This document shows positions 1 to 39,020 of a stretch of DNA of 39,020 bases, piece by piece. The stretch is from Candidatus Gastranaerophilales bacterium. GTDB taxonomy: Bacteria > Cyanobacteriota > Vampirovibrionia > Gastranaerophilales > Gastranaerophilaceae. The position numbers and the translations under genes are program-made. The notes beneath the pieces are model-generated. The model ran no database searches. It was not told the origin of the DNA and saw only the letters and a program-made list of their open reading frames with translations. The stretch lies in contig CALUQH010000035.1 of the NCBI GenBank assembly GCA_944322885.1, positions 1 to 39,020 of the forward strand. The letters are read 5' to 3'. Numbering within the stretch: the first letter of the stretch is position 1; each line of letters opens with the position of its first letter.

Positions 1-62
1 ACACTTCATCGTTGGGTTAAAGCTTTTGAAGATTATGGAACAGAGGGGCTTTTACAAAAACA
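1..62 (+). pseudogene. Fragment of an insertion-sequence transposase HTH (IS3/IS150 OrfA-like)
   Basis: Reading frame 1 from the first base gives a short helix-turn-helix-like stretch containing RWVKAFEDYGTEGLL. This resembles the repeated HTH of IS3/IS150-type OrfA proteins (pattern rWlkvYeerGeaGL). The likeness fades near base 60, where a different frame takes up the efflux-protein sequence. The frame itself runs on to a stop at 97-99. I infer an IS end or relic that has replaced the 5' part of the next gene. Only about 20 residues support this, so the family is tentative. Confidence 0.4.
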
Positions 63-95
63 GCTGTCCCTCAGAAAGCAAATCATATTGAATAT

Positions 96-1370
96 ATGAA
101 CCTTGAATGGTGGGAAAAATACAATGATGAAAATCTTACAAGTAATCTGTTGAAATTATATGAAAATAATTACGACCTGAAAAATGCAGCATTAAAAGTA
201 AAAGAAAATGAACAGGCCGTAAAAATACAATTTGCTAACGAGTTACCGCAAATCGGACTTTCTGGCCAGCTATATAGAGATTTAAGATCATCTATGCAGC
301 AGTTCGGAAGCATGCAGATACCGAGTTATGCTCAATATAACTATTATCTTCCTATAACAGCAAGTTATGAGGTGGATATATGGGGTACAAACAGACTTAG
401 AATAAAAAGCATGAAACAACAGCTTGAAATAGTTAAACAGGCTGAACGTGCGACTTATATTGCTTTGACATCAGATTTTGCATCTGATTATTTTAATCTT
501 ATAAGAGCGGATGAATTTCTGGCAATTCAGAATGAACTCATAAAAACGCAGAAAGAAATTGTATCAAAAGTAAAAGATAAATATGATATAGGACTTTGTT
601 CAATCAACGATTTACTGGCAGAACAAAGAATTCTTACCACATTAAAAGAAGAATATAACAGACATACAAAAACGCGCGATATTTTAATTAATACAATGCG
701 CGTTTATCTTTCAGATTCTTCCGCGAATATTGCTCGAAACAATTATAATAATATTACACTAATAAATGGTATTCCGTCTGAATATAGTACGGAAATTATT
801 GAAAACCGCCCCGATTTTCTTCAGGAAGAAGCAAATATCAAGCGTATAGGTTTTGACGTAAGAGTTGCCAAAAGAGAATTTCTGCCGAAATTTATAATAT
901 TCGGACAAATAGGCTTAAACGCATACCATTTAGATACATTGTTTAATTCTGTTTCGCAAATGTTCAGTGCAGGCGTTTTACCTTCCATTGACCTGTTTAC
1001 GGGAGGAAGAAAAATTGCACTCTTAAAATTAAAAAAATTCCAGTATGAAGAAGCTTTGAATAATTATCAAAAGGCAATTTTAACAGGCATAAAAGATATA
1101 AATTCAGGACTTGTGGAATATAAAGAAATGCAGGACAATTATAAACAAAGCTTAAGCCGCTTAAATATGCAAAAACAAACATATTCGTTAGTAAAAGATA
1201 AAAAAGACATCGGATCTGCAAGTGATTTAGATGTTCTATACGCTAAAGAAGCTTATCTGATGGTGAAAAAAGACGAGGTTTCAAATAAAATAAATTCATT
1301 ACTATCTACAATAGGCCTTTATAAAGCCGTCGGTGGTGTAGATTTGTATAAATTAAATGAAAATATTTAA
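96..1370 (+). CDS. NodT-type outer-membrane efflux protein, N-terminally truncated
   Basis: Outer-membrane factor of the TolC/NodT family, the exit channel of tripartite efflux or type I secretion systems. The NLEWWEKYNDENL motif close to the start, then two long coiled-coil/beta halves (for example the ENRPDFLQEEANIKR and DLFTGGRKIALL segments), match this family. Members normally begin with a lipoprotein signal and about 40 residues before the WW motif; here those are missing. Family-like sequence continues upstream of the ATG in the same frame to about base 60 (TAVPQKANHIEY), but there is no signal peptide, no lipobox and no ribosome-binding site before the ATG at 96. The 5' end therefore appears replaced by the IS-like fragment at 1-62, and the protein is probably not exported. 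No partner pump or adaptor genes are in the window. Alternatively the window edge hides a fused or misassembled 5' end. Confidence 0.8.
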   Translation: MNLEWWEKYNDENLTSNLLKLYENNYDLKNAALKVKENEQAVKIQFANELPQIGLSGQLYRDLRSSMQQFGSMQIPSYAQYNYYLPITASYEVDIWGTNRLRIKSMKQQLEIVKQAERATYIALTSDFASDYFNLIRADEFLAIQNELIKTQKEIVSKVKDKYDIGLCSINDLLAEQRILTTLKEEYNRHTKTRDILINTMRVYLSDSSANIARNNYNNITLINGIPSEYSTEIIENRPDFLQEEANIKRIGFDVRVAKREFLPKFIIFGQIGLNAYHLDTLFNSVSQMFSAGVLPSIDLFTGGRKIALLKLKKFQYEEALNNYQKAILTGIKDINSGLVEYKEMQDNYKQSLSRLNMQKQTYSLVKDKKDIGSASDLDVLYAKEAYLMVKKDEVSNKINSLLSTIGLYKAVGGVDLYKLNENI

Positions 1371-1378
1371 AAAAACAC

Positions 1379-1407
1379 TTGACAATAATTAGATATCTAA
1401 CTATAAT
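1379..1407 (+). promoter_or_regulatory. Consensus sigma70-type promoter of the marR-cupin operon
   Basis: A TTGACA hexamer (1379-1384), a 17-bp spacer and a TATAAT hexamer (1402-1407) give a full-consensus housekeeping promoter. It lies directly after the efflux gene stop and before marR. The spacer holds a perfect palindrome, so repressor binding would block RNA polymerase. Confidence 0.85.
1389..1400. promoter_or_regulatory. Palindromic operator, probably bound by the adjacent MarR protein
   Basis: TTAGATATCTAA is a perfect 12-bp palindrome lying between the -35 and -10 hexamers of the marR promoter. MarR proteins bind as dimers to palindromes at their own promoters, so autoregulation is the simplest reading. 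A 10/12 match occurs at 1865-1876 ahead of the cupin gene. Confidence 0.65.
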
Positions 1408-1434
1408 ATTTTTGTAAGGAATTTTGAGTCTAAT

Positions 1435-1842
1435 ATGAAACAGGCATTGTCACTTATATCAAAAATACATGAAAAGGGAAACCGTTTTATTACGGAACAA
1501 TTAACAATAAACGGTATAGAAGGCCTTGTACCGAGCCATGGCGATATTCTCGCTTATTTGTATTCCTGTGAAAAGGCTACTATGAAAGATATTGCTGAAA
1601 AAATTCACCGTACAAAACCAACGGTGACAGTTCTTGTTGATAAACTTGAAAAACTTGACTTTGTTAAGAGAGAAAAGTCTTCCACCGACAGCAGGGTAAC
1701 ATTCATTGTTTTGACTAAAAAAGCAATGGAATTTGAGGAAGTATTTGAAAAAATTTCAAAAGAATTAAATCTTTTGCTATACAAAAATCTTACTGATAAA
1801 GAAGCTGAAACTCTGGATGAACTTCTTAGAAAAATGTTGTAA
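1435..1842 (+). CDS. MarR-family transcriptional regulator
   Basis: A 135-residue winged-helix regulator of MarR type. The central region (about residues 45-90) reads as recognition helix plus wing: MKDIAEKIHRTKPTVTVLVDKL, followed by DFVKREKSSTDSR and VTFIVLTKKA, matching the DxR-containing wing of the family. The C-terminal helices would make the dimer interface. It starts 28 bp after the -10 hexamer, with AAGGA at 1416-1420 as a somewhat distant ribosome-binding site. It is followed by a cupin gene after 50 bp. A palindrome inside its promoter suggests autorepression. The truncated efflux gene upstream may once have belonged to its regulon; the ligand is unknown. Confidence 0.9.
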   Translation: MKQALSLISKIHEKGNRFITEQLTINGIEGLVPSHGDILAYLYSCEKATMKDIAEKIHRTKPTVTVLVDKLEKLDFVKREKSSTDSRVTFIVLTKKAMEFEEVFEKISKELNLLLYKNLTDKEAETLDELLRKML

Positions 1843-1864
1843 GCAAAATTTTTTAAACGAATAG

Positions 1865-1876
1865 TTAGACATCAAA
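1865..1876. promoter_or_regulatory. Second, imperfect MarR operator-like site
   Basis: TTAGACATCAAA matches the perfect palindrome at 1389-1400 in 10 of 12 positions and sits in the marR-cupin gap, just upstream of the cupin ribosome-binding site (AAAAGGAGAG). I infer a secondary MarR site; no promoter hexamers are obvious beside it. Confidence 0.35.
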
Positions 1877-1892
1877 TTAAAAGGAGAGAATT

Positions 1893-2270
1893 ATGACAAA
1901 CTACAAAACAACAGAAATCGGAAAACTTAATGAACTGGTTAATCTTGAAAACGGAAAAGTTTTTTTGCATGACGCGCTTGAACTGACAGGCTGCGAAATT
2001 TCCATAAATACCGTTCCAAAAGGTTTTAAAGTACCTTTCAATCACAAACATAAACAAAATGAGGAAGTGTATATTATTTTGAAAGGCGAAGGTATTATTA
2101 CGGTAGACGGTACAAAACTGAATGTAAAAGAAGGTTCAGCAGTTAAGGTTTCGCCGGAAGCTTCCAGAACTATTGAAAATACCTCTGACAGTAATTTTTC
2201 ATTCATCTGTATTCAGACAAAAAAAGATTCACTCGAACAGTTTGGTTTAGGTGATGCAGAACTTTGTTAA
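1893..2270 (+). CDS. Small single-domain cupin protein
   Basis: A 125-residue cupin_2-type beta-barrel. Cupin motif 1 is visible as HKHKQNEE followed by GEG (about residues 50-70), giving the two histidines and the glutamate that usually bind a divalent metal. Motif 2 is degenerate: the usual PxGxxH histidine appears replaced in the KVSPEASRTIEN stretch, so metal binding may be weakened. It has a strong ribosome-binding site (AAGGAGAG). It lies 50 bp after marR and ends before a strong terminator, so the two form an operon. Such proteins act as small enzymes or ligand sensors; the substrate cannot be told from sequence. Confidence 0.85.
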   Translation: MTNYKTTEIGKLNELVNLENGKVFLHDALELTGCEISINTVPKGFKVPFNHKHKQNEEVYIILKGEGIITVDGTKLNVKEGSAVKVSPEASRTIENTSDSNFSFICIQTKKDSLEQFGLGDAELC

Positions 2271-2280
2271 TGAAAAAATA

Positions 2281-2310
2281 AAAAAGTCAGGCATTCTGCC
2301 TGACTTTTTT
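2281..2310. terminator. Bidirectional intrinsic terminator between the cupin and wzz-like genes
   Basis: A perfect 8-bp stem (GTCAGGCA at 2286-2293, TGCCTGAC at 2297-2304) with a TTC loop is flanked by A5 on the left and T6 on the right. It can therefore stop transcription from both converging genes. Confidence 0.92.
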
Positions 2311-2338
2311 ACTAATTATTCTAATTTATTAATATCAC

Positions 2339-3703
2339 CTAAATTAATACTTCCTGGGCAACATTTTTATGCATTTCATTAAGCATTGTCTTAATCTGCT
2401 TGTATAATTTGGAATTTGTTTTTCCGACTGTTGCAAAAATTACTATTTCATCAGAATTTTTAATATTCTGCACAAATTCACCAGAAATATCAGCCTTAAC
2501 CAAGTTTGCATTTTTAAACCCTTGCAGTTGCTCTGCAATGTTTTGCGGAATATTTTCAAAAACAGCAATTGAAAGTTTTTTATCCTGATTTGCAAGAAGA
2601 AATAATTTTAAATCGGAAAAATCGTTTTCCAAATTATAGATTATATTTTCACCGAGCATCGAATAAGTAAGTTTTTTATCCGTATTTTCCGCAAAAATAA
2701 CCGCAAATAACGCTGCAAGAAAACCAAAAACAATTCCGAGCAATATGTTAATCAAAAGCTTAGGCGATGAATATTCAAAATCCCTGAGTTTTTGCGGTTC
2801 TTTAAGCACAAGAACTTTTGAGGAATCAGACATTTCATCAACCATTTTTGCCCATTCAAGTTTAGAAGAAAGAGCTGCGACCTTTTCAGCTTCTTCAGTA
2901 ACGGCAATTCTTGATTTCTGTCCAGCAACAATCTGCCCCTTAATATTTGCCATAGCCTGCTGTGCGGATTTGGAAAAAGCACTCATTGCAGATAAATTAC
3001 CGGTTGCCGCTGCAGCCTGCTCAGGCAGTCCGCTTACCGTATTAACTTTATGGTTCAATGCCTGTTTTGCCTTATTGTATTCTCTTTCAATAACCTCTTT
3101 ATCAGACTTTGATTTTTCACTGTTCAATTGTTTGTGAAGTTCCACATAATTATTAATAATAGAATTAACCACATTATAGGCTAGTTCAGGGTCTTTTGAT
3201 TTATATTCAATTGTAATAACGTTAGTTCCCTTTTTATTTTCAAAAGAAATATTTTTCTTTAAAAACGCTTTTGTGGAAATGAATTCACCCTCTTTTTTAT
3301 TCGGGAATATTCCAAAAAGTTTCTTATAAACCAAATTATTATCTCTGATGACTTTATCAATCACAAGAGGAGATTGCATCAACTCAAGCTCATTTGTTAA
3401 AGCCCCGCCGCCGCCTGCCATCAAAGCAGCCATGCCGCCGCCTGCCCCACCAAGTTCTTCTATAGCATACGGATTTATTTCCATCATATTGGAATTATTA
3501 GCTTTATTTACATACAAATCACTTTCCACAGAATATTTTTTAGGCATTATAAAAGTTAAAACAATAAATAATACCAAAACTGCCACAAAAGTTTTAGCAA
3601 TCAAAAACTTTCTGCTCCATAAAGCAAAAAATATTTTCTTTAAATCTATCGTAAGCTCTTCATCTAACTCATCCTGCGGAATGTAAACAGTATTTTGCTG
3701 CAT
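2339..3703 (-). CDS. Wzz/GNVR-type polysaccharide chain-length protein with a kinase-remnant-like tail
   Basis: Inner-membrane polysaccharide co-polymerase of 454 residues. The N-terminus (about 20-55) has the Wzz cytoplasmic segment and first membrane helix (FLIAKTFVAVLVLFIVLTF), then a periplasmic domain with a Gly/Ala-rich loop (about 84-101) and the LMQSPLVIDKVI motif. A coiled coil follows, then a second helix (LLINILLGIVFGFLAALFAVIF) preceded by the usual Pro-containing stretch. After this helix about 115 cytoplasmic residues remain. Their end (EIVIFATVGKTNSKLYKQI) recalls the last strand and helix of BY-kinases, but no Walker A or B motif and no Tyr-rich tail is seen. The start has AAGGAG at good spacing. 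It is the last gene on this strand of the polysaccharide locus and probably has its own promoter. Confidence 0.88.
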   Translation of the reverse strand: MQQNTVYIPQDELDEELTIDLKKIFFALWSRKFLIAKTFVAVLVLFIVLTFIMPKKYSVESDLYVNKANNSNMMEINPYAIEELGGAGGGMAALMAGGGGALTNELELMQSPLVIDKVIRDNNLVYKKLFGIFPNKKEGEFISTKAFLKKNISFENKKGTNVITIEYKSKDPELAYNVVNSIINNYVELHKQLNSEKSKSDKEVIEREYNKAKQALNHKVNTVSGLPEQAAAATGNLSAMSAFSKSAQQAMANIKGQIVAGQKSRIAVTEEAEKVAALSSKLEWAKMVDEMSDSSKVLVLKEPQKLRDFEYSSPKLLINILLGIVFGFLAALFAVIFAENTDKKLTYSMLGENIIYNLENDFSDLKLFLLANQDKKLSIAVFENIPQNIAEQLQGFKNANLVKADISGEFVQNIKNSDEIVIFATVGKTNSKLYKQIKTMLNEMHKNVAQEVLI

Positions 3704-3726
3704 AAAATCTCCTTAATATTGTAATA

Positions 3727-3755
3727 ATTATAATATAAACAGACTTAATGCGCAA
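3727..3755 (-). promoter_or_regulatory. Candidate promoter for the wzz-like gene
   Basis: On the minus strand a TATAAT (plus-strand 3727-3732) lies 17 bp after TTGCGC (3750-3755), which keeps only the TTG of the -35 consensus. It would start transcription about 16 bp before the wzz-like ATG. Confidence 0.4.
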
Positions 3756-3780
3756 TAAAATTTAGACAATCGGTTATTTT

Positions 3781-5397
3781 TCAATTAGCTCCAGAAACGA
3801 GTTCGGGATGACAAATTTTTGCTGGTTTTATATTATACATAGTAGACGTAATAAAGTTAATATCAATTTTTTCGGATAATTTTCCGATTTCCTCTGACAT
3901 AACATCATTACGTTCGTCAAATTCACTTAACTTTGCATTATTTATCAAATCATCAGAAACATAATTATCTGTTGCAACCGGGCTGAAACCATCAAAACCG
4001 GCAATTGATACAGATTCTATATTTATCTTTATCAAAAGTTTCAACAACATCAATGCAACATTGTCAAACATTTTGGAGTCATTCAGATATGATGAATAAT
4101 TCAATACAAGCGCCTGCGGAGGAATATTTTCAATATTTGAGGATACGACTATCGGCCCGGAGTAATCATTCAAAGATGTAAAACGTTTCATGTTTGTCAC
4201 AAAAACAAGATTTTCCCTATACTGTTCCGGAATAAAATTCAAAGATATTATAAAAGGATTTTCTCTTTCAATGAAATTATCCACCCTTTCCTTTTCTTCC
4301 TTCAAAGATTTCCCGGGAGCAAGTATGAGAATCTTCTTACCGCTTAAAATATTCTTCATATACTCAACCGTTTTACTGTCATCAACAGCTTTTGAAAATT
4401 TATCCAAATACAATTGCTTAATCAAATTTACATCATAAATCGACTTTTTATTATCCGGGATTGACTGTAAAAGATTGTTAATAAATTCAACAGGTACAGT
4501 CTGCTTGTCAACAAGATATTTTGCGTAATTCGGATGACAATGATTTGTTGCCGCCAGATAATAAGGCACAGAATAACCCCAAGGAGTTTTGGCAAATATA
4601 GGATTTATCTGCTCATCAACTATTTTTAATATAGGAATTATATCGTAGTGCCCTCCGTAATTGTCATTAATATACTGGGTAATAAGCTCAGTACAGAGAT
4701 TTCCTGCACCACGCCCCATGCCAAATACTGTAGAATCAATAATTAATTCCCTGTCTTTGCAAACCTTCATCAAGCACTGCGCATTAGAAAAAGATAACTG
4801 CAAATTATTATGGGAATGAAAACAAAGGGCTATGTCTTTATTAAGATTATGATCTATTAAATAATATAACCTTAACATATCGTTTTCTCTTAACACACCT
4901 TTTGTATCAACAATAGAAAAACCATACGGTCGTAAATTATTAACTTTAGTTAATAAATCTATTAATTCTTCATCCGAATATGTATCTATATTTGTAGGAT
5001 TTACAAAAATATTATAGCCACACTGCTTTATTTTTTCAAAAAATTTAAATACATCACTGACTTCATGCTTTTTAAAAGTTACGCGGATTGCATCAAGACT
5101 TATATTATTATCTTTATTTATAAGTTTCTCCACCGGAAATTGCCCGAACATAATCATTGCACAAACTTTTGTCTGTGCAGAATAAACATTAGCACAATAA
5201 TTAATTTCTTCTATTTTATTAAATAATGTTTTATTGATAGAATATTCGCAATTTCTCAAAAAACCGCACTCTATATAATCGACTTTAGACTGAACTAAAT
5301 TCTCAAATATTTTTGAAATACTCTTTTCTCCAAAATTCCAGTTATTTACATAACCGCCATCGCGTAATGTACAATCTAAAACTTTTATATTAGACAT
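3781..5397 (-). CDS. DRE-TIM aldolase (HMGL/4-hydroxy-2-oxovalerate aldolase-like) fused to a MptE/DUF115-like domain
   Basis: Two-domain enzyme of about 538 residues. Residues about 5-320 are a DRE-TIM metallolyase barrel: the opening LDCTLRDGGY carries the catalytic Arg-Asp pair, HSHNN near residue 196 supplies the metal-binding histidines, and GMGRGAGN is the glycine-rich loop typical of oxovalerate aldolases. Such enzymes make or cleave 4-hydroxy-2-keto acids using pyruvate-type enolates. From about residue 355 a second domain starts with ILILAPGKSL and ends with SVSIAGFDGFS, a pattern seen in MptE-like/DUF115 and GT42-type proteins. It overlaps the CMP-transferase gene by a few bases. 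I prefer the second in-frame ATG (5397), 9 nt after AGGA; the ATG at 5403 is only 3 nt away. The last ten or so codons come from a dispersed repeat. Product unknown; a keto-acid sugar for the surface polysaccharide is my inference. Confidence 0.8.
   Translation of the reverse strand: MSNIKVLDCTLRDGGYVNNWNFGEKSISKIFENLVQSKVDYIECGFLRNCEYSINKTLFNKIEEINYCANVYSAQTKVCAMIMFGQFPVEKLINKDNNISLDAIRVTFKKHEVSDVFKFFEKIKQCGYNIFVNPTNIDTYSDEELIDLLTKVNNLRPYGFSIVDTKGVLRENDMLRLYYLIDHNLNKDIALCFHSHNNLQLSFSNAQCLMKVCKDRELIIDSTVFGMGRGAGNLCTELITQYINDNYGGHYDIIPILKIVDEQINPIFAKTPWGYSVPYYLAATNHCHPNYAKYLVDKQTVPVEFINNLLQSIPDNKKSIYDVNLIKQLYLDKFSKAVDDSKTVEYMKNILSGKKILILAPGKSLKEEKERVDNFIERENPFIISLNFIPEQYRENLVFVTNMKRFTSLNDYSGPIVVSSNIENIPPQALVLNYSSYLNDSKMFDNVALMLLKLLIKINIESVSIAGFDGFSPVATDNYVSDDLINNAKLSEFDERNDVMSEEIGKLSEKIDINFITSTMYNIKPAKICHPELVSGAN
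3787..3812 (-). repeat. Single arm of the 26-bp palindromic repeat, inside the end of the aldolase gene
   Basis: The minus-strand sequence here matches the right arm of the hairpin at 36374-36430 in all but a few of 26 positions (GTCATCC, GAAC, GTTTC and GGA blocks shared). It encodes the last residues of the aldolase (CHPELVSGA), a signature translation of this kind of dispersed repeat. The stop codon lies just after the arm. Confidence 0.7.
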
Positions 5398-6061
5398 ATT
5401 CATTCATCCTATACTTTTTATACATAAACTCTGCAAATTCAAAATCTATTTCGTTATCAATATCCAATCCCTCTAATTCCTCAACATGGACAAAATATGG
5501 TTTAGTCCCAATAAAGGATCTGTTTTTAATCATTACATCCTTTGATAAAAGATTTACCGCCGCATTTATTGAATATATTGCAGGCAAATCTTGACTTCTT
5601 GGTTTATTTTTTTCAGAATAATTTAAAGGTTTTCCGTCTTTCCACATAAATAATTTTACCAGATCAACAGTGTTACAGGAATCATATTGATTATTTATAT
5701 TTTTGAAATACTCGTGTATAACCTGTCTTACAGTATTATCCTTAATTAACGGATTTGTTGCATCCGCAAATAATATCAAATCAGCATCACAATGATTTGC
5801 TAAATCAACATAAACTTCATTTATTGAAACTGTTGAAGAGGCAAAATACGGATCTCTTTTAACAGTTTCTGCACCAAGTGATTCAGCGAGTTCCAACATT
5901 TCATCACTGTCTGAATTTACTATTACACCATCTAATTCTTTTATTCTTTGCATTTGTTTTATTTTTATCTCCAACAGGCTGCTGCCTGCAAATGGTCTTA
6001 TATTTTTATTCTTTACTCTTTGCGAGCCGGCTCGAACCGGAATGAGGGCTTTTATTGCCAT
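5390..6061 (-). CDS. CMP-sugar synthetase-like cytidylyltransferase (NeuA/KdsB family)
   Basis: A 223-residue nucleotidyltransferase of the acylneuraminate cytidylyltransferase family, which activates acidic 2-keto sugars with CTP. The N-terminal nucleotide-binding loop IPVRAGSQRVKNKNIRPF matches the family pattern (IPaRxGSxxixxKNi). FADATNPLI corresponds to the conserved segment around the metal-binding aspartate. The C-terminal GLDIDNEIDFEFAE is the typical IDxxxDxxxAE tail. The length is standard. It has GGAGG upstream of the ATG and overlaps the aldolase gene, so the two are translationally coupled. The classical sialic-acid genes neuB and neuC are absent here, so the activated sugar need not be sialic acid; the neighbouring aldolase and HAD phosphatase may supply it. 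Confidence 0.85.
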   Translation of the reverse strand: MAIKALIPVRAGSQRVKNKNIRPFAGSSLLEIKIKQMQRIKELDGVIVNSDSDEMLELAESLGAETVKRDPYFASSTVSINEVYVDLANHCDADLILFADATNPLIKDNTVRQVIHEYFKNINNQYDSCNTVDLVKLFMWKDGKPLNYSEKNKPRSQDLPAIYSINAAVNLLSKDVMIKNRSFIGTKPYFVHVEELEGLDIDNEIDFEFAEFMYKKYRMNEYV

Positions 6062-6072
6062 ATAACCTCCAT

Positions 6073-6783
6073 TTACACCTTAATTAAATCTAAAACTTCT
6101 TTCTCTGTCATTCCTTTTTCTTTAGGATTTACATAACCCCAGTTTACTAGCAGAGGTTTTATCTGCGGAAATTTCTTACACGTATTTATATTATCAACAC
6201 TATCCTCTACTAAATAACAGCTCTCAATAGCATTTTCTTTTAAATACCTTTCAATAAATTCCGCCTTACTATTATACGACACAAGGTCTTCATTTGTAAA
6301 CAGTTTGATATTATTTATACCATATCGTCTAAGTTTATTTTGGACAGGAAGTTTCTTTTTATTTGTCAAAATTATAAATTCGTACTCAGGATCTTTTGCC
6401 AATTCTTTAACTTTAAAGAAAAAATCATAAGGTTCATCTAAATTATCCCAAAACTCATAATCATTTTTAATCAAATTTTCACGGGCTTTTACAAATTTGT
6501 TGTCAAACTCGGTAATACGTCGTATATCCGGATTTTTAATCAATTCATAATATCTCCGCTCTAATAATTCAATATTAGATGTATTAGAATTTATTAGTCC
6601 AAATATATAAAAAAATTGCCAACTTTGGGAAACCAAATATCTCATTGTTCGATACTTTAAATATTCTTCATCATCAACAGGTGCATAAATATCTGCTCCA
6701 TAATATGCAGTTCTTGCTAATAAATACGCCTCTTTTGCACTATCAAACAAAACTCCGTCAAAATCTAAAAATATCGTTTTCAT
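6073..6783 (-). CDS. HAD-superfamily hydrolase (sugar phosphatase candidate)
   Basis: A 236-residue haloacid-dehalogenase-fold protein. Motif I is FLDFDGVLFDS, with the nucleophilic and acid/base aspartates at residues 7 and 9. Motif II is IILTNKKK, and the acidic motif IV is LVEDSVDNI. The helical cap inserted after motif I suits small phosphorylated substrates. It overlaps the flippase stop by 4 bp (ATGA) and lies 11 bp before the cytidylyltransferase start, so it belongs to the same transcript. In keto-sugar pathways a HAD enzyme often removes the phosphate before CMP activation, and this is my inferred role. It is not close to KdsC by visible motifs. Confidence 0.8.
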   Translation of the reverse strand: MKTIFLDFDGVLFDSAKEAYLLARTAYYGADIYAPVDDEEYLKYRTMRYLVSQSWQFFYIFGLINSNTSNIELLERRYYELIKNPDIRRITEFDNKFVKARENLIKNDYEFWDNLDEPYDFFFKVKELAKDPEYEFIILTNKKKLPVQNKLRRYGINNIKLFTNEDLVSYNSKAEFIERYLKENAIESCYLVEDSVDNINTCKKFPQIKPLLVNWGYVNPKEKGMTEKEVLDLIKV

Positions 6784-8033
6784 ACCTGATTATTCTCCTG
6801 TTTAGCAAGTATTTTATATTTATTAATATAATACATCCTGTGTAAAAATATTATAATATAGGTAGAAGATACTAATATAGCAACAGAATATATTGTAATA
6901 TGATTGAACAAATAAAGTAAAACCAAACCGCAAATATTATATATTCCGCCGACTATATAACCTGAATTTGTTTCCTTGACATATCCAAATGCTCCAAGTA
7001 ACGGGAAACCAAATGTATCAACAAATACATACAAAGGAAATGAAATAGCAAAAATTCTAAGAATATTTACAGATGGCAGCATTTTTTCGCTAAAGAATAT
7101 GATAATCAAATATTTAGACGCAATAACTAAAAATAATCCAAAACCGATAGCAAATATAATTAAATATTTCAATAATTTCTTAAAGAAAACTATATCCTTA
7201 TTTTTTGACATATATGGGAATAATGCCCCAATAAAAGTACTATACAATGCAAAAACAGCCCAGAAAATTTTATCAGCAGACACATAATATGCAACAGCAG
7301 TTGTAGTAACAACAAGACCTAACACAAAAGCATTTGTCTGGCGATATAAAGCAATCGCAACTTTAGTGAGAAAGAACTGACTGCTGTATTTGAATGTATT
7401 AATAATATCGTCTTTTGACGGAATATAAAACTTGATATTAAATACTTTTTTTACGAAAAATAAACTTATTCCCCCTGCTAAAACAGCTCCTAAAGAGTTA
7501 AATAACGGGACTAAATAATAATCCTGCGCTCGTTTTATAAAACAAAAAATCAACAAAGTAGAAGCTGTTTTGGTTATAATATTCAGAACAGTAATAAATT
7601 TCATCCGCTCCATGCCCTGATAAAACCAGGTAAATATAAAGACATTTCCGATTACCGATAAAAACGTAAAATAATAAACTAACCAATATGATCGAAATTT
7701 ATCAATAAAAATAATTAAGAAAGAAAGAATTATAAAACTTATAATAAGGAATATAACTTGCACGGACAAAATAGAATTAAAAATCAGATTTGTTGCGTCC
7801 TTGTCATCCCTATTAATTGCAATAGTTCTTACTCCCGAAAAATCAAACCCGAACATCGCAAGCCTGAAAAAATAATCCATAAAAACCTGAGCAAAAAATA
7901 CCAACCCTAATTTGTCAACATCTAATACTCTGGATAAATAAGGCAAAGTAATAAATGGCAATACATAATTAAGAACTTGAATTATTACCAAAGCTATTGT
8001 ATTTTTAAATAGATTTTTTTTATCCTGCTTCAT
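6780..8033 (-). CDS. wzx: Wzx-type polysaccharide flippase
   Basis: A 417-residue multi-spanning protein of the MOP superfamily (RfbX/Wzx) that moves lipid-linked repeat units across the inner membrane. The opening (LFKNTIALVIIQVLNYVLPF, then LPYLSRVLDVDKLGLVFF) is the classic start of these flippases. About 12 hydrophobic helices follow. The stop overlaps the HAD gene start, and the start lies 1 bp after the upstream gene stop, giving a tightly packed operon. Substrate specificity cannot be read from the sequence. The family is certain; the symbol is given for function rather than orthology. Confidence 0.9.
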   Translation of the reverse strand: MKQDKKNLFKNTIALVIIQVLNYVLPFITLPYLSRVLDVDKLGLVFFAQVFMDYFFRLAMFGFDFSGVRTIAINRDDKDATNLIFNSILSVQVIFLIISFIILSFLIIFIDKFRSYWLVYYFTFLSVIGNVFIFTWFYQGMERMKFITVLNIITKTASTLLIFCFIKRAQDYYLVPLFNSLGAVLAGGISLFFVKKVFNIKFYIPSKDDIINTFKYSSQFFLTKVAIALYRQTNAFVLGLVVTTTAVAYYVSADKIFWAVFALYSTFIGALFPYMSKNKDIVFFKKLLKYLIIFAIGFGLFLVIASKYLIIIFFSEKMLPSVNILRIFAISFPLYVFVDTFGFPLLGAFGYVKETNSGYIVGGIYNICGLVLLYLFNHITIYSVAILVSSTYIIIFLHRMYYINKYKILAKQENNQV

Positions 8034-8034
8034 G

Positions 8035-8829
8035 TTATTGATACATATCCTTAAATAAACCTTTTAACCCAACAGGATTAACTGAAATAATTTCAGTTTC
8101 AGGGTAATAAATATCCGCAAACTTTTTCAATTCTTTCCATGATTTATAAAGAGTTTTATTAATTTGAATTTTTTTATCAGATTTTTCATCAAAATGACCT
8201 GAAGAACAATCACAACCGACAAGATAAATACGTTTCGGATTAGTAAATAAAGCAAATTGCATTGCCGAAAAAATAACCGAACCGCCATCGGCTAACCAAG
8301 TTTTGTCAATATCAGGATTAAAAAATAATGGAGTTACTAACCACTTTCCATAAGTATAATATTTGTAGGCACCATGTTTTAATATTAAACTTTCTGGCAT
8401 AATAATATTATCATTATTAATTTCTTTACATCCAAATGGTTTTAAAGGTACTTGCCCATAAAATTTTGTCACATTTTTATATTCAATTAGATGGTTAATA
8501 TAATTATTATTAGCCCAATAATCTTGTGAAAAATAATAATCCAAACTTATTTTATCATTGAATATTGCCTTATTTACACCAATATTGATTAAATTTTCTA
8601 TCGGTTTATATTGATTTAAGCTAGGCCCAGTTGCAATAATCGCTATTTCTTGACTTATATATTTATTTTTATATTTTCCAAATGTTTCTTTATGGGTCAT
8701 CGCAACTACATTTGATTGAGAAATATACATATTCTGCATATGTACAGTTCTTATATAATTTTGAACTATTGAACTTGGAAGCGCATAACACCTCTTAAAG
8801 AAGCTTAAAATTAATTTGTTAATATTCAT
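8035..8829 (-). CDS. MptE-like/DUF115 or GT42-like protein of the polysaccharide locus
   Basis: A 264-residue soluble protein. An early Rossmann-like strand and loop reads IAIIATGPSLNQY. The C-terminal half has GGSVIFSAMQFALF and then RIYLVGCDCSSGHFD. This arrangement (GPSL near the start, SA..A........I.L.G.D late) is shared by MptE-like/DUF115 proteins and the GT42 sialyltransferases, which use CMP-sugars. It also resembles the C-terminal domain of the aldolase two genes beyond the flippase and HAD genes. I chose the ATG at 8829, which has GGAGG five bases upstream and overlaps the polymerase stop by 4 bp; a TTG at 8841 would place the ribosome-binding site inside the gene. A CMP-sugar transferase role is attractive but unproven. 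Confidence 0.6.
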   Translation of the reverse strand: MNINKLILSFFKRCYALPSSIVQNYIRTVHMQNMYISQSNVVAMTHKETFGKYKNKYISQEIAIIATGPSLNQYKPIENLINIGVNKAIFNDKISLDYYFSQDYWANNNYINHLIEYKNVTKFYGQVPLKPFGCKEINNDNIIMPESLILKHGAYKYYTYGKWLVTPLFFNPDIDKTWLADGGSVIFSAMQFALFTNPKRIYLVGCDCSSGHFDEKSDKKIQINKTLYKSWKELKKFADIYYPETEIISVNPVGLKGLFKDMYQ

Positions 8830-10205
8830 TGTTTCCTCCAATAATCTATGTACCTTCTATAATATTCATTAAATGCAATAGCCAAACCAAATAAAAACCA
8901 AAAATAAACAAAATTTGCTCTAATATCATAGAAAGAAAAAAGAACAATTGAAACTAAAGTCATCCTTATTCCTTCCATGAAATTTCTTTCAGAACAATAT
9001 TCTATATTTTTAATAATTTTATTTAATGAAATTATACTACTAATATAAAAGGCATATAATAAAATAAAACCAACTAAACCAGTATTAGAAATAGTATCCC
9101 ATAATATTGCCCCATTAATCTTTATTTGCCCTTTATTTGAAGAACTTTTTGTTATATGCAATATAGTTTCTTGTGTTAATGGTAAATTATTTTTATAAAA
9201 ATATTTTTTTACAACATATTCTGTATTTTTATACCCAACACCAGTTATAGGATTTTCTATTAAAAGCTGTAATCTTGCCCTGTATGAAATAAATCTATTA
9301 GCAAGAGATGGCTCAACTATTACTAAACTTTCCATGCTATTCAAATTTTGAACTGTTTTAATAATTCTAACAATAAAAGTTTCATTTATATTCACATTAT
9401 TAAAAAATATAATACAACCTAAAATTAATATTATTAAACTAGTACTAAATGAAATAATACTTTTTTTTATAATTTTTATAATATTTTTAGAAAAATAAAT
9501 TAATGTCGACAATAAACAAAAAATTAACCAAATAGGAGATTTAATAGTAAATATTGTAATCCATACTAAAAAGATATAAGTTTTTTTTATAAAAAAATTT
9601 AAGGCAATATTTTCTGAAATTCTAAATTTTGAAAGTACGGTTTTGTAAATTAAAGGTAAATTTATACATAAAAAACCTCCAAAATATCCAGGTTCTTCAA
9701 AAACACTTAAATTTCTTGATATCAGGATATCTTCACGCCTATTGTTAATAATATCTTGTATAGAATTTAAAATATTTATATTTAAACTGTTAAAAATAAA
9801 AACCAATAATCCATAAAAACATATTACATAAATACCCACTAATAAAAACTTTTTAATCTTGTTTATTGATATAATATTAGGAACAGTAAAAATAGGTAAT
9901 AAAAACCAAGTTAAATCATTATAAATAAACAAAATAAATACTGCATATAAATAATTTAAAATATCAAATTTGTTTAATATTACTAATATTAGTCCCGAAA
10001 AAATACACCAAGAAATATATAAAAACAGATATTTTATTGGATAACTATGCAATAGAAAAAATTTTTTAATTAATTGTTTTGAATTTAATAAAAGAGTAAG
10101 AAACGTTATTCCTATAATAATATCATAAACAGGAATATTTCCCCCTGGCAAATATAGACTTGGTAAAAACAAAAATATTAAAGATAAATAAATTAAATTT
10201 CTCAT
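8826..10205 (-). CDS. wzy: Wzy-type O-antigen polymerase
   Basis: A 459-residue hydrophobic protein with about 10-12 predicted membrane helices and one larger extracytoplasmic loop around residues 275-365 (with LANRFISYRARLQLLIENPITGVGYKNTEY). That loop and its Arg-rich, GVG-containing stretch are characteristic of the Wzy/O-antigen-ligase superfamily. Composition is extremely AT-rich, even for this window, as is common for serotype-specific polymerases. No clear ribosome-binding site precedes the ATG. A TATATT lies exactly 6 nt upstream of it, so a leaderless start is possible. It overlaps the next gene by 4 bp. Function as polymerase rather than ligase is inferred from the locus. Confidence 0.8.
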   Translation of the reverse strand: MRNLIYLSLIFLFLPSLYLPGGNIPVYDIIIGITFLTLLLNSKQLIKKFFLLHSYPIKYLFLYISWCIFSGLILVILNKFDILNYLYAVFILFIYNDLTWFLLPIFTVPNIISINKIKKFLLVGIYVICFYGLLVFIFNSLNINILNSIQDIINNRREDILISRNLSVFEEPGYFGGFLCINLPLIYKTVLSKFRISENIALNFFIKKTYIFLVWITIFTIKSPIWLIFCLLSTLIYFSKNIIKIIKKSIISFSTSLIILILGCIIFFNNVNINETFIVRIIKTVQNLNSMESLVIVEPSLANRFISYRARLQLLIENPITGVGYKNTEYVVKKYFYKNNLPLTQETILHITKSSSNKGQIKINGAILWDTISNTGLVGFILLYAFYISSIISLNKIIKNIEYCSERNFMEGIRMTLVSIVLFSFYDIRANFVYFWFLFGLAIAFNEYYRRYIDYWRKQ

Positions 10206-10275
10206 AATTTAAATATACTAATTTCCCATCAAATGTTTTTATGAATAAAATAAAATATTACCTATGTACAATATT

Positions 10276-11253
10276 TTATAAAACATTCGTTTTACTAAAA
10301 TATATTTTTTTTAAATCAACATACTTAAAATACCAATAAGATATAAATCTGTATAATTCAAATTCTTTATATGTATTACAAGCCATAAATTTCTTAAAAA
10401 GATTTACCCTATTATTTGAATAAGTAAAATGTATTTTTAAATTATATTTCTTTACAGTATTATGAATTAAATTAAACAATTCTTTCTTTTGTTCATTATT
10501 CCAATTTGCTCTTAAATATGATGTAAATGGTTGTTCACACAAATAATTTATAAAATGATCATTATGAGATTTCCACCAATCTCTTTTTGTATAAAAATCA
10601 CATAAATCTTCAAACCAAATTCTAATATTGTCTAACAATTTATCAGGTTGATTTTCAATTATTTTAGATATTTGAAGATTGTGTCGTCTATAAAAATATT
10701 TTGATTCTTTATTGATTTCAGTTTTTGAGGTTAAGCCTAAAAGTTTATGTGTAAATACTGCATCTGGCCCCATTTGCAAATTTTTATTATATGTAATATC
10801 AGGATTATTTTCTAATAATTTTTTTTTATAAAATAATTGCCAAACAGTAGTATAAGAGATTTCACTAGGCATTCTTTTATCCAAATTTAATCTCACATTT
10901 AAAAAATTTATAACAATATCTAATTGTTTTTTTTCAGCAATTTTTAAAGATGTCTCAATAGTGTCTAATGAACATCTATCATCAGCATCTAAAGCCATAA
11001 TGTATTTACCTTTAGCTAGTTTAAGGCCCAAATTTCTAGTTTCAGCTTCACCTTTATTTTCTTGAGAATATATTTTTATTCTATTATCTTTTTGTGCATA
11101 TTTTTCAAGAATGTTCAAAGAATTATCAGTTGAACCATCATTGATACAGATTATTTCAATATCTTTATATGTTTGATTAATTAAAGATTCAATACATTCT
11201 TTTAAATATTTTCCAGCATTATAAACTGGGACTATTATTGAAATTAAAACCAT
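10276..11253 (-). CDS. GT2-family glycosyltransferase
   Basis: GT-A-fold inverting glycosyltransferase of about 325 residues. The N-terminal domain is textbook: ISIIVPVYNAGKYLKECIES, then INDGSTDNS, and ALDADDR as the nucleotide-sugar/metal motif (ADD in place of DxD). The C-terminal 200 residues are acceptor-specific and unrecognised. The ATG at 11253 has AAGGAGG seven bases upstream; the in-frame ATG at 11259 is only one base from it and is rejected. It likely adds one sugar to the lipid-linked repeat unit on the cytoplasmic face. AT-rich like its neighbours; the donor and linkage are unknown. Confidence 0.88.
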   Translation of the reverse strand: MVLISIIVPVYNAGKYLKECIESLINQTYKDIEIICINDGSTDNSLNILEKYAQKDNRIKIYSQENKGEAETRNLGLKLAKGKYIMALDADDRCSLDTIETSLKIAEKKQLDIVINFLNVRLNLDKRMPSEISYTTVWQLFYKKKLLENNPDITYNKNLQMGPDAVFTHKLLGLTSKTEINKESKYFYRRHNLQISKIIENQPDKLLDNIRIWFEDLCDFYTKRDWWKSHNDHFINYLCEQPFTSYLRANWNNEQKKELFNLIHNTVKKYNLKIHFTYSNNRVNLFKKFMACNTYKEFELYRFISYWYFKYVDLKKIYFSKTNVL

Positions 11254-11255
11254 AT

Positions 11256-12248
11256 TCATACCTCCTTAAAGATAATTTTTTTTTGAATATTTTGTAATAA
11301 CAATGAAAACTTTTTATAAAAATAATAATATATAGTTCCTATTATCAAGCTGATTAAAATATGCTCAATGGGCGAAATATATTTTAAATACATTACAACC
11401 ATAGAGTCTACCAAAAAGATCTCTAAGGATTTTTCTCCTATAAAATAAAAAATATCTTTATAAATTCCTGTTTTTTGATAAATTAAGCATATTGATAAAA
11501 CTAACCCAGGAACAAATAATGCCATTAAATAATAACATAGTCCATATTTTATTCTATATTCATAGAATAGACTATGCGTAATAATTAAACCAATAAAGGC
11601 AAAAGCTGAAATTAATAATATAATAAACAAATTTTTATTTGATAATAATCTTTTTTTCTTACACCAATAAGCCGCATACATGCCAATAACAAAAGAAAAA
11701 ATTCTTGCTATCCCAGAGATTCGCCAGTCATTCCAATAAGGTATAGTTAATACAAATAACAATAATAAAAAATAAATTTGTTTTTTTAAATCATATAATC
11801 TAGTATTTATAATGTTATAAAAGATTGGTGTAATTATATAAAAAAGAAAAATATAAGATAAATAAGCAAAAGCACTTTTTTGTATCCAAAAACTTTGGTA
11901 AGTAAAATAACCAATCATAACATGAATACTAGTTATTTTTGATAAGAAAAAAAATGCAATAAAAAAAGGAATAGCAGGCAGAAAACGTTTTATTCTTCTT
12001 AAATAAAAATCTAATATATCAGAATTTTTATATAACGAAAAATAAACACCAAATCCTGCACAAAATAAAAATATTTCTACCCCTCCAAAACCTAGACCAA
12101 AAAAAGGATATTTTATAAACAAAGGTAATGAAATTTGTTTATGAACATGACTGAATATTATCCATAACATTGCAATTCCCATTAAATTAGTTCGATATGT
12201 ACTAATTAATGACAATATATTTAATTTACTAAAATTCTCTATATTCAT
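11256..12248 (-). CDS. Acyltransferase-3 family membrane O-acyltransferase
   Basis: An integral-membrane protein of about 330 residues with about 10 helices, of the acyltransferase-3 (OafA/NodX-like) family that acetylates surface sugars. The first segment, YRTNLMGIAMLWIIFSHV, holds the conserved Arg and the His that is thought to be catalytic. The following GGVEIFLFCAGFGVYFSL matches the family's (F)G..G..iFF..SGf signature with substitutions. I use the ATG at 12248, preceded by GAGG six bases away; the ATG at 12260 lacks a ribosome-binding site. It is directly upstream of the GT2 gene with a few bases between. It probably decorates the repeat unit with acetyl groups. Confidence 0.82.
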   Translation of the reverse strand: MNIENFSKLNILSLISTYRTNLMGIAMLWIIFSHVHKQISLPLFIKYPFFGLGFGGVEIFLFCAGFGVYFSLYKNSDILDFYLRRIKRFLPAIPFFIAFFFLSKITSIHVMIGYFTYQSFWIQKSAFAYLSYIFLFYIITPIFYNIINTRLYDLKKQIYFLLLLFVLTIPYWNDWRISGIARIFSFVIGMYAAYWCKKKRLLSNKNLFIILLISAFAFIGLIITHSLFYEYRIKYGLCYYLMALFVPGLVLSICLIYQKTGIYKDIFYFIGEKSLEIFLVDSMVVMYLKYISPIEHILISLIIGTIYYYFYKKFSLLLQNIQKKIIFKEV

Positions 12249-12270
12249 AAATATCCTCATAAATTTTTAA

Positions 12271-13458
12271 TCATAAAATAATTTCAATTAATTTTTCTAA
12301 ATTTTCTCCAACTTTTTCCCAAGAGAAATTATCCGACGCAAACTTTCTTGACTTTGTTGAAATTTCTTTTTGCATATCATTACTTTTCATTATATCAATA
12401 ACTTTCTGCGCAAACTCTTTATTAGACACGGCAACTTTCAAAATATTTTCATCCGCACCAATTCCTTCTGCACCTTCCGGAGTTGTTACAACAGGTATTC
12501 CCATAGCCATTGCCTCCAATATTTTATTTTGAATACCACCGGCAATTTTGACAGGACACACTGAAACTTTGCAATCACTCATATATTCTCTTACATCATT
12601 TACACGACCTAAAACTTCTACTCCATCAATATTTCCTGCAGACATAATAAGATCTTTGCGAGGATTAGCACCAATAATTTTAAATACAGCATCCGGAATT
12701 GACTTTTTTATCAAAGGAAAAATTTCAGTTGCAAACCAAATTGCAGCTTCTGAATTTGGAATATACTGCATAGAACCGACAAAACAAATTGCATTTTTTA
12801 ATTTACTGTTTTGTGGGTAAAAAAAGTCTGTATCAACTCCATTTTTAATTATTTTTATATTTGAGTCAGAACAATATTTTTCAAGATATATCTTATCAAC
12901 TTCAGATATAACTGTCTGATACTTAAATAATTTAGCACATTTTTTTTCATAATTTCGGACTTTTAAATATTCTACACCTATTTTAAACTTATCCCATATT
13001 GATTTTACAGTCTTTATTCTTCTTTCATACATCATAGACACTGCATCAACAAAATCAAGAATTATAGTTTTATCCTTATACTTTTCTAAATAAGGTGCAA
13101 CTCTTATCATATAACCACCGATTATATCAAAATGCTCATTTTTTATAAGCTTGTCAATTTCATTCTGCATTTCCCTACTATAAAAATACTCTACAATAAA
13201 GGGTCTATCATTAAAAATAGCCTTTACTGCATTTATATAAGCTAATTTTTTATTAAATTCTACAGGGATTAGCCTATCAAAAAAAGTATGATCCTTTAAA
13301 CAACCTTCTAAATCATCTTCAGGTGTAACTAATGAGACCAAAATAATTCTGTGCCCTTTTAATTTTAATTGTTTTAAAAGATTATACATTCGTACCCTAT
13401 CCCCACCTATAGTAGGATAGGGTAAACGCGTAGTAAGGTATAAAATATCCTTACCCAT
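12271..13458 (-). CDS. GT4-family glycosyltransferase
   Basis: A 395-residue GT-B-fold retaining glycosyltransferase. The N-terminal Rossmann domain begins DILYLTTRLPYPTIGGDRVRMYNLLKQL, similar to the group annotated near exopolysaccharide/exosortase loci (TIGR03087-like). The C-terminal nucleotide-sugar domain has FVGSMQYIPN and the EX7E-type region KILEAMAMGIPVVTTPEGAEGI, which binds the donor. It overlaps the end of the sugar-transferase gene by 8 bp. GC content rises again here relative to the genes at 8.0-12.3 kb, so it marks the edge of the AT-rich cassette. Donor and acceptor are unknown. Confidence 0.88.
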   Translation of the reverse strand: MGKDILYLTTRLPYPTIGGDRVRMYNLLKQLKLKGHRIILVSLVTPEDDLEGCLKDHTFFDRLIPVEFNKKLAYINAVKAIFNDRPFIVEYFYSREMQNEIDKLIKNEHFDIIGGYMIRVAPYLEKYKDKTIILDFVDAVSMMYERRIKTVKSIWDKFKIGVEYLKVRNYEKKCAKLFKYQTVISEVDKIYLEKYCSDSNIKIIKNGVDTDFFYPQNSKLKNAICFVGSMQYIPNSEAAIWFATEIFPLIKKSIPDAVFKIIGANPRKDLIMSAGNIDGVEVLGRVNDVREYMSDCKVSVCPVKIAGGIQNKILEAMAMGIPVVTTPEGAEGIGADENILKVAVSNKEFAQKVIDIMKSNDMQKEISTKSRKFASDNFSWEKVGENLEKLIEIIL

Positions 13459-14818
13459 GCCTGCCTCCTAAAGCCAAAAAGACGGCTTTGACCAAAATTC
13501 CGATTTCCCATAATATATTACGGTGTTTCAAATAATATAAATCATATTGTAATTTTTCTGCAACATCATCGTTTGAGACACAATGTCCCTGATTTATCTG
13601 TGCCCAGCCGGTCCAGCCGGTTTTTACCCATTGACGGCATTCGTAATATGGGATTTCCTTAGAATATATACTCACAAGATCCTCCCACTCGGTTCTTGGT
13701 CCGACAATTGACATTTCGCCGCGCAAAATATTTATCATCTGAGGGATTTCATCAAACCGTGCTTTTCTTACAAACCTGCAGAAAGGAATAACCCTTTCAT
13801 CTTCATCCTGTGGTTCTGTGTGCTCTATATTACCTTCTTTCGGGACATAATTATTAGCATACATTGTTCTTAACTTATACGCTTTAAAAACTTTACCGCC
13901 TTTGCCGACTCTGTTTTGGGTGTAAATAGCATCCCCGCCGTCAGTATGTTTTACACGAATACCTATATAAAGTAAGATCGGACTTGTAACCGTTAAAATT
14001 ATCAAAGCGGAAACAACATCAAATATTCTTTTACAGATATCATAAACAACTGATCTTTTATTCATAAAATCATAGAAAAGCCAATTTATAGACATTCTGT
14101 CAATATAATATTTCCCTGTAACAAGTTCATAAAATTCAGGCATTTTATAAACTTTGACTTTATTCGGAATATTTTCAACCATATTGGTCAGCAATATTTC
14201 TTCCATTCGTCTTTTAATTGCAACTATTACAATATCAACCTTATTTTTATAAATAATTTCTTTTAAGTCAGAATTTGCATCATAAATTTTGAAGTTACCT
14301 TCTTCAACAAGTTCTTCTGATTCAATATCTTTTACAAAACCGATTACATTCATTTTCAGAGCTTTTTTATTAACTATTTCATCTGCAATCAACTTTGCAT
14401 TCTTATCAGAACCGATTATCAAAACATTTTTAGTTCGTTTTATATTAAATAAGTAATAATGAAATAAAAGTCTGTATACTCTGAGAATAACAAATATTGT
14501 AACAAGGTTTGCAAGAATAAACTCAAATACCTGTGCGCCGGGTGCAAATATCAATAATAAAATAACTGCAGGAATTTGAGAAAAAACAATACCTTCAAAC
14601 AAAAGATAATAGTTTTTTAAAGTTGTGTTAAACTCTCTAATTTTATAATTATCTTTCAAAAAGAGAACCATAACTCCGGATAAAACAGTCAAAAATACTG
14701 TTATATCCAAATATTCTAGAGGCAGTGCAAATATTGCATACCAAAAAGTCGTAGAGAAAAGAAAGACAAATAAGTCGAATAAAAACATTATTAATGTTGA
14801 TTTAGATAATAATCTCAC
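13451..14818 (-). CDS. Polyprenyl-phosphate glycosyl-1-phosphate transferase (WbaP/WcaJ type)
   Basis: A 455-residue initiating enzyme that transfers a sugar-phosphate to undecaprenyl phosphate. Four N-terminal membrane helices (about 1-120) and a CoA-binding-like domain (VLIIGSDKNAKLIADEI) lead to the catalytic C-terminal domain: KRIFDVVSALIIL, YTQNRVGKGGKVFKAYKLRTM, ARFDEIPQMINILRGEMSIVGPR. The DE pair of the last motif is intact. The start is GTG at 14818 with AGAGGA eight bases before it. Its own promoter with a palindromic -10 is just upstream, so it probably heads the polysaccharide transcript that runs left to about 3.8 kb. Confidence 0.93.
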   Translation of the reverse strand: MRLLSKSTLIMFLFDLFVFLFSTTFWYAIFALPLEYLDITVFLTVLSGVMVLFLKDNYKIREFNTTLKNYYLLFEGIVFSQIPAVILLLIFAPGAQVFEFILANLVTIFVILRVYRLLFHYYLFNIKRTKNVLIIGSDKNAKLIADEIVNKKALKMNVIGFVKDIESEELVEEGNFKIYDANSDLKEIIYKNKVDIVIVAIKRRMEEILLTNMVENIPNKVKVYKMPEFYELVTGKYYIDRMSINWLFYDFMNKRSVVYDICKRIFDVVSALIILTVTSPILLYIGIRVKHTDGGDAIYTQNRVGKGGKVFKAYKLRTMYANNYVPKEGNIEHTEPQDEDERVIPFCRFVRKARFDEIPQMINILRGEMSIVGPRTEWEDLVSIYSKEIPYYECRQWVKTGWTGWAQINQGHCVSNDDVAEKLQYDLYYLKHRNILWEIGILVKAVFLALGGRHG

Positions 14819-14834
14819 CTACACTATCCTCTTT

Positions 14835-14850
14835 ACTATTATATAATAGT
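14835..14850 (-). promoter_or_regulatory. -10 region inside a perfect 16-bp palindrome, before the sugar-transferase gene
   Basis: ACTATTATATAATAGT reads the same on both strands and contains the minus-strand TATAAT (plus-strand 14838-14843). Transcription would start about 13 nt before the GTG, leaving the AGAGGA site in the leader. No -35 box is clear, so a regulator may bind here. The palindrome is entirely AT-rich apart from its ends. Confidence 0.45.
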
Positions 14851-14870
14851 ACAATAAAAAAACATAAAAT

Positions 14871-14886
14871 ATACCCATACGGGTAT
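14871..14886 (-). terminator. Weak hairpin between the PAP2 and sugar-transferase genes
   Basis: On the minus strand ATACCC and GGGTAT form a 6-bp stem with a 4-nt loop, followed by a T-rich stretch. It lies just after the PAP2 stop. It may partly terminate the upstream rSAM-PAP2 transcript before the polysaccharide promoter. Confidence 0.4.
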
Positions 14887-14890
14887 TAAT

Positions 14891-15493
14891 TTATACAAAC
14901 TTAATATACACACATAACAACGTTACCCCCAACAGATACGCCCCCAACACATCCGTCGGATTATGAACACCAATCCACACTCGGCTTAGGCCCACAAATA
15001 ATATCCATAAAACTGAAACAGATATTAACAAAATCTTTAAAATACGATTTTTACAATATTTATTCAAATAAAATATAACCATTCCCCACAAACATATTGT
15101 AACCAAACTGTGGCTTGATACATAGCTGAAACTGTCAGGATGTATATTTGTTATTTGAAATTCAAACGGCGGGCGGGCGCGGTGAATAAGCGGTTTTAAA
15201 ATACAATTCAATAAAAACGTAATCAAAGGAACAGAATATAATATTATTAAATCTTTCCATAAACGTTTTTTTATAAAATAAATACCAAAACCTAATAAAG
15301 GTATTATAATCATTACCATATACAAGATACAGTCAGGAAGCATCGGCAGCCACGAAGGTAAAAACGATAAATGATTTTGGACAAATAATATTAAGCTTCT
15401 GTCCCATTGAGTTACAACAGGGCAGAAGCTTACTGCAAATGTTAATAATAGAAAAAGTACTGCAAAAAATATTATTTTACGCAGCATGCGCAT
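14891..15493 (-). CDS. PAP2-family membrane phosphatase
   Basis: A 200-residue integral-membrane acid phosphatase of the PAP2 family. All three active-site blocks are visible: KPLIHRARP (the KX6RP motif), SSHS with the central histidine, and SRVWIGVHNPTD (the SRX5HX3D motif). Six membrane helices surround them. Family members dephosphorylate undecaprenyl diphosphate, phosphatidic acid or lipid A. Beside a polyprenyl-phosphate sugar transferase, recycling of the undecaprenyl carrier is the likeliest job, but phosphatidate phosphatase is possible given the lipid-kinase-like gene nearby. The gene overlaps the radical SAM gene by 22 bp. Confidence 0.88.
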   Translation of the reverse strand: MRMLRKIIFFAVLFLLLTFAVSFCPVVTQWDRSLILFVQNHLSFLPSWLPMLPDCILYMVMIIIPLLGFGIYFIKKRLWKDLIILYSVPLITFLLNCILKPLIHRARPPFEFQITNIHPDSFSYVSSHSLVTICLWGMVIFYLNKYCKNRILKILLISVSVLWILFVGLSRVWIGVHNPTDVLGAYLLGVTLLCVYIKFV

Positions 15494-16998
15494 TTACCTT
15501 CGCATTTTTCTGAGACTTTAACAGACGGTTTTTCCGTTGAGCAAAAATGATCTCTGTCAACATAGTATTCGCCTTCAAGCGGGAATATTGTCATCCAGAG
15601 GTTTTCTCTCCAGTCTTTATCCAGAATTTCTTTTACATCCTTTGAATATTTATCGATTTTTGATGTAATTTCAGGATTTGTCAGGTAAGCCGCAGCATTT
15701 TCATGAGTTTCATACGGTTTAAACTGTTCATAATATTTGCGCAAAACTTCCGGTCTGTCTACAATCATACAGGGTCTGAGCATATTGCCGTCTTCATAGG
15801 GAATACCGTCCCTGATAGCCCTCATGAAAGGAGATGCCAAAGCTTCTGTAAGTGTACAGTCCTTAAGATTGTGTGTTGCCAGATGAACAAATGTACACGG
15901 TTCAACATCACCTCTGGGGTTAACGTGAATATATTGTCTGCCGCCTGCAATACAGCCCATCATTTCAGGACCGTCACCCCAAAAATCAACTGTCATCATT
16001 GGCAAAGTATTTCTTGCATTATAAACGGCTTTCAAAATTTGCTGTCTTTGTTCGGCGTTTGGAACCATACTTACATCAGGACTGTCGCCAACCGGAACAT
16101 AGTGGAAAAACCATGCCCATAGAACTCCTTTGTCCGAAAGCATTTTCATAAATTCGTCAGAGGTAACTTCATCACAGTTCTGACTGGTTGCTGTAATACT
16201 TGCTCCAAAGAAAATTCCGGCTTTTTTGAGCATATCCATTTTTTCCATAACCATGTCAAAACAGCCCTCGCCTCTCACTGCATCAGTATTTTCTTTCAAA
16301 CCGCCGATTGAAAACATTGGCTGAACATTCCCTAATTTTTTTAATTTTTCAACTGTTTTTTCGGTAATCAATGAACCGTTTGTGAATGTAATAAATGTAC
16401 AGTCATTAAATTCTTCGGCAAGTTCCAAAAATTCTTTTCTTGCAAAAGGTTCGCCGCCGACAACCGGAATTATGTGAATACCCATAACATCACGGGCTTC
16501 CGTAAATATTTCTCTCCATTTTTCTTTTGTAAGGTCTTCTTTTACATCATATTCATGCGCCCAGCACCCCTTGCAGTTGAAGTTGCAGCGTTTTGTAATA
16601 CTTGCCAAAAGAACAGTCGGCGGGAAGAATCCGTTTTTCTCGTTAAATTCCGTACGTTTTCTCAAATTATCACCGTAGTAACCGTTTACAAAGAAATTTT
16701 TAATCCATTTGTTTCTGCAATTCGGATCAAGTTCGGTTAAAATCTTTTTCCACCAATAAAGGTGCGGATGTTCGGATTTGAAAAGCCATTGCATTCTTCT
16801 TGCGTGATTTATACCGCCTTTTGAGCCTGATATTTTTTCAAAAATTTTTGCAAGGTTAATTAACTTTTCCTTGCTGAAATTATGACCTAAATAATTCAAC
16901 AGCATATCAATAGCAAAATCGTTAATTTTTAATTTGAGTTTATCAAACTTGCCCATTGAATTTGGCTGCCACACTGTTGATTGTTTTTGTACTCTCAT
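15472..16998 (-). CDS. Radical SAM enzyme with N-terminal extension and Cys-rich tail
   Basis: A radical SAM protein of about 508 residues. The cluster-binding CX3CX2C (CNFNCKGC) lies at about residue 128 after an N-terminal domain of about 120 residues. VVGGEPF is the GGE motif. Further cysteines (MGCIAGGR, VEPCTFVH, LRPCMIV) suggest an auxiliary Fe-S cluster of SPASM type, and the extreme C-terminus adds CEGKCACC. I use the ATG at 16998, with GGAGAGG upstream; it leaves a 16-nt leader after the candidate -10. The ATG at 17013 has no ribosome-binding site. Overlap with a PAP2 phosphatase and divergence from a lipid-kinase-like gene suggest a lipid or glycolipid substrate, which is inference only. 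Confidence 0.82.
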   Translation of the reverse strand: MRVQKQSTVWQPNSMGKFDKLKLKINDFAIDMLLNYLGHNFSKEKLINLAKIFEKISGSKGGINHARRMQWLFKSEHPHLYWWKKILTELDPNCRNKWIKNFFVNGYYGDNLRKRTEFNEKNGFFPPTVLLASITKRCNFNCKGCWAHEYDVKEDLTKEKWREIFTEARDVMGIHIIPVVGGEPFARKEFLELAEEFNDCTFITFTNGSLITEKTVEKLKKLGNVQPMFSIGGLKENTDAVRGEGCFDMVMEKMDMLKKAGIFFGASITATSQNCDEVTSDEFMKMLSDKGVLWAWFFHYVPVGDSPDVSMVPNAEQRQQILKAVYNARNTLPMMTVDFWGDGPEMMGCIAGGRQYIHVNPRGDVEPCTFVHLATHNLKDCTLTEALASPFMRAIRDGIPYEDGNMLRPCMIVDRPEVLRKYYEQFKPYETHENAAAYLTNPEITSKIDKYSKDVKEILDKDWRENLWMTIFPLEGEYYVDRDHFCSTEKPSVKVSEKCEGKCACCVK

Positions 16999-17021
16999 AT
17001 AACCTCTCCTCATTTTTCTTA

Positions 17022-17027
17022 ATTATA
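17022..17027 (-). promoter_or_regulatory. -10 box for the radical SAM/PAP2 transcript
   Basis: A minus-strand TATAAT places the start of transcription near 17015, giving a short leader that contains AGGAGAGG before the ATG at 16998. No convincing -35 hexamer is visible. Confidence 0.4.
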
Positions 17028-17065
17028 AGCCAAACATAAGAATTATTATCGAAAAATCAACCATA

Positions 17066-17094
17066 TTGATAACTTTTGTTAACCATGCAATAAT
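17066..17094 (+). promoter_or_regulatory. Promoter predicting a leaderless mRNA for the lipid-kinase gene
   Basis: TTGATA (17066-17071), a 17-bp spacer ending in TGC (extended -10), and AATAAT (17089-17094) are followed by exactly six bases and then the ATG. The expected start site is therefore the A of the start codon. The absence of a ribosome-binding site agrees. Confidence 0.6.
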
Positions 17095-17100
17095 CAGTTT

Positions 17101-17976
17101 ATGAAAAAGGTCCTTGTAGTAAACAATCCTAATTCCGGCAGGCGTCAGGCACTGAAATACAAAAAATCAGTGCTGAAATTTTTACTACACAATAATATAA
17201 GGTTTAAAAGCATCGGAATTGATGAATTAGAAAGTACAAATTTTGAAGAATTTGATACTGTGCTTGTAATAGGCGGAGACGGCACCGTAAATAAAATTAT
17301 CCCTTACGTAATTAATACGGACAAAGTTATAGGAATAATTCCTTCAGGGACTGCAAACCTTTTGGCCGCAAAACTTAAAATTCCGACGAATGTCAATAAA
17401 GCATTAAAAGTTATTGAAAAAGAAAAAATTACAAATATTGATTCGTTAAAAATCAATAATAAATTCGGAGTTCTTCGTTTTGGAATTGGGTATGATTCGG
17501 ATATTATATGCAAAACACCGCAATCTTTAAAAAATAAGTTTGGGTATTTTGCATATTTTCTTGCGGGAATTTTATTTGCTTTGAGATTAAAGCAAAAACA
17601 CTATACAATTTTTTATGATGATAGGAAGATTTCTGTTGTTGCAACCTGTATAATTGTTGCAAATGCCGGAAATATGTTCAGGGATTTATTTTCAATCTCT
17701 CAAAAATGCGAGCTGAATGACGGACTTTTGGACATTTTTATTTTGAAAGTAAAAAATCCGATAATGTTTTTTATAGAATTTTTGCAGATTATATTTGATA
17801 AAAAAAGTTCCGGCTCAAAAGCAATGTATTTTCAGAGTACAAATTTTAAAATAAAAAATGATTTTATAACAGGGCATATTGACGGAGAAAAACAAAAATT
17901 TAAGGGTGACATTGAAATCAACATCACCCCTAAATCTGTTAAAGTGTTTTCTAATGTTGATAATACAGAAAGGTAG
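17101..17976 (+). CDS. Diacylglycerol/sphingosine-kinase-like lipid kinase
   Basis: A 291-residue member of the DAGK catalytic-domain family (DgkB/YegS-like), which phosphorylates diacylglycerol or related lipids with ATP. VNNPNSGR opens the domain, VIGGDGTVN is the conserved nucleotide-binding loop (about residues 58-66), and IPSGTANLLA follows. A C-terminal beta domain includes the late GHIDGE motif typical of the family. Length is normal. It lacks a ribosome-binding site, and its promoter suggests a leaderless message. It is divergent from the radical SAM/PAP2 pair. In diderms such enzymes recycle diacylglycerol or form phosphatidate. Confidence 0.88.
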   Translation: MKKVLVVNNPNSGRRQALKYKKSVLKFLLHNNIRFKSIGIDELESTNFEEFDTVLVIGGDGTVNKIIPYVINTDKVIGIIPSGTANLLAAKLKIPTNVNKALKVIEKEKITNIDSLKINNKFGVLRFGIGYDSDIICKTPQSLKNKFGYFAYFLAGILFALRLKQKHYTIFYDDRKISVVATCIIVANAGNMFRDLFSISQKCELNDGLLDIFILKVKNPIMFFIEFLQIIFDKKSSGSKAMYFQSTNFKIKNDFITGHIDGEKQKFKGDIEINITPKSVKVFSNVDNTER

Positions 17977-17994
17977 AATAATTACCCACCCCAA

Positions 17995-18014
17995 CCCTCC
18001 CTGATTAGGGAGGG
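17995..18014. terminator. Perfect hairpin between the converging lipid-kinase and SLBB genes
   Basis: CCCTCCCT and AGGGAGGG form an exact 8-bp GC-rich stem with a GATT loop. It lies between two convergent stop codons but has no T-tract on either side. It may be a terminator or a copy of a dispersed repeat; its GC content is far above its surroundings. Confidence 0.5.
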
Positions 18015-18023
18015 AGCAGCAAT

Positions 18024-20585
18024 TTACCACTTGTTGATAGCAAATGCCATTACAATGATAGAAGCTATGCCTTTCAAAGTATCGCATACCGGCGTAATCC
18101 AGTCGTTGCCGGCAATTCTTCTCGGCACAACAATTGTGTCGCCCGGTTCTATTGAACTTCCGTTAGAAATTTTTTCGGCACGTCCGTTTACTGATACCTT
18201 GTAAAGTCTGAATTTATTTGCGTTCGGAGTGTAACCGCCGACTTCCTTAATATAGTATTTGGCATTGGCGCCTTTTTTGAATACAAATGACTGTTCGTTA
18301 TAAACTTCTCCTATTACACTTACGTGATTTGACGTTCTAGGGATATAAATATCATCGCCGTCCTGAACTTCAATGTTATCAAGGTCTTTTATTTTATCTA
18401 AATTATTGTTTTGAATATTAAGAGCTATCTGACCGTTATACTTATTTGCAATATTTTGATCATCAGCTTTCAACATTTCAAGCATATCCATTTTTGATTT
18501 TTGGTCGCCTTCTGTGGGTTTGTAGGCGCTTGCAATACGGCCTTCAATAAGTTTTATGTCACGCTCGTTATTTTTGTGTGCAAGTTCAACCTGTTTGCCT
18601 TGCAGATTAGTTCTTTTGAAAACAATTCCGCGGAGGTCTGCTTCCTGAGTAAGTCCGCCGGCCATTTCTATCATATCAACAAGCCTTTTGCCTTCCACGA
18701 ACGTATAAATACCGGGTTTTTTCACAAAACCGGAAACCTTAACGGTTTTCATAACTTCGTTTCCGCGCAAAGTTCTGAAAAAGATTTTGTCATCAGGCAT
18801 AATCGGAATTGACTTAATTCTGTCCGAATTAATCATAATATCATACAGGTAATAAACCTGAGTTGCGCCGTTTGTACTTGTAATTTCAACCGCAATATTT
18901 TCTGCCGGAATAAGTTTATTTGAGTTTGCGGTTGCAGCAGCAAGCTGAACATCATTTTTTTCGACCGAACCTTTGTAAGACACTTCGGGTTCTTTTGTTT
19001 CCTCAGGTGTTTTTGTATCAACATCGGATTCCAAAAACTGAATATCTGTCATAACATCATTCAATGTCATGCCCGTTATGTAAGTTAGATGTTTCGGAAT
19101 ATTTATACATCCGTAAACATCTACAAACATTGAATTTGTATTTTTATAAACATTAATAACATCTTTTGGCTGCAGTACGGGGTCATTCATGCCTGCAAAA
19201 AACTCTTTCAAGAAAATAGGTATAGTTTCAATAGAATTGTCTTTACCGGAAATTCTTCTGATAACGGCCTGATTAATAAATGTTTCTTCAAGCAATTCAT
19301 CTTCGCTTTTCAAGATATCAGACAACCTCATACCTTCTTTATACGCGTAAGTTGCAGGATGTTTTACGTTTCCCTGAATAGTTACAACATTTTCAGCTGT
19401 ATTATAAAGCTCCCTGAACTCAACCGCATCACCGCTTTTAAGTTTGGTATTCTTGGCATCATTCCAGGCAATGTTTTGTGCAACTCTTTGTTTTGAAGTC
19501 GCATCAAGACCGGTCAAAGTAACTTCAGTCACCTGGGTTGCAGGTAGGAGACCTCCTGCAAATGTTATTATTTTTTGGAGATTTTCACCCTCTTTTATTT
19601 CATAAATACCGGGAACAGTTACACCGTTTTTAATTGCAACAACGTCGCCGATTTTATCTACAAATATTTTGTCATTCGGACGTAAAATAATGCCGTCGTC
19701 GTTTCCCGAAAATAAAGCTTTATAAAGGTCTACGGATTTTGATTTCCCGTTAGATGTATAGGTAATATTTCTCAATGTACCTGTCTTTTTAACTCCGCCT
19801 GCGGCATTTAATGCATCCATCACAGAGGAATTATTACCTACAAGAATTTTACCGGGTCTTGCTACCTGACCATAAACAAATACTGAAAATTCCTGTCCTG
19901 AAGCTACGGTTAATTTAACCCGCAGGCTTTTATATTTCTGGGAAGCCAAACGGTTTGCTTCACTTTCAACTTCGCTGATTGTACGATTTTCGGCTTTAAT
20001 TAAACCTACCCCCTGAATAAATATCGAACCTTTTGAATCGACTTCTGTTTTTGTTGTGGGGTTAAGCAGGTTTGCACCGGAAATCGCCATAACATCCATA
20101 GAATCCCCGTACAAATAAACGTTAACCCTTTCACCAATATTTAATTTATAGTTATTGTCAAATTTACCGGTTGTACCGGTCATGGACGAAGTTGTTGATG
20201 TGAATAAATCATAACCAACCTGCTGTAACGGAGTACCGGTAAGTTCACTTTCTTTGCCGTTAAATAATTTTTCTATAGGACTCAACATTGAAAATTGCGA
20301 ATTTGTCTGCAGCGAGGTCTGATAATTATTACTGAACGCATTTGTATTTAATTCAACCTCTTCATTCTGCACCTGTCTTAATCTGGAAGATACCGCTTGC
20401 GACTGAGGTTGATATTGGGTTGTAGGCATTTGGTAGTTTGAATAAGCAGCCCCCTGAGTCATCTGAACCTGTGCATTCATTTGTTGTTGATTTTGGCTTT
20501 GAGAATTGGTATTATTAACAACCGCAAAAGCTGCCGGTTCAAAACAAAATGTGATAATCAATAATAAAGCAAATATTTTTTTCAT
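18024..20585 (-). CDS. Wza-like polysaccharide export protein with multiple SLBB domains
   Basis: An 853-residue outer-membrane/periplasmic exporter component. A signal peptide (MKKIFALLLIITFCFEPAAFA) is followed by a Gln/Asn-rich low-complexity stretch to about residue 100. The Poly_export domain begins near YKLNIGERVNVYLYGD. Several SLBB units follow, recognisable by repeats such as VYGQVARPGKILV, VPGIYEIKEGENLQKII, VKKPGIYTFVEGKRLVDMIEMAGG and VIGEVYNEQSFVF. A final hydrophobic segment (IASIIVMAFAIN) may anchor it. There is no lipobox cysteine at the cleavage site, unlike E. coli Wza, and it is more than twice as long. AAGGG precedes the ATG. It probably forms the exit channel partnering the Wzz-like protein at the other end of the locus. 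Confidence 0.9.
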   Translation of the reverse strand: MKKIFALLLIITFCFEPAAFAVVNNTNSQSQNQQQMNAQVQMTQGAAYSNYQMPTTQYQPQSQAVSSRLRQVQNEEVELNTNAFSNNYQTSLQTNSQFSMLSPIEKLFNGKESELTGTPLQQVGYDLFTSTTSSMTGTTGKFDNNYKLNIGERVNVYLYGDSMDVMAISGANLLNPTTKTEVDSKGSIFIQGVGLIKAENRTISEVESEANRLASQKYKSLRVKLTVASGQEFSVFVYGQVARPGKILVGNNSSVMDALNAAGGVKKTGTLRNITYTSNGKSKSVDLYKALFSGNDDGIILRPNDKIFVDKIGDVVAIKNGVTVPGIYEIKEGENLQKIITFAGGLLPATQVTEVTLTGLDATSKQRVAQNIAWNDAKNTKLKSGDAVEFRELYNTAENVVTIQGNVKHPATYAYKEGMRLSDILKSEDELLEETFINQAVIRRISGKDNSIETIPIFLKEFFAGMNDPVLQPKDVINVYKNTNSMFVDVYGCINIPKHLTYITGMTLNDVMTDIQFLESDVDTKTPEETKEPEVSYKGSVEKNDVQLAAATANSNKLIPAENIAVEITSTNGATQVYYLYDIMINSDRIKSIPIMPDDKIFFRTLRGNEVMKTVKVSGFVKKPGIYTFVEGKRLVDMIEMAGGLTQEADLRGIVFKRTNLQGKQVELAHKNNERDIKLIEGRIASAYKPTEGDQKSKMDMLEMLKADDQNIANKYNGQIALNIQNNNLDKIKDLDNIEVQDGDDIYIPRTSNHVSVIGEVYNEQSFVFKKGANAKYYIKEVGGYTPNANKFRLYKVSVNGRAEKISNGSSIEPGDTIVVPRRIAGNDWITPVCDTLKGIASIIVMAFAINKW

Positions 20586-20634
20586 ATAATCCCTTTTTAA
20601 TTAAAAAGTGTACTCCATGTTTTTATATTTTTTA

Positions 20635-21714
20635 TTATGTTATGGCAATTTCCATCAAAGATTTGATAGCCGGCCATTCAAGTTTCCACAGACCGGAAGC
20701 GTCAAGAGCGTAGTTGCCGACACATGCAAGTTTACAGTCCTTGCACTTGTTAACAGTTTCAATAAACAGCGGATCTTTAATTACATCTTTTAAAGGTCTG
20801 TTTCTAACGCTTATGAAAGGTTTTCTGTCATAGCATCTAAGCATTTCACCGTTTGAATAAATTACGGTTGCAATTCTGGGCCAGTGGCATTCATAGTATG
20901 TTTTTTTATTAATAATGTAATCCATAAAATAATAAGAATTTCTAATCGGATATCCCTGTTTTTTTAATTCCTTAATCTTGACAAACATCTGAGACAGTTG
21001 TTCATTTTCAAGCTCGGTTTCAATAACATTTTCAGCTTCTTCAGGTCTTGAAGCCGCTTTATTAACGGTAAAGTATAATAAAATATCCGCATCTTTACAG
21101 TATTGTGCGACTTCTTTTATTTGTTCAAAATTAGTCTGGGTTGAAACCGTACAGCATACATAAATTCTCATTTTAGGAGAATGGATTTTATGATATTCAA
21201 TACCTGACATAACCTTGTCGCAGATACCGGGCAGGTGGCGGATATCATCATGCGCTTTTCCGATTGCGTCCAACGATACAAACATTAAGTCCGTATATTT
21301 TGCAAAATCAGGATTTGTTTCAAGGTACCATCCGTTTGTTGCAATTTTTGTATACAGACCTGCATCATGCGAAGCTTTGCAAATTTGAGCAAAATCCTGC
21401 CTTAATAAGGGTTCCCCGCCCCACAAAATACTGTCCATATAGCCGATTTGTCCTGCTTCTGTTAATAATCTTACAATCTCATCAGTCGGCATGTCATCGG
21501 TGCCTTTTTTAGATTTCCAGAAGCAAAAATCGCAGTCACAGTTGCACATACTTGTGACCATCAATGAAAAACACAACGGTTTCGGGGTTTTAGAAAGACG
21601 GCTTGCAATGCATTCAAGCGCTCCCCCCCCGAGGTGTCTGTAATATTTTAAACGTTCAAAAGTCATTTTATTTCTTGATTCGTGTTTAACTTCGTTTTTT
21701 TCTTTTGTAATCAT
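20635..21714 (-). CDS. Radical SAM protein with C-terminal SPASM-like cysteines
   Basis: A 359-residue radical SAM enzyme. The CX3CX2C motif is CNCDCDFC at residues 57-64, followed by ILWGGEPLLR (GGE motif) and IATNGWYLE. Later cysteines in YECHWPR, MLRCYD and CKDCKLAC form the set expected for a SPASM/Twitch auxiliary cluster, and the TVIYSNGEMLRC spacing is typical. Such proteins modify peptides, cofactors or lipids. GAGGA lies six bases before the ATG. It lies upstream of the SLBB gene on the same strand, with about 50 bp between, so co-transcription is possible. The substrate cannot be deduced. It is distinct from the other radical SAM protein at 15.5 kb. Confidence 0.85.
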   Translation of the reverse strand: MITKEKNEVKHESRNKMTFERLKYYRHLGGGALECIASRLSKTPKPLCFSLMVTSMCNCDCDFCFWKSKKGTDDMPTDEIVRLLTEAGQIGYMDSILWGGEPLLRQDFAQICKASHDAGLYTKIATNGWYLETNPDFAKYTDLMFVSLDAIGKAHDDIRHLPGICDKVMSGIEYHKIHSPKMRIYVCCTVSTQTNFEQIKEVAQYCKDADILLYFTVNKAASRPEEAENVIETELENEQLSQMFVKIKELKKQGYPIRNSYYFMDYIINKKTYYECHWPRIATVIYSNGEMLRCYDRKPFISVRNRPLKDVIKDPLFIETVNKCKDCKLACVGNYALDASGLWKLEWPAIKSLMEIAIT

Positions 21715-21829
21715 CTCTATCCTCTTACTCCTCAGATATAATGTTTAATGTTCGTAACGTAACATGAATAAAATCACTTATCAAGAAAAACTAGACAAAT
21801 GGATACCAATAAGTAGTATAACTTTACAA

Positions 21830-22984
21830 TTATTTTTTTCTTAGTCTTTTTTTTCGTTTAACCAAATCTACAAAAGCTTCAATACGCGTAATATAACCGG
21901 CTTTTCCTGTCTGCTCATCCAATACAAGCGACATAACCGGAATATCTTCTTCACGGCTGACCTTCGGAAGGATATTTTGAGCAACTATCTCAGGCATACA
22001 AGAAAACGGTGAAATATGTATAACTCCGTCTATACCATGTTTTGCAGCATAAACAGTATCCCCTATTGTTTCAATACATTCACCGCCTATTGCCCTTTTC
22101 ATGTAGTCCTTGGAATATCTTACACTGCGTTCGCGGTGAGACTCTTTTCGATAAAAAAGCGACGGTTTTAAAACATGTTCAAGCCAATCCCCGAACATAA
22201 TCTGACGCTGAACTTCCACTCCCATTTCACCTAGCTCTTTTTCTATATTCTGGTTAGTGTAAGGGTCAAGCAATACAAAAAACTCTCCGATTAAATATAT
22301 TACAGGAACCTCTTTATTTCTATCTATCGGAATTTTTTTAAAATCTTCTATTATTCTCTTTTTTAAACGTTTTGCACCCAAGACGGAATTTGTTTCATCA
22401 GTAATTTTCAACCACTTTTCATAACACTTTTCGGCATCACCTTTATGTAATTCTCTCGGCCTTGTGTAAAATAAAAGTCGTTCTGCCGTATCTATTGCAA
22501 AAAATTTATTAAACCCGAGGCTAAATCCTTTATAATATCTGTAAGGATTAATACAATGCGTTACATGCCAGAAAGCATGAAGTGTCTGTTTCATCTTGCT
22601 TTTGTACATGTCAAAGATAACCATATCAAAATCATAGCCCATTGATTTTAAAGTTTTTTGAGCCATCTTTGTATAATTGCCCAAACGGCATGACCCGGGC
22701 GCCTGAAACATCATTAAAGTATTTGCACCTTTATCAAGCGACATTATATAATTTGCAAGATTAAGCTTATAAGGCAGACATATACCCTCAATACTATTTC
22801 TCACCCCGAGCTCCAACGCTTCATTGCTGTTTGCAGGCGGAATAACAACTTTCGCTCCTAACGAAACAAGCAGCGCTTTTAATGGGATATCAATTCTTCC
22901 CATTCTCGGCCATGCAATTATACGATCTTTGGCCGGAATTTTATTCTCCATTTTATTCTTTTCGTACTTTTCAGCAGCTTTCAT
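21830..22984 (-). CDS. 2-hydroxyacyl-CoA dehydratase/activase-related protein (DUF2229-like), copy B
   Basis: A 384-residue protein related to the HgdB/DUF2229 family, Fe-S proteins that work with or beside 2-hydroxyacyl-CoA dehydratases. Cysteines in GICLPYKLN, GSCRLGNY, GGECIET and SPFSCMPEI could hold a [4Fe-4S] cluster. SLVLDEQTGKAGYITRIEAF is the family's conserved C-terminal block, followed by a Lys/Arg-rich end. The ASKHA ATPase domain often fused to DUF2229 proteins is absent. It lies 21 bp after the PHP gene and shares its C-terminal block with the protein at 24-25 kb, so a three-gene operon is clear. Its biochemical function in this context is unknown. Confidence 0.78.
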   Translation of the reverse strand: MKAAEKYEKNKMENKIPAKDRIIAWPRMGRIDIPLKALLVSLGAKVVIPPANSNEALELGVRNSIEGICLPYKLNLANYIMSLDKGANTLMMFQAPGSCRLGNYTKMAQKTLKSMGYDFDMVIFDMYKSKMKQTLHAFWHVTHCINPYRYYKGFSLGFNKFFAIDTAERLLFYTRPRELHKGDAEKCYEKWLKITDETNSVLGAKRLKKRIIEDFKKIPIDRNKEVPVIYLIGEFFVLLDPYTNQNIEKELGEMGVEVQRQIMFGDWLEHVLKPSLFYRKESHRERSVRYSKDYMKRAIGGECIETIGDTVYAAKHGIDGVIHISPFSCMPEIVAQNILPKVSREEDIPVMSLVLDEQTGKAGYITRIEAFVDLVKRKKRLRKK

Positions 22985-23005
22985 ATAATTTATACTAGCA
23001 TAAAT

Positions 23006-23986
23006 TTAACAAATCATTACAGGATTTGAATAAATCCACGGTTTTCCATTTAGAAAAACCTCTATCCTATATTTTCCGTTTTGGGCAGCCTCATATTTTA
23101 ATACTTTAGAATTTTCTTCTCTGACACATTTACCGTCATATATTATTTTAATTTGAGATTTAACGGAAAGTTTTACGAAAATGCATCTGTTATCCACTGA
23201 AATTAAAGGGATTTCATCTCTTACATGCCTGTTAACAATTATATTGTTTCCTGATTTTAATGAAGTTAAAATAATTTGTTTTTGTTCTTCAAAATTATCA
23301 GGGATTTTTTCTTTTAGTGTAATTATATTTGCAAGCGTTCTGAAACATGTTTTATACGGAAAAACTTTTACAGGGAAAATGTACTTGGAAATCTTCAGGG
23401 CATGAGCATCAACCCCGCCTATTGCCGGAACAATTTCAGATGTTTGACGGTTCAAATCGTCCCACCATTTTAGAGTTTCAGGATGAGGACCTTTTATAAG
23501 GTTATGTTTAAACAAATAAGCATAAGCAATCTTAAAAATATTGCTTTCATCGTAGTTATCCGCCCAATCAGAAAACCAGTTCCAAATTTCAACACCGTCG
23601 GGAGCTATTGATTTGTCAGACCATTTTAGAGGTTTTGCATGATTTCTTCTGTTTTCGGACTCATCGGGGTGAGCGGCAAAGCCAAATCCACCCTGCCTTC
23701 TAACATCTTCTATATAAACATTCGGATTATTAGGCTGAATAACATTGTTAATATTAAGGGCAAGATAATGATTACAGTTTTGAGGAGAAATTTCTTCTCC
23801 TTTAATTACGCAAACATCATTATAGATACCTTCTTCTATTGCCAACGAGTTATGATCGGTTATTATAATCCAGTCTAAACCCGCATTTTTTGCCGATTTT
23901 GAAATTTCATAAATATCGCCGGTTCCGTCCGAAAACTTTGAATGAATATGTACTGCTCCAGTATAATAAAATAATTTTTTTTTCAT
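23006..23986 (-). CDS. PHP-domain phosphoesterase
   Basis: A 326-residue protein of the PHP superfamily (polymerase and histidinol phosphatase). Metal ligands are visible in order: VHIHSKFSD (His 13 and 15), TDHNSL (Asp-His 44-45), KGEEIS (Glu 64/65), a His near 73, AAHPDES near residue 107, and GGVDAH late in the barrel. It resembles the small phosphoesterases that cleave nucleotide or sugar phosphates. The C-terminal 70 residues look like a beta-sandwich (LSVKSQIKIIYDGK). Its start codon directly abuts the stop of the preceding activase-like gene, so the two are translationally coupled. The substrate is unknown. Confidence 0.85.
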   Translation of the reverse strand: MKKKLFYYTGAVHIHSKFSDGTGDIYEISKSAKNAGLDWIIITDHNSLAIEEGIYNDVCVIKGEEISPQNCNHYLALNINNVIQPNNPNVYIEDVRRQGGFGFAAHPDESENRRNHAKPLKWSDKSIAPDGVEIWNWFSDWADNYDESNIFKIAYAYLFKHNLIKGPHPETLKWWDDLNRQTSEIVPAIGGVDAHALKISKYIFPVKVFPYKTCFRTLANIITLKEKIPDNFEEQKQIILTSLKSGNNIIVNRHVRDEIPLISVDNRCIFVKLSVKSQIKIIYDGKCVREENSKVLKYEAAQNGKYRIEVFLNGKPWIYSNPVMIC

Positions 23987-25078
23987 CTATTTAACGGCAC
24001 TTGTAAACATTTTTTCTTTTTTAAGAGTAATAATTTCATCCGTTCTGACAACAGCTTGAGATTTTTTAGAAATCATTGCACGTTTCTTTCTCATAAGCAT
24101 ATCGACAAATGCTTCCAATCGGGTTATAAATCCAGCTTCTCCGGTATGTTCGTCTATTGTCAGATGAATTAATGGCATGTTTTTTTCTTTACAATGATAA
24201 GCTATTTCATCAACCATCAAAGAATCCGGTCCGCAGCCGAATGCTGACAATGCAATAATACCGTCAACCTTGCGGTTATTTAAAAAATGTGCAGCTGTTC
24301 CTGTTAATTCCAATTCATTTGCCCAATATTGAATTTCATCAAGGTTTTCTATAGCATTCAATGCATCCTCACGGGAAACATTCAAAGATGTATAAACTTT
24401 TACATCCATTTTTTCAAGCTTTTTGATTATATCCAAAGAAATTCTCTCGTCAAAAAGATTATACCCATGCCCCATAATAACAACAGATAAAGGTTTAACA
24501 ATATCAGCGGTTTTATTTACATATCTGCCGTTTACTGCATTATCCAGAGCTTCATGATAAGGCAGACCGGCTTGAGTCATTTTAAAAAAATTGTCATACA
24601 GCTCAAAACCTTTTTGCACGGCTTTTTTTATTTCTTTTTTATTGGTAATACCGAATGCCAGCGCAGTCTCAATACAAAAATCATTCAATCCGATATTTTC
24701 TGTCTTGTCCAGAGTCGGCTCAATCATTGTAAACTCACGGTCAATTACGTTTCTGATAATCTCTGGCAGCCCTCTTATTTTGCTGCAGTTGTTAATTTTG
24801 TAACCAGTTGATTGAATTGACGGGACAAAAATACATTCACAGCCTTTGTCCAAAAGATTTACAACATGCCCGACATAAACTTTTATAGGAAGACAGGTAT
24901 CGGAAACAACATACTTTGCACCTTCATTAATAATTTTTGTTGTAGTTTTATCAGACAGTATAACTTCAATACCTAAAGAATTGAAGAACCCTAAATAAAA
25001 AGGATAGTTATTATAATATGAAATTGCTCTTGGGATTCCGACTCTGCGGGGAAAAGATTTATTCATTATTGTTTGCAC
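23987..25078 (-). CDS. 2-hydroxyacyl-CoA dehydratase activase-related protein (DUF2229-like), copy A
   Basis: A DUF2229-type protein of about 360 residues. It opens RRVGIPRAISYYNNYPFYLGFFNSLG, the family's N-terminal signature. SDTCLPIKVYVGHV and NNCSKIRGL carry likely Fe-S cysteines, and ALSAFGCGPDSLMVDEIAYHC another pair. LTIDEHTGEAGFITRLEAF matches the C-terminal block of copy B. The ATPase half that usually accompanies this domain is missing. The start is uncertain: GTG at 25078 lies 2 nt after the expected transcription start, while the ATG at 25066 has no better ribosome-binding site. It is the first gene of the activase-PHP-activase operon. Confidence 0.82.
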   Translation of the reverse strand: MQTIMNKSFPRRVGIPRAISYYNNYPFYLGFFNSLGIEVILSDKTTTKIINEGAKYVVSDTCLPIKVYVGHVVNLLDKGCECIFVPSIQSTGYKINNCSKIRGLPEIIRNVIDREFTMIEPTLDKTENIGLNDFCIETALAFGITNKKEIKKAVQKGFELYDNFFKMTQAGLPYHEALDNAVNGRYVNKTADIVKPLSVVIMGHGYNLFDERISLDIIKKLEKMDVKVYTSLNVSREDALNAIENLDEIQYWANELELTGTAAHFLNNRKVDGIIALSAFGCGPDSLMVDEIAYHCKEKNMPLIHLTIDEHTGEAGFITRLEAFVDMLMRKKRAMISKKSQAVVRTDEIITLKKEKMFTSAVK

Positions 25079-25086
25079 AACCCTGT

Positions 25087-25092
25087 ATTATA
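25087..25092 (-). promoter_or_regulatory. -10 box of the activase-PHP-activase operon
   Basis: A minus-strand TATAAT lies eight bases before the GTG at 25078, so the message would be leaderless or nearly so. No -35 box is clear. Confidence 0.4.
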
Positions 25093-25161
25093 AAATTTCT
25101 ACAACTGATATTCCGGAGCATACTACAAGCATAGAAAAGAAGCAAATAAAAAAATTAAAAT

Positions 25162-25938
25162 CTAACAATTAATAAGATCTACGCCTTTTTGTTCCGGAGT
25201 CCCATTCAATAGTTTTGAGAATATACTTCGCATCGGAAGTTTAGGATTGTAATCAGGCGTATCTACAAATTCTTTTAAGTTAATTTCCCCTATTTTTTTA
25301 GCATCATTAATACTTATGTTATAAGGATAAATATATTCAATAGCTTCTTTTCTCTGTTTAAACAGAGATGATTTGCTCGCAGGTTCACCATATTCCAAAT
25401 GTAAAGCTAGTTTAGGACAAATTTTATCAACTGCAAATTTCACGGCCTTAGCTTCTGACAAACCTTCTTCCATCTTTAAATTAATAAAATTATCTATTTT
25501 AGGAGTCATTTTTGAACTGAAACATTTTAACATGATATTTTGACTGCGTATTGAAAGTTTACGTTTATCTAATTTATCAGTAGGAATTCGCAAAATAACA
25601 AGTTCATCCTCTCCTTTTGCAGCATGCTCTACAAGTTTTTCTATCAAAGAATAATAGTATCTTGATTTTAAACGGCTCCAGATTTTAAATAAATTTGTCA
25701 GTTCAACAGCAAATATACCTGCTCCGAACAAATCATCCTGATAAGGAAAAATAAAACCAGACTTTTTAATAGAGTTATAAGCTGATTTAGATGTCAAATG
25801 ATATATAAACCGCGGGACTTTATGCTTTCCTATTACCGGCGTACGAGGGCATAGTGGAACATTTTGTATTTTTATCATTCTTTGATTAATCCTTTTATAA
25901 TTTTTACAAAAATCTGTAAACAAATTTTTTTGCGTCAC
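25162..25938 (-). CDS. Unknown protein with a possible ADP-ribosyltransferase-like (ART) fold
   Basis: About 258 residues; no confident family. The segment PRFIYHLTSKSAYNSIKKSGFI, then GAGIFAVEL, then ELVILRIPTDKL matches the order of elements in ART/KptA-like folds (yHxTs...sIxxxGl, ...ixV). I see no signal peptide or membrane helix. The first 45 residues are basic. A GTG at 25938 is the longest start, but it lacks a ribosome-binding site; an ATG about 20 codons in is possible. It is divergent from rarA with about 60 bp between. It could be an RNA 2'-phosphotransferase-like enzyme or a DarT/toxin-like transferase, or a false likeness. Confidence 0.45.
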   Translation of the reverse strand: MTQKNLFTDFCKNYKRINQRMIKIQNVPLCPRTPVIGKHKVPRFIYHLTSKSAYNSIKKSGFIFPYQDDLFGAGIFAVELTNLFKIWSRLKSRYYYSLIEKLVEHAAKGEDELVILRIPTDKLDKRKLSIRSQNIMLKCFSSKMTPKIDNFINLKMEEGLSEAKAVKFAVDKICPKLALHLEYGEPASKSSLFKQRKEAIEYIYPYNISINDAKKIGEINLKEFVDTPDYNPKLPMRSIFSKLLNGTPEQKGVDLINC

Positions 25939-25973
25939 AAAAGAGTGTTTACCATAAGTGTTAAATTTTTAAG

Positions 25974-25982
25974 TGATATAAT
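25974..25982 (+). promoter_or_regulatory. Extended -10 promoter of rarA
   Basis: TGA-TATAAT (hexamer 25977-25982) is an extended -10 without a -35 match. It predicts a 13-nt leader holding AAAAGG before the ATG, so this gene keeps a ribosome-binding site, unlike the leaderless set. Confidence 0.55.
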
Positions 25983-26001
25983 ATAAAATAAAAGGATTAA
26001 T

Positions 26002-27318
26002 ATGGAGCAAAAATCTCTTTTTGAAAATGAAAACAATCAGCCTCTGGCATCAAGAATGAGACCGCGCGATTTGGATGAATTTGCCGGTCAGCAGCATTTG
26101 ATAGGCGAAGGGAAAATACTTAGAAAATTTATAGAAGAAGATAAAATTTCCTCAATGATTTTCTGGGGGCCGCCGGGTGTGGGCAAAACTACTCTTGCAA
26201 GCATTATAGCAAACAGAACAAATTCTGCATTTATAACATTTTCTGCTGTCACAAGCGGGATTAAAGAGATTAAAACAGTTATGACGCAGGCTGAAACCGC
26301 GCGTAAAATGGGGCAGAAAACGATTGTTTTTGTTGATGAAATTCACAGATTTAATAAAGCTCAGCAGGATGCATTTCTGCCGTTTGTGGAAAAAGGAAGT
26401 ATTATTTTAATCGGCGCGACAACAGAAAATCCATCGTTTGAAGTCAATGGTGCGCTTCTTTCAAGATGTAAGGTTTTTGTACTTCAGGGGTTAAAAACAG
26501 AAGATTTGGTTAAACTTTTAAAGCGCGCAATTACTGATAAGCGCGGTTTTGGCAGCCAAACAATACACATAAACGACGATCAGCTTGAAATTATTGCGAA
26601 ATTTGCCAACGGAGATGCAAGAAATGCACTTTCCACTCTTGAAATGGTTATACTGAACGGAGAAGTATCACAAAACGGAGAAATAACCGTAACCGAAGAA
26701 ACTCTTGAGCAGTGTATATCTAAAAAATCTCTGCTTTATGACAAAAACGGAGAAGAACATTACAATATAATATCTGCATTACATAAATCTATGAGGAATT
26801 CCGATCCTGATGCGGCAGTATACTGGCTTGCAAGAATGCTTGAAGCCGGAGAAGACCCTCTGTATATAGCAAGACGCGTAACAAGATTTGCAAGCGAAGA
26901 TGTCGGGTTAGCCGATCCGCATGCTCTCGAAATTGCTGTTGCAGCATATCATGCCTGTCATTTTATAGGAATGCCCGAATGCTCCGTACACTTAACTCAG
27001 GCTGTTATCTATATGTCTCTTGCTCCAAAATCTAATGCCATGGAAGTAGCATATAATACAGCTAAAGCAGATGCAATAAAGGAGCTTGCTGAACCTGTTC
27101 CGCTTGTTATAAGAAATGCCCCGACAAAGCTTATGCGGGAGCTAAATTACGGTAAAGGCTACCAGTACGCTCATGATACGGAAGAAAAATTAACAAACAT
27201 GCAGTGCCTTCCCGATTCTCTGCTCGGCAGAGAATATTACCGCCCGACAGAACAAGGGTTGGAAGCTAAATATAAAGCCAAGTTAGAAAAAATTAAAGAG
27301 TGGAAAAGAACACATTAA
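26002..27318 (+). CDS. rarA: Replication-associated recombination ATPase RarA (MgsA)
   Basis: A 438-residue AAA+ clamp-loader-like ATPase acting at stalled replication forks. Walker A is GPPGVGKT (residues 56-63), Walker B is VFVDEIHRF, sensor 1 is [14 protein letters not shown], and the arginine-finger region is LLSRCKVF. The C-terminal MgsA domain is typical ([27 protein letters not shown], then APKSNA). Length is standard. AAAGG lies in a short leader before the ATG. The stop overlaps the convergent transporter gene by 4 bp. Highly conserved, with no oddities. Confidence 0.96.
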
Positions 27319-28238
27319 AAACTCTTTGAAATTGTTTCTTTAACTGAACCGCGAGAATTCGGTAAATTTTTTCTTGTTACCGCAAGAAATACACCGAACA
27401 GAATTAAAAGAACCCCAATTGAAATTCTTAAAGTTAAATGCTCATTAAAAAATACAATCCCGAAAAATATTGCGGTCAAGGGTTCTAATGCTCCAAGGAT
27501 AGCCGTTTTTGTCGAACCGATAAGTTTAATTGCAACATTTATTGTTTCCAGCGATATAATTGTAGGAAGCAGTGCAAGGCCCGTTACATAAAGCCACAAT
27601 ACCGGTTTGTCAAGAATTTGCAGTTCGGTACAGAATTTTAAATTGATAATATATACAAGAAGCCCGAAAAGCATTACATAAAAACTCATTTTTAAACTGT
27701 TCATGTGTTTAATTGTTTTAATATTCTTAACCCCGACAATATATAAAGCATACAAAAGCGCAGATGCAAAAACCGCAGTAACACCATGTATATTTAAACT
27801 CATTCCCGACTTGCCATGATATAAAAAAACAATACCAGTAAAAGTCAACATAATTGAAAAAATTACAGTTTTTGTCATTTTTTCTTTAAAAAACAAAGAC
27901 ATTATAATAGCGACAAGCACGGGATAAATAAAAAGAATTGTACATGCTATTCCTGCTTCAATATATTTAAAAGCTTCAAAAAGCGTCAGAGATGAGAGAG
28001 AAAAAAACAACCCTAAAATTAAAAGGAAGAAAAACTCCTTGAGCGTAATATGCAAAGACATTTTTTTTATAAACTTGAGCCAGATTCCGTATAGCAAAAC
28101 AGCAATTGCATACCTGTAAAACAATACGGAATTAACACCTATTCCGTTTGCAAACAAAGGGAGTGCAAACAGGGGATTTGTTCCGTAGCTCGCCGAAGCT
28201 ATTGCCCCGTTGATTATACCTTTTGTGTTCCTTTTCAT
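27315..28238 (-). CDS. EamA/DMT-family transporter
   Basis: A 307-residue inner-membrane transporter with ten predicted helices arranged as two EamA repeats (about 10-140 and 150-285). YIEAGIACTILFIYPVLVAI and GALEPLTAIFFGIVFF are family hallmarks at the ends of each repeat. Members export amino acids, nucleotides or other metabolites. GAGGAG lies six bases before the ATG. It converges on rarA and diverges from tyrA, with about 75 bp between. The substrate is unknown. Confidence 0.9.
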   Translation of the reverse strand: MKRNTKGIINGAIASASYGTNPLFALPLFANGIGVNSVLFYRYAIAVLLYGIWLKFIKKMSLHITLKEFFFLLILGLFFSLSSLTLFEAFKYIEAGIACTILFIYPVLVAIIMSLFFKEKMTKTVIFSIMLTFTGIVFLYHGKSGMSLNIHGVTAVFASALLYALYIVGVKNIKTIKHMNSLKMSFYVMLFGLLVYIINLKFCTELQILDKPVLWLYVTGLALLPTIISLETINVAIKLIGSTKTAILGALEPLTAIFFGIVFFNEHLTLRISIGVLLILFGVFLAVTRKNLPNSRGSVKETISKSF

Positions 28239-28300
28239 CCAATCTCCTCAATTATAACAATATATATTAAGGAGATAAAAAAATCAATTTAAAAATTTAA

Positions 28301-28309
28301 TGCTATAAT
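28301..28309 (+). promoter_or_regulatory. Extended -10 promoter predicting leaderless tyrA mRNA
   Basis: TGC-TATAAT (hexamer 28304-28309) is followed by exactly six bases and the ATG at 28316. With the usual start-site spacing, transcription begins at the A of the start codon. No ribosome-binding site is present. Confidence 0.6.
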
Positions 28310-28315
28310 GAATTT

Positions 28316-29083
28316 ATGAAAATAGGAATTATCGGTTTAGGCCTTATAGGCGGCTCATTATTTAAAGATTTAAGAAAAGCTTATGATGTAATTGCAGTAT
28401 CTCAATCACAAAGCGGAGAAAACATTTTTAAATCTTATGATGTTTTAAAAGACAGAGATATTGTCTTTGTCTGCACTCCGATGAATAAAACTTTAAATGT
28501 GCTTGATGAACTTGAAAATATTTTACCGCCTGAAACCACGGTTACAGATGTCTGCAGTCTGAAAGAATTTGTATGCAAAAAGAAACGTCCTTACAATTTT
28601 ATTCCTTCTCACCCTATGGCCGGAACCGAACATAAAGGATATGAAAACTCGTTTGAAGGCCTTTTTAAAGGAGCAAAATGGGTAATTATCGGAAGGCAGG
28701 AGGACAAGAAGGCAAGAGGGCAGGCTTTATTAATAGAAATTATCAATTACGTCGGTGCAAAACCGGTTTTTATGACTGCACAGGAACATGATGAGGCAGC
28801 GGCAATGATTTCCCACATGCCCATGGTTATCGCACAGGCCCTAATGCTTGCGGCAAAAGATAATCATGCGGCACTTGAAATTGCATCAAGCGGTTTTCGC
28901 GACATGACACGCCTTGCACTTTCTAACGAAGAAATGGCCTGCGATATGGTTTCCATGAACCACAAAAATATAGAGCAGGCGATTTTAAAGCTCTATAAAG
29001 CAGTTGGGGATTTGACACGCGGGGATTATCCAAAAACTATCGGAGAAATCAAACAGATACGCTCAAAAATGTTTTTGAAATAG
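28316..29083 (+). CDS. tyrA: Prephenate/arogenate dehydrogenase
   Basis: A 255-residue NAD(P)-dependent dehydrogenase of tyrosine biosynthesis. The Rossmann loop is GLGLIGGS at residues 7-14, VFVCTPMNKT ends the nucleotide fold, and SHPMAGTEHKGYENS holds the catalytic histidine. The all-helical dimerisation half includes MISHMPMVIAQAL and SSGFRDMTRLA. It is on the short side but complete, and has no ACT domain, so tyrosine feedback control through that domain is absent. Choice between prephenate and arogenate cannot be made by eye. The message is probably leaderless. ruvC follows after 40 bp with its own promoter. Confidence 0.92.
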   Translation: MKIGIIGLGLIGGSLFKDLRKAYDVIAVSQSQSGENIFKSYDVLKDRDIVFVCTPMNKTLNVLDELENILPPETTVTDVCSLKEFVCKKKRPYNFIPSHPMAGTEHKGYENSFEGLFKGAKWVIIGRQEDKKARGQALLIEIINYVGAKPVFMTAQEHDEAAAMISHMPMVIAQALMLAAKDNHAALEIASSGFRDMTRLALSNEEMACDMVSMNHKNIEQAILKLYKAVGDLTRGDYPKTIGEIKQIRSKMFLK

Positions 29084-29108
29084 TAATAAATTTATTTTCT
29101 TAAAATTA

Positions 29109-29117
29109 TGATATAAT
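29109..29117 (+). promoter_or_regulatory. Extended -10 promoter predicting leaderless ruvC mRNA
   Basis: TGA-TATAAT (hexamer 29112-29117) is followed by exactly six bases and the ATG at 29124. No ribosome-binding site and no -35 match are seen. Confidence 0.6.
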
Positions 29118-29123
29118 ATTTGC

Positions 29124-29594
29124 ATGAAGATTTTAGGAATTGATCCTGGGCTTGGAATAGTAGGCTACTCTATTGTTGAATATGATGGAGAAACACCCGT
29201 ACTTTTGCATTCAGGCTCTATACAAACACAAAAAGGCGCAAGGGAATCTGCAAGATTATTAGAAATATTTAACGATATGAACTCTATCGTTGACAGATAT
29301 AAACCGGATTGTGCTGCAATTGAAAAACTGTTCTTCTTCCGCAACAGAACAACTGTTATGCCGGTTGCCCATGCCCGCGGAGTTATTCTGACGGTATTAG
29401 AAAAATTCGGGGTGCCGATTTACGAATACACACCCATGGAAGTTAAACAGGTCTTAACAGGATACGGCAGAGCCGACAAAAAAGAAGTGGAACAAATGGT
29501 CAAATTATCTCTCGGCGTTGATGCTTTGCCAAAACTTGACGACACTGTAGATTCTATTGCGATTGCAATTTGTCATACAAGGACAAGAGTATGA
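29124..29594 (+). CDS. ruvC: Holliday junction resolvase RuvC, copy 1
   Basis: A 156-residue RuvC endonuclease. The catalytic acidic residues are all visible: Asp7 in GIDPG, Glu67 in AAIEKLFF, and Asp140 and Asp143 in LDDTVDSIAIAICH. The TTVMPVAHARGV and YGRADKKEV stretches are family-specific. It is somewhat shorter than the E. coli protein (173) at the C-terminus. A second copy at 38236 differs at only 11 of the first 153 residues, while the DNA differs at about one base in five. The stop overlaps the metalloprotease start (ATGA). ruvA and ruvB are not in the window. Confidence 0.95.
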   Translation: MKILGIDPGLGIVGYSIVEYDGETPVLLHSGSIQTQKGARESARLLEIFNDMNSIVDRYKPDCAAIEKLFFFRNRTTVMPVAHARGVILTVLEKFGVPIYEYTPMEVKQVLTGYGRADKKEVEQMVKLSLGVDALPKLDDTVDSIAIAICHTRTRV

Positions 29595-30913
29595 ATTATA
29601 TAATAAGATTTATTATAATTTTTGTTATTTTAAACATTATATTTTCTGTTTTTAACTTCTATAATACAGAAAACCAATGGAACTCCACAAACAACAGTAC
29701 AGGGACTTTGACACAAACCCGTACAGACGTTGAACGGCAGAAAAAAACAGAAAATCACTCCTTCATTAACAATAATACCAAGCCTCTGCCCGAAAAAATC
29801 AGTACGGATTTCCCAGGCAACTACATAGACAGGGCTATTTCTTACGGACACTTATACCGCTGGCACCCCGACACTTTCCCGTTGAAAGTTTATATTGAAA
29901 ATAACCCCGAACTTCCTGATTATTATTACAAAGAAGTAAAAAAAGCTTTTATGCAGTGGCAAAAAGCCAGCAAAAATTACATTACATTTGTTTTTGAAGA
30001 TGTTAAAGACCGCGCGGATATAAGATGTACATTCCCGAAAAATTTTGACAGAGAAATTTCAGACGACGCTATGACTGCAGGTCTAAGCAGTTTTGAAATT
30101 AATAATGATTTAATCTTATATTCTAAAATTGAACTTGCAGTTTATAATTCCAAAAATAAATACTTAAAACCCAAACAGCTTTATCATTGTGCATTGCATG
30201 AAATCGGTCATTCTCTCGGGCTTAAGGGACATAGCGCAAATCCAAACGATATTATGTACCCCTCTGCAAAACACTACAAAGCTAAAATAAGCCTCGGGGA
30301 TATAAGCACTTTAAGACTTTTATATTCAATAGTACCTGACATTTCGAATAAAACATTTTCACAGGAAGATAAACAAAATTTAGCGCAAGCATCCGACATT
30401 TTAGGAGACTATAAAGGGAGAATACCAATTGAACTGCAAAATACCAGAGAAGATATTCAAAATTCAAGAGCTTCGAAAGATAAAGTAGGAAGAATTGCAG
30501 CGCTTTATTACGCAATGAAAAATTATGAAGCGGCTGCACAAAACTATAAAAAATTACTTGTTTCTGTTGATGATATAGAAACAAAATCAAGCATTTATTA
30601 CAACCTTGCCCTTTCTTATAAAAATTTGAATGACTACGATGAAGCTTTAAAAGCTGCTCAGCAGGCTTACAGACTAGATAGTAATTCTGATAAAGGTGCT
30701 TTGTTAGCAGAGCTTTACTACGATACAGGCGATTATGAAAGTGCAAAAAAATTAGCAATCAATGTTTTAGAAGTTTCTCCGAAAACTTATAATATGTATA
30801 TAGTACTTGGGCAAATATATAAAGCAGAAAAAAATTGGAAAGAAATGGACGCTCTCGCAGACAAAGCAAAGCTTAATTTCCCTGAAAACCCACCGATTTA
30901 TCGAACTGAATAA
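29591..30913 (+). CDS. Membrane-anchored matrixin-like zinc metalloprotease with TPR repeats
   Basis: About 440 residues. An N-terminal hydrophobic helix (FIIIFVILNIIFSVF) acts as anchor or signal, followed by a Ser/Thr/Asn-rich linker. The metzincin-type domain (about 85-240) has the zinc site HEIGHSLGLKGHS and a Met-turn IMYPS, the form common in cyanobacterial matrixin-like proteins. The C-terminal 180 residues carry TPR-like helices (YYNLALSYKNLNDYDEALKAAQQAY, then LLAELYYDTGDYESAKK), so it may bind partner proteins. I start at the ATG at 29591, which overlaps the ruvC stop by 4 bp; earlier non-ATG starts lie inside ruvC. Probably extracytoplasmic. Nothing links it to DNA repair, so coupling to ruvC looks incidental. 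Confidence 0.85.
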   Translation: MNYIIRFIIIFVILNIIFSVFNFYNTENQWNSTNNSTGTLTQTRTDVERQKKTENHSFINNNTKPLPEKISTDFPGNYIDRAISYGHLYRWHPDTFPLKVYIENNPELPDYYYKEVKKAFMQWQKASKNYITFVFEDVKDRADIRCTFPKNFDREISDDAMTAGLSSFEINNDLILYSKIELAVYNSKNKYLKPKQLYHCALHEIGHSLGLKGHSANPNDIMYPSAKHYKAKISLGDISTLRLLYSIVPDISNKTFSQEDKQNLAQASDILGDYKGRIPIELQNTREDIQNSRASKDKVGRIAALYYAMKNYEAAAQNYKKLLVSVDDIETKSSIYYNLALSYKNLNDYDEALKAAQQAYRLDSNSDKGALLAELYYDTGDYESAKKLAINVLEVSPKTYNMYIVLGQIYKAEKNWKEMDALADKAKLNFPENPPIYRTE

Positions 30914-30916
30914 TTG

Positions 30917-30945
30917 TTGCCTTACACATGCCCCTATGATATAAT
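30917..30945 (+). promoter_or_regulatory. Promoter predicting a leaderless mRNA for the small membrane protein
   Basis: TTGCCT (30917-30922), a 17-bp spacer ending in TGA, and TATAAT (30940-30945) are followed by exactly six bases and the ATG at 30952. Both hexamers and the extended -10 are present, making this one of the best examples of the leaderless pattern. Confidence 0.65.
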
Positions 30946-30951
30946 AAATTC

Positions 30952-31401
30952 ATGAATATTAACTATACGCTTTTAAGACAAATCTCTGTATTGAGCTTAT
31001 TTTTCGGAGCATTGCTCGGAGCCGTTACACTAATTCCTTATATCGGAACTTTTTCATTTATATTCTTAATTTGTTTTATAGCACCTCTTGTTATATGGAT
31101 TTTGATTAAATATAACTGCTTATCGCTGAATTCAATTAAAGACAGTGTAATTGTCGGAGCTATAGCAGGTTTTGTTGCATATATGGGATTTTCTATAATT
31201 TATGTACCGGTTTCTGTTGTGTTGATGAAATTTTTTCATCTTGCAGCAAATTACGGCGTCGGATTGATGCTTCAAAATGCAAACTTTTTTATTCTCGTTG
31301 TAATTTCAATGTTCTTAGGTGTTTTAGGAGCAACAGTTAATGCATTTTCAGGATTTTTAACATTTTGCGTGATAGATTTAGTTAATTCAGTGAGGAAATA
31401 A
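30952..31401 (+). CDS. Four-helix membrane protein, paralogue of the gene at the right edge (copy 1)
   Basis: A 149-residue hydrophobic protein that I do not recognise as a named family. Four membrane helices are apparent (about 12-32, 35-52, 65-92, 108-140), with a conserved-looking KDSVIVGAIAGFVAYMGFS segment. There is no signal peptide beyond the first helix. A paralogue begins at 38718, about 80% identical over 101 residues, and there it follows ruvC directly. Here the metalloprotease gene separates it from ruvC copy 1, and it has its own promoter. mtnA follows after 5 bp, so the two are co-transcribed. Confidence 0.75.
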   Translation: MNINYTLLRQISVLSLFFGALLGAVTLIPYIGTFSFIFLICFIAPLVIWILIKYNCLSLNSIKDSVIVGAIAGFVAYMGFSIIYVPVSVVLMKFFHLAANYGVGLMLQNANFFILVVISMFLGVLGATVNAFSGFLTFCVIDLVNSVRK

Positions 31402-31406
31402 TAAAA

Positions 31407-32465
31407 ATGGCAGAATTTCATTCAAAAATAAAAACAATAGAGTGGGTGGATAATTATTCAAAAATGGTTGATCAAACAGTATTGCCCTACGAATTTAAGT
31501 ATGTAAATATTACAACAGGGCAAGAGATGTTTGATGCCATAAAAACAATGATTGTAAGAGGTGCTCCGGCAATCGGTGTTGCAGGCGCGCACGGAGTTGT
31601 CTTATATGCACAGGAACTCGCAAAAGAAAATCTTTCTCGCGATGAATTTGTAAAAAAGCTTCTTGAAAAAGCTGACTATATGGCAACATCAAGACCTACT
31701 GCGGTAAATTTAATGTGGGCCGTTGAAAAACAAAAAGAAATAATCAAAAATTCTACAGCAGATATTAAAGGTATTGTTGAAGGATTAAAGCATAACGCAA
31801 TAAAACTTGAGGATGAAGACATTGCGATTAACAAAAAAATCGGGGATTACGGTGCAGAAGTTGTCCCCAAAGGTGCAACAATTCTGACTCACTGTAATGC
31901 AGGCGGACTTGCAACCGTAGGCTATGGTACAGCCTTGGGAGTTGTACGTTCGGCTTTTGCAAATGACCCGACAATCCAGGTTTTTGCCGATGAAACACGT
32001 CCCAGACAGCAGGGGGCTAGAATTACAACATTTGAACTCACAATGGACGGCATTCCTACAACACTTATAACAGACGGAATGTGTTCGTATTTTATGAAAA
32101 AAGGCATGATTGATATGGTTGTTGTAGGTGCTGACAGAATTGCCGCAAACGGCGATACCGCAAATAAAATCGGAACATATACGGTTGCTATTGCCGCAAA
32201 ATACCACAATATACCTTTTTATGTTGCAGCACCGCTATCCACAATTGATACATCTATCAAAACAGGGGACGAAATTGTCATTGAAGAACGCTCTCACGAA
32301 GAAGTTACCCATATTAACGGTAAAATAATATGCGCTCCTGATGTGAAGGTTATCAATCCCGGATTTGACGTAACACCGCATGAGCTTATTGCAGGAATTA
32401 TTACGGAAAAAGGTATTTTAAGACCGGATTATAACCAATCCATAAAACAGGCCTTTAATTCATAG
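31407..32465 (+). CDS. mtnA: S-methyl-5-thioribose-1-phosphate isomerase
   Basis: A 352-residue enzyme of the eIF2B-alpha/MtnA family, which converts methylthioribose-1-phosphate to methylthioribulose-1-phosphate in methionine salvage. TMIVRGAPAIGVAGAHG is the N-terminal signature. LTHCNAGGLATVGYGTALGV contains the catalytic cysteine (about residue 163), and VVVGADRIAANGDTANKIGTY the catalytic aspartate. Length is standard. It lies 5 bp after the membrane-protein gene and its stop abuts the convergent methyltransferase stop. No other salvage genes are in the window. Ribose-1,5-bisphosphate isomerase is a related alternative, but the motifs favour MtnA. Confidence 0.93.
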   Translation: MAEFHSKIKTIEWVDNYSKMVDQTVLPYEFKYVNITTGQEMFDAIKTMIVRGAPAIGVAGAHGVVLYAQELAKENLSRDEFVKKLLEKADYMATSRPTAVNLMWAVEKQKEIIKNSTADIKGIVEGLKHNAIKLEDEDIAINKKIGDYGAEVVPKGATILTHCNAGGLATVGYGTALGVVRSAFANDPTIQVFADETRPRQQGARITTFELTMDGIPTTLITDGMCSYFMKKGMIDMVVVGADRIAANGDTANKIGTYTVAIAAKYHNIPFYVAAPLSTIDTSIKTGDEIVIEERSHEEVTHINGKIICAPDVKVINPGFDVTPHELIAGIITEKGILRPDYNQSIKQAFNS

Positions 32466-33035
32466 TTATTTAATCTTACGTGCAAGAGATAGTCCGGCAG
32501 GTAAAGCTATAACTACATTTTCATAATCCGGATGAGCATTTATAGCGTCTATAAAAGGTTTGCATTTAGCTTCATGGGATAATACGTTGTCACAGGCGAT
32601 AATTCCGCCTTTTTTCATGTGCTTATCTATAAATTCGAAATACTTTATGTATTCACTTTTATTAGCGTCAACAAATGCAAAGTCAATTATAAAATCATCG
32701 GGTAAATATTCCAGATGCATTAAAGCCGAACCCTTTAAAGTTGTTATTACATCGTCGACATTGCAGATTTTAAAATTTTCTTTAGCAACATCCAGACGTT
32801 TGTCATAAAATTCTATAGTTGTCAGATGGCCGGCGTTTTCCTTCACTGCTTTCCCTAGCCAGATACCCGAATATCCGTTTGATGTTCCGATTTCAAGAAC
32901 ATTTTTAGATTTTTCGGCTTTTACAAGAGTATATAAAAATTCTCCGGTAACACGCGCAATATTCCAGAATTGCTTTTGTGTTTCTTCCAAATTTTTTAGT
33001 ACATTTTCGGTAGTTTCATCAAAATATGTTATCAT
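32466..33035 (-). CDS. Class I SAM-dependent O-methyltransferase
   Basis: A 189-residue small methyltransferase of the caffeoyl-CoA/catechol O-methyltransferase type. NVLEIGTSNGYSGIWLG is the SAM-binding motif I (about residues 45-60), TTIEFYDKRL the acidic loop, FAFVDANKSEY motif IV, and GGIIACDNVL the metal-binding Asp region. Bacterial homologues methylate small phenolics or unknown metabolites. Its start overlaps the beta-propeller gene stop by one base (TGATG), so it is the last gene of the grpE-dnaJ transcript. The substrate is unknown. Confidence 0.88.
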   Translation of the reverse strand: MITYFDETTENVLKNLEETQKQFWNIARVTGEFLYTLVKAEKSKNVLEIGTSNGYSGIWLGKAVKENAGHLTTIEFYDKRLDVAKENFKICNVDDVITTLKGSALMHLEYLPDDFIIDFAFVDANKSEYIKYFEFIDKHMKKGGIIACDNVLSHEAKCKPFIDAINAHPDYENVVIALPAGLSLARKIK

Positions 33036-34501
33036 CAGTTAATCTTTTGAACCCTTTCGGTTACAACTATAGAGCTTGCCGGAATATCTATCGGAATTGA
33101 TTTTATAACCTTATTTGTTCCGAGATCAAAAACAGTGTATAAAGAAGCTTTTGTGTCGGTAATCAAAGCAATATTTGTCCCTTCTATATGGTTAATTTTT
33201 GTTGAAAAACCGTTTGTATTCAAGTAAATTGCATCTGTAAGCTGATCTGTTTTTGTGTCAAGAATTTGAATAGAATTATCGCCGGCGCCCAGTACATATA
33301 ATCTGTCATGGAAAGTTAACATATCTACGGGCTTTTCGCAAATTTCAATTTCCGCAATCAAGCCTATTGTCTGATAATCAATTATCGCAAGACGATTTTT
33401 AGTTCTGCTTGTTATATAAATCTTGTTATTTGTAAATGCAATCTTTGAAACATTCGGGAATTTTCCGATTTCCTTCAACAGATAATTATTGTCAAGTTCT
33501 ATAGCCCAGATATCACGAGTTTTTTTGTCGTAATAAAACAGTTTTGTACCGTCATCAGAAAGTGTCAATTTTTCACACATACCTGTAATTTTAATCTGTT
33601 TAGACAACGTCATTGTTTCAAGGTTCACGGTATAGATGCTTGAATCAACAGAGCTTGAAATATAAGCTATATTCTTGTTTCTGTCAATAACAATTTCATC
33701 GGGCTGAGTTTTTGTATAAATCTGCTTGATAATCTGATCATCCGCAAGCGAAATTACATCCACGGAAGGCTTTTCATAAGCCGTAACAAGCAAAAATTTA
33801 TTATCATAAGCCTGCATAGAAATCGGAACATTTATTTGCTTGAGCGAATATTCGGGAGTCTTTGCTCCGGGATTGAACACCTGAATATTTTTAGAATACG
33901 GAGATGACGCAAAAAAACTTTTATTTTTCAAAGGCGGAATTTGTGAAAGTGTTTTCAAAGTCGAACCAGAAAGTTCAGAAATCACAGGCTTTGAATTTTC
34001 CACCCTTATCCCCGGATCATTGACCGTTTTTATCTGAAGATTACCAACAATTGATTTTAAATTTTCAGGAATAACAAGTCCTTTCGGTACAAGCATATCC
34101 TGAGGTAAAAGTCCTGTTTTTAATTCCATAGGCGGATTTGCCATTTTCCCGACTGTTTTATAACCGCGCGGATCATTTACCACTTTCAAAAGAGCAAAAT
34201 CATTATTCAATATTACAACATCAGGTTTTGAAGCAAGAGTTTTACCTGACGGGTATGTCTGTTTAATCGCAAGAGTTTCAGGATTTAAGATTTTGGCAGG
34301 AAACAACGGAAGATAAATAGTATTATCCGGCAGTATTATTACCCCGTCAAACCTGAAAGTCGTTTTTGGAAAATCCTTTGCTATCAATTTTTGTACATCA
34401 TCGGGAATAGTTGCAGCAAAAGAATAAGCGGAAAGTGAAAATATTGTCACAACCGTTAAAAGTAACTTTGTTGACGCACTTTTAAGCTGCTTTATAAACA
34501 T
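33035..34501 (-). CDS. Secreted YncE-like beta-propeller protein
   Basis: A 488-residue exported protein. A signal peptide (LLLTVVTIFSLSAYSFA) is followed by an N-terminal domain of about 150 residues that I do not recognise, with VIILPDNTIYLPLFPAKILNP. The rest consists of repeated propeller blades of YncE/YVTN type: FLLVTAYEKPSVDVISLADDQ, NIAYISSSVDSSIYTVNLE, KIYITSRTKNRLAIIDY, RLYVLGAGDNSIQILDTKTDQ. Such proteins act as periplasmic scaffolds or binding proteins. Its placement between dnaJ and a methyltransferase, with one-base overlaps on both sides, is odd for an exported protein. Confidence 0.82.
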   Translation of the reverse strand: MFIKQLKSASTKLLLTVVTIFSLSAYSFAATIPDDVQKLIAKDFPKTTFRFDGVIILPDNTIYLPLFPAKILNPETLAIKQTYPSGKTLASKPDVVILNNDFALLKVVNDPRGYKTVGKMANPPMELKTGLLPQDMLVPKGLVIPENLKSIVGNLQIKTVNDPGIRVENSKPVISELSGSTLKTLSQIPPLKNKSFFASSPYSKNIQVFNPGAKTPEYSLKQINVPISMQAYDNKFLLVTAYEKPSVDVISLADDQIIKQIYTKTQPDEIVIDRNKNIAYISSSVDSSIYTVNLETMTLSKQIKITGMCEKLTLSDDGTKLFYYDKKTRDIWAIELDNNYLLKEIGKFPNVSKIAFTNNKIYITSRTKNRLAIIDYQTIGLIAEIEICEKPVDMLTFHDRLYVLGAGDNSIQILDTKTDQLTDAIYLNTNGFSTKINHIEGTNIALITDTKASLYTVFDLGTNKVIKSIPIDIPASSIVVTERVQKIN

Positions 34502-35631
34502 TACTGAAATACCCCTTTTACCTTATCCATAATTGTTGCCTGCTGTTTTGCTTTCTGATTGTTTTGTAATTCATACAATCTTCTGTATAAGCTGCGTTCT
34601 TCATCAGAAAGCTTTGTCGGAGTTTTAACCGCTACAATTACTATATGATCGCCTCTCTGGGACGGTCTTTGAATAAATGGGACACCGGCTCCTTTTATTT
34701 TTATTGAATTACCGCTTTGAATTCCGGGCTGAACAACAATTTTTTGCTCCCCGTTAAGAGTTTTTACAACCACTTCATCGCCAAGAGCTGCCTGAGCAGG
34801 GGTTATATCAAGACGAGAGTAAACATTGTTGCCGTCACGTTTGAAATAATCAGAGGCTTTAACATGCAGCACAACATACAAATCACCTGCCGGCCCGCCG
34901 TTAGTACCTGCATCCCCTTCGCCAGACACTCTGATTTTTGACATATTATCAACACCAGCAGGAATTTTAACATTAATTTTCTTTTCTTTTTGAACTTTAC
35001 CCTGTCCTTTGCAGTACTTACAAGGATTCATAATCTTTTTACCCGTTCCGTGGCAATCAGGACATGTAACAATTTGAGCAAACGAACCCAAAGGGGTGCG
35101 TGTAACTTGCTGTACCTGGCCTGAACCGTGGCAAGTCGGACAGGTTACCGGTTTTGAGCCTTTTTCAGCGCCGGTTCCTCCGCAAGAAGGACAATTTTCA
35201 AGATGGTCAAATTTTATTTCTTTTTCAGTTCCGAATACTGCCTGTTCAAAATCAATTTCAATATCAAGTCTTAAATCATCCCCTTCAACAGGCGCATTAG
35301 GATCCGGTCTCCCGCCAAAACCAAAACCGCCCATACCGCCAAAGAATGAGTTAAATATATCATTCAAATCGCCAAAACCACCCGCAAAAGGCCCGCCGGT
35401 ATCAAATCCTGCATTTTTCAACCCATCCTCGCCGTAACGGTCATAGGTAGCACGTTTATTATCGTCCATTAAGGTCTCATAAGCTTTGCCGAGTTCTTTA
35501 AACTTTTCTTCAGCATCCGGAGCTTTATTAACATCGGGGTGCAATGTTCTTGCTTTCCTTCTGAAAGCAGATTTTATTTCATCTTTCGAGGCATCTTTTG
35601 ATACTCCGAGTATTTCATAGTAATCAGTCAT
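34501..35631 (-). CDS. dnaJ: Chaperone protein DnaJ
   Basis: A 376-residue type I J-protein, co-chaperone of DnaK. The J domain (residues 1-70) has the LHPDVN motif that stimulates DnaK. It is followed by a Gly/Phe region ([26 protein letters not shown]) and four zinc-binding CXXCXGXG repeats ([32 protein letters not shown]), then two substrate-binding beta domains. All parts are intact. It overlaps the next gene by one base. It has an internal extended -10 in the 64-bp grpE-dnaJ gap. dnaK is not in the window. Confidence 0.97.
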
Positions 35632-35666
35632 TTATATAAATTCTTCCCTATCTTCCAATAATATTT

Positions 35667-35675
35667 ATTATAGCA
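35667..35675 (-). promoter_or_regulatory. Extended -10 promoter before dnaJ
   Basis: Minus-strand TGC-TATAAT (hexamer at plus-strand 35667-35672) lies in the grpE-dnaJ gap and would give a leader of about 29 nt containing AGGGA. It may let dnaJ and the downstream genes be expressed apart from grpE. Confidence 0.5.
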
Positions 35676-35695
35676 GAAAAACTGATAGCGAAGTA

Positions 35696-36280
35696 TCAGC
35701 TTTCAGAAGTTGCAACGTTAACAAGTGCAGGTCTTAAGACCTTGTCACCCATTTTATATCCCTTTTGTAATTCATTCAAAATTGTATGTTCCGGTTTATC
35801 TGATGTAGGTGTCCTCATAACAGCATCATGAAAATTCGGGTCAAACTCTTTGCCTTCTGTTTCAATTGTCTCAAGCCCCAACTTTGTCAAAGCATCAATT
35901 ACCTGTTTATGAACAAGATTAAAACTTTCTTTAACCTTTTCACAGTCGTCCACATTTTCAAGAGCCTTTTTACCGCGTTCAAAATTATCAAGAACTTCAA
36001 TCATTTTTTTGAGGGCATTTTCCGTACCAAACTTCAAAAGTTCTTCCCTTTCGTGTTCCTGTCTTTTACGATAATTATCAAAATCTGCTGCAAGTCTTAC
36101 ATACTGCTGGTTTAAGACATCATATTTTTTCTGAAGTTCATTTTCAGCTTCCTGTACCTTATTATTTTCATTACTGTCATTATTTTCAGTTTTTTCTTCT
36201 GCTGAAGCTTCCTGTTTAGCCGCTTGTTCTATATCATCCGGATTTTTAAACGGATTGTTGCTATGATGTTTGTGTGACAT
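35696..36280 (-). CDS. grpE: Nucleotide exchange factor GrpE
   Basis: A 194-residue GrpE that releases ADP from DnaK. The acidic/Glu-Asn-rich N-terminus leads into a long coiled coil (residues about 40-100, with NELQKKYDVLNQQYVRLAADF and the signature DNYRKRQEHEREELLKFG). The C-terminal beta domain ends VLRPALVNVATSES, with the family motif EGKEFDPNFHDAVM. GAGG precedes the ATG. It heads the grpE-dnaJ-propeller-methyltransferase run. No CIRCE element was found, so HrcA control is not supported by the sequence. Confidence 0.95.
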   Translation of the reverse strand: MSHKHHSNNPFKNPDDIEQAAKQEASAEEKTENNDSNENNKVQEAENELQKKYDVLNQQYVRLAADFDNYRKRQEHEREELLKFGTENALKKMIEVLDNFERGKKALENVDDCEKVKESFNLVHKQVIDALTKLGLETIETEGKEFDPNFHDAVMRTPTSDKPEHTILNELQKGYKMGDKVLRPALVNVATSES

Positions 36281-36306
36281 ATCTCTACCTCGTAATCTAT
36301 ATTAAT

Positions 36307-36334
36307 ATTATAGTTTATCAATATTAATAAACAA
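36307..36334 (-). promoter_or_regulatory. Candidate grpE promoter
   Basis: On the minus strand TTGTTT (plus-strand 36329-36334), a 16-bp gap and TATAAT (36307-36312) would start transcription near 36300, leaving a 20-nt leader with GAGG. Confidence 0.45.
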
Positions 36335-36373
36335 CAAAAATTTATTATTTTTTAATAATTCAAGCCGTATTCC

Positions 36374-36430
36374 GTCATGCTGAATTTATTTCAGCATCTC
36401 AAAGAGATCCTGAAACAAGTTCAGGATGAC
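36374..36430. repeat. Palindromic repeat element with 26-bp arms
   Basis: The arms at 36374-36399 and 36405-36430 are inverted copies matching at 22 of 26 positions, separated by CAAAG, so the element can fold into a long hairpin. It lies in the grpE-murA intergenic region. One more arm-like copy lies at 3787-3812. The form (GTCATCCTGAAC..GTTTCAGGATCT) resembles REP/MITE-like dispersed repeats whose translation gives HPELVSG. Confidence 0.8.
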
Positions 36431-36504
36431 CCAAAAGACAAAAACGCAAAATTTATCTTTACATAATTTAACTTATTTACATCAGCAAAAGATAATTGTA
36501 TTAT

Positions 36505-36510
36505 TATAAT
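36505..36510 (+). promoter_or_regulatory. -10 box upstream of murA
   Basis: TATAAT followed by a leader of about 37 nt and an AAAGG site before the TTG start. No -35 match is seen at standard spacing. Confidence 0.4.
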
Positions 36511-36553
36511 GTAAGGTAAATAATTAATTATTTTTTATTAAAAGGTAAGAAAA

Positions 36554-37876
36554 TTGACTCAGAAATATTTTATAAAGGGTGGTACCCCGTTAAGAGGTGA
36601 AGTTTCAATAGGCGGAGCAAAAAATTCAGTGTTAAAACTTATGGCTGCCGCACTATTAGCAAAAGGTGAAACCAAAATTCACAACGTTCCTGATTTAACG
36701 GACGTTGAAATTATGCTGAATGTTATTGCCCAATTAGGAGCAAAAACAACTTATAATAAAGCAGAAAAATCAGTAACAATTGATGCATCGGATTTAACAA
36801 GCATTACCGCAAAATATGAACTGGTAAGCAAGATGCGAGCTTCATTTATAGTTCTCGGGGCGCTTGTGTCACGCTGCAAGGAAGCTATCGTAGCATTACC
36901 CGGTGGATGTGCAATCGGTGAACGCCGCGTTGATTTTCACATTAAAGGACTTGAAGCACTGGGTGCTAAAATCAAAATTGAAAACGGATATGTTCATGCA
37001 AAAGCTTCAAAACTTGTCGGAACAGATATCTATCTTGATATTCCGTCAGTCGGTGCAACCGAAAACCTTATGCTGGCATCAATCCTTGCAGAAGGTTCTA
37101 CAAGAATTCAAAATGCAGCACAAGAACCGGAAATTGTGGATCTGGCAAACTTCTTAAACTCTATGGGTGCAGATGTAATCGGAGCAGGCACTTCTGAAAT
37201 TGTAATTAACGGTGTTAAGCAGGAAAATCTTCATCCTATAGAATACACTACAATTCCTGACAGAATTGAAGCAGGAACATTTATGTCTGCAATTATTGCA
37301 ACTAAAGGAAAAGCTATTATAAAAAATGTTTTCCCTGCTCATTTGACATTCTTTACCGACAAACTTCTTAAAATGGGAGCTAATATTAAACTTATTGAAC
37401 CTAATTCCCTTGAAGTTTCATGCAAAAACAGACTTAATTCAATTAATTTTATTACACAGCCTTATCCGGGATTTCCGACAGATTTGCAGTCAATGGCAAT
37501 GACTCTTTTGACCACTGCAAACGGAGTGGGAATTATTACGGAAAGTCTGTACGAAAACAGATTTATGCAGGTTCCGGAACTCAGACGCATGGGCGCTGAT
37601 ATCCATCAGGACAGAAACCATGCAATAATTAAAGGAGTTAAAAAACTTACAGGCGCAACTTTAGCCGCAAGCGACCTCAGAGCCGGTGCATCTCTTGTAG
37701 TTGCAGCCTTAATGGCTGAGGGCAATTCCACTATCGAAAACTTACATCATATAGATAGAGGATACGAAAATTTTGAAAGTAAGCTAAGATTATTAGGAGG
37801 GAAAATAGAGAGAAGAGATGATGACATAATTTCTCCTGTTGAACCTAAAGTTAACCTAACGGAGGGCTTACTCTAA
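36554..37876 (+). CDS. murA: UDP-N-acetylglucosamine 1-carboxyvinyltransferase
   Basis: A 440-residue enoylpyruvate transferase, first committed step of peptidoglycan synthesis in the cytoplasm. GGAKNSVLKLMAA (residues about 20-32) is the substrate-binding N-terminus with the conserved Lys-Asn. PGGCAIGERRVDFH carries the active-site Cys119, so fosfomycin sensitivity is expected from this residue. The late segments PGFPTDLQSMAM and DLRAGASLVVAALMAEG are also diagnostic. It uses a TTG start, with AAAGG eight bases upstream. The stop overlaps the next start by one base (TAATG), coupling it to the small RWYD protein. Confidence 0.96.
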   Translation: MTQKYFIKGGTPLRGEVSIGGAKNSVLKLMAAALLAKGETKIHNVPDLTDVEIMLNVIAQLGAKTTYNKAEKSVTIDASDLTSITAKYELVSKMRASFIVLGALVSRCKEAIVALPGGCAIGERRVDFHIKGLEALGAKIKIENGYVHAKASKLVGTDIYLDIPSVGATENLMLASILAEGSTRIQNAAQEPEIVDLANFLNSMGADVIGAGTSEIVINGVKQENLHPIEYTTIPDRIEAGTFMSAIIATKGKAIIKNVFPAHLTFFTDKLLKMGANIKLIEPNSLEVSCKNRLNSINFITQPYPGFPTDLQSMAMTLLTTANGVGIITESLYENRFMQVPELRRMGADIHQDRNHAIIKGVKKLTGATLAASDLRAGASLVVAALMAEGNSTIENLHHIDRGYENFESKLRLLGGKIERRDDDIISPVEPKVNLTEGLL

Positions 37877-38220
37877 TGACAGCTGCCTACAAACGCTGGT
37901 ATGATCATGATCCTTTATTACTTGAGGTTATTGAGCTTTTAAAGAATTATCAAACTGAATTGAGAGCTCAGGCAGAAATTTTCTTGCAAAAAATTGAAGA
38001 AAAAGTTTCTAAAGAAACTATTGATAAGTTTTATGCAATGGTAAAACCTGTGAATGCAAATAACCGTTGGTATGATAAAGATCCTGTTATATCAAAGACA
38101 GTTGAAATTTTGAGGATCGTTCCTCCGGAAGCTCAAAAAATTTGTGCCCAAAATTTTATCAGAACTCTTAAAGAAATGGGCATTGAATATGTCAGCCCTA
38201 ATAATACAGATGCTAAATAA
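37876..38220 (+). CDS. Small protein with two RWYD-type repeats, unknown function
   Basis: A 114-residue soluble protein of unknown role. It is an internal duplication: RWYDHDPLLLEVIELL near residue 7 and RWYDKDPVISKTVEIL near residue 63, each followed by a helix with conserved Ala/Phe positions (QAEIFLQKIEEK and CAQNFIRTLKEM). No signal peptide or membrane helix is seen. It is coupled to murA by a one-base overlap and followed 15 bp later by ruvC copy 2. Similar RWYD proteins are, from memory, seen in cyanobacterial relatives, but I cannot check this. Confidence 0.75.
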   Translation: MTAAYKRWYDHDPLLLEVIELLKNYQTELRAQAEIFLQKIEEKVSKETIDKFYAMVKPVNANNRWYDKDPVISKTVEILRIVPPEAQKICAQNFIRTLKEMGIEYVSPNNTDAK

Positions 38221-38235
38221 GGGATAGTTTTTTCA

Positions 38236-38712
38236 ATGAAAATTTTAGGAATTGATCCTGGGCTTGGTATTGTCGGATATTCTATAGTTGAATTTGATGG
38301 AGAAGTTCCTGTCCTTTTGCATTCAGGTTCTATTCAGACCCAAAAAGGTGAAAAAGAGTCTGCAAGATTGTTGGAAATTTTTGAGGATATGACATTAATT
38401 GTTGATAAGTACAAACCTGATTGTGCAGCTATTGAAAAGTTATTTTTCTTCCGCAACAGAACAACGGTTATGCCTGTGGCTCATGCTAGAGGGGTTATTT
38501 TGACTGTATTAGAAAAATTTAAGGTTCCAATTTATGAATATACTCCGATGGAAGTTAAACAAGTTTTGACAGGTTACGGGCGTGCAGATAAAAAAGAGGT
38601 TGAGAGAATGGTAAAATTGTCTTTGGGGGTTGATGTGCTTCCAAAGCTTGATGATACCGTTGATTCAATTGCAATTGCAATTTGTCATACTCGCTCAAGT
38701 ATGGTAGGATAA
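38236..38712 (+). CDS. ruvC: Holliday junction resolvase RuvC, copy 2
   Basis: A 158-residue second RuvC. All four catalytic acidic residues of copy 1 are kept (Asp7, Glu67, Asp140, Asp143), as are the TTVMPVAHARGV and YGRADKKEV blocks. Differences from copy 1 are mostly conservative and lie around residues 39-58 and at the C-terminal end. Synonymous positions have diverged widely, so both copies have been held under protein-level selection or have separate origins. It sits in the murA-RWYD run, with AAGGGA eleven bases upstream, and lacks the leaderless promoter of copy 1. The paralogous membrane gene starts 5 bp after its stop. Confidence 0.94.
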   Translation: MKILGIDPGLGIVGYSIVEFDGEVPVLLHSGSIQTQKGEKESARLLEIFEDMTLIVDKYKPDCAAIEKLFFFRNRTTVMPVAHARGVILTVLEKFKVPIYEYTPMEVKQVLTGYGRADKKEVERMVKLSLGVDVLPKLDDTVDSIAIAICHTRSSMVG

Positions 38713-38717
38713 AATTT

Positions 38718-39020
38718 ATGGATATTAATTGGATTTTATTAAGACAAATTACTGTATTAAGCGCATTTTTTGGATTATTAATCGGTGCGGTTACTTTAAT
38801 ACCTTATGTCGGAATTGTTTCTTTTATATTTTTAATTTGTTTTATTGCTCCGCTTGTTATTTCAATTTTGATAAAATTTAATTGTTTATCTTTAACATCT
38901 ATCAAGGATAGCATAATTGTCGGAGCTATCGCAGGTTTTGTTGCTTATATGGGATTTTCAGTTATATATATACCTATTTCTGTTATTTTGATGAAGTTTT
39001 TTCACTTGGCAGCAAATTAT
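38718..39020 (+). CDS. Membrane protein, paralogue of the 30952 gene (copy 2), cut by the window edge
   Basis: Open from an ATG at 38718 to the last base of the window, 101 codons with no stop. The translation (begins MDINWILLRQITVLSAFFG) differs from copy 1 at 18 of 101 residues, counted by eye, mostly hydrophobic swaps. KDSIIVGAIAGFVAYMGFS is conserved. The first three membrane helices are present. It directly follows ruvC copy 2, which suggests that ruvC-membrane protein is the ancestral gene order. Confidence 0.8.
   Translation, partial: MDINWILLRQITVLSAFFGLLIGAVTLIPYVGIVSFIFLICFIAPLVISILIKFNCLSLTSIKDSIIVGAIAGFVAYMGFSVIYIPISVILMKFFHLAANY

Follow-up and report, generated by a model that had tools for sequence, protein, structure and literature searches.

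Five adjacent genes in a polysaccharide cluster of a Candidatus Gastranaerophilales bacterium are predicted, from their sequences, to direct, with no PEP-dependent synthase involved, the synthesis of a CMP-activated 2-keto-3-deoxy (ulosonic-type) sugar acid destined for a Wzx/Wzy surface polysaccharide; a probability of roughly 0.7 was assigned to this reading. In the proposed pathway a metal-dependent DRE-TIM aldolase would condense the pyruvate enolate with an aldehyde, for which an aldose phosphate of central metabolism is the likeliest candidate, after which the phosphate would be removed by an enzyme carrying the HAD motifs. A NeuA-type enzyme would then link the keto acid to CMP, in keeping with the function of its family, and a standalone protein with a GT42/Maf-like predicted fold would pass the sugar to the growing repeat unit.

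The whole stretch of DNA analysed (39,020 nt) is referred to as the window, and the features of the cluster are listed in Table 1. The five genes from the aldolase to the standalone MptE-like protein are all intact ORFs on the minus strand, separated in turn by a 14 nt overlap, an 11 nt gap, a 4 nt overlap and a 1 nt gap; this overlapping or near-abutting layout is operon-like, and together with the Pfam matches it agrees with the initial annotation, which had placed these genes in one operon. The standalone MptE-like protein was read from an ATG at 8829, and a longer reading is available from a TTG at 8841. Homologues of the Wzz-type protein were found at position +1 or +2 relative to the aldolase in 7 loci.

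Table 1. Features of the polysaccharide cluster within the window.
Feature	Position	Strand	Evidence
Wzz/chain-length-type protein, cluster end	2339..3703	-	ORF; identified by eye from sequence
DRE-TIM aldolase with C-terminal MptE-like domain	3781..5403	-	PF00682 (HMGL-like), E 1.2e-18
NeuA/PseF-type CTP:keto-acid cytidylyltransferase	5390..6061	-	PF02348, E 2.9e-23
HAD-family phosphatase	6073..6783	-	PF00702, E 2.8e-5; catalytic motifs complete
Wzx-type flippase	6780..8033	-	PF01943, E 5.2e-46
Standalone MptE/DUF115-type protein, GT42/Maf-like fold, proposed CMP-keto-sugar transferase	8035..8829	-	PF01973, E 9.5e-8
Wzy-type polymerase/ligase, same cluster	8826..10205	-	PF04932, E 1.4e-5, below cut-off
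Remaining polysaccharide cluster: GT2, acyltransferase, GT4, WcaJ-like priming transferase	10276..14818	-	

As had been noted from the sequence alone, no NeuB- or KdsA-type synthase gene was present in the operon or anywhere in the window. A profile search of the contigs of the host genome (97.7% complete) also identified no NeuB; the sole PF03102 match, on contig 16 (L067:5823-6872), was a DAHP synthase (NCBIfam PRK08673), while a PF02348 match on contig 25 (L066) appeared GlmU-like by eye. The host KdsA, a housekeeping gene, is unlinked to the window operon and is paired with a KdsB of its own on another contig. A NeuB or KdsA encoded elsewhere and feeding this cytidylyltransferase, set beforehand as one of two refuting observations, was therefore not found, and the operon was not assigned to the canonical NulO/Kdo pathways, since the search of the host genome gave no PEP-dependent synthase feeding the cytidylyltransferase. 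The presence of KdsA and KdsB in the host does allow a reading in which ordinary Kdo is the substrate of the cytidylyltransferase and the aldolase acts in some unrelated process. This was judged very unlikely, as the Kdo pool is already served by the host KdsB, the cytidylyltransferase strictly adjoins the aldolase, and the pair occurs in genomes without either synthase: among 31 other genomes carrying it, 25 lacked NeuB, 27 lacked KdsA above cut-off and 22 lacked both, the last group including six named isolate strains, Gram-positive isolates among them.

The aldolase comprises an N-terminal DRE-TIM (HMGL-like) region (residues 1-340) and a C-terminal MptE-like region (residues about 350-525); its final ~13 residues are probably derived from a dispersed repeat. 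The predicted structure (pLDDT 93) was nearest to 3dxi (Z 30.9) and to the 4-hydroxy-2-oxovalerate aldolase DmpG (1nvm, Z 29.4) which, with the PF00682 match, agrees with the initial description of a pyruvate-type DRE-TIM aldolase. The former entry, BVU_2661 from Bacteroides vulgatus, belongs to the same subfamily (E 5e-48) and has the motif DCTLRDGGY in common with the window protein; it was deposited as the N-terminal domain of a putative aldolase, under a title that assigns no function. Likeness to DmpG/BphI extends to the barrel, the D-H-H metal ligands, the catalytic Arg and the C-terminal helical domain, with 321 residues aligned to 1nvm (339 long). The metal ligands D15, H196 and H198, together with R14 and E45, were invariant in 67/67 relatives. 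In contrast, the catalytic His of HOA aldolases (H21 in DmpG), which follows the RDG motif, is absent from the window protein, its place being taken by Tyr18 in 64/67 relatives and by Phe in the other 3/67, and the NCBIfam equivalog cut-off was missed (63 vs 286 bits). Owing to the Tyr18 substitution the enzyme was regarded as related to the HOA aldolases but was not filed among them. It also differs from DmpG/BphI in having no aldehyde dehydrogenase partner, in its fusion to an MptE-like domain and in its biosynthetic polysaccharide context. On fold and metal site, which match those of hydroxy-oxovalerate (pyruvate) aldolases, the N-domain is probably a pyruvate-type aldolase. A Claisen-type acyl-CoA synthase (citramalate/homocitrate-like) would belong to the same DRE-TIM superfamily, and isopropylmalate/homocitrate models did match, at no more than 37 bits; such an identity is nevertheless very unlikely, given that aldolase models scored highest (73.6 bits) and that alignment to Claisen-type synthases covered ~250 residues, compared with the 321 residues, helical domain included, aligned to DmpG.

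MptE/DUF115 or GT42-like signatures had been noted in two proteins, and the GT42 link held for the standalone protein, by both sequence and fold, while the corresponding reading of the aldolase C-domain proved much weaker. For the standalone protein, which fell just below the PF01973 cut-off, the sequence profile matched Maf (5mu5) and the GT42 enzymes CstII and CstI (E 1e-5 to 3e-4 for Maf and CstII), and the structure check against GT42 that had been proposed for it gave Z-scores of 13.8 for Maf, 12.2 for CstI and 12.1 for CstII; archaeal MptE scored 12.2, so that the fold is also that of ATP-using diphosphokinases. Both the GT42 CstI/CstII sialyltransferases and the Maf flagellin glycosyltransferases use CMP-nonulosonic acids. 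The relation of the standalone protein to them consists of the predicted fold and a weak sequence match (about 14-17% identity), which support a GT42/Maf-like assignment with putative transferase activity and a putative donor and acceptor. The aldolase C-domain matched the standalone MptE-like protein in profile comparison (hhalign probability 96.5%, E 8.6e-10; 94.2% in a second comparison, to the standalone family). The C-domain of the window protein had no match in Pfam, PF01973 being reached weakly by 3/16 family members, and a PDB profile search with it returned nothing significant and no GT42 match; the structural alignment of the full aldolase model spans only the barrel and helical domain. 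This fused domain probably binds the aldolase product, substrate or a nucleotide.

The cytidylyltransferase, described initially as NeuA/KdsB-like, is a member of the CTP_transf_3 family with both the NeuA N-terminal motif (R15, K19, N20) and the DID metal motif (D200), conserved in 37/37 sequences, and its closest solved structure was PpNeuA (9t4z, E 5.7e-20). A match to the PseF model (E 2.5e-23, 82.9 bits) fell below the equivalog cut-off of 205.7, and for this reason no substrate name was given; the cytidylyltransferase tree included four reference sequences. The HAD protein, just below its Pfam cut-off, retains all four motifs of the family (D7xD9, T140, K173 and E193/D194), in agreement with its earlier description as a phosphatase, and 9 further loci have an orthologue close to the aldolase.

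A CTP_transf_3 gene was located within 4 genes of the aldolase in 64/101 fused-aldolase relatives; 77 such genes were counted, 59 of them at exactly -1 (directly upstream). A phosphatase was present as well in 47 of these 64 loci. On the aldolase tree, the occupant of the neighbouring slot has switched between the NeuA and KdsB enzyme types at least 9 times (best estimate 13). Co-location by chance was dismissed in view of the -1 bias and this repeated exchange. The NeuA and KdsB families have little in common other than activating 2-keto-3-deoxy sugar acids with CMP. KdsC/KDN-9-phosphatase-type genes stood beside the aldolase and cytidylyltransferase in four loci (L079, L095, L097 and L109), the phosphatase of L097 passing TIGR01670 and scoring 165 bits against the KDN-9-phosphatase model (cut-off 180); the enzyme exchange and the KdsC-type phosphatases together point to an ulosonic-type acid. 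The arrangement recurs in Bacillota, Bacteroidota, Pseudomonadota and Cyanobacteriota. No aldehyde donor was apparent by eye among neighbours at ±1 and ±2.

The fused aldolase is not bound to CMP chemistry alone, as 25/101 relatives were accompanied by a TPP enzyme (acetolactate-synthase-like) without a cytidylyltransferase and 12/101 by neither. Many TPP-enzyme loci carry RfbF/RfbH-type CDP-dideoxyhexose genes and, with the apparent relation of the fused C-domain to a nucleotide-using fold family, this favours a different role: the aldolase would attach pyruvate to a keto/aldehydo sugar carried on a nucleotide or lipid, yielding a branched sugar, and the cytidylyltransferase and phosphatase would act at some other step. 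Such a role was considered unlikely for the window, since the cytidylyltransferase and TPP contexts do not overlap and are each clustered on the aldolase tree, and since the NeuA/KdsB exchange is hard to explain unless the aldolase product is the cytidylyltransferase substrate. KDG-kinase-like genes occupied position +1 in four loci and are at odds with a simple phosphatase step at every locus. They would suit an aldolase running in the breakdown direction to recycle or salvage a keto-sugar acid, and HOA aldolases and sialic acid lyase are indeed catabolic enzymes; the chance of this was put very low, because the window aldolase lies inside a flippase/polymerase/glycosyltransferase operon adjoining an activating enzyme, and no uptake or catabolic genes were seen beside it. 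The synthetic order put forward initially, in which the aldolase would replace the PEP synthase ahead of dephosphorylation, CMP activation and transfer, seems well supported by comparative genomics, and the aldolase-for-synthase gene set seems to occur across many gut bacteria.

To our knowledge, all routes to CMP-ulosonic acids use a PEP-dependent synthase. The operon resembles the NeuB-NeuA (sialic, legionaminic and pseudaminic acid), KdsA-KdsC-KdsB (Kdo) and KDN-9-phosphate pathways in its NeuA/KdsB-type cytidylyltransferase, HAD phosphatase (KdsC-type in some loci), GT42/Maf-like transferase and surface-polysaccharide setting. It differs in that the C-C bond would be formed by a pyruvate-type metal aldolase, and in that no NeuB/KdsA gene occurs in the operon, nor elsewhere in the majority of the genomes checked. 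No description of the aldolase-cytidylyltransferase combination was found in the open-licence literature; an earlier report elsewhere is possible.

It is somewhat more likely than not that CMP-activated 3-deoxy-2-keto sugar acids are made by a second, widespread pathway, in which a pyruvate-dependent DRE-TIM aldolase stands in for NeuB/KdsA in numerous gut bacteria, both Gram-positive and Gram-negative, and gives rise to undescribed ulosonic acids; elsewhere the same aldolase may provide a keto acid that a TPP enzyme uses in making branched CDP-sugars. Genome-based prediction of ulosonic acids (sialic, legionaminic, pseudaminic, Kdo) usually relies on NeuB or KdsA. If the proposed route is correct, many acidic keto-sugar clusters would have been missed, including those of Gram-positive gut bacteria, where such sugars are not usually expected; an aldolase class known for breakdown would have gained a biosynthetic role, and the enzyme may offer a tool to make such sugars from pyruvate.

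All five genes of the proposed operon were found to be intact, tightly packed and on the minus strand (window ORFs and family searches; see table), which bore out the claim that the aldolase, cytidylyltransferase, HAD phosphatase and MptE-like proteins share an operon with the flippase. They lie within a Wzx/Wzy polysaccharide cluster (WcaJ-like priming transferase, GT4, acyltransferase, GT2, polymerase and Wzz-type protein). The host belongs to Candidatus Gastranaerophilales, gut relatives of cyanobacteria; its genome is 1.86 Mb in 40 contigs, the window being contig 35. Two RuvC-like ORFs, 9 kb apart and the second near the contig end, encode proteins that are 92% identical; the pair could reflect a genuine duplication or arise from the assembly.

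Positions of the features discussed (larger aldolase proteins in the coordinates of their own loci)
Feature	Positions	Strand
Fused aldolase	3781-5403	-
Aldolase C-terminal end	3781-3822	-
Cytidylyltransferase	5390-6061	-
HAD phosphatase	6073-6783	-
Flippase	6780-8033	-
Standalone MptE-like protein	8035-8829	-
RuvC-like ORF, first	29124-29594	+
RuvC-like ORF, second	38236-38712	+
Larger aldolase protein, locus L032	5801-7894	
Larger aldolase protein, locus L033	4802-7966	
Larger aldolase protein, locus L034	5129-8341	

The aldolase (540 aa) comprises an HMGL-like barrel (PF00682, E = 1.2e-18) and a second domain, which had no match in a Pfam search and was related to the standalone MptE-like protein in profile-profile comparison (probability 96.5%, E = 8.6e-10; 94.2% with the C-terminal domain alone). 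The top general family match was to 4-hydroxy-2-oxovalerate (HOA) aldolases; the nearest PDB entry was 3dxi, a 'putative aldolase' of Bacteroides vulgatus with no assigned function, followed by DmpG-type aldolases. The predicted structure (mean pLDDT 93) aligned with the HOA aldolase DmpG over 321 residues, including the post-barrel helical domain (Z 29.4), whereas alignment with Claisen-type synthases spanned approximately 250 residues. Metal ligands D15, H196 and H198, together with R14 and E45, were invariant in 67 relatives, but the catalytic histidine of DmpG is replaced by tyrosine (64/67) or phenylalanine (3/67). The protein is therefore related to pyruvate aldolases but has a different base, and it falls outside the known HOA aldolase family. 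The C-terminal end (CHPELVSGAN) has a pLDDT of 39, most relatives stop near residue 527, and the last residues look like read-through into a dispersed repeat, presumably of 'CATCCCGAACTCGTTTC' type. Three larger proteins (697-1070 aa) also contain an aldolase domain, in two cases joined to a GT2 glycosyltransferase domain, a further physical tie between this aldolase and glycan assembly.

A genome-collection scan returned more than 577 aldolase relatives, the best 80 of which span Bacillota, Bacteroidota, Spirochaetota, Pseudomonadota and Cyanobacteriota. For 101 fused-aldolase loci, same-strand neighbours up to four genes away were counted, and a CMP-keto-acid cytidylyltransferase was present in 64, with 59 of 77 counted cytidylyltransferase genes directly upstream of the aldolase; 47 of these 64 loci also carried a phosphatase, usually directly downstream. 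The unfused aldolases used for comparison all came from the host's order, and 1/16 had such a neighbour (Fisher P = 1.5e-5, uncorrected for relatedness). The upstream position is occupied by 29 NeuA-type and 26 KdsB-type enzymes, which form deeply separated families in the cytidylyltransferase tree; well-supported branches of the aldolase tree carry at least 9 switches between the two types (best estimate 13). NeuA and KdsB have in common the CMP activation of 2-keto-3-deoxy sugar acids, and their repeated exchange beside the aldolase is taken as the best indication of its product. Genes of the KdsC/KDN-9-phosphatase type, which a route through a phosphorylated ulosonic acid would be expected to use, were found near the pair in L079, L095, L097 and L109 (by family test in L097, by motif and similarity in the others). 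Both cytidylyltransferase types adjoin the aldolase in L030, L031, L046 and L047, an arrangement which suggests that a single cluster yields two distinct CMP-keto-sugars; L030 and L031 have two aldolases. PfkB kinases lie directly downstream of the aldolase in L075, L098, L104 and L130, matching 2-keto-3-deoxygluconate kinase models in L098 and L130 (L075 and L104 were judged by sequence similarity); with such kinases, some clusters might make short keto-deoxy acids.

The usual PEP-dependent synthase was, as initially claimed, missing from the operon; the host genome has no NeuB, and its single DAHP synthase, KdsA and KdsB are on contigs other than the window's. NeuB was detected (E<=1e-25) in 122/241 genomes of the order and was not found in G008, G031, G137 and G216, the closest fused-aldolase carriers of the host genus. 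Among 31 genomes from other groups with an aldolase near a cytidylyltransferase, NeuB was missing in 25, KdsA above cut-off in 27 and both in 22, including the isolates Bacillus sp. EAC, Proteocatella sphenisci, two Paenibacillus, Flavonifractor An82 and Robinsoniella peoriensis. Absence from a single genome is weak evidence, as genome completeness is not reported, but the pattern over genomes is not.

A quarter of fused aldolases adjoin an acetolactate-synthase-like TPP enzyme without a CMP cytidylyltransferase, and the aldolase family is therefore broader than CMP-sugar making. The two contexts never overlap. Loci of the second (L098, L105, L106, L111, L115, L119, L123-L125, L132, L134, L136, L140, L142, L144 and others) place the aldolase beside a HAD enzyme and/or the TPP enzyme, many TPP-enzyme loci carrying CDP-dideoxyhexose genes (RfbF/RfbH-type); the TPP enzyme might use the aldolase's keto acid to form branched sugars. 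The fused C-terminal domain is retained in either context, and a role as a CMP-sugar transferase and nothing more is therefore unlikely.

The GT42-like signature ascribed to the standalone MptE-like protein was recovered: sequence-profile comparison matched its family to Maf (5mu5) and to the GT42 sialyltransferases CstII and CstI (E = 1.3e-5 to 0.05). Its model (pLDDT 82) had CstII with CMP and Maf as top Foldseek matches, with Z scores of 13.8 for Maf, 12.2 for CstI and 12.1 for CstII, and also 12.2 for an archaeal MptE diphosphokinase. GT42 enzymes and Maf use CMP-nonulosonic acids; transfer of a CMP-keto-sugar would be compatible with this fold, which alone is no proof.

The observed gene content, motifs, folds, conserved association and absence of the usual synthase best support a sequence whose reactions, order and substrates are all proposed: the aldolase would join pyruvate to an aldehyde, probably an aldose phosphate, giving a C6, C7, C8 or C9 product; the HAD enzyme would dephosphorylate it; the keto acid would be CMP-activated and transferred by the GT42/Maf-like protein; and Wzx/Wzy would carry out export and polymerisation. 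No description of the aldolase-cytidylyltransferase combination was found in the open-licence papers searched. CMP-ulosonic acid synthesis with a different C-C bond chemistry is the best-supported reading of the locus, having withstood the search for a neuB/kdsA-type gene elsewhere that would supply the same cytidylyltransferase, and gained independent support.
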